The translations under genes and the position numbers were made by a program. This document shows, piece after piece, positions 1 through 55,807 of a DNA stretch of 55,807 bases. How positions within the stretch are numbered: the stretch's first letter is position 1; every line of letters begins with the position of its first letter. The notes below the pieces were generated by a model. The model had not been told where the DNA came from. It saw only the letters and a program-made list of their open reading frames with translations, and made no database searches. Source of the DNA: Candidatus Saccharimonadota bacterium (GTDB lineage Bacteria > Patescibacteriota > Saccharimonadia > Saccharimonadales > Saccharimonadaceae); contig JAAXIO010000029.1 in the NCBI GenBank assembly GCA_012270305.1, forward strand, positions 1 to 55,807, written 5' to 3'.

Positions 1-1
1 T

Positions 2-433
2 GCTCTACAATCTTTGTATGAGTACGAGTTTCGTCGTCAATCAAATGATGAAAACTTAGACCTAAATGAAGTACTGTCACGCAACATTGAACGCTACAAG
101 GAATCAATTGAAGACAAAACCTTCGTGCAGGAGCTTGTAGACGGTGTGCTCGACCACCAAGAAGAATTGGATGCAAAGCTGCAGCCTATGGCACCAGGGT
201 GGCCACTCGATCAAATTGCTCGCATCGATCGCAACGTACTACGGATTGGACTCTATGAGCTGCTACATAAAGGCGGCACTGTTCCACCAAAAGTGGTGAT
301 TAACGAGGCAGTTGAACTAGCAAAAGCGTTTGGTTCTGATAATTCAAGTAAGTTCATAAACGGCGTACTCGGTACTGCCTATCGAACGCTTGTTGAGGCA
401 GAGGATAAGCCGGATGCAACAGCCAATAACTGA
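2..433 (+). CDS. nusB: Transcription antitermination factor NusB (5' end cut by window)
   Basis: NusB binds boxA RNA together with NusE (S10) and takes part in rRNA antitermination in the cytoplasm. The frame is open to the window edge and begins with Ala-Leu-Gln-Ser-Leu-Tyr, matching the AALQxLY start of the family, so only about ten residues should be missing; the in-frame TTG at 14 is not the true start. The all-helical core shows the typical IARIDRNVLRIGLYELL and PPKVVINEAVELAKAFG segments followed by SSKFINGVLG. It overlaps the next gene by 20 nt, suggesting co-transcription and translational coupling. Identification is secure from these blocks; the start is not visible. Confidence 0.93.
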   Translation, partial: ALQSLYEYEFRRQSNDENLDLNEVLSRNIERYKESIEDKTFVQELVDGVLDHQEELDAKLQPMAPGWPLDQIARIDRNVLRIGLYELLHKGGTVPPKVVINEAVELAKAFGSDNSSKFINGVLGTAYRTLVEAEDKPDATANN

Positions 434-911
434 TAAATTCAAAAAGTATTTTAACCGGGGCCGTAAGCCCTCCATTCAAGAGATTGTACGCGAACCAACT
501 GCTGGTGGGATTGTATTTCGTCATAATCAAAAGAGTGGCTTAGAGATTTTATTGATTCAAGACGCGAAAGATCGTTGGACGATTCCAAAAGGTCATATTG
601 AAGAAGGTGAAACTGCGCAGCAAACTGCTCGGCGTGAAATTGGTGAAGAGGCAGGACTGCATGAGGTAGACATGCTAGGCTGGCTTGGTAAAATTCACTT
701 CCGCTACCGCCGGATCGATAAATTGGTGCTCATGACAACGCAAATTTATTTGGTGCGTGCCAAAGGTGACACCAATGCGATTCAAAAAGAGGATTGGATG
801 AACGACATTCGATGGTTTTCGTTTCACGACGCGCTTGATGCAATCGAATACGAAGACATCGGTAAGTTAATGCTACTTGCATCTAAACGAATTCGTCAGG
901 AGAAACTGTAA
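414..911 (+). CDS. NUDIX hydrolase
   Basis: A NUDIX-fold pyrophosphohydrolase of 165 residues acting on a nucleoside diphosphate linked to another moiety; the substrate cannot be told from sequence. The box GX5EX7REUXEEXGU is complete: it begins at Gly-His-Ile-Glu-Glu-Gly-Glu and ends Arg-Arg-Glu-Ile-Gly-Glu-Glu-Ala-Gly-Leu, near residues 60-82. I prefer ATG 414 over the upstream in-frame TTG at 390 because ATG gives a shorter overlap with nusB and a normal NUDIX N terminus. It abuts rnc with no spacing (stop 911, next start 912), so nusB, this gene and rnc probably form one transcript. The basic N terminus (KFKKYFNRGRK) is unassigned. Confidence 0.9.
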   Translation: MQQPITDKFKKYFNRGRKPSIQEIVREPTAGGIVFRHNQKSGLEILLIQDAKDRWTIPKGHIEEGETAQQTARREIGEEAGLHEVDMLGWLGKIHFRYRRIDKLVLMTTQIYLVRAKGDTNAIQKEDWMNDIRWFSFHDALDAIEYEDIGKLMLLASKRIRQEKL

Positions 912-1619
912 ATGTCGGGCATGCCAACAGCACCATATCAAGAGTTTGCGAAACGAGTACTCGGATATGAGTTTAAGAACATAGAGCTACTAATTACGGC
1001 ATTAACGCACCGTAGCTATGTGAATGAGCATAAAAAAAGTGCGCGTGAGCACAATGAGCGACTAGAGTTCTTAGGAGATGCAGTGCTAGAGCTTGCCGTA
1101 ACTGATTACTTGTTTACCAACTACGATGAGCAAGAAGGGATTCTTACGAGTTGGCGGGCGGCCCTAGTACGTACTGAGAGTATCGGTGAAGCTGGTGATC
1201 GACTTGGCTACGAATCGCTCCTTCGCATGAGTAAAGGTGAAAAGCAGGGCAGTGAGCGAGCGCGCCAGCAAATCTTGGCTAATTCATTTGAAGCAGTGAT
1301 TGGTGCTATTTACCTGGAGCGTGGCTACAAAGATGCAGAAGCGTTTATAAATAAACACATTACAGCAAAGCTTGATACCATTTTGAAAGAGGGCTCTTGG
1401 CGAGATCCAAAGTCACATTTGCAAGAAGTATCTCAGCGAGTCGATGGAGCAACCCCGCAATATAAGGTGCTCGAAGAAGTGGGGCCAGACCACGACAAAC
1501 TCTTTACTCTAGGTGTGTATGTAAACGGTGACCTAAAGGGCCAGGGTGAAGGCCACTCAAAGCAGTTAGCGCAACAAGAAGCTGCCAAAGCGGCGTTAAA
1601 AGCATATGGCGAACAGTAG
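912..1619 (+). CDS. rnc: Ribonuclease III
   Basis: Endonuclease that cuts double-stranded RNA, including rRNA precursors. The 235-residue length is normal. The catalytic signature HNERLEFLGDAVLELAV lies near residues 46-62, supplying the conserved Glu and Asp metal ligands, with the second acidic site in NSFEAVIGAIYLERG around residues 125-140. The C-terminal third is a double-stranded RNA-binding domain, starting at DPKSHLQEVSQ and ending with the KQLAQQEAAKAALKAY helix. The ATG follows the preceding stop codon directly. After its TAG stop comes the rpsP promoter. Confidence 0.97.
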   Translation: MSGMPTAPYQEFAKRVLGYEFKNIELLITALTHRSYVNEHKKSAREHNERLEFLGDAVLELAVTDYLFTNYDEQEGILTSWRAALVRTESIGEAGDRLGYESLLRMSKGEKQGSERARQQILANSFEAVIGAIYLERGYKDAEAFINKHITAKLDTILKEGSWRDPKSHLQEVSQRVDGATPQYKVLEEVGPDHDKLFTLGVYVNGDLKGQGEGHSKQLAQQEAAKAALKAYGEQ

Positions 1620-1639
1620 CCACGCATAGCTTCCACCTC

Positions 1640-1668
1640 TTGACTTTTGGCAATATTAGCTGTACAAT
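1640..1668 (+). promoter_or_regulatory. Promoter of rpsP
   Basis: TTGACT at 1640-1645 and TACAAT at 1663-1668 are separated by 17 nt, a good sigma-70-type promoter. The predicted start lies near 1675, leaving a leader of about 50 nt that ends with TAAGGAAG (1706-1713) before the ATG at 1725. This is one of the few leadered promoters in the window. Confidence 0.7.
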
Positions 1669-1724
1669 CAACCAAGACTGTAATAATAAATTTCTAATAA
1701 TTTAGTAAGGAAGTAATTGTTTAT

Positions 1725-2089
1725 ATGCTCGCGATTCGCCTGCAACGCATTGGCCGAAAAGGCTACCCAGTATACCGTTTAGCTGTACAGGAATCACAGC
1801 GTCACCCATCAAGTGGCCGTGTGGTTGCTTACGTTGGAAGCTACAACCCACACACTAAAGAAGCTAACGTGCAAGTTGAAGCTGCGCAAAAATACCTCGA
1901 TAACGGTGCACAGCCAACCCCACGTGTTGTAAAGCTTTTGAAGGATGCCGGCGTTACACTTCCTAAGTGGGTAAAAGAAGCCGCTACCGACAAGCAGAAG
2001 TCGATTCGTATGCTGAAAAGCTACGCAAGAATCAGCCAAAGGAAGAAGCTCCAGTTGAAAATCCAGCTACCGAAGAAGCTGCAGCCTAA
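1725..2089 (+). CDS. rpsP: 30S ribosomal protein S16 (apparent frameshift near the C terminus)
   Basis: S16 stabilises the 5' domain of 16S rRNA in the small subunit. The N terminus (MLAIRLQRIGRKGYPVYRLAV, broken by no gap) and VKLLKDAGV block are standard. The zero frame runs on to 2192 through the terminator into a basic, S16-unlike tail. In the -1 frame, by contrast, codons from about 1993 read AEVDSYAEKLRKNQPKEEAP and end with an Ala/Glu/Pro-rich tail at TAA 2087-2089, just before the terminator hairpin, as CPR S16 tails do. One missing A near 1991-1993 would restore a protein of about 121 residues. I therefore end the gene at 2089. The lesion is either a consensus error or real. Confidence 0.9.
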
Positions 2090-2114
2090 GCTGAACTTCA
2101 TCAAGACTCAACTC

Positions 2115-2139
2115 ACCACCCCAGATTGGGGTGGTTTTG
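2115..2139 (+). terminator. Rho-independent terminator after rpsP
   Basis: ACCACCCC (2115-2122) pairs with GGGGTGGT (2128-2135) around a 5-nt loop, followed by a T-rich run. Its position 26 nt after the restored rpsP stop supports the shorter, frameshift-corrected rpsP. Confidence 0.8.
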
Positions 2140-2157
2140 TTATGATACAATTAAATC

Positions 2158-2712
2158 ATGAGAAGAGGCATAAACGGCTTCACGATTGTTGAACTCTTGA
2201 TTGTGATAGTGGTCATTGCCATCTTAGCTGCTATTAGTGTAGTAGCGTATAACGGCATACAGACGCGAGCGCGCGACACGGCTCGTATTCAAAAGATTAA
2301 AGATATTTCAAAGGCGATTGAGCTGTACAAAGTTGATAACGGATATTATCCACAAATACAGGATGGCAACGGTAGTGAAACAACTTGTGGCTCACAAACT
2401 GAAAATTGGGGTCATTGTGATAGGAACAACATTTTGGCTACAGCGTTATCTCCCTACATGAAACTGGATCCGACTTCATTATCCAGTGCTACACAAGGCA
2501 ATTACGGTTGGTATTATACAAGTCAGTCGGCTGATAATTGGCAGACCTATGGTATATATGTAACGATGGAAGGGGATGGAGGCCAGTCTGATGGTGGCTA
2601 CCATGCTACTCGATATGAGATTGGTCCGAAGGTGGGCTATTGTCTTAATAGATATACAGGTTCAGGGGCGAATTGGGTATCGTACAATACTGTGTGTAGT
2701 GGTGGAAACTAA
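2158..2712 (+). CDS. Type IV prepilin-like protein
   Basis: A surface pilin or pseudopilin of 184 residues. It has a class III signal: a short basic leader (MRRGING), the cleavage site Gly-Phe, then FTIVELLIVIVVIAILAAI with Glu at +5, forming the N-terminal helix that packs into the pilus. The C-terminal domain has four cysteines (CGSQ, HCDR, YCLN, VCSG), likely disulfides, and a Gly/Tyr/Ser-rich globular head. The N-terminal 30 or so residues are almost identical to those of the prepilin at 55004, while the heads are unrelated. It sits between rpsP and khpA, where other bacteria have none. A TATGAT box lies 11 nt upstream of the ATG. Confidence 0.9.
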   Translation: MRRGINGFTIVELLIVIVVIAILAAISVVAYNGIQTRARDTARIQKIKDISKAIELYKVDNGYYPQIQDGNGSETTCGSQTENWGHCDRNNILATALSPYMKLDPTSLSSATQGNYGWYYTSQSADNWQTYGIYVTMEGDGGQSDGGYHATRYEIGPKVGYCLNRYTGSGANWVSYNTVCSGGN

Positions 2713-2803
2713 TTTTTAGATTTAATGATCAGGCTCTATTTAAATATATTTGCTACAATAAGAATACGATATTAGTGAGACCAGAAAAGGCATGGAGGGC
2801 AGT

Positions 2804-3199
2804 GTGTCAACAATAGACCAGCAGTTTGTAGAATATATCGTTAAGTCACTCGTGGGGCATCCCGACGATGTGGTGATTGAGCGAATTATTGATGAGAAGG
2901 GCGTGCTTCTAACTCTAACAGTGAATCCCGAAGACTTGGGGCGCGTAATTGGTAAGCGTGGTATGACCGCGCAAAGCCTTCGTACATTACTTCGTGCGCT
3001 TGGCACAAAGAATGACGCTCGCTATAACCTAAAGATCGTGAACAACGACGATGATCGTGAAAACTATACGATTACATCAAATGAAAGCATAAGCCAGTCT
3101 GTGGATGAAACAACAGATGAAGCTGTGGAAAACGATGAATCTGATTACGCGAAAAAGTCACGAAAAGAGCTTGCCGAGCTCGATGACCTCGATATATAA
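2804..3199 (+). CDS. khpA: KH-domain RNA-binding protein KhpA (YlqC family) with acidic tail
   Basis: A small cytoplasmic RNA-binding protein encoded near rpsP and trmD in many bacteria. The KH core runs from VEYIVKSLVGHPDDV to DLGRVIGKRGMTAQSLRTLL, with the GxxG loop as Gly-Lys-Arg-Gly. The family is usually about 75-80 residues; here an extra C-terminal tail of about 45 residues rich in Asp, Glu and Ser follows, probably disordered. I chose GTG 2804 because GGAGGG (2794-2799) precedes it; an in-frame ATG at 2792 would overlap that Shine-Dalgarno and lacks its own. No rimM follows, unlike the classical rpsP-rimM-trmD order. Confidence 0.87.
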   Translation: MSTIDQQFVEYIVKSLVGHPDDVVIERIIDEKGVLLTLTVNPEDLGRVIGKRGMTAQSLRTLLRALGTKNDARYNLKIVNNDDDRENYTITSNESISQSVDETTDEAVENDESDYAKKSRKELAELDDLDI

Positions 3200-3205
3200 T
3201 CATAA

Positions 3206-3315
3206 GTAGTTCTGGATAACTGCGAGAACTACAAAAAGCTCTATGCGAGCAAACCTAAAGGTTTGAGAGCCTTATATGTGATAAGAACAGCCCATATTTG
3301 TGGGCCGTTTTTATT
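3206..3315 (+). other. Hairpin-rich non-coding segment ending in a terminator-like hairpin
   Basis: Three consecutive inverted repeats follow khpA. GTAGTTCT (3206-3213) pairs with AGAACTAC (3225-3232). GCTCT (3238-3242) pairs with AGAGC (3266-3270), enclosing AAACC/GGTTT (3251-3255, 3260-3264). GCCCA (3290-3294) pairs with TGGGC (3301-3305) and is followed by a T-run. The last is a plausible terminator for khpA and, read the other way, for the minus-strand small gene. The first two could be part of a small RNA or attenuator; I do not recognise a known family. Confidence 0.5.
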
Positions 3316-3331
3316 TCGATTACAAATACAA

Positions 3332-3421
3332 TTACTTGCGACGCTTTTCGAGTTCGGCTGATCCCCAGGTGAGGATGGAATCTAATGCGGCATGTGCGGC
3401 AAGTATGTCAAATATGACCAT
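3332..3421 (-). CDS. Candidate leaderless 29-residue protein
   Basis: I do not recognise this protein. It begins MVIFDILAAHAALDSIL and ends with Glu-Lys-Arg-Arg-Lys, an amphipathic-looking helix with a basic tail. The case for a real gene is its promoter: on the minus strand TTGACT (3456-3451) and TATTAT (3433-3428) are 17 nt apart and the ATG follows 6 nt after the -10, exactly the architecture of csoR in this window. A terminator-like hairpin lies 16-40 nt after its stop. It is divergent from trmD. Without conservation data this stays a candidate. Confidence 0.45.
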   Translation of the reverse strand: MVIFDILAAHAALDSILTWGSAELEKRRK

Positions 3422-3427
3422 CTTTTT

Positions 3428-3456
3428 ATAATAGCATATATAGACATTATAGTCAA
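3428..3456 (-). promoter_or_regulatory. Minus-strand promoter of the 29-residue ORF
   Basis: TTGACT and TATTAT on the minus strand are separated by exactly 17 nt; transcription would start at or next to the ATG at 3421, predicting a leaderless mRNA. Confidence 0.5.
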
Positions 3457-3476
3457 TAGCTGCTACTCTAGTAACA

Positions 3477-4130
3477 ATGAGAAAACTACAAGTAATCACA
3501 CTGTTTCCTGACATGTTCACGGGCGTATTTGGTAGCTCGATGATGTGGAAAGCACAGGACGATAACATTGTTGAGTTATCGACGGTGAACTTGCGTAATT
3601 TTGGCATTGGACCACGTAAACAGGTGGATGATACGCCATATGGCGGCGGTGATGGTATGCTACTCAAACCAGAACCACTATTTGCTGCTGTTGAACATGC
3701 GAAAGAAATCGATCCGAGTGCGAAGGTCCTCCTGATGACGCCACGTGGTGTGCGTTGGAAGCAAGCTTTGGCTCAGGAATACTCGGCGACTGAGCATGGT
3801 TACATATTTATTTGCGGACGATATGAGGGTTACGACGAGCGCATACTAAACGTGGTTGACCAAGAGGTAAGCGTAGGAGATTACGTACTAACTGGCGGCG
3901 AGCTACCGGCTATGACGATTATTGATAGCATTGTGCGGTTAATACCTGGTGTGTTGGGCGGCGAGGCTAGCGCGGAAATTGAAAGCTTTACCGATGGTGA
4001 GACTCTAGAGTTTCCACAATATACGCGCCCGGAAGAATTTAACGGGATGAAAGTTCCCGAGGTATTATTGAGTGGCCACCACGGTAAGATCGCCGAATGG
4101 CGCAAAGAACAAAGTAAGAAGGCTTTGTAA
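3477..4130 (+). CDS. trmD: tRNA (guanine-37-N1)-methyltransferase TrmD
   Basis: Methylates G37 next to the anticodon of tRNAs reading CNN codons, using S-adenosylmethionine, which protects the reading frame. The 217-residue protein shows the trefoil-knot SPOUT core: VITLFPDMF at the N terminus, VDDTPYGGGDGMLLKPEPL, ICGRYEGYDERI and VGDYVLTGGELPA, followed by the C-terminal tRNA-binding part with YTRPEEFNGMKVPEVLLSGHH. Length is slightly below the usual 230-250. It follows khpA in the expected region but rimM and rplS are absent from the cluster. Confidence 0.97.
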   Translation: MRKLQVITLFPDMFTGVFGSSMMWKAQDDNIVELSTVNLRNFGIGPRKQVDDTPYGGGDGMLLKPEPLFAAVEHAKEIDPSAKVLLMTPRGVRWKQALAQEYSATEHGYIFICGRYEGYDERILNVVDQEVSVGDYVLTGGELPAMTIIDSIVRLIPGVLGGEASAEIESFTDGETLEFPQYTRPEEFNGMKVPEVLLSGHHGKIAEWRKEQSKKAL

Positions 4131-4171
4131 AACGAGGCATAAGCCGAGCGAATCGAAGGTTCGGGGGAGGA

Positions 4172-4193
4172 TTGGAGGGGTTTGCCCCTCCAA
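4172..4193. repeat. Nine-bp inverted repeat after trmD
   Basis: TTGGAGGGG (4172-4180) and CCCCTCCAA (4185-4193) form a perfect 9-bp stem with a TTTG loop. There is no T-run, so on its own it is not a good terminator, but it lies directly before the longer stem at 4208-4252. Confidence 0.6.
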
Positions 4194-4207
4194 CTGATAA
4201 AAGATAC

Positions 4208-4252
4208 ACAACATATTAAAAACGCCCAACTCGGGCGTTTTTAATATGTTGT
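4208..4252. terminator. Bidirectional terminator with a perfect 20-bp stem
   Basis: Positions 4208-4227 are the exact reverse complement of 4233-4252, with AACTC as the loop. The core AAAACGCCC/GGGCGTTTTT is flanked by A-runs and T-runs, so it can terminate on both strands. The stem continues through ATATTAAA/TTTAATAT and CAACA/TGTTG, far longer than termination needs. Confidence 0.8.
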
Positions 4253-4408
4253 GGTGGATGTCGTAGAGCGAACGATACATTTTTAATTGGAGTTTTTGTT
4301 TTTGTAAAGTCGCTGAACATGACTATACCGATACGAGTTCAAAAGCGCAAGCGTATTCATGAAAATAACAACAGTATACAAACGATAGTACCCAGGTATA
4401 ATGAAGGA

Positions 4409-4888
4409 ATGAGTGTTCAGGCAAATTATGGTGCGCCGCGTACAGCTAGCGCAAAAGTTGCTTCACTGACGGCTGCTGCAATGTTGGTATGTATGCTGCT
4501 TGCTCAACTTTTTAATTACGAAGATTTTGCCGTAACATTAGGAACAGTCTTGCCGTTTAACGACATCGTAGGTACAAAAGTACTTGCTGCTAGCATTGTG
4601 GCGCTAGAACTACTTGCACTACCGTATCTGCTCAGTATGTATTTGAGCGCACTCATGCGGGTTACTTGTGCGCTGGCGGCAGCTGCCGTTGCGTTGTTCT
4701 GGCTAATGATCGCCTTTACAAACGCTCATGCGAGTAATAGTGCGTTTTTCTCAACCACCATCGACTTACCTGGCGGCATAATTGCGGCACTATGGGCGGT
4801 TGTTTTGAGCGGATTAATTGCTGCCACAATATACGGTGACACTCGTGACCATAGCAACCCTCTTGAGAAAAAGCCTAAACTACGCTAG
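4409..4888 (+). CDS. Four-helix membrane protein, DoxX/MauE-like
   Basis: A hydrophobic protein of 159 residues with about four membrane helices: AKVASLTAAAMLVCMLLAQL, VLAASIVALELLALPYLL, VTCALAAAAVALFWLMIAF and GIIAALWAVVLSGLIAATI. The order, with a polar loop NYEDFAVTLGTVLPF after helix 1, resembles MauE/DoxX-like quinol or redox accessory proteins, but I see no diagnostic motif, so the family call is weak. ATG 4409 is chosen over the in-frame ATG at 4319 because TATAAT (4397-4402) ends exactly 6 nt before it, predicting transcription starting at the A of ATG. Confidence 0.65.
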   Translation: MSVQANYGAPRTASAKVASLTAAAMLVCMLLAQLFNYEDFAVTLGTVLPFNDIVGTKVLAASIVALELLALPYLLSMYLSALMRVTCALAAAAVALFWLMIAFTNAHASNSAFFSTTIDLPGGIIAALWAVVLSGLIAATIYGDTRDHSNPLEKKPKLR

Positions 4889-4925
4889 AATTTAAAGCTG
4901 TAACCAGAAATCGCAGCAAGCGTAT

Positions 4926-4954
4926 TGGGGATTGGCCAAGTGGTAAGGCACCGG
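4926..4954 (+). repeat. Duplicated 5' half of tRNA-Gln
   Basis: These 29 nt are identical to the first 29 nt of the intact tRNA-Gln at 5052: acceptor 5' strand, D arm and the first bases of the anticodon stem. After that the sequence diverges and no 3' half follows, so no tRNA can be made. The 97 nt between the copies hold small inverted repeats: GGTC/GACC, the palindrome GTCCCGTACGGGAC, and GTCT/AGAC. Confidence 0.85.
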
Positions 4955-5051
4955 CTGTCTGAGGTCTTTGACCGAGAAGATTAAAGTGAGTCCCGTACGG
5001 GACCAGTACGTTACAGAGCGCAGGTCTGCAAAGACGTAAAACTACCTGTAC

Positions 5052-5125
5052 TGGGGATTGGCCAAGTGGTAAGGCACCGGGTTCTGGTCCCGTGATCGGG
5101 GGTTCGAATCCCTCATCCCCAGCCA
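5052..5125 (+). tRNA. tRNA-Gln (anticodon CTG), CCA encoded
   Basis: Acceptor TGGGGAT (5052-5058) pairs with ATCCCCA (5115-5121), followed by discriminator G and encoded CCA. The D arm is GGCCAAGTGGTAAGGC, the anticodon loop TTCTGGT reads CTG, and the T arm carries GTTCGAAT. The overall sequence closely matches bacterial tRNA-Gln(CUG). The outermost pair of the anticodon stem is a C-T mismatch. A terminator follows at once and the 3' end resembles repeats at 5751 and 6454. Confidence 0.95.
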
Positions 5126-5139
5126 AGCTTAAGCACTAT

Positions 5140-5166
5140 CGAACTCCTTCGGGGGTTCTTTTGTTT
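5140..5166 (+). terminator. Terminator after tRNA-Gln
   Basis: GAACTCC and GGGGTTC around TTCG form a stem followed by TTTTGTTTT. It separates the tRNA from the GNAT gene, whose -10 box begins a few bases later. Confidence 0.7.
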
Positions 5167-5182
5167 TGATATAATTGACGCA

Positions 5183-5686
5183 ATGAGTGAATTAATGACG
5201 GATAATCCGGATGTCAAGCTGACTAGCCCTGATATTGAGAGGGATGCATCTTTTGCTTTGGGCTGGTTCACCCAGGATGCTGGTCGAGATACTCTACTTA
5301 GCATGGGTAATGCTCCGCATAAAATTCAAGAACCAACTCTAGAGTCTGAGCAGGCTACACTCAGAGAATTTATTGACCTTGAACGGGACGGTATACAGAA
5401 GACCTGGATGATACGTTGCGGTGATGTAACGATCGGCGCGACGTGGATTGACCTCGTTGAAAACCATGGAGTGGATTCTCCTAGTGTTCATCTAATGATA
5501 GGGGAGCCTTCTTTCCGAGGGCAGGGTATAGGTGGCGCTGTTATGCGGACTATGCTGAATTACTTAAGTGAGAGTGGAGTGCGGACTGTGTATTCTAGGC
5601 ATCTTACAAGTAATAAAGCGGTTGCTAGGTTAAATCAAGAAATTGGGTTTGAAAACGACGGTGAGCCATACGTAGACGAAGATTGA
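5183..5686 (+). CDS. GNAT family N-acetyltransferase
   Basis: A 167-residue acetyl-CoA-dependent acyltransferase of unknown substrate. The acetyl-CoA pyrophosphate-binding motif A is visible as PSFRGQGIGGAVMRTML, with the family RxxGxG/A as Arg-Gly-Gln-Gly-Ile-Gly, and the C-terminal SNKAVARLNQEIGFENDGE matches motif B (N-x-x-A...Y/F-x-x-x-GF). TATAAT (5170-5175) lies 7 nt before the ATG, so the mRNA is probably leaderless. The gene stands alone between the tRNA-Gln terminator and a tRNA-3'-end-like repeat, which suggests it arrived as a single-gene insertion. Confidence 0.85.
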   Translation: MSELMTDNPDVKLTSPDIERDASFALGWFTQDAGRDTLLSMGNAPHKIQEPTLESEQATLREFIDLERDGIQKTWMIRCGDVTIGATWIDLVENHGVDSPSVHLMIGEPSFRGQGIGGAVMRTMLNYLSESGVRTVYSRHLTSNKAVARLNQEIGFENDGEPYVDED

Positions 5687-5750
5687 TTAGAATGGCAGAA
5701 GATAGCGATCTCTCTGCCTGCTCCCTATTGAAATGTGGATTTGTCAGTTC

Positions 5751-5775
5751 GAAACATAGCCACTAGCTCCAGCCA
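5751..5775 (+). repeat. tRNA-3'-end-like repeat B
   Basis: The sequence ends CTCCAGCCA, close to the tRNA-Gln end CCCCAGCCA, and is preceded by GTTCGAA (5747-5753), the T-loop heptamer. It matches repeat C (6454-6478) at 21 of the 26 positions compared. No complete tRNA can be folded here. It could be a degenerate attachment site. Confidence 0.55.
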
Positions 5776-5791
5776 AGACGCTTATGTTTAA

Positions 5792-5816
5792 AATGACGAG
5801 TTATCGTCATTTTTGT
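5792..5816 (+). terminator. Terminator between cassettes
   Basis: ATGACGA and TCGTCAT around GTTA form a 7-bp stem followed by TTTTTGTTT. It lies 16 nt after repeat B and just before the TATAAT at 5821 of the next gene, the same order as after tRNA-Gln. Confidence 0.7.
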
Positions 5817-5837
5817 TTGCTATAATTACAAGTTAAT

Positions 5838-6455
5838 ATGGCAAACTCAATCCCAGATGTTAGGCTTAAATATGCATGGCTACTCGCTGACGCTGCCTCT
5901 ACTGTAATGAATGAGAAGTATGGAGACGGGGCTCCGCTACGATCATTCGAAGACTATGAAGAGATTGTTCAGAAATATCGTGGATGGTGGGTTCCGTACA
6001 ATAATGATATATTGCATGGGATTTGCGATACGCTATGTCTCGAGTTTAGACAGAACATTATTGATATAAATATAGCTCCGTGGTTTAGTCCAATCAGTGA
6101 CCCAATGGTTATTGGGCCGGCATTCAATTCTCAAGATTCGCTTATAAATACAATTACACACGAGATGATCCATCGTTTAATTACGGATAATACAAGTGTA
6201 GTTTACGAACATGATTTTATTGGTGACTGGAAGAAATTATTTGGAGAGAATCACGACTGGAATACTTTGGTTCACATTCCTGTGTATGCAACAATGAAAA
6301 AGCTATACTTGGACATACTAAATAGGCCCGATCTTTATGAACTGGATATGAAAGAGGTAGCGGATAATAGGCCGTATGTCGATGCATGGTCGTATGTAAA
6401 TAGTCATGATTATGAAGCGATAATTTCTAGTCTCGACATATCAAAATCCTCCTGA
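5838..6455 (+). CDS. Putative zincin-like protein with HExxH motif
   Basis: I do not recognise the family. The 205-residue protein carries His108-Glu-Met-Ile-His112 inside NTITHEMIHRLITDN, the zinc-ligand and catalytic glutamate pattern of zincin metallopeptidases. There is no signal peptide or membrane helix, so it should be cytoplasmic. A third zinc ligand could be an acidic residue or His in the following DFIGDWKKLFGENHDW region, but this is a guess. TATAAT (5821-5826) precedes the ATG by 11 nt. The stop overlaps repeat C, so the gene fills its cassette from end to end. Function and activity are unknown. Confidence 0.65.
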   Translation: MANSIPDVRLKYAWLLADAASTVMNEKYGDGAPLRSFEDYEEIVQKYRGWWVPYNNDILHGICDTLCLEFRQNIIDINIAPWFSPISDPMVIGPAFNSQDSLINTITHEMIHRLITDNTSVVYEHDFIGDWKKLFGENHDWNTLVHIPVYATMKKLYLDILNRPDLYELDMKEVADNRPYVDAWSYVNSHDYEAIISSLDISKSS

Positions 6456-6478
6456 AACACATCCACTATCCCCAGCCA
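6454..6478 (+). repeat. tRNA-3'-end-like repeat C
   Basis: It contains ATCCCCAGCCA, identical to the last 11 nt of tRNA-Gln with CCA, and shares the GAAACA-x-A-x-CCACTA core with repeat B. It overlaps the stop of the HExxH gene and lies 83 nt from the end of the extended serine recombinase frame. Confidence 0.6.
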
Positions 6479-6518
6479 TATAGAACATATACCAGGCGAG
6501 ATATTCTCGACTTCATTC

Positions 6519-6546
6519 TGACCCCTGTTCTGGGGGTCATTTTGGT
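6519..6546 (+). terminator. Terminator after the HExxH gene
   Basis: TGACCCC and GGGGTCA form a stem around TGTTCTG, followed by TTTTGG. It could serve the plus-strand cassette gene. Confidence 0.7.
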
Positions 6547-6560
6547 TGGTTTGGTTATCG

Positions 6561-6677
6561 TTATTTTGCATATCCTAAAATCTCCCTCGTTTGACCGCTA
6601 TTTCGTGCGATAGCTTGTGCTAATTTGGTGTAAGTAACAGATACGGAATTATCTTTTAGACTGACTTTTTCAAATAG
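6561..6677 (-). pseudogene. Cut-off C-terminal end of the serine recombinase
   Basis: On the minus strand the recombinase frame continues past the TAA at 6678-6680 for 38 more codons to TAA 6561-6563, without any frame change. The codons read LFEKVSLKDNSVSVTY and so on, the beta-strand-like ending (NLxxKD...V) that large serine recombinases normally have. It has no start of its own. The stop therefore looks like a nonsense change in a gene of 502 codons. Confidence 0.7.
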
Positions 6678-8069
6678 TTAGGTTAATATTAATCTTTTGT
6701 CGTCGTTTATGATATCGGTGTCCGAAAATAGGCGCTTAGCGTTCTGGGACAGCTTGATATTGGCTATACCTTCCATGTATTTCTCCTCGTATTTCTGGCT
6801 AATGCCTCCTTTCTGCTTTTGCAAATCATTAAGTTCACCAACGAACGACTCGTGCTTGCTTTGATATCGCTCGTTGGATATAAGTCCAGCAAGCTTATCG
6901 TCATACAGCATGTCATCCATCCGTTTAATCCGGCCTATGCGCTCATCTAGGGCTTTTTGTGTCTCTTCGGCATTGTTTACGGATAGCTGAAAATCATTCT
7001 GAAGTAAGGTTGTTAGCCAACCGATGACTTCGGGTGAAGGGCAGATAAGATCGTCGAGTCTATCATGGATTATCGCAAGTACTGCATCCTCCCGGATGAA
7101 ACTTTGCTTCTTGCATTCCTCTAATCGGCGCTGACAAGATCCATGCAAACGACCCTTCTGCATCTGCCAGGTAACGTTCTTGCCGCAATGTTCACATGTC
7201 AGGAGACCTTTTAATATCGGGTTGTGTTTGCGGTACCTCGTCGGTCGTTTACGGGATATCTTGGCCTGGACGGCATTGAAAAGCTCATCGGATATCAGGT
7301 GTGGTTGCTTGCCTGGATATTCCTTGCCATCAAAACGAATGATTCCAATATAGAATGGATTGGTAAGAATACGGTGAGCATGGCTTTTCGAAAACGGTCG
7401 ATCTTTGCCGGTTAGGATGCCGAATTCGGTCATCTTGTGGCGAATCGTTTCAATCGTCTGTTGGGGCTCCAGCATAAGCTGAAAAATTCGCTGCATCGAT
7501 TTGTAGGTTCGTGGGTCAAGGTCATGTACTCGTTTACCTTCGCGTAGGACGGTCGTGTAGCCGGGAGGCAGAGCGGCGGGCATCCATCCTTGCGCTAGCT
7601 TCTCAGCCCAGCCTTTCATGGCTGCTTCGCGTAAATTATCGATGTAGTTCTTAGCAAGTACGACACGCATGCCCCAGTTGAGCCATTCCTGTGATCGTGA
7701 ATTTTTGTGCAGGACAATAGAGTCTTTAACGAAGTGGACCTTCCGGTTTTCATCCGACGTCAGCCAGTCGTGAGTTTCGACGGCATCGTGGAGGTTTCGA
7801 ACATGTCGATCCACCTTCTCAACGATAAGGTTCTTTATCTTTCTTTTTTCGATGAATCCCATCGCTTCTTTGAACACCTTCCGCTGCTCGGTCTTCGAGG
7901 CTGATTCCGCAATCTTGAAGGTCCTGAGGATAACGAGTCCGTTATTGTTGCAGTAGACAGTCCGGTGCTTTACTTGTGACTCGAGCGAAAAGCCTTCCTC
8001 TTCTTGGCCTTTCGAAGAAACGCGGGCCATGATGACGGCTAGCCTATCCGTGCTGTCCATCATCTTCAC
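6678..8069 (-). CDS. Large serine recombinase, truncated by an in-frame stop
   Basis: A site-specific recombinase of the resolvase/invertase superfamily that would integrate or excise the element. The catalytic domain starts at residue 10 with LAVIMARVSSKGQ; Ser18 is the likely nucleophile, and Arg residues of the HVRN/DRHVRN region follow. A recombinase domain (about residues 150-260, GWMPAALPPGY and LTNPFYIGIIRFDGKEYPG), a zinc ribbon (CEHCGK ... CQRRLEEC, about 283-315) and a C-terminal coiled coil are in the usual order. It lacks the last 38 residues because of a TAA. The start overlaps the preceding small ORF by 26 nt. Confidence 0.92.
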   Translation of the reverse strand: MKMMDSTDRLAVIMARVSSKGQEEEGFSLESQVKHRTVYCNNNGLVILRTFKIAESASKTEQRKVFKEAMGFIEKRKIKNLIVEKVDRHVRNLHDAVETHDWLTSDENRKVHFVKDSIVLHKNSRSQEWLNWGMRVVLAKNYIDNLREAAMKGWAEKLAQGWMPAALPPGYTTVLREGKRVHDLDPRTYKSMQRIFQLMLEPQQTIETIRHKMTEFGILTGKDRPFSKSHAHRILTNPFYIGIIRFDGKEYPGKQPHLISDELFNAVQAKISRKRPTRYRKHNPILKGLLTCEHCGKNVTWQMQKGRLHGSCQRRLEECKKQSFIREDAVLAIIHDRLDDLICPSPEVIGWLTTLLQNDFQLSVNNAEETQKALDERIGRIKRMDDMLYDDKLAGLISNERYQSKHESFVGELNDLQKQKGGISQKYEEKYMEGIANIKLSQNAKRLFSDTDIINDDKRLILT

Positions 8070-8256
8070 CTGGTTTATTGCGCTCTCGGGCTAAGCACTC
8101 GTAGAGGGGCAGTAGCTGTATTCCGATCTCCGTGGCATCATCGAAGGAGACGGGGATTTCGGATTTCGCCCCGAGGATAGAGCGGAGTCGTTCGGTCATA
8201 TCGCTACTGGGAGCGAAGAAGTTTCCTGCTACTGACTTAGATCGATTCTCTTCCAT
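8044..8256 (-). CDS. Small protein encoded just upstream of the serine recombinase
   Basis: A 70-residue acidic protein that I cannot assign. GGAGGG stands 4-5 nt before the ATG, a strong ribosome-binding site, and its 3' end overlaps the recombinase start by 26 nt, so the two are probably translationally coupled. The sequence has no membrane segment; it contains a helix around MTERLRSILGAK and a C-terminal region with two Cys-free helices. By position it could be a recombination directionality factor or a regulator of the recombinase, but nothing in the sequence shows this. Confidence 0.65.
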   Translation of the reverse strand: MEENRSKSVAGNFFAPSSDMTERLRSILGAKSEIPVSFDDATEIGIQLLPLYECLARERNKPGEDDGQHG

Positions 8257-8319
8257 ATACCCTCCATACGAAAAGCATACCCGAGATGGGTACGTTTCAA
8301 TCCGGCTAGCACTGAGCTT

Positions 8320-8523
8320 TTACTTGTCCCAGGGTCGCCCGGGCTTTGGTCGTTCTTTTAGTTCTTTATTTACTAAATTCTTGAGTTCTTTATCACCAGT
8401 CTGTGCGAGTAAATTCAGGACCAATTCACTAAGAGTAAGTCCGTGATCCTTTGCAACCAACTTAGCGCGCTTTCGCACGTCGTCTGTAACGCGAATCTGC
8501 ATACTGACAATCTTCCTGGACAT
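8320..8523 (-). CDS. Ribbon-helix-helix DNA-binding protein (RelB/DinJ-like)
   Basis: A 67-residue protein whose first half matches the RHH fold: the strand MQIRVTDD, then helices VRKRAKLVAKDHG and LTLSELVLNLLAQTG. This is the pattern of DinJ/RelB-type antitoxins and small plasmid regulators. The second half is Lys/Pro rich (ELKERPKPGRPWDK) and lacks an obvious toxin-binding motif; no toxin gene adjoins it. AGTATTRCT repeats at 8544-8645 lie directly upstream and overlap its promoter region, so autoregulation is likely. Confidence 0.8.
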   Translation of the reverse strand: MSRKIVSMQIRVTDDVRKRAKLVAKDHGLTLSELVLNLLAQTGDKELKNLVNKELKERPKPGRPWDK

Positions 8524-8543
8524 TAGCCCTAGTTTATCATAAA

Positions 8544-8645
8544 AGTATTGCTATTTATCTGCAGTATTACTTGGTGCTAGCCGGATTGTAAACGTACGAT
8601 CTCTATATATAAATAGTATTACTAATTAAAATAAAAAGCAATACT
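8544..8645. repeat. Four copies of AGTATTRCT in the divergent promoter region
   Basis: Copies lie at 8544-8552 (AGTATTGCT), 8563-8571 (AGTATTACT), 8615-8623 (AGTATTACT) and, inverted, 8637-8645 (AGCAATACT). The outer copies are reverse complements of each other. They sit between the RHH gene and the Replic_Relax-like gene in an AT-rich stretch. They could be RHH operators or replication iterons. Confidence 0.7.
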
Positions 8646-8779
8646 ATTTAAACATTTTGTATGACGATATTTACCTACAGTCGGTAGATGGTAAAACAGA
8701 TGCCTCTAACAGATATATGTATTCACTAATTACTCTCTCTTTATATATACTACGTATAGAAGAGTGAAGGAATATGTAA

Positions 8780-9553
8780 GTGAGTAATGAAGAAGTAAAG
8801 CTTACCAATCAGCAGCAGCGTGTTTTAAGGCTATTATTCAAGTTCCGATTTGTATCTGCTGGGTTACTAGCTCTCGTTATGGGTATTCGTCGAGTTAGTG
8901 GTTATGAGGTTCTTGAGAATCTAGTTGCTAAAGGATTAGTCACTAAAGTATATGAGAATGACTACCGAATTCGTGGAAAGCCAGCTTATTACTACTTGAG
9001 TAAATCTGGTGTCACAACGGTTCGCAAGATAATGGATGTCAAAGAGTCGGTTGTCCATGCCCTGTATAAGAACGAGGAAGCGAGCGACGAGTTCATTGAG
9101 CACTGTCTCAAACTCACAGGACTCTACTCTGCAATCATGTCGTCCTTGCCCGATGGATCAGACATCTTCACCCGGACCGAGATCAACCGTTTCAACCAAT
9201 TCCCAAAGAACCGACCCGATCTTTATATCCGCACAAGTGATGGGCATGAGGCGATCGTCATTCTCGTTGACGACAAGCCTCATTACATCGTTCGTAAACG
9301 ACTTGATGAAATCATTACGCACAGCGAGGATGAAGGGTGGGAAGGTGACTACCTACGCATCTGTTTTGTAGTTAAAGACAATGCTGCCAAAAATAGTTTT
9401 CTGTACACCACCCATAAGAAACTTGAAGGCATGGGATTTGATGATAATGAGATACACATACTCGCCGCGTCGCTAGAGGCTACAAAAGGGGAATCACGGT
9501 TCATATGGTCGGATGCAATGGCTCCTAAGAAATCCGTGACCTTGATAGGGTAG
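8780..9553 (+). CDS. Replic_Relax-like protein with winged helix-turn-helix
   Basis: A 257-residue protein whose N terminus (LTNQQQRVLRLLFKFRFVSA, then VLENLVAKGLVTKV and GKPAYYYLSKSGV) is a winged helix-turn-helix of the replication-relaxation type found in plasmids and integrated elements. The C-terminal half, with RPDLYIRTSDG and a following basic stretch (HYIVRKRLDEII), looks like a degenerate nuclease-like or partner-binding domain. The start is GTG 8780; AAGGA lies 13 nt upstream. It reads away from the RHH gene across the AGTATTRCT repeats. The family call is moderate; a role in replication or transfer of the element is inference. Confidence 0.65.
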   Translation: MSNEEVKLTNQQQRVLRLLFKFRFVSAGLLALVMGIRRVSGYEVLENLVAKGLVTKVYENDYRIRGKPAYYYLSKSGVTTVRKIMDVKESVVHALYKNEEASDEFIEHCLKLTGLYSAIMSSLPDGSDIFTRTEINRFNQFPKNRPDLYIRTSDGHEAIVILVDDKPHYIVRKRLDEIITHSEDEGWEGDYLRICFVVKDNAAKNSFLYTTHKKLEGMGFDDNEIHILAASLEATKGESRFIWSDAMAPKKSVTLIG

Positions 9554-9588
9554 TTTTATGTCTTGCCCGGGACGAGAGAACTGAGGAG

Positions 9589-9918
9589 CTAATACTCCTC
9601 GGCTAGCATGATGGTCAGATGACGGTGGCAATCGTCACTCAGCGGATCGCACCAGTTCTTCTGAGCCTCATCGTAGTAGTCGATTTTCCAAAAGAACTTC
9701 TGTCCTTCCAGTGAGAACGAACCAAAGTCATGCTCTCCGTACGGATCGTTATCCTCGGTGAACTGACTGTAGTGCCTGACGGCGTAGCAGACATCGTGTA
9801 CGAAATTGCCGAGTGTCGCGATGCCACGCGTGACGGTGCAATTCTCTAAGGTGCGCCGGAACGCATCATTCCTCTGGGCGATGGTCGCTCGTTGCTGTTC
9901 GCTGTATTCGGTGTTCAT
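9589..9918 (-). CDS. DUF3768 family protein
   Basis: A 109-residue protein with the DUF3768 pattern: RNDAFRRT at the N terminus, then DPYGEHDFGSFSLEGQKFFW, KIDYYDEA and a C-terminal LTIMLAEEY. The function of this family is unknown; most members I know of occur on plasmids and elements of Alphaproteobacteria. AGGAGGG stands 7 nt before the ATG. The gene converges on the Replic_Relax-like gene with 35 nt between the stops, and GAGGAG/CTCCTC forms a hairpin there. Confidence 0.85.
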   Translation of the reverse strand: MNTEYSEQQRATIAQRNDAFRRTLENCTVTRGIATLGNFVHDVCYAVRHYSQFTEDNDPYGEHDFGSFSLEGQKFFWKIDYYDEAQKNWCDPLSDDCHRHLTIMLAEEY

Positions 9919-10242
9919 AAGAACCCTCCTTTAATTCATGAGAGGGCTTCCTGCCTCTCTGGCGAAAGGACGAGGGATGCAACGAAGCGGGTCAAGGTGG
10001 AGCGCTCCTGCCGTTTACCAGAGAACGAACGACCTTGATGCGATTCGTGCACCCGTACAATGAAAAGACAGAGGAAGGAAGACCCCAGTTTATATAGCGG
10101 TAGGGGTGGTTTAGCCAGCGAAAGTATAATTATTATGATTTTTAACCATATATAGCGTGTTGGGAGTATAATACTACTCTATATGTATGCAATGACAATA
10201 AAACTAAGAAGCAAGTAATGATTGATTTAGGAGTACACCACT
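9919..10242. other. Intergenic region between DUF3768 and mntH
   Basis: These 324 nt contain no gene I can support. Next to DUF3768 is the hairpin GAGAGG/CCTCTC; farther on, TCAAGGT and ACCTTGA form an inverted repeat with a loop of about 40 nt. The right end holds the mntH promoter with TATAAT at 10167-10172. A 41-codon plus-strand frame at about 9938 has no ribosome-binding site or protein-like composition. Confidence 0.5.
10165..10175. promoter_or_regulatory. Palindrome over the mntH -10 box
   Basis: AGTATAATACT is an 11-nt perfect palindrome that contains the TATAAT at 10167-10172. A repressor bound here would block mntH. It does not match the MntR or DtxR consensus that I know, and AT-rich palindromes arise easily by chance. 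Confidence 0.3.
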
Positions 10243-11454
10243 ATGATGCGTAGAGTAAATCGAGTCGTGCTGCTACTCGGGCCAGCGTTCGTAGCTGCCG
10301 TTGCTTACGTCGACCCAGGCAACTTTGCTGCTAATTTCTCGGCAGGTGCTCAGTACGGGTATGCGCTACTCTGGGTGTTGGTAGCAGCTAATCTAATGGC
10401 AAGCCTCGTCCAATATCTATCAGCTAAGGTCGGTTTAGTAACGGGTATGAGTTTACCTGAAGTAATCGCCAAAAAACTCGGCCGAAAATCCCGAATAGCG
10501 TACTGGATGCAGGCTGAGGCGGTTGCGGTTTCGACCGACCTCGCGGAAGTCATCGGTGGGGCAATCGCCCTTAATATACTCTTCGGTCTGCCGCTGGTCC
10601 TAGGTGCGATCATTACCGGCCTGGTATCGCTACTTCTGCTATTCATTTACACCAGACGAGGACAAAAGATGTTCGAACGTATCATCGTCGGACTTCTTTT
10701 GATCATTCCGATAGGATTCTGTGCGGGTCTCTTCATTCAGCCTCCAGACATGGGTGGGATAGCATCAGGACTAATTCCACAGCTACGCGATGCCGACATG
10801 GTTCTGCTCGCCGCAGCTATGCTCGGTGCGACCGTTATGCCGCACGTAGTGTATTTGCACTCAGCGCTGTCACGTGACCGACATGGCAAGAGTGAAAAGC
10901 TGGAACTGAAGAAATTATTGAAGGCGACAAAGATCGATGTGGGGTTGGCGATGGTACTTGCTGGAAGCGTCAATATCTCAATGCTGCTTCTCGCCGCATC
11001 CGCACTCAGTGGCGAGCCGGGCACCGACAGCCTTGAGGGCATCTTTGCGGCGCTCGGCAACAATATCAGTCCTGTTATCGCCGGGCTATTCGGTCTGAGC
11101 CTGTTGGTCTCGGGTTTTGCGTCAACAACGGTTGGTGCTCATGCTGGAGCGGTCATAATGGACGGTATGCTCAAGCGTAGCATCCCGTTGCTCGTTCGCA
11201 GAGTCATTACGATCATCCCGGCTGTCGTCATTGTCGGATTCGGCATAGACCCAACTCAAGCATTGATTATTTCGCAGGTTATTCTGAGCTTCGGAATACC
11301 ATTTGCTCTTATTCCGTTGCTCATGGTGACATCAAATAAGAAGATTATGGGTGACGCCGTAAACAGCAAACTTATAATCGTCCTACTCGGGATGATCACC
11401 GGCGTGATTGTAGTGTTGAACTTTGCATTAATCTGGCTGACATTTATCAAATAA
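10243..11454 (+). CDS. mntH: Nramp-family divalent metal transporter (MntH-like)
   Basis: A proton-coupled importer of Mn(II)/Fe(II) in the cell membrane, 403 residues with about eleven helices. Helix 1 has the ion-binding Asp24-Pro-Gly-Asn27 within YVDPGNFAAN, and helix 6 has Met199-Pro-His201 in GATVMPHVVYLHS; both are the metal-coordinating motifs of Nramp. AGGAG precedes the ATG by 9-10 nt, so this gene is leadered. An ATG at 10246 is an alternative start. It is followed by the CsoR-type regulator under a separate promoter. Codon choice is more GC-rich than in the flanking core genes, suggesting transfer. Confidence 0.93.
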   Translation: MMRRVNRVVLLLGPAFVAAVAYVDPGNFAANFSAGAQYGYALLWVLVAANLMASLVQYLSAKVGLVTGMSLPEVIAKKLGRKSRIAYWMQAEAVAVSTDLAEVIGGAIALNILFGLPLVLGAIITGLVSLLLLFIYTRRGQKMFERIIVGLLLIIPIGFCAGLFIQPPDMGGIASGLIPQLRDADMVLLAAAMLGATVMPHVVYLHSALSRDRHGKSEKLELKKLLKATKIDVGLAMVLAGSVNISMLLLAASALSGEPGTDSLEGIFAALGNNISPVIAGLFGLSLLVSGFASTTVGAHAGAVIMDGMLKRSIPLLVRRVITIIPAVVIVGFGIDPTQALIISQVILSFGIPFALIPLLMVTSNKKIMGDAVNSKLIIVLLGMITGVIVVLNFALIWLTFIK

Positions 11455-11507
11455 TAAACTGTTCAATTATCTTGAGGCATCGAGTATTAAGTATCAAAAA
11501 TTTTGAG

Positions 11508-11536
11508 TTGACTATACCCCCGGGGGGCACTATAAT
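11508..11536 (+). promoter_or_regulatory. csoR promoter with CsoR-type operator in the spacer
   Basis: TTGACT (11508-11513) and TATAAT (11531-11536) are 17 nt apart. The whole spacer is ATACCCCCGGGGGGCAC, the GC-rich inverted repeat flanked by A/T that CsoR-family repressors bind. Repressor occupancy would block RNA polymerase directly. The ATG at 11543 follows the -10 by 6 nt, so the transcript should start at the start codon. Confidence 0.8.
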
Positions 11537-11542
11537 GAAACT

Positions 11543-11827
11543 ATGATAAGCGATATAAAACGACGAGCATTACACCGTTCCAAGATTCTTCAGGGCCAGA
11601 TGAAGGGGCTAGAGAAGATGATAGATGGAGAGGAGTATTGTATGGATATAATCACGCAGTCACTTGCGATTCAGAAGTCGCTCGCATCACTTAATAAGTT
11701 AATTGTCGAAAACCATCTCAAGACGCACGCCGCTACAAGCCTCGCATCGGGCGATGAAGAAAAGCAGGCGGACACCATTACGGAATTGATAGGTTTATAT
11801 GAACTTACGCATGTCCGTGGAAAGTAA
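11543..11827 (+). CDS. csoR: CsoR/RcnR-family metal-sensing repressor
   Basis: An all-helical repressor of 94 residues that leaves its operator when it binds metal. The fold is recognisable from RSKILQGQMKGLEKMI, EEYCMDIITQSLAIQKSL and VENHLKTH. The metal ligands of Cu(I)-type CsoR are Cys-His-Cys; here they are Cys33, His58 and His62, because the third Cys is His. A C-H-H set is closer to Ni/Co sensor RcnR, although RcnR's N-terminal His is not clearly present. It precedes the P1B ATPase by 49 nt and probably regulates it and itself. The metal cannot be fixed from sequence. Confidence 0.9.
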   Translation: MISDIKRRALHRSKILQGQMKGLEKMIDGEEYCMDIITQSLAIQKSLASLNKLIVENHLKTHAATSLASGDEEKQADTITELIGLYELTHVRGK

Positions 11828-11875
11828 TTTGATAGTTGATACTTAATCAAGACATAGTTAGGTAAGTAGGGAAAT

Positions 11876-14254
11876 ATGAAAAGCCATATACACAATCATC
11901 ATCACGCAGCAGCTTCAGGTACTCCAGATGAAATGACCTTCTGTCCTGTGATGCGTATACCCGTAAATAAGACCAAAGCTACGGCTCACGGGCTTGTACG
12001 TAACCATAATGGTAAGGATTACTATTTATGCTGCAATACGTGCGCAGGGCAATTCGATAAAAATCCTGAACAATATATCGATGACGAGGGTGGCACTGCT
12101 GATCACGCAATCGCTCAAACCGACGAAGTTTCTGCAGCAAAACACGACTCATCTCACGGCGAGCATGACCACCATGCTCATATGATGAAGGACGGCAAAA
12201 TGAACTTATGGGATAAGTTCAAGATGAGTATGACCATGACGATGGGCATGGATCATTCGGGCATAGCTGGTCGTGAAATGGCAAAAATGATGGAAATAGA
12301 CATACGTAACAAATTCTTTTTTGCGCTTTTTTTATCAATTCCGATCATCCTATATTCGCCACTGGGTGAAAAAATACTCGGAGTTCAGATGCCTCAGCCA
12401 ATTCCAGCAAACTGGATAATGCTCATTCTCACGACACCTGTATTCTTCTACGCTGGCTGGATATTCCTCTATTCTTCCTACTTTGCTCTAAGGGATAGAG
12501 TACTTAACATGGCGGTATTGATTGCTGTCGGTATTTCGGCTGCATATTTTGCAAGTATATTCCTTACTTTCGAAGGCAGCATGGAGTCGTACTATGAAGC
12601 GGCGGCGCTCCTGATAACCTTCGTGTTATTTGGTCACTGGATGGAAATGAAATCTATGCGAGGCACAACGAATGCGCTGCAGGCCTTGTTTGATTTGGTG
12701 CCGCCACAGGCCCGGGTCATGAGAAGCGGCAAGGAGGTCTTCGTCGACACAAGTGAGGTACAGATAACTGACATTGTCGTTTTAAAGCCAGGCGATAAAG
12801 TTCCCGTCGACGGTGAGATTATCGAAGGTGAAACGGCCATAGACGAAGCACTTGTGACCGGCGAATCCCTGCCAGTTAGCAAGCAAGTAGGGGATCTAGT
12901 GACCGGCGGTTCGATCAACCAGTCGGGAACAGTTAAGTTCAAAGCTACCAAAGTCGGCTCCGACACAGCTTTAGCTCAAATAGTGAAGATGGTTGAATCG
13001 GCTCAAAACTCAAAGGCACCGGGTCAACGGATTGCGGATAAATTCGCAGGTTACTTGGTAATCCTAGCCGTATCGGCCGGACTGCTGACGTTTGCCGCGT
13101 GGTTCTTGCTTACGGGCAATGGATGGTTGTTTGCGCTGACATTTGCCATTTCAGCAGTCGTCATCGCTTGTCCTGACGCGCTCGGACTGGCTACGCCAAC
13201 CGCGGTCGCAGTCGGAACTGGGCTAGGGGCAAAACATAATATTCTAATCAAAGATGCAGCCACACTAGAACAAGCATCAAAAATCCAAGCTGTCGTACTG
13301 GATAAAACAGGCACTCTGACGAACGGAAAACCTACGCTAACCGATGTTTCTACAGCCAAAGGTGTCACCAGGGAAAGACTTATAGGCTACGTCGCTGCTG
13401 CAGAAAGTGGCTCAAGCCACCCGTTAGCCCAATCGGTCATTAACGAAGCCAACCGGTTAAACATATCAATTCCATCGGCTTCAAAATTCAGTAATCTTGC
13501 CGGTCACGGGGTGGAAGCGGTCGTAGATAGTCACAACGTCTTGGTCGGGACTGCAAAACTGATGAAAGACCGCAAGGTATCCTTGAAAGGGTTAGAGTCT
13601 GAAATAGACAACCTATTGAACGACGGCAAGACACTCATGATCTGTTCGATTGACGGCAAAATAGCTGGTGTTTTAGCCGCATCGGATCCACCCAAGGAAA
13701 CAGCGAAGCAAGCAATCCGTGCAATGAAAGATATGAATCTTGAAGTCGTTATGATAACCGGCGACAACCAGAAAACAGCCGACGCGGTCGCAAAGCAACT
13801 TGGGATAGAGAGAGTCTTCGCTGAAGTGCTCCCTGAGGATAAGGCTAGCTACGTAAAGAAGTTGCAGGCGGAAGGTAAGTTCACCGCTATGGTCGGTGAC
13901 GGGGTCAACGATGCGCCCGCCTTGGCGCAGGCTGACATCGGCATAGCCATTGGCGCAGGTACCGATGTTGCCATTGAAACGGCCAAGATCGTCTTGATGA
14001 AATCAGACCCAGCGGATATCCTCCGAGCAATTCGTCTGAGCAAGGCAACCGTTCGGAAGATGAAGCAAAACCTCGGGTGGGCCAGCGTTTATAACATTGC
14101 CGCCATCCCAATAGCCGCAGGCGTACTATATCCCGCCTATGGAATTTCATTACGCCCGGAGATTGCTGCGCTATTGATGTCACTATCCTCAATCTTCGTA
14201 GCGGTAAATGCGGTACTACTTAAATCCGCAGAAAAAGACCTGATAGAAATATAG
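11876..14254 (+). CDS. P1B-type heavy-metal ATPase with YHS domain and CPD motif
   Basis: An ATP-driven metal exporter in the cell membrane, 792 residues. Order: His-rich start (HIHNHHH); YHS domain at about 20-70 (CPVM, YYLCCNTCAGQF); a His/Met linker (GEHDHHAHMM); six or more membrane helices; the actuator with LVTGESLPV; Cys432-Pro-Asp434 in the helix that normally holds CPC, CPH or SPC; phosphorylation site Asp476 in DKTGTLT; the SSHPLA motif; and GDGVNDAPAL. The domain order resembles copper exporters of the CopA/CopB type, but Asp in CPx leaves the metal open. It is downstream of the CsoR-type gene and upstream of DUF305 and other copper-linked families. Confidence 0.93.
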   Translation: MKSHIHNHHHAAASGTPDEMTFCPVMRIPVNKTKATAHGLVRNHNGKDYYLCCNTCAGQFDKNPEQYIDDEGGTADHAIAQTDEVSAAKHDSSHGEHDHHAHMMKDGKMNLWDKFKMSMTMTMGMDHSGIAGREMAKMMEIDIRNKFFFALFLSIPIILYSPLGEKILGVQMPQPIPANWIMLILTTPVFFYAGWIFLYSSYFALRDRVLNMAVLIAVGISAAYFASIFLTFEGSMESYYEAAALLITFVLFGHWMEMKSMRGTTNALQALFDLVPPQARVMRSGKEVFVDTSEVQITDIVVLKPGDKVPVDGEIIEGETAIDEALVTGESLPVSKQVGDLVTGGSINQSGTVKFKATKVGSDTALAQIVKMVESAQNSKAPGQRIADKFAGYLVILAVSAGLLTFAAWFLLTGNGWLFALTFAISAVVIACPDALGLATPTAVAVGTGLGAKHNILIKDAATLEQASKIQAVVLDKTGTLTNGKPTLTDVSTAKGVTRERLIGYVAAAESGSSHPLAQSVINEANRLNISIPSASKFSNLAGHGVEAVVDSHNVLVGTAKLMKDRKVSLKGLESEIDNLLNDGKTLMICSIDGKIAGVLAASDPPKETAKQAIRAMKDMNLEVVMITGDNQKTADAVAKQLGIERVFAEVLPEDKASYVKKLQAEGKFTAMVGDGVNDAPALAQADIGIAIGAGTDVAIETAKIVLMKSDPADILRAIRLSKATVRKMKQNLGWASVYNIAAIPIAAGVLYPAYGISLRPEIAALLMSLSSIFVAVNAVLLKSAEKDLIEI

Positions 14255-14281
14255 TAGCCCAATAATAGTCAGGAGAAGGTC

Positions 14282-14797
14282 ATGAAAAAGTCAGAAAACA
14301 CGGAACAGTTGCTAGAACATTTGCAGCCTAGCATCGTTGTAATCTTGCTCAGGATCGTCGCTGCGATGTTCGTCCTCGATACGCTCTATGCTTTATTCAT
14401 CTTCGCGTTTTACGGGCTATATGATCTCCAGGAATGGCACGATTCGTACATACTCGGGCTCGTTCTGATTCATACCGTAAAATTTGTCGTTATCACAGCG
14501 ATAGTCATCAAGCTATTTGTCGATTGGGCGAGTCGCGGATATTACCTCTCCGGCCATCAGCTGATAGAAAAGGTAGGGATTTTAAACAGGACTGAAATCA
14601 CACATGAATTATCACAGGTCAAGGAAGTTGTGATTAAAAGAAGTTGGTTGGGGCGTAAGCTCAACTACGGAACGATCATCCTCACTCTAGCTGGCTCATC
14701 CGCTACGCAGGATGTCTACATCCGTGATGTGAAGGACGCCGTGGAGTACAAACGGTATTTCGATAAACACCTGCAGGTCCAAGGCTGGGTACGATAA
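14282..14797 (+). CDS. Membrane protein with bacterial PH domain
   Basis: A 171-residue protein with two N-terminal membrane helices (about 18-48 and 58-80) and a C-terminal bacterial PH (DUF304/YdbT-like) domain, seen in YYLSGHQLIEKVGILNRT, the turn VKEVVIKRSWLGRKLNYGTI and the final strand DVYIRDVKDA. Such proteins are membrane-associated and of unclear role. AGGAGAAGG is 3-11 nt before the ATG. It lies 27 nt after the ATPase, probably in its operon. Confidence 0.8.
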   Translation: MKKSENTEQLLEHLQPSIVVILLRIVAAMFVLDTLYALFIFAFYGLYDLQEWHDSYILGLVLIHTVKFVVITAIVIKLFVDWASRGYYLSGHQLIEKVGILNRTEITHELSQVKEVVIKRSWLGRKLNYGTIILTLAGSSATQDVYIRDVKDAVEYKRYFDKHLQVQGWVR

Positions 14798-14840
14798 CGC
14801 CTGATGCTGCCTAATTATCTATAAATGGTAAAATAGAGTA

Positions 14841-15212
14841 GTGAAACGCTTATTTCGCGTAATAATGCCCATCTTCCTCGCCGTATTGGTGAATCTCTTG
14901 ACATTGGGCGCGCACGGCTCTGCCATGGCGACCAGTTCGAGCCATCCAACCGGTGGAATGAACCACGGATCGGTCACCAGCCTGTCGTGTATTTCGATAT
15001 GCACCGCCTCAGCCCACGAGAAATTACGGATCGTCGATAGCCAGAATGAAAAAGACGATGATGACCACACGCCTCCGTTCTACCTCGCTAACCAGCAATC
15101 AATCGCTGAGGCGTTCGACGAAAAACACTCCGGTCAAACTAGGGTTGCCGTCGCACTTAGACCACCACCCGGGCCCCCGAACTACGTGCTCAATGCAGTA
15201 CTACTCTTCTGA
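14841..15212 (+). CDS. Small exported protein with Met/His and Cys residues
   Basis: I do not recognise a family. The first 30 residues form a signal peptide or anchor (basic start, then a hydrophobic run ending near AHGSAMA). The mature part has SSHPTGGMNHGS, a CISIC pair, an acidic run DDDD and a proline-rich segment. His, Met and Cys suggest metal binding, which fits the neighbours, but this is inference. The start is GTG with TAAAAT (14829-14834) ending 6 nt before it, predicting a leaderless transcript separate from the ATPase. Confidence 0.6.
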   Translation: MKRLFRVIMPIFLAVLVNLLTLGAHGSAMATSSSHPTGGMNHGSVTSLSCISICTASAHEKLRIVDSQNEKDDDDHTPPFYLANQQSIAEAFDEKHSGQTRVAVALRPPPGPPNYVLNAVLLF

Positions 15213-15255
15213 GAGTAGCTGATTCTTTCGAATTAGCTTAACTTAGGAGATTTTT

Positions 15256-15891
15256 ATGAGTAAACAAGCAATTATTGGTATCATAGCCATTATCATCCTG
15301 GTCGCAGGAATTAGCGTTTACGCCCTGCGCGAAACACTCTTCCAGTCCTATGCGCCCGATACGGCGTCGCAAGCCGACACCGCATCTACAACCTATAAAG
15401 AATATGCTGCGCTGAAGGGCGAGGCATATGACCAAAGCTTCCTCGCCAACATGATCGCGCATCATCAAGGTGCGGTCGACATGGCCAAGCTTGCACAAGA
15501 AAATGCTGGGCGCGCCGAGCTCAAATCGATGGCCGACGACATCGTCAATACACAGGAAAAAGAAATTGCCAACATGAAGGCATGGCAGTCGGCATGGGGC
15601 TACCCGTCAACATCAGCCGACAACATGATGGATCACTCCGCCATGGGCATGATGGACGACATGGCCGGAATGACTGCTGAGCTGGAAGGTAAAACCGGCG
15701 ATGAGTTTGATAAAGCTTTCATCGAACAAATGATCATGCATCACCAGTCGGCAATCGACATGGCGGCTCCAGCTGAAAAGAACGCCTCTCGCCAGGAAGT
15801 CAAAGACCTGGCCCGTGGCATCATCAGCGCCCAGACGGCTGAGATCAAACAGATGAAGCAGTGGCAGAAAGAATGGGGCTATGAATCCTAA
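15256..15891 (+). CDS. DUF305 protein (CopM-like), membrane-anchored
   Basis: An N-terminal helix (IIGIIAIIILVAGISVYAL) anchors a 211-residue protein outside the membrane. The rest is a tandem pair of DUF305 repeats: YDQSFLANMIAHHQGAVDMA at about 57-77 and DKAFIEQMIMHHQSAIDMAA at about 152-171, each with the MxxHHQxAxxMA signature. A Met/His-rich linker (MMDHSAMGMMDDMAGM) lies between them. DUF305 proteins such as CopM bind copper through these His and Met residues. AGGAGA precedes the ATG. It overlaps the next gene by 11 nt. Confidence 0.9.
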   Translation: MSKQAIIGIIAIIILVAGISVYALRETLFQSYAPDTASQADTASTTYKEYAALKGEAYDQSFLANMIAHHQGAVDMAKLAQENAGRAELKSMADDIVNTQEKEIANMKAWQSAWGYPSTSADNMMDHSAMGMMDDMAGMTAELEGKTGDEFDKAFIEQMIMHHQSAIDMAAPAEKNASRQEVKDLARGIISAQTAEIKQMKQWQKEWGYES

Positions 15892-16390
15892 GTTCCTGTA
15901 TGGTTTCATTGGAATCTTACTCGTCGGATTTGCAGGACTGGTAGTCGTCAGCAAGCAGTCAGAAACACCGCGCCCCGGCGTAGCCCATGCCGATGAAGGC
16001 AGGAATCATGTTGAGCAGAAGAACTACACTGAAGACGAGGTGCCAACATCTGGTGACCACGCCGCTCCTGTTGCCTGGGGAGTGTATGAAACCGAACAAC
16101 GCGATGACCAGCTCATCCATAACTTAGAGCACGGCGGCATCGTCGTAACCTACCGACCGGATATTCCAACAAATGAGCTCGGTGAACTCAAACGATTGCT
16201 ATCAAAGCCCTACTCGGAGCCTAAGTTTGCACCGACAAAGATAGTACTTGCACCACGCCCAGCCAACAAAGAAAAAATCGTCCTATCCTCTTGGCAGCGC
16301 AGCCAGTCATTGGATGTATATGATAAGAATCTGGTCATAAACTACGTGAAGCGTAACCTGGGTAAAAGCCCGGAACCATTGGCGCGTTAA
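15881..16390 (+). CDS. DUF3105 protein, membrane-anchored
   Basis: A 169-residue protein with an N-terminal helix (FLYGFIGILLVGFAGLVVV) and an extracytoplasmic DUF3105 domain, recognised by VPTSGDHAAPVAWGVYE, then LIHNLEHGGIVVTYRP, with conserved His residues in both blocks. The role of the family is unknown; it often travels with DUF305 and copper genes. Overlap of 11 nt with DUF305 and one base between its stop and the next ATG indicate one operon of exported proteins. Confidence 0.85.
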   Translation: MNPKFLYGFIGILLVGFAGLVVVSKQSETPRPGVAHADEGRNHVEQKNYTEDEVPTSGDHAAPVAWGVYETEQRDDQLIHNLEHGGIVVTYRPDIPTNELGELKRLLSKPYSEPKFAPTKIVLAPRPANKEKIVLSSWQRSQSLDVYDKNLVINYVKRNLGKSPEPLAR

Positions 16391-16391
16391 C

Positions 16392-16777
16392 ATGAGTACG
16401 AAACTATTTATCATAGCGATCGGTGTCATCGGTATCGTCCTCGCCGCAGGCGTGTATCTATCCCTGAGTCAAAACGACTCGACCGCGCCCTCGACGAGCA
16501 CAGGTAAGACCGACACGACCTATACCGCGAAGATGTCAAACTACACGATACAAAATCAAACTGTTGGACCATAATCTCAGGATCCGTCTACGACATAACG
16601 AGCTATATCCCTCGTCATCCGGGCGGCGATGAGATCCTTCGTGCCTGCGGAACAGACGCAACAAGTCTCTTCACGAAGCGCCAGACTAGCGATGGCCAGT
16701 CCGTTGGCAGTGGCAGTCCTCATAGTCCAAACGCCGAAGAGCAGCTAGAGAAACTTCTTATAGGTAAAGTGCGCTAA
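16392..16777 (+). pseudogene. Membrane-anchored cytochrome b5-like heme-binding protein, frameshifted
   Basis: The first frame codes for a membrane anchor, a Ser/Thr linker and the beginning of a cytochrome b5 domain, then stops at TAA 16572-16574. From 16565 the -1 frame reads WTIISGSVYDITSYIPRHPG, with the heme-ligand HPGG motif, and continues for 71 codons to 16777. One additional A in the AAA near 16555 would give NQNCWTIISG and join both parts into a 129-residue protein. The second heme ligand could be the His in GSPHSPNAEEQLEKLLIG. The lesion sits in a short homopolymer, so a base-calling error is likely. Confidence 0.8.
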
Positions 16778-16899
16778 GTACATTTCAGCTGCATAGCATA
16801 ATGCTCCGCAGTAAAAATGGAATGATGGATTTTCGCCGGGATCTTCGTTTTGGCGATCGTCATGTTCTCACCAGCTAGAGTTATGCGATATTAGGAGTA
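16778..16899. other. Spacer with a possible membrane-helix remnant
   Basis: No intact gene is visible. One plus-strand frame from about 16828 reads WIFAGIFVLAIVMFSP and stops soon after; it looks like a stray membrane helix without a start codon, perhaps the end of a decayed gene. Confidence 0.25.
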
Positions 16900-16914
16900 T
16901 AATGATTCTCATTA
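16900..16914. promoter_or_regulatory. Fur/PerR-like palindrome overlapping a -10 box
   Basis: TAATGATTCTCATTA is a perfect TAATGA-N3-TCATTA palindrome overlapping TATAAT at 16898-16903. It resembles Fur-family operators but is shorter than a full 19-bp Fur box. It would control the ImmA-like/PIN pair. Confidence 0.35.
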
Positions 16915-16956
16915 AGGAGGTGGCGCGGAAGGCCTCTCCGTGCTTTATCAAAAAGT

Positions 16957-18153
16957 GTGATTCAGCTCAAAGTACATAGCAAAACAGTGTTGGAAATCAA
17001 CGAAGAAGCGATGTCTATGATCCTCGGTATTTATCCTGACGAGCATTTGATGGAGAGGCCACTTTTTGCAGATGCCCTGGCTAGCGGAGAATTAAGTATA
17101 TCCGCCCTTCGTAAAGAATGCGAGACGCTACTTATCCCATGGCAGCTCTTTCTGCTAAAGGAATCAAAGCTAAAACCTACCCTAGAGCGAATTGAAGCAA
17201 GACGAAAAGCAAAGTTTAGCACCAGACTAATTGCCAACCGTAGCAATGATGGTAGTGGAATTTCGTTGCGGATTGCTGACCGTGTCATCGGCTTGCAAGA
17301 ATTTGCGTCCTCGGGGATCAATGAATCAAACGATTTTTGTGGAATGCTCATCACGCATCATAGGAGCAAATGGCCCGCTATAATAGCAAGTCATTTTAGT
17401 CTAGATCCTGATCGAATGAGTGGAAGGGGTAAAGAGACCGTACTCAAATACCTTATCAAGCAGACAGAGTCAAAAAATATTAGGGTATCTCGAGGTGTGC
17501 TCAGCTCATCAGTTAAGTTTTTCCCCGTTACGCGCCAGATACAAAAGACATATCGTCAATCGAGCGGTTTTGTAGTGCATGACGAGAAATTACCGTACAT
17601 ATTTTTGCCAGATGAGATGGGTAACAATGAAACGCCAGGTCGGCAAATCCTCACATTACTAGTACTGCTGGTACTGGTTGGTACTAATAACTACGACTAT
17701 TATTTAACCGGCGACTTGGAGCTGCGTATGCGTCGCATTGCGATACTCAAGCAAGCTTTCGGTGTAGCAACTGAGATTCTTTTTCCGTATGGAGCATCTG
17801 ATGTATACCGCGGCCAAGAAATAACGTATGACATATGTGAAGAGCTGTCGAAGAAATATATGCTGACACCGTCAGCTGTCATGGTTACTCTGAGACAGAG
17901 GGATGTGATTGCTTCTGATAAAGAGCTATCTATATTACTGGATAGTATTCCAATGAGTACTGGCGGGGGTGGACCTATGAATCAACCAAAGATAGAGACT
18001 GCTGTTAATAAATTATGCGGTATGTCAACGACGAAAGATATAGTCCAGGCATTGAATAACAAGTCTCTGACCTCTATCAATGCACAATATTTGGTTTTTG
18101 GAAGAGTCGATAAGTTACAATTTGCAAAATTCGCCGCGGCGGTTGGTCTATGA
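16957..18153 (+). CDS. ImmA/IrrE-like protein lacking the zinc motif
   Basis: A 398-residue protein with the layout of ImmA/IrrE peptidases: ADALASGELSISALRKECET followed by LLIPWQLFLL near the N terminus, then the strands SSGFVVHDEKLPYIFLPDE (about 193-211) and the helix ILTLLVLLVLVG. In active members that helix reads TLAHELxH; here the two His and the Glu are Val236, Leu237 and Leu240, so it cannot bind zinc. The ATEILFP segment after it matches the usual FAAELLMP. Start GTG 16957. It overlaps the PIN gene by 4 nt, indicating a two-gene module in which this protein is probably the regulator or neutraliser. Confidence 0.7.
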   Translation: MIQLKVHSKTVLEINEEAMSMILGIYPDEHLMERPLFADALASGELSISALRKECETLLIPWQLFLLKESKLKPTLERIEARRKAKFSTRLIANRSNDGSGISLRIADRVIGLQEFASSGINESNDFCGMLITHHRSKWPAIIASHFSLDPDRMSGRGKETVLKYLIKQTESKNIRVSRGVLSSSVKFFPVTRQIQKTYRQSSGFVVHDEKLPYIFLPDEMGNNETPGRQILTLLVLLVLVGTNNYDYYLTGDLELRMRRIAILKQAFGVATEILFPYGASDVYRGQEITYDICEELSKKYMLTPSAVMVTLRQRDVIASDKELSILLDSIPMSTGGGGPMNQPKIETAVNKLCGMSTTKDIVQALNNKSLTSINAQYLVFGRVDKLQFAKFAAAVGL

Positions 18154-18599
18154 TTGTTCTTGATAGCAATGTAATTGTCCACTGTATTGATGAGGGTATA
18201 CGCGTTCCCGAGGGCGAATTAGTAGTACCCGACGACCTTCATGACGAGTATGAGGTGATGAAAATAAGGTACGGTAGCCATAAGGTACCAGCAGTCACGA
18301 ATATTTCCGAATATTCCGATTATGACGATGTATATTATTTGCAGCGGTATGCACATTATTTAAACGAATATGGTGAAGTGTATCTTGCGCGTATGTCTGG
18401 GCTCGCTGACGTATCCATCCTTGCTCTCGTTGACTGCCTAGTACACGATTATGGCCGAGATGGGCAGCAGACATCGTTTGACCTCGGCTCTGAATTCACA
18501 AATATGGTCACGGTGATTACTGCCGACGTAACTTTAGCAAGTAGGCTTACTGCGGAGTTCAACGACAGCATCACATTGCTACACTCTTCTGATTTGTAA
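18150..18599 (+). CDS. PIN-domain nuclease-like protein
   Basis: A 149-residue protein starting MIVLDSNVIVHCIDEG, the first PIN strand with Asp5. Other acidic positions of the fold are visible in LADVSILALVDCLV and in VITADVTLASRL near the C terminus, consistent with a metal-dependent RNase. PIN proteins paired with a small upstream partner are commonly toxins; here the partner is a large ImmA-like protein. ATGA overlap with the upstream gene shows coupling. Length is normal for the fold. Toxicity is inference. Confidence 0.75.
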   Translation: MIVLDSNVIVHCIDEGIRVPEGELVVPDDLHDEYEVMKIRYGSHKVPAVTNISEYSDYDDVYYLQRYAHYLNEYGEVYLARMSGLADVSILALVDCLVHDYGRDGQQTSFDLGSEFTNMVTVITADVTLASRLTAEFNDSITLLHSSDL

Positions 18600-18604
18600 C
18601 GCAC

Positions 18605-19054
18605 TTGATTATCGGCAATATTGACCAATCTCAAATCAATCGAAAGAATGACTACCTATTTCGATTATCTATTAAGGCATTGATAAAAAACGACGAGGGA
18701 CATGTGTTGGTTGTAAAAGAGGCTGGCCGTAATTGGTGGGATTTACCAGGTGGTGGCATGGACCACGGTGAAGCCATCGCAGAGGCGATAGCAAGGGAAC
18801 TTAAAGAGGAAGTTGATTTAGAAGGCGACTTCTCATCTAGAATCTTAGCGGTTGAGGATCCTGCGTATCTTGAGGGAGTAAATCTATATCAAGTACGTCT
18901 AGTATTCGAAGTTTATCCTAGTGAGCTTCCATATCGAACGGGTGATGATTCTGATGAGCTGATGTACATTGATGCAAGTGAGCTAAAGAATTCTACGAGT
19001 GAGGTCGAGAGGCGAGTGTATCAGTATTCGGTAATGGCGAACAGAAATGAGTAA
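18605..19054 (+). CDS. NUDIX hydrolase
   Basis: A 149-residue pyrophosphohydrolase. The N-terminal strands LFRLSIKALIKNDEGHVLVV lead to WWDLPGGGMDHGEAIAEAIA and RELKEEVDL, a complete NUDIX box. The substrate is unknown. The start is TTG 18605, six bases after the PIN stop; an internal start is possible because the first 20 residues are not typical. It may belong to the same transcript as the ImmA-like/PIN pair. Confidence 0.85.
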   Translation: MIIGNIDQSQINRKNDYLFRLSIKALIKNDEGHVLVVKEAGRNWWDLPGGGMDHGEAIAEAIARELKEEVDLEGDFSSRILAVEDPAYLEGVNLYQVRLVFEVYPSELPYRTGDDSDELMYIDASELKNSTSEVERRVYQYSVMANRNE

Positions 19055-19060
19055 GGGCTT

Positions 19061-19438
19061 ATGATTGAAATTGGCATCGACACACAAATCCTACCCGATA
19101 TATTAAATGGTCGCAAAACAATCGAAGGTAGATTAGCTAAGGGCAAATTCTTGTACATCGATGTTGGCGATGAGATATCAGTTCGAGAAGATATCTACTA
19201 CGATGGTAGTTTGTATAAAAGTACTGGCGGTGTTGCGACGCTGTGTGTAACGAATGTTTCTCGCTTCGATAGCTTTGCAGACATGCTAGAAAACATGGGA
19301 TATAGGAGTGTTATTCCCAGCGCTAGTACTTTAGAAGACGCGGTTTCTGTGTATCATAATTTCTATTCTGAAGCTGATGAACGTCAGTATGGGGTGGTCG
19401 CAATATCGTTTAAAACGATCGAACCTGCTTCGATGTAA
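19061..19438 (+). CDS. ASCH-domain protein
   Basis: A 125-residue protein of the ASCH (PUA-like) fold, thought to bind RNA or modified nucleotides. Characteristic parts are ILPDILNGRKTIEGRLAKG at the N terminus, the strand GDEISVRED and a C-terminal segment YGVVAISFKTIEPA. It follows the NUDIX gene by 6 nt. ASCH and NUDIX genes adjoin in several bacteria and may handle damaged nucleotides, but this is context only. Confidence 0.8.
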   Translation: MIEIGIDTQILPDILNGRKTIEGRLAKGKFLYIDVGDEISVREDIYYDGSLYKSTGGVATLCVTNVSRFDSFADMLENMGYRSVIPSASTLEDAVSVYHNFYSEADERQYGVVAISFKTIEPASM

Positions 19439-19439
19439 G

Positions 19440-19715
19440 TTACACCCTGCGTTTCGACCGATACACTACAAACAAAATATACGCCGAGGCGGGGATACCG
19501 ACGTAAATATAAGCATGTGCATCCCACCTACCGGTCATAAAGTCCCAGAAGAACCAACCTATGTAGGCAGCAAGCACGAACCAGAGCGTGATGGTTGAAA
19601 TGCCTTGAAGTTTCTCGTGATCGTTTCGTAATTGATGAGCCTTTAGGGCTTGAGGAATAAAAATTGCGGCGTCTACGATTGAGATGACGATACCGAGAAT
19701 GACTGAATTATCCAT
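19440..19715 (-). CDS. SemiSWEET-like PQ-loop membrane protein
   Basis: A 91-residue protein with three membrane helices (about 6-22, 40-58, 68-85) and a Pro-Gln pair in AAIFIPQALKAHQLR, the hallmark of PQ-loop and SemiSWEET transporters. These form dimers that carry sugars or other small solutes. The polar segment LQGISTITLWFVL after the PQ helix is also typical. A (TTTA)5 tract lies 16-35 nt upstream of the ATG. Convergent with the ASCH gene. Confidence 0.75.
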   Translation of the reverse strand: MDNSVILGIVISIVDAAIFIPQALKAHQLRNDHEKLQGISTITLWFVLAAYIGWFFWDFMTGRWDAHAYIYVGIPASAYILFVVYRSKRRV

Positions 19716-19730
19716 GGGTTTTGTTCTTTC

Positions 19731-19750
19731 TTTATTTATTTATTTATTTA
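19731..19750. repeat. Tetranucleotide repeat (TTTA)5
   Basis: Five perfect TTTA units followed by TTATTA. On the minus strand this AAAT tract is 16-35 nt before the SemiSWEET ATG, where its length could alter promoter spacing or leader length. Confidence 0.85.
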
Positions 19751-19832
19751 TTATTAGGACCGTGACGGCCCCGAAGTAGTATATAATACATATCCGTTCA
19801 CATTGCCAAACACGCACTAAGGATGTGAGAGT

Positions 19833-20255
19833 GTGGTGCAGCCCGCCAGAAGGGCAGCTGAATGGGTGACGAGTTCACCGGATCGCAAATATGTGATTGT
19901 GGGAGCTGCAACTGCGGTGCTGAGTTTTTCACTGTTGAGTGCGTTGGTTGAGGTTGCCGGCTGGCATCCAATTCCAGCGAACATTACGCAGTGGATAGCT
20001 ACAACCTATCTGAACTTTCTACTGGTTTGTAGCTGGGCGTACCCGGCTAATCCATTTCGGTGGAATCTGGTAGGTAGTCACTTCATGGCAAGGGGTGGTA
20101 GTTTTGTGCTGGTGCAGTTGGGCTTTGCAGGCTTAACGGCTATGGGCGCACATTATCTACTAGCCTTATTGGTGAGTTCAGCAGCAGGCTTCTTTAGCAA
20201 CTTCCTACTTGCGAGCAAGGTTGTATTTCGCTCAGCGAGAAAGAAGGTGATGTGA
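19833..20255 (+). CDS. GtrA-family membrane protein
   Basis: A 140-residue protein with four membrane helices. RKYVIVGAATAVLSFSLLSA is the usual GtrA helix 1, and ITQWIATTYLNFLLVCSWAY matches the helix 2/3 segment with the conserved N-F. GtrA proteins are linked to flipping of polyprenyl-linked sugars for surface glycans. Start is GTG 19833, with AAGGA about 10 nt upstream and TATAAT at 19782-19787. Convergent with the VIT gene, sharing a terminator. Confidence 0.8.
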   Translation: MVQPARRAAEWVTSSPDRKYVIVGAATAVLSFSLLSALVEVAGWHPIPANITQWIATTYLNFLLVCSWAYPANPFRWNLVGSHFMARGGSFVLVQLGFAGLTAMGAHYLLALLVSSAAGFFSNFLLASKVVFRSARKKVM

Positions 20256-20259
20256 AACT

Positions 20260-20289
20260 CCCCCCGGTCACGAAACGACCGGGGGATTT
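20260..20289. terminator. Bidirectional terminator between gtrA-like and VIT genes
   Basis: CCCCCGGTC (20261-20269) pairs with GACCGGGGG (20277-20285) around a 7-nt loop, followed by ATTTT on the plus side. It lies in the 39-nt gap between two convergent genes. Confidence 0.85.
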
Positions 20290-20294
20290 TCATA

Positions 20295-20840
20295 TTACAC
20301 AACTGCGCCAAATGCGACACCAATAAAGTAGGTGACTGCCATGGCGACTAAGCCACCGATCATCACGCGAGTGACAGCGCGCCTGCGCGACGCACCGCCC
20401 ACCGAGGCACTGTAGTAGCCGGTAAATATGAGTGCGATCGCAACGGCTATAACGGTTGCAAGAATTTGTATCTCTTCAGGCGACACCAATACGGCAATAA
20501 ATGGTACGAGCCCACCTGCGGTAAATGCAAACAGCGAAGCGATGGCGGCGTGCCATGGATTGGTGAACTCACCCTCCTCGTGCTCTTCGGCTAGTTTAGA
20601 ATTTACCTTTTCGGCGTCGCGTTGTGAGCTGACTGATACGTATTCGCCAACTGCCATAGATAGGGCACCGGCTACAAGGGCTGCCATGCCGGCTGTAAAT
20701 AGAGCGCGTGAGCCGGCACTGGCTCCGGCCACACCCATAAGCACACTGGCTGTTGATACAATACCATCGTTGGCACCAAGCACGGCTGCACGTAAACGAT
20801 TTAATGTTGCATTTGATGTTGGGGTTGATTGTTCGGGCAT
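20295..20840 (-). CDS. VIT1/CCC1-family transporter lacking the hook domain
   Basis: A membrane protein of 181 residues related to Fe(II)/Mn(II) transporters of the VIT family. LRAAVLGANDGIVSTASVLMG is the standard first helix, with the Asp-Gly metal site, and MAVGEYVSVSSQRDAE is the standard helix 2 end. In full-length members a helical, Glu-rich metal-binding region of about 60 residues follows; here only KLAEEHEEGEFTNPW remains before helix 3. The five membrane helices are otherwise complete. It may still transport, but with altered metal sensing. Confidence 0.85.
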   Translation of the reverse strand: MPEQSTPTSNATLNRLRAAVLGANDGIVSTASVLMGVAGASAGSRALFTAGMAALVAGALSMAVGEYVSVSSQRDAEKVNSKLAEEHEEGEFTNPWHAAIASLFAFTAGGLVPFIAVLVSPEEIQILATVIAVAIALIFTGYYSASVGGASRRRAVTRVMIGGLVAMAVTYFIGVAFGAVV

Positions 20841-20882
20841 ATAGTAATTGTAGCAAACAACAAGCCGCGTATAATAATGAGT

Positions 20883-21401
20883 ATGTACGAAACACTTATT
20901 CGGCTAGTTGCAGATGGGCTGGTGGTACCAGTTGTGCTGCTGGGCGCGTGGGCGCTAGTATTTAAAATCCCTAATAATAAAAAGTACAAAGCATATTGTC
21001 GAATTCTTATGGCGGGAATCACGGCCTACTTGTTTGCAAAATTGATTGGGAGTATTTATCAGCCGGAGTTGCAACGGCCGTTTGAGCTACTTGGCCAGCA
21101 AGCGGGCGCATCGTTTTTAAACAACCCAGGCTTCCCATCCGATCACGTGCTATTTTGCAGTGCAATCACTTTGGCGGTATGGTTCGAGACGAGGCAGAAA
21201 CTGGTAGTCGCTATACTAGCGATATTGACGCTATTAGTGGGTATAGGCCGTATACTTGCTCTAGTACACAGTCCACTTGATGTCATTGGAGCAGTCGCTA
21301 TCGCCTGTATTGGTGCAGTATGGTACTACATGCGCGAACCATCAAGTCATCCGTCCAGAGTCAAGCAATGGTCAAAACCACAAAAAGCTGGTAAAGTATA
21401 G
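20883..21401 (+). CDS. PAP2-family phosphatase, membrane-bound
   Basis: A 173-residue integral membrane phosphatase, probably acting on undecaprenyl diphosphate or a phospholipid. The three PAP2 motifs are visible: KLIGSIYQPELQRPF (K-x6-RP-like), GFPSDH, and GRILALVHSPLDV (SR-x5-H-x3-D-like). Motif 1 is slightly extended and motif 2 has Asp where Gly is usual. I chose ATG 20883 because TATAAT (20870-20875) lies 7 nt upstream; ATG 20877 is one base from it and unlikely. Divergent from the VIT gene. Confidence 0.83.
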   Translation: MYETLIRLVADGLVVPVVLLGAWALVFKIPNNKKYKAYCRILMAGITAYLFAKLIGSIYQPELQRPFELLGQQAGASFLNNPGFPSDHVLFCSAITLAVWFETRQKLVVAILAILTLLVGIGRILALVHSPLDVIGAVAIACIGAVWYYMREPSSHPSRVKQWSKPQKAGKV

Positions 21402-21426
21402 TTTATTAGCTATAAGGGAGTAGTAC

Positions 21427-21915
21427 GTGGCGAAAGTAGTTGAAGCTGTTCATGCTCATGCAGCCTGGAGCACAATGAGTGTCCGGTCTATAGTAAAGGT
21501 ATTCGTATACGGCCTTGGTGTAGGCCTTCTCACATATGCCCTGTACCTTGCGCTCGAACAAGTTATATTTGACCCTATACTATGTAAGGAAAATAGTGCA
21601 CTCGTGCACTGTGAAGACGCACCGAGTATTGCGGGTGGTGTGGCAATGATACTGGGCTCGCTTGCCGGCCTGGTGTTACTCGTACGGGAGCGGGTATATC
21701 GACCAATCATGGCTATACTCGGTGTAATGATTGCCTTATGGGGGATTTTTACGGTTACGGCGAGTTTGCCACTCATCGTGGCGATTCTTTATGTTGCGCT
21801 ACTATTCGCCGCTGCTTATATATTGTTCTCTTGGCTAGTACAGCCAACGAGCCTGGTGGTTAGTATAGCTGGTGTGCTCATTGTTGCTTCACTAGCGCGC
21901 CTTGCAATGGGCTAA
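21427..21915 (+). CDS. Membrane protein of unknown function
   Basis: I do not recognise a family. The 162-residue protein has about five hydrophobic helices, including VYGLGVGLLTYALYLAL, GGVAMILGSLAGLVLLV, MAILGVMIALWGIFTV and IVAILYVALLFAAAYILF. An extracytoplasmic loop between the first two contains a Cys pair (DPILCKEN and VHCEDAP) that could form a disulfide. Start GTG 21427; AAGGGAG is about 10 nt upstream. It lies between PAP2 and rmuC, all on one strand. Confidence 0.7.
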   Translation: MAKVVEAVHAHAAWSTMSVRSIVKVFVYGLGVGLLTYALYLALEQVIFDPILCKENSALVHCEDAPSIAGGVAMILGSLAGLVLLVRERVYRPIMAILGVMIALWGIFTVTASLPLIVAILYVALLFAAAYILFSWLVQPTSLVVSIAGVLIVASLARLAMG

Positions 21916-21945
21916 TAGCCACAATGCTACTGCTATAATGAGTGA

Positions 21946-23019
21946 ATGAATCAAGAAACGATTATTATTTTTATTTTAATTGCCATTGTTGTAGGATTCG
22001 GCGTAGCCTTGTATTTGCTGCACCAACGCATGAAAGAGTTAAAACAAGGTGGCGCGGTAGAGCTGATTAAGAGCGACGTAACAGAGTTAACTCGGTCAAT
22101 GAACCAGCTGCAACAAGTAATGGGCGATCGACTGGAGCGCAGTAGTACAACTATTCAACAGTCCGTACAAAAACAGTTAAGTGAAAGTGCTAAGTTGGTA
22201 GCCGATGTGACGCAGCGCCTGGCGAAGCTGGATGAGACAAATCGACGCGTGGTTGACGTTGCCGACGAGTTAAAAACACTGCAAAACGTACTTAGTAACC
22301 CTAAGCAGCGTGGTGTGTTTGGTGAGTATTACTTAGAATCGGTGCTCGATAACGTATTGCCCCCAGGGCAATTTAAAATGCAGTATAAGTTTCAGGATGG
22401 CGAGATTGTAGATGCTGTTATATTTTTAGAAAAGGGACAAATACTGCCAATTGATAGTAAATTTAGCTTAGAGAATTACAACCGCATGATAGAGGCGAGC
22501 GGTAAAGAGCGAGAACTTTATTTACAAAAAGTAAAAACTGATTTAAAGCAGCGCATTGACGAGACATCGAAGTATATTCGCTCCCATGAGAATACGATGG
22601 ATTTTGCGTTTATGTTTATTCCTTCTGAGTCGCTATATTACGATTTACTGATTAACAATGTTGGTCAGGGCGGTAGCTCTAGGGACTTAATTGAATATGC
22701 ATTTCGCGATAAACATGTGATTATTGTGAGCCCAACGAGCTTTATGGCTTATTTACAGACAGTACTACAAGGGTTGCGTAGTTTACAAATTGAAGAGCAG
22801 GCAAAAGATATTCAAATTCGCGTTGGGAAATTGGGCACTCATATAGCGAAGTTTGAAACATTTATGCAAAAGCTCGGCGCGAGCTTGGGCACGACAGTGA
22901 ATCACTACAATAATGCCCACAAAGAACTTGGCAAGGTTGATAAAGATATTGTTAAAATTGCAAGTAGTGATAGCGGCGTAGAGCCACTTATGCTTGATAA
23001 GCCAAACAGTGATAATTAA
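21946..23019 (+). CDS. rmuC: DNA recombination protein RmuC homologue
   Basis: A 357-residue protein: N-terminal membrane helix (IIIFILIAIVVGFGVALYLL), a coiled coil from about residue 25 to 115, then the RmuC nuclease-like domain with NPKQRGVFGEYYLESVL, PIDSKFSLENYNRM, and FAFMFIPSESLYYDLL. RmuC limits inversions between short repeats in E. coli. TATAAT (21934-21939) ends 6 nt before the ATG, so transcription should begin on the A of the start codon. Confidence 0.93.
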   Translation: MNQETIIIFILIAIVVGFGVALYLLHQRMKELKQGGAVELIKSDVTELTRSMNQLQQVMGDRLERSSTTIQQSVQKQLSESAKLVADVTQRLAKLDETNRRVVDVADELKTLQNVLSNPKQRGVFGEYYLESVLDNVLPPGQFKMQYKFQDGEIVDAVIFLEKGQILPIDSKFSLENYNRMIEASGKERELYLQKVKTDLKQRIDETSKYIRSHENTMDFAFMFIPSESLYYDLLINNVGQGGSSRDLIEYAFRDKHVIIVSPTSFMAYLQTVLQGLRSLQIEEQAKDIQIRVGKLGTHIAKFETFMQKLGASLGTTVNHYNNAHKELGKVDKDIVKIASSDSGVEPLMLDKPNSDN

Positions 23020-23040
23020 TATATAAGGTATAAATAAAAA

Positions 23041-23071
23041 TCACTCGGTTGGTAACACCGAGTGACTTTGT
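23041..23071. terminator. Terminator between rmuC and the aquaporin-like gene
   Basis: TCACTCGGT (23041-23049) pairs with ACCGAGTGA (23057-23065) around TGGTAAC, followed by CTTTGTTT. It lies between convergent genes. Confidence 0.8.
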
Positions 23072-23087
23072 TTAGTGAACACTGTAG

Positions 23088-23942
23088 CTACGCAGCTAGT
23101 TCGTCGGTTGGATGAATCATGTCACTCAATACGTATCCAAGTACACCACCAACAAGTGGAGTAAGAGCGTAAATCATAACTGGCCATAGTTCCCATTCGT
23201 TGAATACTTGAAGTGAAACAGCAACAGCAGGGTTCAAGATTGCGCTTCCGCTAACATATCCTGCAGCCGTACCTGCAACAATAAGCCCAAGGTAGAATGA
23301 ACCACCCATTACAAATGCTTTTGCGATTGCAGAGCGATGGCGTACTACGCTTGCAGCACCAAATGCAAAGATAACACTACCAACTAATTCAGCAGCAAGG
23401 ACAACCCATTCTTTACCTTCGGTAACTGGATTTGCCGTGAATAGCTCTGGAGCTGATTGGCCATATAGAGCAGCTTCTTGGCTCACTGCTGGTGCATTTG
23501 CAACGAATGCAGAGAACACCACGAGGGCGAGCATTGCACCAAGGATTTGTGCCACGATAAATCCTGCAGCACGCTTCACAGTCAGACGACGTGTAGCGAG
23601 CGCACCCATTGTTAACACTGGGTTAACATACGCACCTGAAGCTACTCCTATAGCTAGAACGATCGCAATAAGACCGAACATAATGAATAGCGGTTGGCCT
23701 GATGTAACAATAACGATTGCCGCAAGCAGGAAAGTTCCTAGGAATTCAGCAACCGCAGCTGAAACAGCTGGCTTGCGTCCAAATCCTGATAGGCGAGTAG
23801 CTCGTGTTCGAAGTGATTGCTTCGCTGGCACTGCAGCAGATACGCTTTTTACCTTTGTTACTTTAGTAGTTGTTTTTTTGGCGGATGGGGCCGGTTTTTT
23901 GACCGACTTTTTGGTCGACGCGGCCGATTTCTTAGTTGCCAT
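23088..23942 (-). CDS. Aquaporin-like (MIP family) protein with basic N-terminal tail
   Basis: A 284-residue channel protein with six helices and two pore loops. The first loop reads Asn107-Pro-Val (canonical NPA) in SGAYVNPVLTMG; the second reads NPAVAVS, lacking the Arg that follows NPA in most aquaporins (NPAR). The first 57 residues are an Ala/Lys/Thr-rich, histone-H1-like tail (KKSAASTKKSVKKPAPSAKK) not usual for the family. Both pore changes would alter selectivity, so water versus another small solute cannot be told. GGAGGG precedes the ATG by about 8 nt. Confidence 0.85.
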   Translation of the reverse strand: MATKKSAASTKKSVKKPAPSAKKTTTKVTKVKSVSAAVPAKQSLRTRATRLSGFGRKPAVSAAVAEFLGTFLLAAIVIVTSGQPLFIMFGLIAIVLAIGVASGAYVNPVLTMGALATRRLTVKRAAGFIVAQILGAMLALVVFSAFVANAPAVSQEAALYGQSAPELFTANPVTEGKEWVVLAAELVGSVIFAFGAASVVRHRSAIAKAFVMGGSFYLGLIVAGTAAGYVSGSAILNPAVAVSLQVFNEWELWPVMIYALTPLVGGVLGYVLSDMIHPTDELAA

Positions 23943-24025
23943 GTATATTCCCTCCTTTAAACTAGAATATGAACGTAGTATAGCATAGCTTTATTGGACT
24001 ATTGCTACAGTGTATAGTAGAAGCA

Positions 24026-24262
24026 ATGGGACTTTATTTACAGCAGAATAACGATAGAAGTGAACTACAAAAACGCATTGCTGCCGAGCTAGCCGAAAAG
24101 GCAAAGAAGAAGCAGCAGCCAGCTGGCGATAGACCAGATGGGGTTATTGACTCTGCTTACTTAGAAAAGACTAAAGTTACTACTAGCTTAGCGTGGGTAT
24201 GGGCGTTAATTGTTGTAGTGTTCGTCGGTGTGCTCATCTGGCTTGTTACCCTAGCCATCTAA
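24026..24262 (+). CDS. Small single-helix membrane protein
   Basis: A 78-residue protein with a charged cytoplasmic N terminus, including a helix rich in Lys/Glu/Ala (RIAAELAEKAKKKQQ), and one C-terminal membrane helix (SLAWVWALIVVVFVGVLIWL). I know no family. ATG 24026 is preferred over TTG 24002 because TATAGT (24013-24018) lies 7 nt before it. It precedes pheS by 19 nt; pheS has its own -10 box. Confidence 0.65.
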   Translation: MGLYLQQNNDRSELQKRIAAELAEKAKKKQQPAGDRPDGVIDSAYLEKTKVTTSLAWVWALIVVVFVGVLIWLVTLAI

Positions 24263-24281
24263 CGGTATACTTGAGTAATAG

Positions 24282-25328
24282 ATGGGTCCGAATGAACTTG
24301 TTGCCGCTGTGCGCAAAGACTTATTAGCGCGATTTGAATCACTTGAGAAAAAAAGCGATATTTTAAAGGCACCCGAACTTAAAGATTTATTCAAGCAAAT
24401 CCCTGCGCTTGAGCCGCATGAGCGTGCGGAATTTGGACAAAAGATTAATGCGCTATCTAACGAACTAAAAGAATTAGTGGCTTCGGCTGCAGCTCCCATG
24501 CAGCACCTTACGCCGATTGATGTTACGGCTCCAATGGATATTAACGCAGCGCTCCCTTCTTTTTTGCCCGCAGAACACGGTAGTGTGCACCCTCTCATGA
24601 AAGAAGTGGAGGCACTGTCGGGTATTTTCGAGCGTATGGGCTTTAGTATTGAAGAGTCACGTGAGATTGATGACCAGTACCATATGTTTGATGCGTTGAA
24701 CTTTCCAAAAGATCACCCGGCTCGCGATGATTATGATACGTTTATGACAGTTGAAGAAGATGAGAATGGCGAGCGATTTGTTGCACCTGCGCACACGAGC
24801 ACTATGCAAAACCGGGTTCTTAAGAAATACGCTACTAACTTAGCAAAAGGGCAACCGATTGCTGCCGTAGTGCCTGATAGGGTATTTCGTAACGAGGATT
24901 TAGATGCCAGGCATGAGCATACATTTTATCAGGTAGAAGGTGTGTATGTTCATAAAGGTGTGCACGCTGGTATGCTGATTGCGACACTTCAGGAATTTTT
25001 GAGTGAATATTACAAGAAGACAGTTGAGGTGCGAACGAATCCGTTTTATTTTCCATTCACCGAGCCGAGTTTTGAAATGGCGCTCAGTTGTCCGTTTTGT
25101 GAAAAAGCGGGCTGCAAAGTTTGTAGTTTTGAAGGCTGGATTGAGCTGCTCGGATGCGGCATGATACACCCCGAAGTACTAAAAGCTGCCAACATCGACC
25201 CAACGGAATATACCGGATTTGCGTGGGGACTTGGGATCGACCGTTTGGTTATGATGAAAAATGGGATTGAAGATGTGCGTCACTTCGAGAGCGCGAAACT
25301 AACATTTTTGAGGCAATTTAATGACTAA
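24282..25328 (+). CDS. pheS: Phenylalanine--tRNA ligase alpha subunit
   Basis: The catalytic subunit of the class II (alpha-beta)2 synthetase that charges tRNA-Phe. The 348 residues show motif 2 (RVFRNEDLDARHEHTFYQ), the phenylalanine pocket (TNPFYFPFTEPSFEM) and motif 3 (GFAWGLGIDRLVMM). The N terminus is a shortened tRNA-binding coiled coil. A cysteine cluster CPFCEKAGCKVC precedes GWIELLGCGM; four close cysteines could hold zinc. TATACT (24266-24271) is 10 nt upstream of the ATG. It overlaps the gpx gene by 8 nt. Confidence 0.97.
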   Translation: MGPNELVAAVRKDLLARFESLEKKSDILKAPELKDLFKQIPALEPHERAEFGQKINALSNELKELVASAAAPMQHLTPIDVTAPMDINAALPSFLPAEHGSVHPLMKEVEALSGIFERMGFSIEESREIDDQYHMFDALNFPKDHPARDDYDTFMTVEEDENGERFVAPAHTSTMQNRVLKKYATNLAKGQPIAAVVPDRVFRNEDLDARHEHTFYQVEGVYVHKGVHAGMLIATLQEFLSEYYKKTVEVRTNPFYFPFTEPSFEMALSCPFCEKAGCKVCSFEGWIELLGCGMIHPEVLKAANIDPTEYTGFAWGLGIDRLVMMKNGIEDVRHFESAKLTFLRQFND

Positions 25329-25815
25329 GCAATCTTTTTACGATTTTACACTAACTATGAATGATAGCAGCACACTCGATACTTCGAGCTTGAAGGGGAA
25401 AGTTGTTGTGGTTGCAAACACGGCCACCGGCTGTGGCTATGCCCCTCAATTTAAAGATCTGCAGTATCTACACGACACCTACAAAGCCAAGGGTTTGGTT
25501 GTAATAGGAATGCCGAGTGATCAGTTTAAGCAAGAGGCGGTGAGTGATGACGATATGGTCGGTGTATGTCGTGATACATTTAGTGTTTCTTTCCCGCTCA
25601 CGAAGACCGTACGAGTGAACGGTGCAGAAGCCGATCCATTTATTACGTATATCAAACAGCGAAGCAAAGGGCTGCTAGGTGCGAGTATTAAATGGAACTT
25701 TACGAAATTTTTAATTGACCAGCAAGGAAATGTTGTACAACGGCTTTCACCGCAAAAGAACCCACGTGAATTGGAGCCAAGAATTGTAACACTACTCGAA
25801 GGTGCGCGTTCATGA
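25321..25815 (+). CDS. Glutathione peroxidase-like thiol peroxidase
   Basis: A 164-residue thioredoxin-fold peroxidase that reduces hydroperoxides. NTATGCGYAPQF contains the peroxidatic Cys (about residue 38) in place of selenocysteine; GMPSDQF and the WNFTKFLID motif supply the Gln/Trp/Asn tetrad partners. The reductant is more likely thioredoxin (trxB is nearby at 28941) than glutathione. It overlaps both pheS (8 nt) and pheT (4 nt), so it is embedded in the synthetase operon. Confidence 0.92.
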   Translation: MTKQSFYDFTLTMNDSSTLDTSSLKGKVVVVANTATGCGYAPQFKDLQYLHDTYKAKGLVVIGMPSDQFKQEAVSDDDMVGVCRDTFSVSFPLTKTVRVNGAEADPFITYIKQRSKGLLGASIKWNFTKFLIDQQGNVVQRLSPQKNPRELEPRIVTLLEGARS

Positions 25816-28298
25816 AGGTAAGTATTCAAGCAGTTAAACAGTTTACAAAAGTAAACCTATCAACCAGTGAGCTTATTCAGAAAATAAACTCTCAACTTGG
25901 GGCGATTGAAGATGTAATACACACGAACGATGTATATAAAGATGCTCGTATTGTAAAAGTAGTCAGCGCAGAAAAGCATCCTGCGGCTGACAGGTTGCAG
26001 GTAACCCGAATAGATGATGGCGGACAGATTAAAGATGTAGAGCGCGACGATGATGGGCTGGTACAGGTTGTATGTGGTGCGCCGAATGTAGCGGCCGGGA
26101 TGTTTGCTGTGTGGCTGCCGCCACGAAGTGTGGTTCCGGCTACCTATCACGATGATGATCCGTTTATTCTGGGTGCTCGTGAACTGCGTGGGGTGATGAG
26201 TCAGGGTATGTTGGCGGCCGCTGATGAGCTAGCGATTGGAACAGACCATGAGGGCATACTGGAAATTAATCCGGGCGAATGGAAGCCGAGCGAGCTTGAA
26301 ATCACGCCCGGTGTACTTTTTGCTGATGTATATGGGTTGAACGATACGGTTATTGATATTGAAAACAAAATGTTCACTCACCGTCCCGATTTGTTTGGGC
26401 AGCTCGGGGTTGCAAGGGAAATCGCGGGCATACAACAACAGCCATTTATTAGCCCCTCTTGGTATAGTGAAGCGCCAACGTTTACTGCATCAAAATTACT
26501 GAGCTTACACCAACACAACGACGCACCAGAAAAAGTTCCGCGTTTTATGACGGTTGCAATTAAAGGTGTTGAGGTAAAGCCAAGTCCACTCTGGTTGCAG
26601 TGTGCACTTGTGGCAATGGGTTCAAAACCAATCAACAACATCGTGGACGTGACGAATTATATTATGCTCATTACATCGCAGCCGACGCATGCGTATGATT
26701 ACGACTTGCTTCGAGGCAACAAAATTACTGCACGTATGGCAGCGACTGGTGAAACGCTCACATTATTAAATCAAAAAACGTACACTCTGTCTGACGATGA
26801 CATTGTGATTGCAGATAGTGAGGGTGCGATTGGGCTAGCCGGCATTATGGGCGGTGGAAATTCCGAAGTATCCGAGAATACCACGAACATCGTGCTAGAG
26901 GTTGCGACATTTGATATGTACGCTCTACGCAAAACAAGTATGCGGCATGGCTTATTTACCGACGCCTTGACACGCTTTAATAAAGGTCAGTCTCCACGGC
27001 AAAACGATTATGTAATGGCACTCCTTATAAAAACTATTCTCGATGTTTCGCCAGGCGAGGTTGCAAGCGATGTAAGTGATATGAAGGCGGATAGTGCTAG
27101 GCAAACAGTGCACTGCAGCGCAGCGTTTATTAATGAACGGCTTGGACTAGATTTAACATCCAATGAAATTGCCCGCTTGCTAACGAATGTTGAATTTGAT
27201 GTTGAAGCATCTAGTGACAGTATTAACATAACGGTGCCATTTTGGCGTACTGACATTTCGCTGCCGGAGGACGTTGTTGAGGAGGTCGGGCGGCTGTATA
27301 GTTTTGATGAGCTACCTCGTGAACTGCCGATGCGTTCATCAATGCCGGTTCAAAAAAACGCATTCCGCAGTGTAAAGCAAGGCATACGGTCTTCCTTAAC
27401 ACGGTTTGGGGCAAATGAGGTATTGACGTATAGCTTTGTGCATGAAAAAGTACTCACAAAAGCCACGCAGAATCCTGCCTTAGCCTACAAGCTTTCAAAC
27501 GCGTTAAGCCCCGATTTACAGTACTATCGCTTAAGTATTACACCAAGTTTACTCGATAAAACGCACATGAATATTAAAGCCGGCTATAGTTCGTTCGCCC
27601 TCTATGAATTCGGTAAAGCGCATATGAAAGAAATGATGAGCGATGACGAACCGTCTGTTCCAGAAGAGGTAAGTACAGTTGCTATGATCGTTACCGATAA
27701 AAAAGCAACTGATGCCGCATACTTTATGGCAAAGCGATATGCTCAAACAGTACTGGGAAATGCCAGTGAGTACCAAGTTGTGCCACTGCAAGAAGCTCAA
27801 GACAGTTTAGGTAAATGGCAACAGCAACTTGTGGCGCCATACGAACCTGCCCGTTCGGCAGTTATTCGTGTGGGTGATGCCGTGATTGGCGTTGTTGGTG
27901 AATTTAAACATGCGGTGCGTAGCGCATTCAAACTGCCTCAATATACAGCTGGCTTTGAATTTGATATGAGCCATTTGCAGCCAACGCTTTCGACATATAA
28001 ACCACTTTCAAAGTATCCTGAAGTTACGCAAGATTTATCACTCGTAGTCGATGCTAATACCCGTTTTGACCAGCTTTATAGTCTAGTACAAGACACGCTA
28101 CAGAAGCATGAAGACATGCAGTGCAGTATTACGCCGCTGTCGGTGTATCAGGCTACTGATAATACGGCCGTTAAGACAATTTCATTTAGGATTACCGCAC
28201 TTAGTTACACTACAACGCTCCGGGACAAAGATGTTACGAGCCTTCTTGACTCGGTGGTAGCCGCTGCCGCTGAAAAATTAAATGCTACTCGTGGCTAA
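25812..28298 (+). CDS. pheT: Phenylalanine--tRNA ligase beta subunit
   Basis: The 828-residue editing and tRNA-binding subunit. An EMAP/OB-like tRNA-binding domain lies at about 40-160 (RIVKVVSAEKHPAADRLQV, VVCGAPNV); the B3/B4 editing domain follows (PINNIVDVTNYIM, MGGGNSEVS); B5 (YSFDELP) and the catalytic-like core come next; and the C-terminal anticodon-binding FDX-ACB domain has KYPEVTQDLSLVV. Length is normal. The start overlaps the gpx stop (ATGA). Confidence 0.97.
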   Translation: MKVSIQAVKQFTKVNLSTSELIQKINSQLGAIEDVIHTNDVYKDARIVKVVSAEKHPAADRLQVTRIDDGGQIKDVERDDDGLVQVVCGAPNVAAGMFAVWLPPRSVVPATYHDDDPFILGARELRGVMSQGMLAAADELAIGTDHEGILEINPGEWKPSELEITPGVLFADVYGLNDTVIDIENKMFTHRPDLFGQLGVAREIAGIQQQPFISPSWYSEAPTFTASKLLSLHQHNDAPEKVPRFMTVAIKGVEVKPSPLWLQCALVAMGSKPINNIVDVTNYIMLITSQPTHAYDYDLLRGNKITARMAATGETLTLLNQKTYTLSDDDIVIADSEGAIGLAGIMGGGNSEVSENTTNIVLEVATFDMYALRKTSMRHGLFTDALTRFNKGQSPRQNDYVMALLIKTILDVSPGEVASDVSDMKADSARQTVHCSAAFINERLGLDLTSNEIARLLTNVEFDVEASSDSINITVPFWRTDISLPEDVVEEVGRLYSFDELPRELPMRSSMPVQKNAFRSVKQGIRSSLTRFGANEVLTYSFVHEKVLTKATQNPALAYKLSNALSPDLQYYRLSITPSLLDKTHMNIKAGYSSFALYEFGKAHMKEMMSDDEPSVPEEVSTVAMIVTDKKATDAAYFMAKRYAQTVLGNASEYQVVPLQEAQDSLGKWQQQLVAPYEPARSAVIRVGDAVIGVVGEFKHAVRSAFKLPQYTAGFEFDMSHLQPTLSTYKPLSKYPEVTQDLSLVVDANTRFDQLYSLVQDTLQKHEDMQCSITPLSVYQATDNTAVKTISFRITALSYTTTLRDKDVTSLLDSVVAAAAEKLNATRG

Positions 28299-28349
28299 TT
28301 AACCGCTGAAACACTGTGCCAGGTTTGATATACTAATACAAGTAATATG

Positions 28350-28364
28350 ACAGAATAATTCTGT
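28350..28364. promoter_or_regulatory. Palindrome in the leader of the FKBP gene
   Basis: ACAGAATAATTCTGT is a perfect ACAGAA-N3-TTCTGT palindrome, 15 nt downstream of TATACT (28329-28334). It could be an operator or an mRNA hairpin; I know no matching regulator. Confidence 0.3.
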
Positions 28365-28378
28365 AAAGAGAGGGAGTT

Positions 28379-28948
28379 ATGGCGACAGGTAAAGGCCAGC
28401 GTATTGGTATTTGGGTAATTGCAGTAGTGCTTGTGGTAGGAACATTTGCTGGGTTTATTGCAATGATACTTGCCCCACAGAATCAAGCTGAGTTGGCGGC
28501 AAAGCAACAAGCTGACTATCAGAAGATGCTACGGGAATATCAAGAAGAGCAAGAGAAGCTGAATCGTCCGCTTGATGGGTACAAGGCCGAAGCATTTAAT
28601 GCAGATGATGTCACTAGGCTAGAGGTTGATGTACTGAAGAGTAGTGAAGGTAAAGTTCTGACTAAAGAATCTACGATTAAGGCGAATTATTTCGGCTGGA
28701 CAAGCGACGGAAAGATTTTTGATAGTACAAATAAAGAAGGCAGCGAGACTACACCGATAGAGTTTAATTTATCTGGAGTAATTGCCGGTTGGACTGAGGG
28801 ACTTGCTGGCCAGCGCGTTGGTTCAACCGTGAAGCTGATGATCCCTACCGAAAAGGCATACGGTGAGGATGCGGCGGCAATGGGGCGCCCAGCAGGGCCA
28901 CTCGCCTTTATAGTAGAAATAAAAGAATTGGTAGTTGAAAATGAGTAG
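28379..28948 (+). CDS. Membrane-anchored FKBP-type peptidyl-prolyl isomerase
   Basis: A 189-residue protein: N-terminal helix (IGIWVIAVVLVVGTFAGFIA), a coiled coil rich in Gln/Glu (about 45-70) and a C-terminal FKBP domain. The latter shows ANYFGWTSDGKIFDST, the active-site strand GVIAGWTEGLAGQRVGS and the IPTEKAYGE segment. It catalyses prolyl cis-trans isomerisation, probably on exported proteins. GAGAGGGAG precedes the ATG. It overlaps trxB by 8 nt, so exported-protein folding and thiol chemistry are co-expressed. Confidence 0.92.
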   Translation: MATGKGQRIGIWVIAVVLVVGTFAGFIAMILAPQNQAELAAKQQADYQKMLREYQEEQEKLNRPLDGYKAEAFNADDVTRLEVDVLKSSEGKVLTKESTIKANYFGWTSDGKIFDSTNKEGSETTPIEFNLSGVIAGWTEGLAGQRVGSTVKLMIPTEKAYGEDAAAMGRPAGPLAFIVEIKELVVENE

Positions 28949-29915
28949 TGAAGCAAATGTCCGTGACGTAGTTATGATAGGGGCAGGCCCAAGCGCATTG
29001 GCTGCAGCCGTGTATACAACACGCGAAAATATCGATACTGTACTATACGAAAAAGGGGTAATTGGTGGTATGGCCGCAATCACCGATAAGGTAGATAACT
29101 ACCCTGGCTTTCCTGATGGTATTGAAGGCATGAAGCTTGCAATGCAATTGCAGGCGCAGGCAGAACGATTTGGCGCACAAATTGAACTGGGCGATGTGTC
29201 CGACATTATAGATAACGGTGATACGAAAACTGTAATTGTTGATGGTAAGCCGGTTGAAGCAAAGGCTGTGCTAATTGCCACTGGGAGTGATTACAATAAG
29301 ATCGATGTGCCCGGAGAAGCAGAGTTCTATGGTCGTGGTGTGCACTACTGTGCAACATGCGACGGCGCGTTCTATAAAAATCGCCAGCTGGTAGTAATTG
29401 GTGGCGGGAACTCAGCGGTTCAAGAAGCAATTTTCTTAACACGCTTTACAAGCCACATTGATTTACTTGTTCGAAGCACAATCAAAGCGAGCGAGGTTCT
29501 GCAAACAGAACTGCAAAAGCATGTTGAAGCTGGAAGAATTACTGTACATCTACATACAGAGACGACTGAAATTGTCGCTACAGACGGAAAAGTAACCTCT
29601 GTAAAAGCTACTAAAGACGGTGAGCCCACTGAGTTTGCAACTGACGGTGTATTTGTGTTTGTGGGGTTAAATCCAAATACAGGATTCTTAGCAAATACAA
29701 GTATCGAGCTCGATGAGCACCGCTTGATTAAAACTGATAAAAATTTGCAAACATCAATGAAGGGTGTATTTGCAAGCGGTGATGTACGGAGCGGTGCCAC
29801 TATGCAGATTGCCAGCGCTGTTGGCGAGGGTGCGAGTGCAGCCCTAGCTATTCGGGAATATCTCGATGAGGTTAGGCAACATGCTCCTCAAAAAATGCTT
29901 CCAGCTGACGAATAA
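28941..29915 (+). CDS. trxB: Thioredoxin reductase
   Basis: An FAD/NADPH-dependent reductase of thioredoxin. The 324 residues show the FAD-binding GAGPSALAAAVYTTRE, the redox-active disulfide CATCDGAF at about residue 139, the NADPH-binding GGGNSAVQEAIFLTR and the C-terminal FASGDVRSGA. In the first motif Pro-Ser replaces the usual Pro-Ala. ATG 28941 is inside the FKBP stop region; TTG 28935 is possible. Its 3' end overlaps the convergent PLD-family gene by 44 nt. Confidence 0.96.
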   Translation: MSSEANVRDVVMIGAGPSALAAAVYTTRENIDTVLYEKGVIGGMAAITDKVDNYPGFPDGIEGMKLAMQLQAQAERFGAQIELGDVSDIIDNGDTKTVIVDGKPVEAKAVLIATGSDYNKIDVPGEAEFYGRGVHYCATCDGAFYKNRQLVVIGGGNSAVQEAIFLTRFTSHIDLLVRSTIKASEVLQTELQKHVEAGRITVHLHTETTEIVATDGKVTSVKATKDGEPTEFATDGVFVFVGLNPNTGFLANTSIELDEHRLIKTDKNLQTSMKGVFASGDVRSGATMQIASAVGEGASAALAIREYLDEVRQHAPQKMLPADE

Positions 29916-30858
29916 TACGTTTGTCAGCTGTTTCAAGCGCAATTTCTCGAGTGCCGAGGAACACCCCACCATATACAAAATTGTGAGAACCACTTACCGC
30001 TACCTTAGAGCCGTCTGCCATGGTGAAAATCATGAATTTGGCATGCAGGTAGCGGTCGCGTTTATATAACGTTTTATGGCGTGAGAATAACATGCCAATT
30101 GAGATGACGGCCCGATTAAGTGTGCCGGCTAGCTCTGGTGGGTTGAAGTAAAGCTTGGCTTGTTTGGATTTTAGAATGCGTCCAAGCTTACCGGTGGGGC
30201 AATACTGCGAGACGAGCAGTATGCTACTAGCTTCGCGAGCTAGCTCGGTAACGCGTCGGTAGATGATAGAGTCTCCTTGAAAGCCACCATCGGTTAGTAC
30301 AACATTGTTGCCATAGGCGAACTTATGGCTGCGATATGCATAATGATGCGTATCGGCTTTGGTAATTTGGTTAAACTCATGAGTTAGATCGTCAGCGAGC
30401 TGGGAATCTTCGCAGCGAAACATGAAGTCATTGTTTTCGGTGAAGTCTTTTGCGTATAAGTTAACCCCACCGAACGAAAATACAGTGTTATCAACAACTA
30501 GGTACTTTATGTGTGTGCGGCCAGTGAACGGTGTAGCACTAAACCTACCTAACCAGTTAAAGGTCACTCCTTTTTTTGTTAAATTACGTACCGAAGATGT
30601 GGTGGCTCGTGATTTTTTTGTGAAATATTTATATGGCAAAAAGTGCCCACCAAGTTCGCCGTAGGTGAATGTATCAGCGGCGATACGCACACTTACGCCA
30701 CGCTCAGCGGCGGCTTCTAACGCATCGACAAAACCATCGGTCACATCGTCGTCGGTGAACATAAGTGACATGAATAAAACGCGATGTTTTGCTCTATTGA
30801 TTGCGCTTACTGCTTCGGCAACATATTCGGGAGTAGTAAGCAGAGTAGGTACAGACAT
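29872..30858 (-). CDS. Phospholipase D-family protein (cardiolipin synthase-like)
   Basis: A 328-residue protein with two HKD motifs: HIKYLVVDN at about residue 116 and HAKFMIF at about 270, each followed by the N-x-S/G-type residues (GGVN, GSHNF). No membrane segment is present at the N terminus, unlike most cardiolipin synthases. It could make or cleave a phosphodiester in phospholipids or act as a nuclease. Its 3' end overlaps trxB by 44 nt on the other strand, so antisense interference between the transcripts is possible. Confidence 0.88.
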   Translation of the reverse strand: MSVPTLLTTPEYVAEAVSAINRAKHRVLFMSLMFTDDDVTDGFVDALEAAAERGVSVRIAADTFTYGELGGHFLPYKYFTKKSRATTSSVRNLTKKGVTFNWLGRFSATPFTGRTHIKYLVVDNTVFSFGGVNLYAKDFTENNDFMFRCEDSQLADDLTHEFNQITKADTHHYAYRSHKFAYGNNVVLTDGGFQGDSIIYRRVTELAREASSILLVSQYCPTGKLGRILKSKQAKLYFNPPELAGTLNRAVISIGMLFSRHKTLYKRDRYLHAKFMIFTMADGSKVAVSGSHNFVYGGVFLGTREIALETADKRIIRQLEAFFEEHVA

Positions 30859-30941
30859 GAAGTTATTATAACAGCCTGATACTCTAGGTGTAGTTTGATA
30901 TAATAAAAACTAATTGGAAATAGTCAAAGTAAGGAGAAATA

Positions 30942-31466
30942 ATGGCAGACTTTAATCAAGTGCTAACACCCGGCTCTGTTGAAGACGGAACGGTGAATAC
31001 CGTAGTGGAGATACCGCAAGGTTCACGCTTAAAAGTAGAGTGGGACCGCGAGCGAGCTGCGTTTACGTTAGACCGAGTTGAGCCTGCAATTTTTGCAAAG
31101 CCGTGTAACTATGGATTCATTCCACAAACACTCGATGAAGACGGCGACGAGCTCGATACACTAATTATTTGCCCAGAACCGCTTGCAACCGGGGTTTGGC
31201 TTGAGGCGAAGATTATTGGCGTGATGAAGTTTGAGGATGATGGTGAAGTTGACGACAAGATCGTAGTGGTGCCAGCCGACAATCGTGACGATGACCGTAT
31301 AACTTCCTTAGAAGATATTCCGCAACTAGTCGCACAGCTTGAACACCACTTTACACATTACAAAGATTTAAAGAAGCCAGGCAGCACAATAGTAAAGGGT
31401 TGGGGCGGGGTTGAAGAAGCTCAGGCAGTGATCCGTGAGTGTGCCGAGCGCTGGAATAATAAGTAG
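30942..31466 (+). CDS. ppa: Inorganic pyrophosphatase
   Basis: A soluble family I pyrophosphatase of 174 residues. VVEIPQGSRLKVEWD, the YGFIPQTLDEDGDELDTLI signature with the metal-binding Asp triad, and VPADNRDDDRI are visible. The usual DGDPLDVLV reads DGDELDTLI, a conservative change. AAGGAG precedes the ATG and TATAAT lies at about 30898, so this gene has a leader of about 35 nt. Its stop overlaps the next start by one base. Confidence 0.96.
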   Translation: MADFNQVLTPGSVEDGTVNTVVEIPQGSRLKVEWDRERAAFTLDRVEPAIFAKPCNYGFIPQTLDEDGDELDTLIICPEPLATGVWLEAKIIGVMKFEDDGEVDDKIVVVPADNRDDDRITSLEDIPQLVAQLEHHFTHYKDLKKPGSTIVKGWGGVEEAQAVIRECAERWNNK

Positions 31467-31897
31467 TGCGCATACTCAATCTAGCCAAGGTAATAGTACG
31501 TCGGGGCAGTGACGGTAAATACTTGATGCTCCGTAGTTCAAAGTGGGAGGAGCGGCCAGACCGTTCTCAGAAACCCGACTTAGCTGGCGGTATGGTGGAG
31601 GCTGGTGAATCGATTGCCGCTGGTGCGGTGCGCGAGTTGAAAGAGGAGGCCGGGATTTCCGTACAGCCGAATCAGCTCGAATTAGTCTACACTGAAACGT
31701 TTCGTAGTGATATGGACGGCGCGTCAATCAATCGGTCAATCTTTTTTGTTGAAGTTAATGGTGATCCACAGGTGACGTTAAGTTGGGAGCACGAAGAATA
31801 TTGGTGGGCGAGCGCTTCGGAGTTGCAAGTCTTGGAAATCCGCGAGCCCTACCCTCAAATCTTTCACTACTTAGCGGACATTGGTCTGTTGCGTTAG
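31466..31897 (+). CDS. NUDIX hydrolase
   Basis: A 143-residue pyrophosphohydrolase. The NUDIX box is LAGGMVEAGESIAAGAVREL followed by KEEAGI. A Trp-rich C terminus (HEEYWWASASEL) is typical of the HEEYRWF-type subgroup. Start GTG 31466 overlaps the ppa stop. Pyrophosphatase next to NUDIX suggests clearing of nucleotide by-products; the substrate is unknown. It converges on the RelA/SpoT-like gene with a 4-nt overlap. Confidence 0.9.
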   Translation: MRILNLAKVIVRRGSDGKYLMLRSSKWEERPDRSQKPDLAGGMVEAGESIAAGAVRELKEEAGISVQPNQLELVYTETFRSDMDGASINRSIFFVEVNGDPQVTLSWEHEEYWWASASELQVLEIREPYPQIFHYLADIGLLR

Positions 31898-33411
31898 TGC
31901 TTTCGTCGTTTTAACCGGGCGCTCATATTACTAAAGAGCGCTCGTTTTTGACGACTCAGTTGCAATCTCAGTTTTTCTTTGGCGTGATTTGTTACTATGT
32001 AATCTTTCCACTCTGGTTTTGGCGAGGCGGTGTTGCTGGTTAAAATCTCTACTGTGTCACCGTGCTCAAGCTTGTAGCTGAATGGTTTCATGACACCGTT
32101 TACCTTAAATCCGCTAGCCCTAGCTGCAACATCGGAATGAATTCTAAAGGCAAAATCAAGCACATAGGCGCCGCGTGGTAAGTCCCAAATGTCTCCTTTG
32201 GGTGAGTACACGAAAATTCGATCATTAAAGAGGTTCATTCTAAAATTTTCCGCATCAAATTCTTGGTCGGAACCGGCTTGTGCGGCGGCTGTTTGTAGTT
32301 CTCGAATCCACGAAAGATTTTCGGGTAGTTCTGCTAGCGTACCTTTCTTATAGGCATCGGTTAACTTTGATTCATTGTAGTGAAAGCTAGCAGCGAGTCC
32401 ACGTTCTGCGTAGTCATGCATTTCCTGTGTGCGAACTTGAAATTCAACAATTTGACCAGATGATGTCTGTACGGTAGTGTGCAGACTTTGGTAGCCATTG
32501 CGTTTGGGTTGAGCGACGTAGTCTTTAATGCGATCGAATAATGGCGTATAGAGTTCGTGCAGCACACCAAGCACAAGGTAGCAGGTTGAAAGATCATCTA
32601 CGATAATACGCAGTGCAATTAAATCGTGCACTCGTGTAATGTCACCCTGAACGCGGTCTAGCTTTTTGAACAAACTGTAGGCACTTTTGATTCGCCCATC
32701 CATTTTGAATTCTATTTTTTCTTCGGTCAGCTTTGTTTTAACTTCACGTTCAACCTGCGTTAATTTACGTTGGCTGCGCTTCAAGTTGGCGTCCATGAGT
32801 GTTTTGGTTCGAGCAAAGTCCTTGGGCATCATATAGCGAAAACTAAGCTCTTCTAGTTGCACGCGCACTCGGCCCATATTAAGCCGATCAGCCAGTGGCG
32901 CAAAAACCTCCATTGTTTCACGCGCTATTTTCTTTCGTTTTTCTGGAGGCATGTGTTCGAGAGTGCGCATATTGTGCAAGCGATCAGCGAGCTTAATAAT
33001 GAGAACGCGAACATCCCGCCCCACAGCAATCATTAGCTTAGTGAGATTGTCTTTAGTGGCAGGCAGGTAGCTATCGAGACTGCGCATACCGCTACGGGCA
33101 CGTGATACTTTTGTAACGCCATCTACTAAAAAGGCAACGTCTTGACCGAATAATGACTCAATTGTTTCTAGTGTGAGGTCGGTATCTTCGACAGTGTCAT
33201 GAAGCACCCCTGCTAAAACTGTATCGATATCAAGCTCCCATTCTACAAGTGTTGCAGCAACGCTGAGTGGGTGAATTATATAGGCTTCGCCACTTTTTCT
33301 TTTCTGCCCCTCATGGGCATTCGTCGCCACATCAATTGCATGCTCAAGTTCCAAGAGTTGATCTTGAGTATAGTGTGGTGCTGCGGATGTAAGTAATTGC
33401 TGTTTATTCAC
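31894..33411 (-). CDS. RelA/SpoT-family (p)ppGpp synthetase/hydrolase, short form
   Basis: A 505-residue stringent-response enzyme. The hydrolase HD domain is intact (YIIHPLSVAATL, LLHDTVEDT-like AGVLHDTVEDTD, IKLADRLHNMRTL). The synthetase domain has GRIKSAYSLFKK, RVHDLIALRIIV and NGYQSLHTTV. A TGS domain (IFVYSPKGDIWDLPRGAYVL) follows, then the protein ends; the helical, zinc-finger and ACT domains of full-length RelA/SpoT are missing. With an intact HDxxED it should both make and degrade (p)ppGpp. Confidence 0.95.
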   Translation of the reverse strand: MNKQQLLTSAAPHYTQDQLLELEHAIDVATNAHEGQKRKSGEAYIIHPLSVAATLVEWELDIDTVLAGVLHDTVEDTDLTLETIESLFGQDVAFLVDGVTKVSRARSGMRSLDSYLPATKDNLTKLMIAVGRDVRVLIIKLADRLHNMRTLEHMPPEKRKKIARETMEVFAPLADRLNMGRVRVQLEELSFRYMMPKDFARTKTLMDANLKRSQRKLTQVEREVKTKLTEEKIEFKMDGRIKSAYSLFKKLDRVQGDITRVHDLIALRIIVDDLSTCYLVLGVLHELYTPLFDRIKDYVAQPKRNGYQSLHTTVQTSSGQIVEFQVRTQEMHDYAERGLAASFHYNESKLTDAYKKGTLAELPENLSWIRELQTAAAQAGSDQEFDAENFRMNLFNDRIFVYSPKGDIWDLPRGAYVLDFAFRIHSDVAARASGFKVNGVMKPFSYKLEHGDTVEILTSNTASPKPEWKDYIVTNHAKEKLRLQLSRQKRALFSNMSARLKRRKH

Positions 33412-33512
33412 TACTGTTAGTATAGCAAAACAACCAACCTTGAAGTGACGTGACCTGCACGGTGCTGTATACTAGCAGTAACCATAAGGGGTAAGGCAAA
33501 ATAAGGAGAATC

Positions 33513-34523
33513 ATGGCGACAAAACTGGCAATTAACGGATTTGGACGAATTGGACGAAACGCTTTTAAAATTGCGTTTGAACGAAGCGACCTTGAGATTG
33601 TTGCAATCAACGACTTAACCGACAACAAAACATTAGCGTACCTACTGAAGCATGATAGTAACTATGGCACCTACGGCCACGAGGTAACGCATACCGACAA
33701 CGGCATTGTTGTTGATGGCAAAGAAATAAAAGTACTTGCAGAAAAAGACCCGGCTGCACTGCCATGGGCGGCACTTGGTATCGATATGGTGATTGAGTCT
33801 ACAGGATTCTTTACCGATAAAGAAGGCGCCGGTAAACACATTGAAGCTGGTGCAAAGCGTGTTGTGATTAGCGGCCCGACTAAATCGGACGGCGTGGATA
33901 CGATCGTACTCGGTGCCAACGACGATAAGATTGAAGGTGCAACAGAAGTTATCTCTAACGCTAGTTGCACAACCAACTCACTCGGTGCTGTTATGGCAAT
34001 TTTGGATGCTGAGTTTGGCGTACAAAAAAGTATGCTCACAACGGTGCATAGCTACACCGCCAGCCAAGCTATTCAAGATGCGCCAAAGAAAGACCCTCGC
34101 GAGGGGCGCAATGCGGCTGAAAATATCGTACCTACCAGCACAGGTGCGGCAATTGCGGTAACGAAAACCCTGCCACAACTTGAAGGTAAGTTCGACGGCA
34201 TTAGTATGCGCGTGCCTACGCCGGTTGTTTCAATCAGCGACGTAACTGCAGTACTCAATAAGAATGTTACAGTCCAAGAGCTGAACGATGCATTTATAAA
34301 GGCTGCTAAAGAACCGTACTACCAAGGCATTTTAGGAGTTAGTGATGAGCCACTTGTAAGCCGCGACTACATCGGTAATAGCAACTCAGGTACGGTAGAC
34401 CTTGAGCTCACTCGTGTAGTAGACGGAAACCTTGTTAAGGTGTGTGTTTGGTATGACAACGAATGGGGTTACAGTAACCGCTTAGTTGAGTTAGTTGCTG
34501 ACGTAGCAAAAGCAATAAAGTAA
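33513..34523 (+). CDS. gapA: Glyceraldehyde-3-phosphate dehydrogenase
   Basis: The glycolytic phosphorylating GAPDH, 336 residues. The NAD-binding INGFGRIGRNAFK starts the protein, the catalytic Cys is in SNASCTTNSLG (about residue 152), and VPTPVVSISDV and WYDNEWGYSNR are typical. AAGGAG lies 6-7 nt before the ATG. It stands alone between relA/spoT and a hairpin-rich gap, divergent from the former. Confidence 0.97.
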   Translation: MATKLAINGFGRIGRNAFKIAFERSDLEIVAINDLTDNKTLAYLLKHDSNYGTYGHEVTHTDNGIVVDGKEIKVLAEKDPAALPWAALGIDMVIESTGFFTDKEGAGKHIEAGAKRVVISGPTKSDGVDTIVLGANDDKIEGATEVISNASCTTNSLGAVMAILDAEFGVQKSMLTTVHSYTASQAIQDAPKKDPREGRNAAENIVPTSTGAAIAVTKTLPQLEGKFDGISMRVPTPVVSISDVTAVLNKNVTVQELNDAFIKAAKEPYYQGILGVSDEPLVSRDYIGNSNSGTVDLELTRVVDGNLVKVCVWYDNEWGYSNRLVELVADVAKAIK

Positions 34524-34562
34524 ACATGAAACTACCATTTTGGTAGCTAGCAATTAATTCTT

Positions 34563-34592
34563 ACCGGCCCGGGAGGCACTCTCTGGGCCGGT
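34563..34592 (+). terminator. GC-rich hairpin after gapA
   Basis: ACCGGCCC (34563-34570) pairs with GGGCCGGT (34585-34592), with an inner GGAG/CTCT pairing; CTACC/GGTAG just upstream (about 34532-34546) is another small hairpin. There is no long T-run, so termination may be partial. Confidence 0.55.
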
Positions 34593-34726
34593 TATGCGTT
34601 ACGAGCAATATTTGTTTAATTTGGATATATAGCGACACTGTGCTGGTGTACGGGTTTTAGTAAGTTCGAGACTGTGGCATACTACTGGTTACGCTTCGCT
34701 TTATTAGATGTGTCAGTGTTAACGGC

Positions 34727-34755
34727 TTTACACGTATCGTTATCCCGCTTATACT
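34727..34755 (+). promoter_or_regulatory. Promoter of the rpiB operon
   Basis: TTTACA (34727-34732) and TATACT (34750-34755) have a 17-nt spacer. The ATG at 34765 is 9 nt from the -10, so the leader would be only a few bases long. Confidence 0.7.
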
Positions 34756-34764
34756 TGAACTAAT

Positions 34765-35214
34765 ATGAAAATTTACCTCGGTGCCGATCATCAAGGCTTC
34801 CACATGAAAGAAGACGTGTTCGCGTACTTGGCGAAGCACGGCTATGACGTAGAAGATGTTGGCGGGAAAATACTAGACCCTAATGATGATTTTCCGGATT
34901 TTGCTCAACTTGCGGCTACCAAAGTGATTGGCGAAACCGATAAAGACCCGCGTGCCATTCTGATTTGTGGCGGGGGTCAGGGTGTTGCAATGGCTGCAAA
35001 TCGCTTTAGGGGGATTCGTGCCGCGGTGATTTGGGATGCGTATGAAGCAAAGATGACGCGGTACGATAATGATAGTAACGTACTCTGCTTACCGGCGCGT
35101 ATTTTACAAGATAATAAAGAAGCATGGCAGGGCATTATTGAAACATGGCTGAATACTCAGTTTGCTGGTGCTGCCAGATTTAGGCGTCGTAACGCACAGA
35201 TTGATGAGTTTTAA
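34765..35214 (+). CDS. rpiB: Ribose-5-phosphate isomerase B
   Basis: Interconverts ribose 5-phosphate and ribulose 5-phosphate. The 149 residues start KIYLGADHQGFHMKE, the substrate-binding start of the RpiB/LacAB family. The usual CGTGxGMSIAAN loop reads CGGGQGVAMAANR, an unusual Gly for Thr. The final 15 residues are basic. This is the first gene of a seven-gene sugar-phosphate operon that runs to 41145 with gaps of -8 to +25 nt. Confidence 0.93.
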   Translation: MKIYLGADHQGFHMKEDVFAYLAKHGYDVEDVGGKILDPNDDFPDFAQLAATKVIGETDKDPRAILICGGGQGVAMAANRFRGIRAAVIWDAYEAKMTRYDNDSNVLCLPARILQDNKEAWQGIIETWLNTQFAGAARFRRRNAQIDEF

Positions 35215-35222
35215 TAAGCACT

Positions 35223-35870
35223 ATGGCAACAGCAATTGCACCGTGCATTACGGTAGAAACAACTGACCAATATAAGCAGTCGATGGAGCGAATTCATACC
35301 TTTGCTAACAGGGTGCATATTGATATCTCAGATGGTGACTTCGCCCCTACATTTTTACTGGAACCCAATCAATTGTGGTGGCCCCAGGGTTGGCATGCAG
35401 ATATTCATGCTATGGTAGCCAGGCCGTCCGAATATGTAGACCAGTTGACCGCATTAAAGGCGGATTTAATTACATTTCACGCTGAAGTTGAAGAGGATTT
35501 GCTGCCGGTACTTCAAAAGATTAAGTCTGCTGGCATTAAGGCAGGTGTTGCCTTGCAACGCCCAACCGTACCTCTGTCGGTTGCGCCGTATATCCAAGCA
35601 GCTGATCATGTAATGATTTTTAGCGGTGACTTAGGTCATTACGGCGGTACGGCTAGTCTCATGCAACTTGAAAAAGTTCGACTTATCCGAGCGATTAAAT
35701 CTGATGTTGAAATTGGCTGGGATGGCGGCGTAAGCGTTGAAAATGCGTTTGGTCTAGCTCAGGGCGGAGTGGATGTACTAAACGTTGGGGGTGCGATTGC
35801 TAATAGCCAAGACCCAGCCGCTACATACAACGCGATGCTTGCCGAAATCAACAAGCACGGTGTGATATAA
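35223..35870 (+). CDS. rpe: Ribulose-phosphate 3-epimerase
   Basis: A TIM-barrel enzyme of 215 residues converting ribulose 5-phosphate into xylulose 5-phosphate. VHIDISDGDFAP has the metal-binding Asp of the family (HxDxMDG), DIHAMVARPSEYV corresponds to DxHLMVxxP, and WDGGVSVENAFGLAQGGVDV to the phosphate-binding DGGI segment. It is somewhat divergent, with Ile for the usual Met in the first motif, but operon context supports the call. Confidence 0.9.
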   Translation: MATAIAPCITVETTDQYKQSMERIHTFANRVHIDISDGDFAPTFLLEPNQLWWPQGWHADIHAMVARPSEYVDQLTALKADLITFHAEVEEDLLPVLQKIKSAGIKAGVALQRPTVPLSVAPYIQAADHVMIFSGDLGHYGGTASLMQLEKVRLIRAIKSDVEIGWDGGVSVENAFGLAQGGVDVLNVGGAIANSQDPAATYNAMLAEINKHGVI

Positions 35871-35895
35871 CCATAAGCATGCTACAATGGCTGTA

Positions 35896-36765
35896 ATGAG
35901 TGGGCATCTTACAAATAAGCAAATTGAAGACAAAGCGAGCGTTATTCGCCGCGATATTATATCAATGCTCGAAGCTGCCGGCAGCGGGCACTCTGCTGGA
36001 CCGTTGGGGCTTAGCGACCTAGTAGCAACATTGTACTTCGGTGCTATGAACTACAACGCAAAAGAACCTGATTGGGAAGAGCGTGACTATTTTTTCCTAT
36101 CAAACGGGCACTGTGTACCAGTGCAGTATGCGGCGATGGCCGAGGCAGGGTATTTTGATAAGAAAGAACTACTAACACTACGGAAGTACGGAAGTCGATT
36201 GCAAGGGCACCCGGAGCGTACGCGCTTGCCAGGCCTCGAAAACACGAGTGGGCCGCTAGGCAGCGGCTTGAGTCAGGCAGCTGGTGTGGCTTATAGTTTG
36301 CAATACCTCGATGATCAAGCCCATCGATTTGTCTATTGTATTACTGGAGACGGCGAACTAAATGAAGGTAACATTTGGGAGGCTGCTATGTTTGCCGGAA
36401 AATACAAATTAAGTCAGCTTATTACGTTTATTGATCGAAATAACATTCAGATTGATGGCAATACAGAAGACGTTATGCCGCTCGAAGACCTGCGCGGAAA
36501 GTGGCAAAGTTTTGGCTGGCACGTGCAGGAGATTGACGGTCATAATGTAGAAAGCATCCTTGACGCTATTGGCATGGCAAAGGCAATTACGAATCGCCCT
36601 AGTGTCATCATTACCCATACTATTCCTGGTAAGGGTGTTGATTTTATGGAATACGACTATCGATGGCACGGGATGCCGCCAAACCACGATCAGGCTAAAC
36701 TAGCCTTAGCAGAACTACGTAGTTTACGGGGAAAAATTTCTCACGAGGGGCAAAAGCATGAGTAA
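35896..36765 (+). CDS. Transketolase, N-terminal subunit
   Basis: The thiamine-diphosphate-binding half of a split transketolase, 289 residues. GSGHSAGPLGLSDLVATLYF, SNGHCVPVQYA and the TPP motif GDGELNEGNIWEAAMFA with NNIQIDG are visible. TACAAT (35883-35888) contains the ATG at 35887, so translation must start at ATG 35896, 7 nt after the box. It overlaps the C-terminal subunit by 8 nt. Together they transfer two-carbon units in the non-oxidative pentose phosphate pathway. Confidence 0.95.
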   Translation: MSGHLTNKQIEDKASVIRRDIISMLEAAGSGHSAGPLGLSDLVATLYFGAMNYNAKEPDWEERDYFFLSNGHCVPVQYAAMAEAGYFDKKELLTLRKYGSRLQGHPERTRLPGLENTSGPLGSGLSQAAGVAYSLQYLDDQAHRFVYCITGDGELNEGNIWEAAMFAGKYKLSQLITFIDRNNIQIDGNTEDVMPLEDLRGKWQSFGWHVQEIDGHNVESILDAIGMAKAITNRPSVIITHTIPGKGVDFMEYDYRWHGMPPNHDQAKLALAELRSLRGKISHEGQKHE

Positions 36766-37738
36766 ATACGAACTTGATAAAGCTGTGCTCACAAAGAAGC
36801 AGCTGGTTGAACCCACAAGAGCTGGATTTGGACGTGGGCTAAAAAAAGCCGGCGAACTTGATGAGTCGGTGGTGGCACTATGCGCCGACTTAACAGAGAG
36901 CGTACAAATGCATTTATTCCGTGAAGCATTTCCAAAACGGTTCATTGAAGTAGGTGTAGCTGAACAAAACCTAGTAACAGTTGCTAGTGGGCTGGCGCGG
37001 GCTGGAAAAATTCCGTTTACCGCAAGTTACGCTGCGTTTAGCCCAGGGCGAAACTGGGAGCAAATTAAAACAACTGCCGCACTGAATGATCAGCCAGTAA
37101 AAATAGTTGGTGGCCATGCGGGGCTATACACCGGGCCAGATGGGGCAACTCACCAAATGTTAGAGGATATTGCACTGATGCGTGTAATGCCGAACATGGT
37201 AGTAGTGGCGCCAGGTGATAGTATCGAAGCTGAGAAAGCTACGATCGCACTTGCTAGCAACGGTAAGCCGAGCTATTTACGTCTGTCGCGAGATAAAACA
37301 CCGATATTCAGTACCGCACAGTCACCATTCGAAATTGGTAAAGCCTACGTGCTTCGGCCAGGTAAACACGTAAGCTTATTTGGTACGGGAACGATGACAT
37401 ATGAATTACTAGTTGCGGCAAAATTGTTAGCAAAAAATGGGGTAGATGCCGAAGTGGTACATGTGCCGACAATTAAACCACTGGATAACGAGACGGTTTT
37501 GGCTAGCTTGCGTAAAACGAAGTGTGGCGTAACTGTTGAAGAAGCCCAGATTGCTGGGGGGCTTGGCGGTGCAATAACTGAGCTCGCTTCAGAACATCTG
37601 CCTGTGCCAATAAAGCGACTTGGTGTTGAGGATCGTTACGGCGAGTCTGGTACGCCGCGTGAAGTCGTAGAGGCGTTCGGCCTTGATGGCGAAAGTCTAG
37701 CGACAAAAATTGGACAATTTATGATGCAGGTAGCCTAA
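36758..37738 (+). CDS. Transketolase, C-terminal subunit
   Basis: The pyrimidine-binding and C-terminal domains of the split enzyme, 326 residues. VALCADLTESVQMHLFREAF, IEVGVAEQNLVTVASGLA with the conserved Glu that activates thiamine, and GHAGLYTGPDGATHQ are characteristic. The C-terminal domain has SLFGTGTMTYE and GGLGGAITELASEHL. The similar DXS family has the same layout, but split pairs next to rpe and rpiB are transketolases. Confidence 0.94.
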   Translation: MSKYELDKAVLTKKQLVEPTRAGFGRGLKKAGELDESVVALCADLTESVQMHLFREAFPKRFIEVGVAEQNLVTVASGLARAGKIPFTASYAAFSPGRNWEQIKTTAALNDQPVKIVGGHAGLYTGPDGATHQMLEDIALMRVMPNMVVVAPGDSIEAEKATIALASNGKPSYLRLSRDKTPIFSTAQSPFEIGKAYVLRPGKHVSLFGTGTMTYELLVAAKLLAKNGVDAEVVHVPTIKPLDNETVLASLRKTKCGVTVEEAQIAGGLGGAITELASEHLPVPIKRLGVEDRYGESGTPREVVEAFGLDGESLATKIGQFMMQVA

Positions 37739-37748
37739 AGGAGAATAC

Positions 37749-38660
37749 ATGAGCCACAGCATACGACAAATTCGAGATAACACAACACGTGCCCGTCATT
37801 TGATGCAACGTACACGCCAGCAAGGGTTCGCCGTTGGTGCGTTCAATATAGATAACCAAGAAACGCTCATTGCAATTGCTCGAGCCGCTCAGAAGCTCCA
37901 TTCGCCTGTACTTGTTGAAGTGAGTGACGGTGAAGTAGAGGCCTTGGGTCTCGAAAATGTACGAGACATGGTTGATAATTACAAAGAAGAATATGGCATA
38001 GAAATGTATATCAATCTCGACCATAGTCCAACAGTTGAAGGCTGTAAACGTGCGATCGATGCAGGCTATGAATTTATTCACATTGATATCTCACAAGCAA
38101 ATCATGATGCAAGTGAAGAAGAAATTATTGCAAAAACAAAAGAAGTGGTTGAATACGCTAAGTTTACTGGGGCGCTAGTAGAAAGCGAGCCACACTATTT
38201 TGGTGGTTCATCGAACCTGCACGAAGAAGATATTAATTACGATGAGATTAAAAAGACGTTTAGTACACCTGATGGTGCTCGCTCGTTTATTGATGCAACG
38301 GGCATTGATACGTTTGCAGCCGCAGTTGGTAATTTACACGGTAAATATCCAGTACCAAAAGAGCTAGACCTGGCACTACTTTCAGCAATTCGTGATGCAA
38401 TCGGCTGCCAAATTTCACTGCACGGTGGTTCTGGTACGCCGCTCCACTATTTTGAAGAGGCGGCAAAAATAGGCGTATCAAAGATTAACATCAACAGCGA
38501 CATGCGTTATGTATTCCGAACTACGCTTGAAAAAGTACTAGCCGACAATCCTAAAGAGTACGCAGTGGTTAAGCTAATGCCAACGGTGTATGAGGCTGTG
38601 CAAGCAGTAGTAGAAGAAAAGATAAATGCCTTTGGTTCAATGAATAAGGCGGTAAATTAG
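37749..38660 (+). CDS. Fructose-bisphosphate aldolase, class II
   Basis: A zinc-dependent aldolase of 303 residues cleaving fructose 1,6-bisphosphate. FAVGAFNIDNQETLIAI, INLDHSPTVEGC with the catalytic Asp and first zinc His, ALVESEPHYFGG, VGNLHGKYPVP (zinc His), LHGGSGTP (zinc His) and KININSDMR are all in order. The related tagatose-bisphosphate aldolases cannot be fully excluded. AGGAG precedes the ATG by 7 nt. Confidence 0.95.
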   Translation: MSHSIRQIRDNTTRARHLMQRTRQQGFAVGAFNIDNQETLIAIARAAQKLHSPVLVEVSDGEVEALGLENVRDMVDNYKEEYGIEMYINLDHSPTVEGCKRAIDAGYEFIHIDISQANHDASEEEIIAKTKEVVEYAKFTGALVESEPHYFGGSSNLHEEDINYDEIKKTFSTPDGARSFIDATGIDTFAAAVGNLHGKYPVPKELDLALLSAIRDAIGCQISLHGGSGTPLHYFEEAAKIGVSKININSDMRYVFRTTLEKVLADNPKEYAVVKLMPTVYEAVQAVVEEKINAFGSMNKAVN

Positions 38661-38665
38661 TAACT

Positions 38666-39634
38666 ATGGCGCAAGTGACACCAAAAGTAATCGCAATCGG
38701 TAAAGCCACGCAAGATGTGTTTTTGCGGAGTGATGAATTCGATCCAACAATTCAAGGTGATGTAGCCTATGAACAGTTACCACTCGGTGCAAAATTAGAA
38801 GTACAAGATTTGCTGTTTTCAACTGGCGGTAATGCAACGAATGTAGCGGTGACGATCGCACGTCAGGGCCTGCATAGTGAGTACCTATGGGTACTCGGTG
38901 AAGATATGGCATCTGGTTCAATTTTAAGAGAACTCGACCATGAAGGGGTTGATACGAGCGGCGTCGTTCAATCACCTGATATGCAAGCTGGCTACGGTAC
39001 GATTTTACTAGCGCCGACTGGCGAGCGTACGATTTTGAGTTATCACGGCGTGGGGCCGAAGCCCGGAGACCGTCACCTCGACCTTACGCGTATCAAAGGC
39101 GCAGACTGGGTATATCCGTCTGCCTTACATTCCATTGAGCTATTAAATGAGGTTATCTCACTTGCTGCTGAGCATGGTGCCAAAGTGATGTTTAACCCTG
39201 ATAGCAAGGAACTGGAACAGCCAGATAAACTCCGTCCGCTGCTCGAAGATGTTGAAGTGCTATGTGTGAACAAAGATGAAGCTAAGCTGCTGGTCGAAGG
39301 TGAAAATAGCGAAGAGTTAGTGCGCCATTTACTTAATTTCGTACCGGTAGCAATTGTAAGCGACGGTCCAAATGGAGTGGTAGCTAGTGATGGTAAGACA
39401 ATCATAACGGCTGGTATGTATGAAGACGTTACGGTGGTTGATCGCTTGGGTGCTGGAGACGCTTTTGCGAGTGGATTCTTGAGTCAATGGGCTGTAGGTA
39501 AGAGTCTAAAAGAGGCTATTGTTTTTGCAAGTGCAAACTCAACCTCGGTTGTAACGAAAGTTGGGGCAAAAGACGGGATTTTGCATCAAGGTGTTAATTT
39601 ACATGAAATGCCACTAGAGGAAAAAGCGCTGTAA
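38666..39634 (+). CDS. PfkB-family sugar kinase (candidate phosphofructokinase)
   Basis: A ribokinase-fold kinase of 322 residues. The N-terminal glycine signature is FSTGGNATNVAVTIARQG and the C-terminal catalytic signature DRLGAGDAFASGFLSQW carries the base Asp. It lies 5 nt after the aldolase gene. No PfkA-type enzyme is in the window, so this or the next gene may phosphorylate fructose 6-phosphate, as E. coli PfkB does. Substrate assignment rests on context only. Confidence 0.88.
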   Translation: MAQVTPKVIAIGKATQDVFLRSDEFDPTIQGDVAYEQLPLGAKLEVQDLLFSTGGNATNVAVTIARQGLHSEYLWVLGEDMASGSILRELDHEGVDTSGVVQSPDMQAGYGTILLAPTGERTILSYHGVGPKPGDRHLDLTRIKGADWVYPSALHSIELLNEVISLAAEHGAKVMFNPDSKELEQPDKLRPLLEDVEVLCVNKDEAKLLVEGENSEELVRHLLNFVPVAIVSDGPNGVVASDGKTIITAGMYEDVTVVDRLGAGDAFASGFLSQWAVGKSLKEAIVFASANSTSVVTKVGAKDGILHQGVNLHEMPLEEKAL

Positions 39635-39636
39635 CT

Positions 39637-41145
39637 ATGAGTGGAAAGCTAGCTCGCTTACTGGGTAATGACCATCCGCGGTTCATTTTAACGATTCATG
39701 AATTTGAACAAGCAAGTGGCCATAGTGGCGTTGATGCTAAATTGGTGGCAGATATTACTGAGTCTGCCCATAGTGTAATGCGTGGCCTCGACCTTGATAT
39801 TACGAATACAACTCCGAAAGAACTCTACCTGGCATTAAATGCCATGGTAAAAAAGGGTATCACAACACCGCTCGAGGCGACACCGTATGTGCTACTGGAT
39901 GTTGACGGTGAACTTATTTCATTCAACCTTATGGATGTCGTTGAAAATAGTCACCATGATGTAGTATTCGAGAAACGGCTGTTAGGCCATGCTCAACGCT
40001 ATTTACGACGAGAAATAATTAAGCGGTATGCAGCGCACAAACGTACATCAACCGAAATGATAACCAAGCAGGCAGAGGAGGTAGGACTTGCCATGAACGA
40101 TGATAAGCACCATGAACAAAACGATGCGGCAGTAGAGGCGCTACACAATAACACCGAAACGCCTTCTGTGCTTATGATAGGTGATATTTTTACTGACGCA
40201 TTTATTAAGTTGAATGAGTCTTCTGCAAAAATCATTCAAGAAGGTGATACTAAATGGCTTGCACTACCTTTCGGCCAGAAACCACCGTATGATCATGTGG
40301 ATATTGTTCGCTCTGTTGGGCCGTCGCCCAATGCTGCGGTTTCTGCCGCACGACTAGGTCTTCGCGCTAGCTTAATGGCCTGGATCGGTGGTGATGCGGT
40401 TGGTGAAGAGGCGATTACACACCTGAAAGAAGAAAATATCAGTACTGATTCGATGGTAACTGAGTCCGACAAGCTTACAAGTTACTGGTACGTGCTTCGC
40501 TACGGTGCGGATAGAACAATGTTGGTAAAAAGTGAAAAATACGAATATCGTTGGCAGGACCCGATAACTGAGCCAGACTGGATTTATTTGTCCTACATTG
40601 GTAAAGATTCATGGTCACTCCACGAAGGGTTGCTCGATTACCTACAGAGACACCCGAAGGTAAAGCTAGCTTTCCAGCCTGGTACGTTCCAATTTGAGTG
40701 GGGGCCTGAAAAATTAGCTGGCATTTACGGACGCTCGCATATTGTTGTTATGAACCGTGAAGAAGCGGTTGATGTAACTGGCCGAGCTTATGATGATTTG
40801 CGCGACCTTACGATTGGCTTGCATGAACTTGGTCCGCAAATTGTAGTTATTACTGACGGCCCGAACGGCTCTTACGCCTCGTACGACTACAAACTAGTGA
40901 CTATCCCAAACTATCCTGATCCAGCTGATCCGCTTGATCGCACAGGTGCGGGCGATGCGTTTGCAAGTACAATTGTATCTGCACTGGCGTTGGGTAAATC
41001 TATGGATGAAGCCCTAACGTGGGCACCGATTAACAGTATGAGCGTGGTGCAGCAACTTGGCGCACAAGCAGGCTTATTACGACGTGAGGATATAAATAAA
41101 TTCTTGGATGAAGCTCCAGAAGACTATAAAATAACGGTACTATAG
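39637..41145 (+). CDS. PfkB-family kinase with a 175-residue N-terminal extension
   Basis: A 502-residue protein. The C-terminal kinase domain begins at about residue 176 (PSVLMIGDIFTDAFIK), with the glycine signature GPSPNAAVSAARLGL and catalytic DRTGAGDAFASTIVSA. The first 175 residues have no recognised domain: they begin SGKLARLLGNDHPRF, include a possible beta segment YVLLDVDGELISFNLMDVVE, and end in a charged helical linker. This may be a regulatory domain or an inactive small fold. It is the last gene of the sugar-phosphate operon, 2 nt after the first PfkB gene, and a terminator follows. Confidence 0.85.
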   Translation: MSGKLARLLGNDHPRFILTIHEFEQASGHSGVDAKLVADITESAHSVMRGLDLDITNTTPKELYLALNAMVKKGITTPLEATPYVLLDVDGELISFNLMDVVENSHHDVVFEKRLLGHAQRYLRREIIKRYAAHKRTSTEMITKQAEEVGLAMNDDKHHEQNDAAVEALHNNTETPSVLMIGDIFTDAFIKLNESSAKIIQEGDTKWLALPFGQKPPYDHVDIVRSVGPSPNAAVSAARLGLRASLMAWIGGDAVGEEAITHLKEENISTDSMVTESDKLTSYWYVLRYGADRTMLVKSEKYEYRWQDPITEPDWIYLSYIGKDSWSLHEGLLDYLQRHPKVKLAFQPGTFQFEWGPEKLAGIYGRSHIVVMNREEAVDVTGRAYDDLRDLTIGLHELGPQIVVITDGPNGSYASYDYKLVTIPNYPDPADPLDRTGAGDAFASTIVSALALGKSMDEALTWAPINSMSVVQQLGAQAGLLRREDINKFLDEAPEDYKITVL

Positions 41146-41167
41146 TACCGCATGCTCAAAAAGCAGC

Positions 41168-41206
41168 TTCGCTCCCTTATTCGCTTAAGGGGGCTTTTGC
41201 TATTTT
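41168..41206 (+). terminator. Terminator after the sugar-phosphate operon
   Basis: GCTCCCTTA and TAAGGGGGC form a stem around TTCGCT, followed by TTTTGC and TATTTT. It overlaps the stop of the convergent LOG gene. Confidence 0.75.
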
Positions 41207-41911
41207 GTGATCGCAGTAGGTTGTGTTGCTTTTAACTAGCTCAACTACCTTACTCGCGTCATCGGTAATAGTGTAGAGGTTCTCATCGCCCTCGGATATG
41301 AGACCACGGCCAAGGAGTTGTTTTTTTACAAATGTATCAAAATCATCCCAAAAATCATGTCCAACTAAGATGATTGGTGACTTCAGTGTTTTGCCAGTCT
41401 GAATAAGTGTCATGATTTCAGAAAATTCATCGAGCGTTCCAAATCCACCCGGGAAGTAGATATAGGCATCTGCGTACATTGTCATAACAATTTTACGCGG
41501 GGCAAAGTGGGCGAATTCGTAGTGCTCGGTGGTGTAATTGTTAAGGGTTTGTTCGTGCGGTAATTTAATATTAAAGCCAATCGATTCGCCGCCGACTTTG
41601 CTGGCGCCTTTTTGGGCAGCAATGTGCGCGCCTTGGTTAGCGGCACCCATAATTCCATTGCCTCCACCAGATACAATTGCATAGCCTGCGCCAGCTAATC
41701 TTTGACTAATTTCTTCGGCAAGCTTGTAATACGGGTCATCTTCTGTAGTTCGAGCCGAGCCGAAAACAGTAACAGTTTTGTGGTATTTTCGAATGATATT
41801 GTAGCCAGCTTGAATCTCTTCATCGACGTTGCCGAGGCGGATCATCGCAGCCTGTAGGGCGATGTCTCGGGGAACGCACACTGGTTGTTCTGTGTTTGGT
41901 TTTGGTTGCAT
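41177..41911 (-). CDS. LOG-family protein (TIGR00730-like)
   Basis: A Rossmann-like protein of 244 residues. The family signatures VTVFGSART, GYAIVSGGGNGIMGAANQGA and the PGGFGTLDE motif with the catalytic Glu are present. LOG proteins hydrolyse nucleoside 5'-monophosphates to free base and ribose phosphate; many bacterial members are annotated as lysine decarboxylase in error. The N-terminal extension of about 40 residues is typical of the longer bacterial subgroup. Confidence 0.92.
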   Translation of the reverse strand: MQPKPNTEQPVCVPRDIALQAAMIRLGNVDEEIQAGYNIIRKYHKTVTVFGSARTTEDDPYYKLAEEISQRLAGAGYAIVSGGGNGIMGAANQGAHIAAQKGASKVGGESIGFNIKLPHEQTLNNYTTEHYEFAHFAPRKIVMTMYADAYIYFPGGFGTLDEFSEIMTLIQTGKTLKSPIILVGHDFWDDFDTFVKKQLLGRGLISEGDENLYTITDDASKVVELVKSNTTYCDHKIAKAPLSE

Positions 41912-41995
41912 TTCTAGGTGTAGTATACCTGCTTATGGCTTAATTGAAAATAGAACAAGCTTATGCTTAAATAACGTTACAAAAGGATGATGCAT

Positions 41996-42736
41996 ATGAC
42001 ACAACGGAAAAATGAGCAGGGTTCGGCGCATGTAATTATTGTTACCGCTATAGTAGCGGCCGTAATAGCTGCTTTGGCGATAGTTTTTTGGCAGAATTTT
42101 ATAAATGATAAGGCAGCTAATAATAATGGCTCAAGTGTGCAGACGGCCGAGGTGGAGATGGCATCGCGCGACCAGGTGACATTGAAAACGGCTACGATTG
42201 ATGAAGATTTTGGTACGACTTTGCGTTTCGAATATCCTGAAGACTGGACATATGACCAGAGTATCAGTGGTATAAGGGCAGAAAACAGGCGTCAAGATAT
42301 TGATCTATTGTCACCCACTGGCAAGTATAAAGTTACCTACAGTATTGTCCAAGGAGGTGGACTCGGTGCAATGTGCGATGAGGGCTCTGGTAATAAGATC
42401 GGATCCTTCGAATATAAAATTCTTGATGGCTTCTCGGAAATGAGTTTTGTTAAGTACAAAATCGATACTAAAGAAGTGGTAAACTACGACACTGCATCTA
42501 TCGGCACGTTATTCAAAACAGAGCTCGCAGAGTCAATCAAAGCCGGTGACAGCGAATGTAGAATCATATTGGGGGGATACCATCAACTAACAGAGGGCGA
42601 GTCGGATTCACCGGTGAGTATATTGAGTGCCTCAATCGAGGACACGGGTGCAGATGCTACTATAGATATTGATACCGCTATTCTTGATCAAGAGTACAGC
42701 GAGGCTAAAGAGATCTTATTATCGACAGCACGCTAG
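41996..42736 (+). CDS. Anchored extracytoplasmic protein of unknown function
   Basis: A protein of about 246 residues with an N-terminal helix (SAHVIIVTAIVAAVIAALAIVF) followed by WQNF, a start pattern seen in several CPR exported proteins. The rest is a soluble domain, beta-rich in character, with two Cys (AMCDEG, DSECRI), perhaps a disulfide. I do not recognise it. Start choice: AAAAGG (41981-41986) is 9 nt from ATG 41996; ATG 41987 is directly adjacent to it and unlikely. Confidence 0.65.
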   Translation: MTQRKNEQGSAHVIIVTAIVAAVIAALAIVFWQNFINDKAANNNGSSVQTAEVEMASRDQVTLKTATIDEDFGTTLRFEYPEDWTYDQSISGIRAENRRQDIDLLSPTGKYKVTYSIVQGGGLGAMCDEGSGNKIGSFEYKILDGFSEMSFVKYKIDTKEVVNYDTASIGTLFKTELAESIKAGDSECRIILGGYHQLTEGESDSPVSILSASIEDTGADATIDIDTAILDQEYSEAKEILLSTAR

Positions 42737-42754
42737 TACGCTATACTAGTACAA

Positions 42755-44725
42755 GTGAACAAGTTCAATCTTGCAACCAAATATCAACCTATGGGTGATC
42801 AGCCGAAGGCGATCGCTCAGTTGATTGATGGGCTTGATAAGAAAGAGCGCGAACAGACGCTGCTGGGGGTAACGGGAAGCGGTAAAACCTTTACTATGGC
42901 GAATATTATCGCAAATCGCAATGTGCCTACATTAGTGTTGGCGCACAATAAAACGCTTGCCGCGCAGCTATACAGTGAATTCAAAGAATTCTTCCCAGAT
43001 AACGAAGTGCACTATTTTGTAAGCTACTTTGATTACTATCAGCCAGAAGCATACATCGCTAGTAGTGATACGTATATTGAAAAAGATTCGAAAATTAACG
43101 ACGAAATCGACCGTTTGCGCCATGCTGCCACGACCGCACTGTTAACGCGCCGAGACGTCATAATCGTTGCCAGTGTGAGCTGCATATACGGCATTGGCTC
43201 ACCGGATAGTTATGGTGATATGTCGATACATATTAAAAAGGGGGAACGGCGCCAGCAAGATAAGTTCCTACGCTTGCTGACGGATATCCAATATCAGCGA
43301 AACGACATAGATTTTCATCGTGGTACGTTCCGGTCTAAAGGTGATGTAGTTGATGTGTTCCCGGCGGGAAGCGATGTCGCCTATCGGATTGAGTTTTTTG
43401 GTGACGAAGTTGATCGTATTACGAGGATTGATCCGCTAACAGGAGAGATTCTGGGCGAGCCGAGTGAATTGCAGATTTTTCCTAGCAGTCACTACGTAAC
43501 CCCTAAGGAAAAACTTGAGGTTGCTATTGAGCAAATCAAACAAGAATTCAATCAGCGCATGGAATGGTTTGAGCAGCACGATAAATTATTAGAAGCGCAG
43601 CGATTAGCGCAACGCACTAAGTATGATATTGAGATGCTCGAAGAAACTGGATTTGTGAAGGGTATAGAAAACTATAGCCGATACTTAACAAACCGCGAGC
43701 CTGGTGAGCAGCCTGCTACCTTAATTGATTATTTTCCAGACGATTGGCTACTGCTTGTAGACGAAAGCCACATGACTCTGCCGCAAGTACGCGGTATGTA
43801 CAATGGCGATCGAGCACGCAAAGAGGTTCTAGTAGATCATGGCTTCCGTTTGCCAAGTGCGCTCGATAATCGACCGTTAAGGTTTGATGAGTTTGATAAA
43901 CATATTCATAATGCTATTTATGTATCGGCAACACCCGGGGAGTATGAGCTCGGTCACAGCCCCGAGCCAGCTCAGCAAGTAATCCGGCCCACCGGGTTGC
44001 TCGATCCGATTATTGAAGTCAGGCCAACTGACGGTCAAGTAGATGATGTTATTGCCGAAATTCGTGATCGTATTAAAAAGAAGCAGCGTGTGCTCATTAC
44101 AACTCTCACAAAGCGTATGGCTGAAGATCTTAGCCAGTATTTAATCGACCTTGATATAAAAACTGCGTACATCCACTCAGAGGTAGACACCTTGGAGCGT
44201 AGCGACATATTACGAGACCTAAGGAGCGGAGTGTACGACGTGTTGGTAGGAATTAATTTGCTTCGAGAAGGATTAGATCTACCTGAGGTGAGTTTAGTGG
44301 CTATCATAGACGCCGATAAAGAAGGGTTTTTGCGGAGTGAAAGCGCACTAATTCAAACAATTGGTCGAGCTGCTCGCCACCAGGAGGGCACTGTGATTAT
44401 GTATGGTGACGTTATGACGCGGAGTATGAAGGCAGCCATAGATGAAACAAATCGTCGACGAGCTATTCAGGAGGCATACAACACTGAGTATGGTATAACA
44501 CCAACTAGCGTCGCTAAGGAGATTGGTGAAGGCCTACGGGCTATTATTCCGATGAAGGAAGATGATAAAAAGGCTAAGCTTGATCTGAGGAAAATACCAA
44601 AGGATGAATATGCTTCACTACTAAAAGAACTGTCAGCTCAAATGGAGCTAGCTAGTGCTAACTTAGAGTTCGAGAAGGCAGCCGAGCTACGCGATATCAT
44701 CGCCGATCTAAAGTTAAAAATGTAG
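42755..44725 (+). CDS. uvrB: Excinuclease ABC subunit B
   Basis: The damage-verification helicase of nucleotide excision repair, 656 residues. Walker A (GVTGSGKT), the beta-hairpin region [18 protein letters not shown] that probes damage, helicase motifs DESHMTLPQ and the C-terminal GRAAR motif are all present, with the UvrC-binding UVR motif at the end ([11 protein letters not shown]). Start is GTG 42755; TATACT (42742-42747) lies 7 nt upstream, so the transcript is probably leaderless. Confidence 0.97.
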
Positions 44726-44777
44726 TAGTGCTTTGTCGGGTGCGGGTGTATACTTCATGTAAAGAATAGGAAACACC

Positions 44778-45416
44778 ATGACAAACATACAGCCACTAAC
44801 CAGCGAAGAAGTACTCGCTAAACAGGTGCAGGAAAATAATAAACAGTCAGAAGATCGAATCGCCGTTTCGAACGTGCCAGTGGCCGTGCCGTCGACACCG
44901 CAACCGGCACCAGCCCCTTCTACAAAAGATCAGAAAAAAGAATCACAAGAGCTAAAACGTGCTGGTTTTACCTACCGGATGCCTGTAGGTGTGCATTTAT
45001 TGTCTTTTGTGTATCTTGAAATTTTTATTGCGCTATTTTTGTATGCTGTCGGTCTTGTAGCATTACGTGCGTCAAGTGGTCCGCTAGAGTTGGCCGAAAT
45101 TGGTGGTGTAGTTAGTCGAGATACGGGCATAGCAATCGTATTAACGCTCGCTATGACGATATTTATTATTAGTGGGCGGGAAATTCTGCGAAAGAGCGCG
45201 ATTGGTATAGCTGTTGTGTTGGCAGGTATATTATCGTACCAACTTTACATGGCCATTTCTAATCTTGTTGATGCTAGTGTGGCTACACTTTTAAGTATGG
45301 CATTTTTCTCGGTATTTGTGTTTGCCGGGATTGCTGTTTCTGCAGCTGGCCTCATCTTAATGCTAGTGACAATCATCTATTTATCTCGTAAGAAAATAGC
45401 AGCTATCTACGAATAG
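44778..45416 (+). CDS. Membrane protein with four helices
   Basis: I do not recognise a family. The 212-residue protein has a cytoplasmic Pro/Ala/Gln-rich N terminus (about 1-70, PVAVPSTPQPAPAPSTK) and then helices at about 75-95, 110-130, 138-155 and 165-195 ending with a basic YLSRKKIAAIYE. It lies between uvrB and gatC on the same strand, with AGGAAACACC before the ATG. Confidence 0.65.
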   Translation: MTNIQPLTSEEVLAKQVQENNKQSEDRIAVSNVPVAVPSTPQPAPAPSTKDQKKESQELKRAGFTYRMPVGVHLLSFVYLEIFIALFLYAVGLVALRASSGPLELAEIGGVVSRDTGIAIVLTLAMTIFIISGREILRKSAIGIAVVLAGILSYQLYMAISNLVDASVATLLSMAFFSVFVFAGIAVSAAGLILMLVTIIYLSRKKIAAIYE

Positions 45417-45452
45417 CAGCCTCGCCCTGCACTCTGGTATACTAGGAAGTAT

Positions 45453-45743
45453 ATGACCACCATAACTCGTGATGATATTCAAAAGCTAGCGGGGCTAAGC
45501 AACTTGCATCTAAGTGACGATGAGATACTTAGTCTACAGGGCGACTTAAAGGCGGTGCTACAGTACGTTGAGCAACTTGATCAGCTCAATACAGAGGATG
45601 TACAACCTGCATATCAGGTGACCGGGCTTCAAAACATTGTTCGTGACGATACCGTTGCTGAAGACAATGTGAACAGGGAGACATTGCTTGCGCTCGCGCC
45701 AGATACAAAAGACAATCAGATTAAAGTACCGAAAGTATTATAG
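45453..45743 (+). CDS. gatC: Asp/Glu-tRNA amidotransferase subunit C
   Basis: The 96-residue belt subunit that holds GatA and GatB together. ITRDDIQKLAGLSNLHLSDD and QLNTEDVQPAYQVTGLQN match the family, with the VRDD segment following. TATACT (45438-45443) is 9 nt before the ATG. First gene of gatC-gatA-HEPN-like-gatB. Confidence 0.95.
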   Translation: MTTITRDDIQKLAGLSNLHLSDDEILSLQGDLKAVLQYVEQLDQLNTEDVQPAYQVTGLQNIVRDDTVAEDNVNRETLLALAPDTKDNQIKVPKVL

Positions 45744-45749
45744 ATTACA

Positions 45750-47120
45750 ATGCCTACCATTAGTTACTACCTGGGTCGATCGGCCCAATCAAATGTAGAA
45801 GAGGCGTTGCAAGCAGCAAAGAACGCCAGCGACTATAACGCGTTACTTCATCTTACCGAAGAACGTGCAGTAAAGCGTGCCGCAATGGTAGACGCTGGTG
45901 AGATAAGCGGTCGGCTGGCTGGTGTACCGTTCGTAGTGAAAGATAACTTCCTGGCATTCGACGGTCCAACCACTGCAGCAAGTAAGATACTGCAAAATTT
46001 CAACGCACCCGTACAGGCCACTGTAGTTGAAAAACTTGAAGCCGAGGGTGCTATTTGCATTGGTAAAGCCAATCTTGATTCGTTTGCTCACGGCAGTAGT
46101 ACGGAGAATTCGGCGTTTGGCGTAACGAAAAACGCAGTGGATCCTACCAGAGTAGCTGGTGGTAGCAGTGGCGGCTCCGCCGTGGCAGTAAAGCTTGGCA
46201 TCGTACCATTTTCACTGGGTACGGACACCGGTGGGTCAATTCGTCAGCCAGCTAGTTTCAACGGTGTCGTTGGAGTGAAACCAACGTATGGTATGACAAG
46301 TCGATACGGAGTGGTATCTATGGCGAGTAGCACAGATGTTATGGGTTGTTTTGCCCTTACAGCGGAGGACGCCGAATTGGTAGTTGAGATTATGGCCGGT
46401 CAAGATAGTCGGGACATGACAACGCTGCCTGATTACTTCGCGCCAGAAGCAGCAAAAGCTCCAATGAAAATTGGTGTTATTCGTGACTTTATGACTGAAG
46501 GTACCGATGAAGGCGTAAGAGCGCGAGTTGATGATTATATGAAGCAACTTGAGGCAAAAGGCCACATTGTAGAAGAAGTAAGTTTGCCAATGGCAAAGTA
46601 TAGCTTGGCGATGTATTACATTGTTGTACCGGCTGAAATTGCTAGCAATTTAGCACGCTATGATGGGGTACGTTATGGGGTACGCGCAGAAGGCACCACG
46701 ACAATAGAAGAACTGTACGGAAAAAGTAGAGAGCAAGGCTTTGGCGCAGAATCAAAACGGCGAATTTTAATTGGTAATTATGTGCTTTCGAGTGGCTTTT
46801 TTGACGCCTATTATCAAAAGGCGCAGAAAGCACGACAGCTGCTGATCAATGAATTTAATGAGCTATTTTCATCGTACGATATATTAATTTCACCAGTTGT
46901 GCCTACAACTGCGTTTGGAATTGGTGAAAATACCGATGACCCAATGAAAATGTATCTATCCGACGCCATGACTGTTGGCGTGAGTATGGCCGGGTTGCCT
47001 GCCTTGTCAGTTCCGGCTGGCGAATCAAATGGCATGCCAGTTGGCGTGCAGTTAATCGCGAATGCCCAAAAAGATGCCTTGCTATTCGACCTTGCAAAAT
47101 CAATGGAGACGAAACAATGA
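45750..47120 (+). CDS. gatA: Asp/Glu-tRNA amidotransferase subunit A
   Basis: The amidase that frees ammonia from glutamine for transamidation of Glu-tRNA-Gln or Asp-tRNA-Asn. The 456 residues show the Ser-cisSer-Lys triad: Lys in PFVVKDNF, and both Ser in VAGGSSGGSAVAV and GTDTGGSIRQPASF. GVVGVKPTYGMTSRYGV is also typical. It overlaps the next gene by 4 nt (ATGA). tRNA-Gln(CTG) elsewhere in the window would be its client. Confidence 0.97.
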   Translation: MPTISYYLGRSAQSNVEEALQAAKNASDYNALLHLTEERAVKRAAMVDAGEISGRLAGVPFVVKDNFLAFDGPTTAASKILQNFNAPVQATVVEKLEAEGAICIGKANLDSFAHGSSTENSAFGVTKNAVDPTRVAGGSSGGSAVAVKLGIVPFSLGTDTGGSIRQPASFNGVVGVKPTYGMTSRYGVVSMASSTDVMGCFALTAEDAELVVEIMAGQDSRDMTTLPDYFAPEAAKAPMKIGVIRDFMTEGTDEGVRARVDDYMKQLEAKGHIVEEVSLPMAKYSLAMYYIVVPAEIASNLARYDGVRYGVRAEGTTTIEELYGKSREQGFGAESKRRILIGNYVLSSGFFDAYYQKAQKARQLLINEFNELFSSYDILISPVVPTTAFGIGENTDDPMKMYLSDAMTVGVSMAGLPALSVPAGESNGMPVGVQLIANAQKDALLFDLAKSMETKQ

Positions 47121-47539
47121 GCGACGGACTGATGATTAGTTTCTTTATTGCCATTATTGCTATCGGCGCTGGTATCTTGTTCCTGATGATGCATGGGCGC
47201 AAATCTGGGCGACAGCTCGATGTAAACAAGTATCGTACACAGTGGCTCGGCATTGAAAGACAATTGCAACGCGACCAAGAGTCTAGCTACCACTTAGCTA
47301 TATTGAATGCTGATAAGCTGCTTGATCTTGCATTACGGCAATCTGGCACGAAGGGCAAAACGATGGGAGAAAGAATGAAAGCTTCGCAAGCTGCTTGGAC
47401 GAATGCTAATGCAGTATGGTCGGCTCATAAGATACGAAACCAGATTGCACACGAGCCGGAAGTGCGCGTGAGTTATGACGATGCTCGACGATCGCTATCT
47501 TCTTTCAAGCAAGGCTTAAAAGATTTGGGGGCAATATAA
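47117..47539 (+). CDS. Membrane-anchored HEPN-like protein in the gat operon
   Basis: A 140-residue protein: one N-terminal helix (MISFFIAIIAIGAGILFLMM) and a soluble all-helical domain. Arg107-Asn-Gln-Ile-Ala-His112 in AHKIRNQIAHEPEVRVS is the R-x4-H motif typical of HEPN domains, many of which cut RNA. The preceding helix (LAILNADKLLDLALRQSG) also matches HEPN helix order. It overlaps gatA by 4 nt and gatB by 1 nt, so expression is tied to the amidotransferase. Nuclease activity is not shown. Confidence 0.7.
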   Translation: MSDGLMISFFIAIIAIGAGILFLMMHGRKSGRQLDVNKYRTQWLGIERQLQRDQESSYHLAILNADKLLDLALRQSGTKGKTMGERMKASQAAWTNANAVWSAHKIRNQIAHEPEVRVSYDDARRSLSSFKQGLKDLGAI

Positions 47540-48972
47540 TGGACTCGAAGTGGCAGATGACAATCGGCATAGAGTGCCACGTGCAACTCGCGACAAAATC
47601 AAAACTATTCAGTCCTGCAGATAATGATGCGAGGAACAAAGAGCCGAATGCTGTAGTTCATCCAATTGATTATGGTCTGCCAGGCATGCTGCCACTCCTC
47701 AATAAGCAAGCAGTTCACTTAGCTGTTCGTGCGGCGAAAGCACTCAATGCATCGGTAGCTGAAGTTAGCAGATTTGATCGAAAACATTATTTTTACCCCG
47801 ATCTTCCAATGGGCTATCAGATAACGCAAATGTATCATCCTACAATTGGAGCAGGCAGCGTTACGGCGCCACTTCCAGACGGTTCAAATGTAACTGTAGG
47901 CATTCACCATGCACACATTGAAAGCGATGCTGGTAAGCAGACGCATTATAGCGATCATACACTGGTTGATCTTAATCGCGCTGGAACACCGTTAATTGAA
48001 ATTGTGTCACAGCCTGATATGCACAGTCCGGCCGAAGCGAGGGCCTTCTGTACCGAGCTGTATCGTTTAATGACCTATGCTGGCGTTACGCACGGTGACT
48101 TATATCACGGCAACATGAGGTTTGATGTGAATATCTCGGTTGCACCAGTCGGGTGTGATGAGCTAGGTAAGCGTGCTGAAGTAAAGAATCTCAATTCATT
48201 TAGAAGTGTCGAAAAAGCGGCTGAGTATGAGTTCAAACGACAGGTTGCCCTACTTGAAAAAGGCGAAACGATTGTACAAGAAACTCGTGGCTGGAATGAC
48301 GCAACCCAAAAAACTACTAGCCAACGCTCCAAAGAGGATGCTCAGGACTATCGATATATGCCAGATCCTGATATTCCGCCAATAATGTTGACAATTGATG
48401 AGGTGCAGGCAATTCAATCGGAGGTGGGTATGCTTCCGGGAGAGTACCGTGAGGCGTTTTCTGCACTTCGGCTCGATAGTTCAGTAGTGAATACGCTACT
48501 TTCTAATAAAGCGCACGCTGCAACTGTCCACGCTGTGCTCGAGCAGTCACCAAAAGCTGCTATGCGGGTGGCTAACTGGTATGCGAGTGTATTCAAAGAA
48601 GATGAGTTACAGACTGACTCAGATGTGGAAACCAGTATTGATCCGATAGATCTCCTTGAGCTAGCGAACATGGCTGAACAACAAGAAGTATCGAGCACGG
48701 CTGCTAAAGAAATATTTATGGCTCTTACTTCTGGCCAAACTGGTCCACGTGAAATTGCTCAGGCAAAGAACCTGCTGCAAGTCAGCGACGAGAACGCTCT
48801 CGGCGCTATAGTTGATGATGTACTAGCTGATGAAGCCTCCGCGAAGTCAATTGCAGACATCAAAGCTGGAAACGATAAGGCGATAGGGTACTTGGTAGGC
48901 CAAGTAATGAAGAAGTCGAAGGGTACCGCTAATCCATCACTAGCACAAAAGCTGATTCGCGAAAGGTTGTAG
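47539..48972 (+). CDS. gatB: Asp/Glu-tRNA amidotransferase subunit B
   Basis: The 477-residue kinase-like subunit that activates the tRNA-bound Glu or Asp and binds the tRNA. TIGIECHVQLATKSKLFS starts the catalytic cradle, DLPMGYQITQMYHP and DLNRAGTPLIEIVSQPD carry conserved residues, and the C-terminal YqeY/tail domain ends PSLAQKLIRERL. Length is normal. Confidence 0.97.
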   Translation: MDSKWQMTIGIECHVQLATKSKLFSPADNDARNKEPNAVVHPIDYGLPGMLPLLNKQAVHLAVRAAKALNASVAEVSRFDRKHYFYPDLPMGYQITQMYHPTIGAGSVTAPLPDGSNVTVGIHHAHIESDAGKQTHYSDHTLVDLNRAGTPLIEIVSQPDMHSPAEARAFCTELYRLMTYAGVTHGDLYHGNMRFDVNISVAPVGCDELGKRAEVKNLNSFRSVEKAAEYEFKRQVALLEKGETIVQETRGWNDATQKTTSQRSKEDAQDYRYMPDPDIPPIMLTIDEVQAIQSEVGMLPGEYREAFSALRLDSSVVNTLLSNKAHAATVHAVLEQSPKAAMRVANWYASVFKEDELQTDSDVETSIDPIDLLELANMAEQQEVSSTAAKEIFMALTSGQTGPREIAQAKNLLQVSDENALGAIVDDVLADEASAKSIADIKAGNDKAIGYLVGQVMKKSKGTANPSLAQKLIRERL

Positions 48973-48975
48973 GGC

Positions 48976-49530
48976 GTGGTGCTGCCTGAACGAACTGACG
49001 ACGGTGCACAGGTGACATCTGCCGGGTTTCGTAAGGTGACGCATAAATCATTTACGTTGCCTGATGGTAACGTGTTTACGGCTGACGTAGCGGGGGTTGA
49101 CGGTAGCAGCGCTGCTGCAATCATTGCGCTCACTCCACAGGGGGAAGTGGTGATTGCGAGGCAGTTTCGATTTGGTCCAGAAAAAATGATGGATGAATTA
49201 CCTGGTGGGTTAGTAGATGCGGGCGAGACGCCACAGCAGGCTGCAGAGCGTGAGCTAAAAGAAGAAACCGGATATGTAGCGCGTAACATCAGCTACCTCG
49301 GCAAGGTGTATGTCGATGCTTGGGATAACACGGAGCATCACTACTTTTTAGGAACGGATTGCGAACAGGTAGCGGGCCCAACACCCGAAGACGATGAAAA
49401 TATTGAAGTTGCCCTGATAACGGTTGAGGAGTTAATTGAAAATGCCTATGAAGGGCGTATGACGGATGTGTCGGCCGTACTAATGGGTCACACTCAGCTT
49501 CAACAGTTTAAGCAAAGGGAGGATACATAA
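48976..49530 (+). CDS. NUDIX hydrolase, ADP-ribose pyrophosphatase-like
   Basis: A 184-residue protein with the layout of ADP-ribose pyrophosphatases: an N-terminal beta domain (TLPDGNVFTADV), VVIARQFRFGPEKMMDELPG and the NUDIX box GGLVDAGETPQQAAERELKE followed by ETGY. The substrate is inferred from the family. Start GTG 48976; a second GTG follows directly. Its stop overlaps the galU start (TAATGA). Confidence 0.9.
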   Translation: MVLPERTDDGAQVTSAGFRKVTHKSFTLPDGNVFTADVAGVDGSSAAAIIALTPQGEVVIARQFRFGPEKMMDELPGGLVDAGETPQQAAERELKEETGYVARNISYLGKVYVDAWDNTEHHYFLGTDCEQVAGPTPEDDENIEVALITVEELIENAYEGRMTDVSAVLMGHTQLQQFKQREDT

Positions 49531-50426
49531 TGACACACCTATCAAAACCGGTAACAAAAGCAGTTATAGCGGCAGCTGGATTTGGAACGCGATTCTTGCC
49601 CCAGACCAAGGCAATGCCCAAAGAAATGCTGCCACTGGTAGACAAGCCAATTATTCAATATGTTGTTGAAGAATTAGTTGAGGCAGGTATCAAAGACATT
49701 ATTATAGTGGGAAGTAGTAATAAGCGCGCTATTGAGGATCACTTTGATTTACCGAGTGAAGAGCTGCTCACAAATCTGCGATCGGGTGGTGAAAAAAAGA
49801 AACCATATATAGAGCAAGTTGAGGCTATCGCTAATCTCGCAAACTTTATCTATATTCGACAAAAAGGGCCATACGGCAACGCAACACCCTTACTCAGTGC
49901 AGCACATCTTGTGGGTGATGAACCATTTATATACACGTTCGCCGACGACTTTTTTACGCCAGAGGCAAACTCAACGAAGCAAATCATTGACGTCTACAAT
50001 CAAACTGGTGGGGGTGTGTTTGCGTGTAAGCAAGTGAAAGGCGATAAGGAATATTCCATGTATGGGTTCGCTTCCGGTGACTCGATTGGCGATGGTCTGA
50101 TCAAAATGGAAAAGGTTGTAGAAAAGCCAGGAAAAGATAACGCACCATCTGCACTCGCAAGTGTCTCAACGTATCTACTACCAGGTAAAATTCTAGAATA
50201 CATTGAGGCTGGAAGTGCAGTTCACGGCGACGGCGAGTTTACTTTTCAACCATTCGTGCAAGCTATGATGGATGACGGCCATGCGTTTTACGCTAAGCAA
50301 ATAACAGACGCAGATTTTTATGACACTGGTAATCCGTTAGAGTATTTAAAAACAACGATAGACTTTGGATTGAAGAATCCAGAGTTCGGTGACGAATTAG
50401 CGAAGTACCTACGAAACCGTTTGTAG
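49530..50426 (+). CDS. galU: UTP--glucose-1-phosphate uridylyltransferase
   Basis: Makes UDP-glucose from UTP and glucose 1-phosphate, for surface polysaccharides. The 298 residues have AVIAAAGFGTRFLPQTKAMP, the GxGTRxLPxTK nucleotide-binding loop, PLVDKPIIQYVVEE, and the substrate loop EKPGKDNAPS. Other sugar-nucleotide transferases share this, but the match to GalU is strong. AAAGGGAGG precedes the ATG. Confidence 0.95.
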   Translation: MTHLSKPVTKAVIAAAGFGTRFLPQTKAMPKEMLPLVDKPIIQYVVEELVEAGIKDIIIVGSSNKRAIEDHFDLPSEELLTNLRSGGEKKKPYIEQVEAIANLANFIYIRQKGPYGNATPLLSAAHLVGDEPFIYTFADDFFTPEANSTKQIIDVYNQTGGGVFACKQVKGDKEYSMYGFASGDSIGDGLIKMEKVVEKPGKDNAPSALASVSTYLLPGKILEYIEAGSAVHGDGEFTFQPFVQAMMDDGHAFYAKQITDADFYDTGNPLEYLKTTIDFGLKNPEFGDELAKYLRNRL

Positions 50427-50458
50427 CATCTGTTACTACTATTTGATACCATGGAGAT

Positions 50459-50707
50459 ATGACAGCCATGGAAATTTTAGTAGTAATTCTTTCAATATTT
50501 TTAGCAGTATTCTTAGCAATCGGTATTGTGTTAGCAGTTTTACTCATACGTATAACTAGCCAAATCAAGCGGGTTACTACGAGTGCTGAGCGTACTATCG
50601 ATACGGTTGAACGAACTATGACTGGGGTTAACAAGGTGGTTACGCCAAGCCTCGTCGCACGCTTTGTGATGGATCAAGTGAGCAAAAAACGAAAGGGGAA
50701 GAAGTAG
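50459..50707 (+). CDS. Small single-helix membrane protein
   Basis: An 82-residue protein with one N-terminal helix (EILVVILSIFLAVFLAIGIVLAVLL minus a few residues) and an amphipathic C-terminal part (TTSAERTIDTVERTM) ending KKRKGKK. The layout resembles DUF948-like proteins. ATG 50459 or ATG 50468 could be the start. One base separates its stop from the YtxH gene, so the three small genes to 51250 form an operon. Confidence 0.65.
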   Translation: MTAMEILVVILSIFLAVFLAIGIVLAVLLIRITSQIKRVTTSAERTIDTVERTMTGVNKVVTPSLVARFVMDQVSKKRKGKK

Positions 50708-50708
50708 T

Positions 50709-50957
50709 ATGAAGAAAGGTGTAAATATAGCAATTGGAGCGATTACTGGTGCAGCGATTGGAGTAGTTGCAGGCATATTGACTGCACCGAAAAGCGGTAA
50801 GGAGACTCGAGACGATTTAAAGGGTAAGGCTACAAAAGCAACTGATAAAATACAAGACTCTACACGTGAATTCAAAAAGAAATTCGAGAAGTTTTCTGGC
50901 AACACTATCCAAAATACAAAGGCATCAATTGAAGATAACGATGCGAGTAATAAATAA
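50709..50957 (+). CDS. YtxH-domain protein
   Basis: An 82-residue protein. GAITGAAIGVVAGILTAPKS is the YtxH Gly/Ala-rich helix followed by GKETRDDLK, with a C-terminal amphipathic coiled helix of Lys/Asp/Thr. YtxH proteins are membrane-associated and stress-induced in Firmicutes. Its stop overlaps the next start by one base. Confidence 0.85.
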   Translation: MKKGVNIAIGAITGAAIGVVAGILTAPKSGKETRDDLKGKATKATDKIQDSTREFKKKFEKFSGNTIQNTKASIEDNDASNK

Positions 50958-51250
50958 TGGAAAAGGTAAAAAAGTTTCTCAAGAAAATAAAACGCTCCCA
51001 GGCAGAGTCTGCTGAAAGAAGCGCTAGACGAACGCTCATTGAAGAGCTATTCTACGACTTTCATCGTTCAAGAGCCCAGGTGTACGTAATGAACCTAATA
51101 CGAGGTATTATGTTCGGTGCTGGTAGCGTTATTGGCGGTACACTGGTAATTGCTTTACTGATTTGGGTATTATCGTTGCTTGCTAATGTAATTACACCGC
51201 TCGATGGTTTATTTAATGGCATTTCAAGCACCCTTGAAACAAGTGAATAA
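50957..51250 (+). CDS. DUF5665 membrane protein
   Basis: A 97-residue protein with a basic amphipathic N terminus (EKVKKFLKKIKRSQ) and the DUF5665 core: LIRGIMFGAGSVIGGTLVIA, then a second half-helix LLIWVLSLLANVI. Function unknown. It ends the three-gene envelope operon. Confidence 0.8.
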   Translation: MEKVKKFLKKIKRSQAESAERSARRTLIEELFYDFHRSRAQVYVMNLIRGIMFGAGSVIGGTLVIALLIWVLSLLANVITPLDGLFNGISSTLETSE

Positions 51251-51308
51251 TATTTTACATCGGTAGTAAGTAGCTGCTCCTCGTCGAATTCGCTATACTA
51301 GGTGATAT

Positions 51309-54300
51309 ATGGGGATTCAGCTTTCGGCGTCGGACTATGTTCACTTACATAATCACACGCATCATAGTTTGCTCGATGGACTTTCTAAAGTCGACGAGCT
51401 TGTGTCGATTGTAAAATCAATGGGCATGAACGCTTGTGCAATAACCGACCATGGCACAATGAGCGGTGCGATTGAATTTTATAAAGCCGCAAAAAAAGCA
51501 GATGTCACGCCAATCATTGGCATTGAAGCGTACATAGCTGCCCGCTCAAGGCACGACCGTGACCCTGCTAAAGATAAAGCTCGATACCACTTGATTTTAC
51601 TAGCAATGAACGAGACTGGCTATCAGAACCTAATGATGCTAAGCAGCAAGGCCAATCTGGAGGGGATGTACTATAAGCCAAGGATCGACCACGAACTACT
51701 CGAGCAATACAATGAAGGTATTATTGCCCTAAGTGCTTGTGCAAGTGGTGAAGTTGGTGAGAGCCTGCGCATTGATAATTATGAAGAAGCAAAGCGGGTT
51801 GCCTCATGGTATAAATCTGTCTTTAAAGATCGTTATTATCTTGAGTTGCAAGATCACGGCCACCCCGACCATGCCCACGCCTGGGATGTACAGGTAAAGA
51901 TCAACGGCTACCTCGAAAAGTTATCACAAGAACTCGACATACCTTGCGTTGTAACGAGTGATGGTCACTATCTGGATCATGACGATCAAGACGCGCATGA
52001 AATTTTACTTTGTGTAGGAACGGGTGCGTATTTGAGTGATGAAAAGCGCATGAGCCTAAAAGACTTCGAGTTACATGTCACCGACCCTAAAGATATTATT
52101 GCGCGTTGGAATGATACTAACCCCGAAGCGGTAGCGAATACACGAAAAATTGCTGAGCGGTGTAGTCTTGATATTGAACTCGGCAAAATACTAATTCCAA
52201 AATACCCGACTCCAAATGGTGAGTCTGAAAAAGAATATCTTGATCAACTTGTATACCAGGGGATGGCTGTTCGCTACCACGATATCATTCCAGAAGACGC
52301 TACCCTCCTGTCAAATCAACAGATTCGCGATATGCTATCTGACGCCGAACGTGATCGACTCGACATGGAGTTTGATGTGCTTGATCGGATGGGCTATAAC
52401 GGATACTTTTTAATCGTGCAAGACTTCATAAACTGGGGGAAATCTCAGGGTATTATTTTTGGCCCAGGGCGTGGATCCGCCGCAGGCTCTATTATTGCGT
52501 ACGCACTCAACATTACCGATCTTGACCCATTGAAGTATGACTTACTGTTTGAGCGTTTCTTAAATCCAGATCGTATCTCAATGCCAGATATCGATATCGA
52601 CATTCAAGATACCCGACGAAATGAAGTAATCCAATATTGTGCTGAGAAATACGGTAGTGAGCGCGTGGCGAATATTGTAACATTTGGCAAAATGGCAGCA
52701 CGTGCAGCAGTTCGTGATGTTGCACGTGTGCTTCAGGTGCCGTATGCGGAAGCAGACCGCTTAAGTAAGCTGATCCCGCCGCCTGTACAGGGGCGTCAAC
52801 TCCCCATTGCTGTGAGTGTGAAAGAAGACGTAGATTTGAAAAAAGAATACGATTCAAATCCAACGGCCAAAGAGGTGTTTGACTATGCTATTCGCCTAGA
52901 GGGTACAATTCGTTCCCATGGTGTACACGCCGCTGGAGTTGTGATTGCGCCTGATGACATTGTGAAATACGCGCCACTTGAGATGGCCCAAAAAGGTGTG
53001 GTTGCTACGCAGTATCCAATGGGTCCGGTAGAAGAGCTTGGTCTGCTGAAGATGGACTTCTTGGGCCTAAGTAACTTAACGATTATTAACAACGCATTAC
53101 GTATTATTAAAAAAGTATACGGGAATGACATAACGCTGTCAGAAATTCCGCTTGAAGATGAAAAGACGTTTGAGTTATTTCAACGCGGCGACACAACAGG
53201 AGTATTCCAGCTGGAGTCTGCTGGGATGAAGCGCTATTTGCGCGAGTTGAAGCCAACGGTATTCGACGATATTATCGCCATGGTAGCACTGTATCGTCCT
53301 GGCCCGATGCAGTTTATCGATAGCTTTATTAAACGTAAGCATGGCGAAGAAGAGATAACCTATCTCCATGAGGGCATGGAATCTTCGCTTAGTAGTACCT
53401 ACGGCATTCTAGTCTACCAAGAACAGTTCATGCAGATCTCTAAAGAATGGTGTGGGTTTACCGGTGGGCAGGCTGACACACTACGTAAAGCAGTGGGAAA
53501 AAAGCAGATAGACTTAATGCGTAAGGTAAAGGTCGACTTCGTACGGGGTGCCGTTGAGCATGGCGGTGCAAGCGAAAAAGTAGCCGAAACGTTTTGGGAG
53601 CAGCATTAGAAATTTACGAATTACTGTTTCAACAAGTCACACGCAGCGTGTTACGGACTGATTGCCTATTGGACAGCATATTTGAAAGCACATTACCCAG
53701 ATGCATTTATGGCCGCACTGATGACAAGCGACCAGGATGATATCGAACGACTCGCGATTGAAATTACCGAATGTCGACATATGGGTATTACTGTATTGGC
53801 GCCCGACGTTAACGAATCGTTTGTGGAATTCGCCGTAGTGCCAAATGAAAGCACTATTCGTTTCGGCATGGCAGCTGTAAAGGGGGTTGGCGTAGGAGCT
53901 GTAGAGGAGATTTTGAGAGCTCGCAGCGAAGGTGTGTTTACGAGTATTGAAGATTTTGCCAAACGGGTATCAACCAACAAATTTAATAAAAAGGCATGGG
54001 ATTCCTTAATTAAGTCGGGTGGCTTTGATAGTTTTGGCGACCGTTCAGACTTGTTATTTAACTTAGAAACGATTCAGGGCTTTGCTTCAAAAACACAAAA
54101 AGATGCGTTAAGTGGACAAACGGATCTATTCGGTGCACTGGCCGACGGGGGTGGCGTTCAGCCAACTATGTCACTTCAGGCGGCACCTGTGAAGTATACC
54201 GAGCGAGAATACCTCACCTGGGAACGAGAGCTACTGGGCCTTTATATTAGCGCCCACCCACTCGATAATTATGATGCATACTTTCAAGAGCAAACCATCC

Positions 54301-54965
54301 CGCTGAATCAATTAAAGCCAGATATCGACGGCAAGAAGGTGACCATCGGTGGGATCGTATCGAGTGTGCGGACGATTATTACCAAAGCAGGTTCTAAGAT
54401 GGCGTTTGTGGCAATTGAAGATAAGTCTGGTGAATCGGAAGTCATTGTATTTCCAAACTTATTTGCAGAGGTTGGTGCCAAACTGACGCAAGATGCGGTG
54501 ATACGGGCTGAGGGGAAGGTGAATGCGCGTGATCGTGATGGCAATATGACGAGCGAGGTAAAGTTAATCGCCGACGAGGTAAATATAGTTACCGATAAAG
54601 AGCTTAGTGAGTATGAATCTACAGGAAGAGCGATGCAAGCACCAAAGCCGCGCAGAGGTGGGCCAGTTAAGGTAACCAAAAAAGCTGCAGCTAAAGAGGA
54701 GACTAAGGCACCGCCCGTAGAATATGTACCTCATGTACCACTTGTACGGCAGTTGTTTGTGCATATCAAAAATCCAGATGACGCTGAAAGCTTAATGCAG
54801 CTAAAAACAATTTGCGGTAAATTCCCAGGCTCGTCGGACATTGTGCTTGTTTTAGGCACTGAAAAAAAGTCGGCCATACGTTTACCATTCAAAGTTGAAG
54901 ATAGCGATGATTTAGTTGGTCAGTTGGTGAAGCAGCTCGGCGAAGACGCTGTGATTATCAAGTAA
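51309..54965 (+). CDS. dnaE: DNA polymerase III alpha subunit, interrupted by an in-frame TAG
   Basis: The replicative polymerase, 1218 codons in one frame apart from TAG at 53607-53609 (codon 767). The PHP domain opens with HLHNHTHHSLLDG, the palm has Asp427 and Asp429 in PDIDIDIQD, RPGPMQFIDSFIKRKHG follows, and the C-terminal part holds an OB fold (VTIGGIVSSVRTIIT). At the stop the sequence reads WEQH-stop-KFTNYCFNKSHAACYG; E. coli DnaE has LVEKFAGYGFNKSH there, so Glu is expected, and GAG to TAG explains it. TATACT (51294-51299) is 9 nt before the ATG. The gene is essential, so a consensus error, suppression or a second copy must be considered. Confidence 0.93.
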
Positions 54966-55003
54966 CTTGAAGCGGTTATGGTTATAGCGTAGACTTTTAG
55001 TAT

Positions 55004-55552
55004 ATGCTTTTGTTCAAAACACCTAGAGCAGTGAATGGATTTACTATCGTTGAGCTGCTTATTGTCATTGTGGTGATAGCGATATTGGCAGCAATATCAG
55101 TAGTCGCTTATAACGGTATACAAAGCCGAGCTAATGACTCGGCAGTCCAGTCAGATGTATCGAACCTAGCAAAAAAGATACTATTGTATGAAGCCGAAAA
55201 CGGCCAATATCCTCAGGGTGGGAGGGTAAGATCTGGAGGTAGTGATAATTCAGCGAGTTTAGATATTTTTTCAGGCATTACCATGAACATCGCAAAGAAT
55301 TCATATTTAACGAGTATACACAATCTGTACTATTGCACTGGCACGGAAAGTGCGACGGGCGTTGTATCTTTTAGGATTTATGCGCGCTCGAAATCCGATA
55401 CTATGTACAGATATCGGAGTAATGGTGGTCTAGATACGGTAACTCCGTTTACTCTTAGTAGTAACACGTGTCTAAATGAGTATAACAATGCAGGAGCATG
55501 GATTAATGCGTATGATACTAACGCTGGGTGGCGTGCGTGGGCTTCAGCTTAG
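55004..55552 (+). CDS. Type IV prepilin-like protein
   Basis: A 182-residue pilin with leader MLLFKTPRAVNG, cleavage before Phe and the helix FTIVELLIVIVVIAILAAIS with Glu5, then VVAYNGIQSRAND. The segment from NG-FTIVELL to YNGIQ is identical to the prepilin at 2158 although the codons differ, so selection acts on the protein. The head has one Cys pair (YYCTGT, NTCLNE). It overlaps the convergent SpoU gene by 4 nt. Confidence 0.9.
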   Translation: MLLFKTPRAVNGFTIVELLIVIVVIAILAAISVVAYNGIQSRANDSAVQSDVSNLAKKILLYEAENGQYPQGGRVRSGGSDNSASLDIFSGITMNIAKNSYLTSIHNLYYCTGTESATGVVSFRIYARSKSDTMYRYRSNGGLDTVTPFTLSSNTCLNEYNNAGAWINAYDTNAGWRAWASA

Positions 55553-55806
55553 TTAGCTAAGCCGTATAGAGCTATGCCCGCAGCAACAGATACATTAAAT
55601 GACTCTTTTTTGCCTTTCATGGGTATTTCAACGATATGATTACAGCGCTTCAGTAACCCGCCTGGAATTCCCTCAACCTCCTCACCGAGTACTAGTACGA
55701 ACGCATCAGGTGGTTCGAAATGAGCGAGTGAAATGCTTTTTTTATCTTGCTCTAAAGCCACTAGGGGTAGCGTATTACCATCTAACCATGTCAACAGGTT
55801 GTTATG
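55549..55806 (-). CDS. SpoU/TrmH-family RNA methyltransferase, N-terminal part beyond the window
   Basis: The C-terminal knot of a SPOUT 2'-O-methyltransferase: VLVLGEEVEGIPGGLLKRCN, HIVEIPMKGKKESFNVS and AAGIALYGL, which form motifs 2 and 3 with the SAM site. The frame is open to the right edge (HNNLLTWLDG), so the TTG near 55794 is not the start. The substrate RNA cannot be told. Confidence 0.9.
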   Translation of the reverse strand, partial: HNNLLTWLDGNTLPLVALEQDKKSISLAHFEPPDAFVLVLGEEVEGIPGGLLKRCNHIVEIPMKGKKESFNVSVAAGIALYGLAN

Positions 55807-55807
55807 T

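Follow-up and report, generated by a model that had tools for sequence, protein, structure and literature searches.

A 29-codon ORF in the khpA-trmD gap of Saccharibacteria: a probable leaderless small gene confined to one species pair

Locus organization and promoter layout

The window, meaning the whole 55,807-nucleotide stretch of DNA that was analysed (contig JAAXIO010000029.1 of assembly GCA_012270305.1, Candidatus Saccharimonadota bacterium), carries a 29-codon ORF on the minus strand in the intergenic gap between two genes that we take to be khpA and trmD, following an initial annotation that named them from the sequence alone (Table 1). That annotation had proposed a leaderless gene here, made up of a minus-strand TTGACT box, a 17-nt spacer, a TATTAT box and, after 6 nt, an ATG opening 29 codons; the arrangement is present at 3332-3456, just as it had been placed. 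Its description as lying opposite trmD is wrong, as trmD, a plus-strand gene, starts only at 3477 and the ORF occupies the intergenic gap, divergent from it. The distance from the -10 to the ATG is 6 nt both in the window genome and in its closest relative, G007, and falls in the leaderless range of about 5-8 nt. The intervening bases are AAAAAG in the window and AAGAAG in G007, with no Shine-Dalgarno site.

Table 1. Coordinates of the features at the khpA-trmD locus (positions in the window)
Feature	Position	Strand	Remark
khpA-like KH-domain ORF	2792..3199	plus	upstream of the gap; start ATG 2792 or GTG 2804
Conserved RNA-like element	3222-3316	plus	directly after khpA
Hairpin terminator after khpA	3286..3310	plus	T-run on plus strand; scored as plus-strand terminator only
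29-codon ORF, predicted peptide MVIFDILAAHAALDSILTWGSAELEKRRK	3332..3421	minus	ATG 3421-3419, TAA 3334-3332; coding selection indicated by comparison with G007
-10 TATTAT of 29-codon ORF	3428..3433	minus	TG upstream (extended -10, TGC-TATTAT); 6 nt to ATG; unchanged in G007
-35-like TAGACA of trmD	3441..3446	plus	4 bp from minus-strand -35; our assignment
-35 TTGACT of 29-codon ORF	3451..3456	minus	unchanged in G007; identical box in most slot-occupied relatives
-10-like TACTCT (TANNNT) of trmD	3464..3469	plus	ends 7 nt before trmD ATG; assigned by alignment with relatives
trmD	3477..4130	plus	divergent neighbour of 29-codon ORF
Putative small RNA after trmD	about 4205-4345	minus	promoter-like stretch and very strong terminator (fold z -5.9)

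The hairpin beyond the stop codon had been claimed as the terminator of the ORF itself, which is not borne out. Because its T-run lies on the plus strand and relatives without the 29-codon ORF carry a hairpin terminator at the equivalent place, we regard it as mainly the khpA terminator; at best it would be bidirectional and could weakly stop the minus-strand transcript.

RNA-like elements were also noted nearby. The pattern of the element directly after khpA (GTTC..GAAC, GCTC..GCGAGC, AACC..GGTT, GAGAGCC, then the terminator) is matched in 55 of 96 loci, and RNAalifold gives it a central stem in which several base-pair types are exchanged; it has no Rfam match. The putative small RNA after trmD contains the motif AGCGA..ACAAAAACAAA..TCGCTCTACGACATCCACCACAAC, which was seen in many loci of the family. 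Over the Rfam search as a whole, only two sub-threshold matches were returned, at a terminator.

Frequency of the layout in the window

A scan for the layout (a -35 matching at least 4 of 6 positions, a -10 matching at least 5 of 6, and an ATG or GTG at 5-8 nt opening at least 20 codons) found the combination of promoter and leaderless ORF 4 times in the window, whereas 30 Markov-resampled windows averaged 3.1 and yielded at most 8. The architecture of the 29-codon ORF alone is not beyond chance and, since the layout is no more frequent than chance would have it, the case for a gene is decided by comparison with a relative.

For long frames across the window, the most common distance from the -10 to the first start is 6-7 nt, seen in 7 of 57 frames. 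Two of the four layout matches open long plus-strand frames, one starting at 4409 and one of 94 codons at 11543, each with a -10 TATAAT exactly 6 nt before the ATG; these are further leaderless-gene candidates.

Codon-level comparison with the closest relative

Among the 13 other genomes of the same genus, G007 alone has a convincing match to the ORF (E 1e-13, 26 of 29 residues identical), and this match occupies the equivalent position between khpA and trmD. Over 90 nt the two copies differ by 13 substitutions and no indels; nine of the 13 fall at third codon positions, and the three replacements are all conservative (L/I, I/L, K/R). Counted by site class, there are 9.5 synonymous changes on 21.2 sites and 3.5 replacement changes on 65.8 sites (pS 0.45, pN 0.05). 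When the same base changes were placed randomly, three or fewer residue changes together with an open frame arose in 0.034% of 200,000 trials (p 0.00034). Because the frame was named before any comparison, this is a single test, not one picked out of many. Applied to the other frames, such a test gave p values of 0.95-0.98 for four of them and 0.024 for the fifth, a plus-strand frame sharing third codon positions with the ORF.

The substitution pattern indicates that purifying selection preserves the 29-residue peptide, and as only one relative carries the ORF, the evidence for this is one pairwise comparison with 13 substitutions. The core of the initial proposal, a real small gene, stands in that the frame is intact in G007 and appears to be under purifying selection there. 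We consider the 29-codon gene, which is below the size that ordinary gene finders handle, to be very probably a genuine small protein-coding gene.

Some of these observations could also arise if the frame were open by chance next to an AT-rich stretch that resembles a promoter, with the similarity to G007 reflecting shared ancestry. The layout is expected about three times per window, and the ORF is missing from the other 12 same-genus genomes, as such an origin would allow. At 14% nucleotide divergence, however, more than three residue changes would be expected under neutral drift, as the randomisations show, and directly downstream of the stop codon the sequence is scrambled, with differences at 5 of 17 bases and a 3-nt gap; we hold this explanation to be quite improbable. 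Another reading would confine function to the promoter, with minus-strand transcription tuning trmD by promoter interference and the ORF being incidental. Between the two genomes the interleaved divergent promoter has hardly changed (1 of 55 positions differs), and G006 and G011 keep a similar minus-strand promoter (TTGATT-17-TATTAT) without such an ORF, both of which would suit it. It is nevertheless rather unlikely, as most substitutions across the 87 coding bases are synonymous, exactly in the frame of the ORF, and codon periodicity is not predicted for a mere transcript.

It is also conceivable that what is conserved is the plus-strand frame mentioned above (43 codons, 3300-3431) or a structured plus-strand RNA of the gap. 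This frame is open in the window and, as far as the comparison extends, free of stops in G007; its third codon positions coincide with those of the ORF (differences 1, 3, 9). Its ratio is weaker (pS 0.25, pN 0.12), as is its p value when set against that of the ORF, and its GTG start lies inside the khpA terminator hairpin. As for a structured RNA, the RNA of the ORF, with the minus strand folded, folds no better than shuffles (z -0.7). We regard both versions as very improbable and retain a minus-strand small gene as the preferred reading.

Divergence between the two genomes changes in sharp steps from block to block, being 6 of 396 in khpA, 1 of 112 in the RNA element and terminator, 13 of 90 in the ORF and 141 of 654 in trmD; that of the ORF is about equal to that of the first 150 bases of trmD (22 of 150). 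Steps of this kind suggest a recent exchange of the khpA block between the two lineages. With the khpA block nearly identical and trmD strongly diverged, the locus (window 2743-3311, loci L035 and L003) appears as a mosaic, which suggests that the recent recombination ended between the khpA terminator and the small ORF.

Distribution of the ORF

Convincing matches to the ORF, judged by E-value, were found in 2 of 394 genomes of the family. The initial annotation had called for a search at this locus in other Saccharibacteria; an intact copy was found in G007, and conservation across many relatives was not. Another 48 family genomes gave matches with E<1 that are most plausibly due to chance (the best being 0.0056 per genome, with 394 genomes searched), and a match in G011 (E 0.46) is read in the same way. 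At order level, 392 genomes gave no match beyond the window's own genome at E <= 0.001, with G007 lying outside the genomes drawn and listed. A search of wider genome contigs returned a single record, Candidatus Saccharimonadia JALRDS010000005.1, which we take to be the sequence of G007 itself, and viral contigs gave no match to the ORF. The predicted gene is not general in Saccharibacteria and is confined to one species pair.

Interleaved promoters and a variable slot beside trmD

Relatives of trmD are present in 139 of 151 family genomes. We gathered 96 trmD loci (30 + 6 + 60), of which 86 were analysed and 10 dropped (nine with a trmD start unmatched by the pattern, one too short); the 96 loci leave out about 48 of those 139 genomes. 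The best -10 of trmD ends 7 nt (52 loci) or 8 nt (21 loci) before the ATG in 73 of the 86 loci, and a TANNNT -10 is found in 80 of the 86; for the window's own trmD, the automatic best-scoring -10 is a different hexamer, 4 nt from the ATG, from the TACTCT that we assigned. On these grounds trmD looks leaderless too. Leaderless initiation fits the 29-codon gene because the 6 nt from -10 to ATG leave no space for a Shine-Dalgarno site and a -10 near the trmD ATG is usual in the family, and we consider the gene likely to be leaderless. As the two -35 boxes lie 4 bp apart, the two promoters interleave, each -35 being inside the spacer of the other.

Among loci with both flanks located, the khpA-trmD gap ranges from 125 to 1248 nt, the khpA end of G044 having been placed manually. 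Minus-strand promoter scores average 10.09 in long-gap loci, an 'occupied' group that also takes in loci where khpA was not found within the stretch (n=59, 29 scoring at least 10), and 7.87 in short-gap loci (n=23, 1 scoring at least 10; p 3e-7); four of the 86 loci with gaps of 250-400, including those of the window and G007, belong to neither group. Base-shuffled sequence averages 8.1. Since the scores are higher where the slot is occupied, the minus-strand promoter appears to be a real feature of the locus.

A minus-strand ORF of at least 40 codons with a Shine-Dalgarno-like site, starting within 260 nt of trmD, is found in 43 of the 86 loci, and occupants of the slot include those of G001, G002, G004 and G005 of the window's own genus. 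By eye, the occupants look mostly unrelated to each other, and many have membrane segments. Of ten from other species searched against Pfam, eight had no match at E <= 0.01 and two had weak matches below the cut-offs (zinc ribbon, Colicin_V). A scan for leaderless occupants recovered the 29-codon ORF in both genomes of the pair and four weaker frames, two of 2-4 codons (G050), one of 54 (G115) and one of 38 (G191); G115 and G191 also carry Shine-Dalgarno-led ORFs in the slot. The predicted 29-codon gene is the smallest occupant, and an apparently leaderless one, among replaceable genes behind one promoter. More tentatively, and with somewhat less than even confidence, we suggest that the divergent promoter may be a standing expression slot of the family, with a leaderless trmD on one side and, on the other, changing orphan genes of which the 29-codon gene would be a young or minimal example. 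If so, occupants would be replaced so often that members of one genus carry unrelated ones, and with a -10 placed only 6 nt from an ATG even a bare short frame could immediately become a translated gene.

A common leader hairpin of the type CTCAAG..CTTGGGCGAAAG..GCCC was observed upstream of slot genes in G002, G005, G021, G047, G135 and G186 and downstream of trmD in locus L013, where it precedes the Shine-Dalgarno site of otherwise unrelated minus-strand genes. Some loci also have a common element, GAAGAAAGCYCCCTGAAGAGCTACAAGC..CAACAGCGAGCTTTCTTC, on the khpA side. Together the hairpin and this element look like a shared expression cassette around replaceable genes.

Properties of the predicted peptide

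The predicted peptide has a net charge of 0 and a GRAVY of 0.31; its first 19 residues are for the most part hydrophobic (a hand-summed Kyte-Doolittle mean of about 1.5), and it ends in a charged C-terminal tail (SAELEKRRK). The helix-like composition pointed out initially is not distinctive, as the hydrophobic moment is reached by 79% of shuffles for the window copy and 74% for the G007 copy. An amphipathic membrane peptide is not supported on this basis. Searches of family libraries (Pfam, PADLOC, NCBIfam) and of solved structures gave nothing above threshold for the peptide. A small antitoxin-like or addiction-module peptide is brought to mind by a match of the G007 copy to Pfam PF09720 (Unstab_antitox; E 0.037), which at 14.5 bits is below the gathering cut-off of 23.3. 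The window copy has no match to this family, the gap contains no partner gene on either strand, and PADLOC and NCBIfam give nothing, so that we find such a role scarcely credible. That the product of the preferred small gene is a short helix that binds the membrane or a partner protein is a speculative suggestion and is somewhat doubtful.

Proposed expression and implications

In the model that we propose, a sigma-70-type RNA polymerase would start from the minus-strand promoter with its extended -10, taking the A of the ATG, or a base within about one of it, as the first base of the RNA. Because the RNA would start at this A, the mRNA would be leaderless, and the ribosome would begin directly on the 5'-terminal AUG. 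The 29-residue product might then act as a short helix on the membrane or a partner protein. As the promoters interleave, polymerase presumably could not load both at once, and the small gene would probably be expressed in balance with trmD. Taken as a whole, a real leaderless small gene of one species pair, with this expression and a helical peptide, seems to us reasonably likely.

The comparison provides a codon-level case for a 29-codon leaderless ORF of an episymbiont lineage being maintained by selection, and with such an ORF under selection, small proteins are probably undercounted in such reduced genomes. With its fixed promoter, the variable slot next to trmD allows small orphan genes to be traced across species as they are gained and lost.

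Comparison with known systems

Other minus-strand genes of the khpA-trmD gap in the same family share the promoter box, the strand and the neighbour trmD with the 29-codon gene. They differ in being longer (at least 40 codons, by the filter used), mostly 80-125 nt from trmD, Shine-Dalgarno-led and unrelated in sequence.

Within the titles and abstract openings covered by our literature search on Saccharibacteria, Patescibacteria and the candidate phyla radiation, none was found on leaderless genes; on small RNAs and transcription start sites in Saccharibacteria, one review was listed. In the portion of its text available, one paper mentions leaderless mRNA only through YchF (PMC12641178). Further afield, leaderless small-protein genes are known from mycobacteria, where a 5'-terminal ATG or GTG is described as sufficient, according to the available part of the report (Shell et al. 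2015, PMC4633059). These are likewise short unannotated ORFs whose ATG is the 5' end of the mRNA; they belong to another phylum, whereas the present gene is proposed from promoter spacing and codon-level conservation. In Deinococcus-Thermus, a TANNNT -10 motif adjacent to ORFs gives leaderless mRNA, as described in the available part of a paper that mentions neither Saccharibacteria nor Patescibacteria there (PMC12340547). The likeness lies in a -10 directly before the start codon and an mRNA that would have no leader, while the locus described here differs in also having a good -35 and an extended -10, and in arranging its promoters as an interleaved divergent pair.
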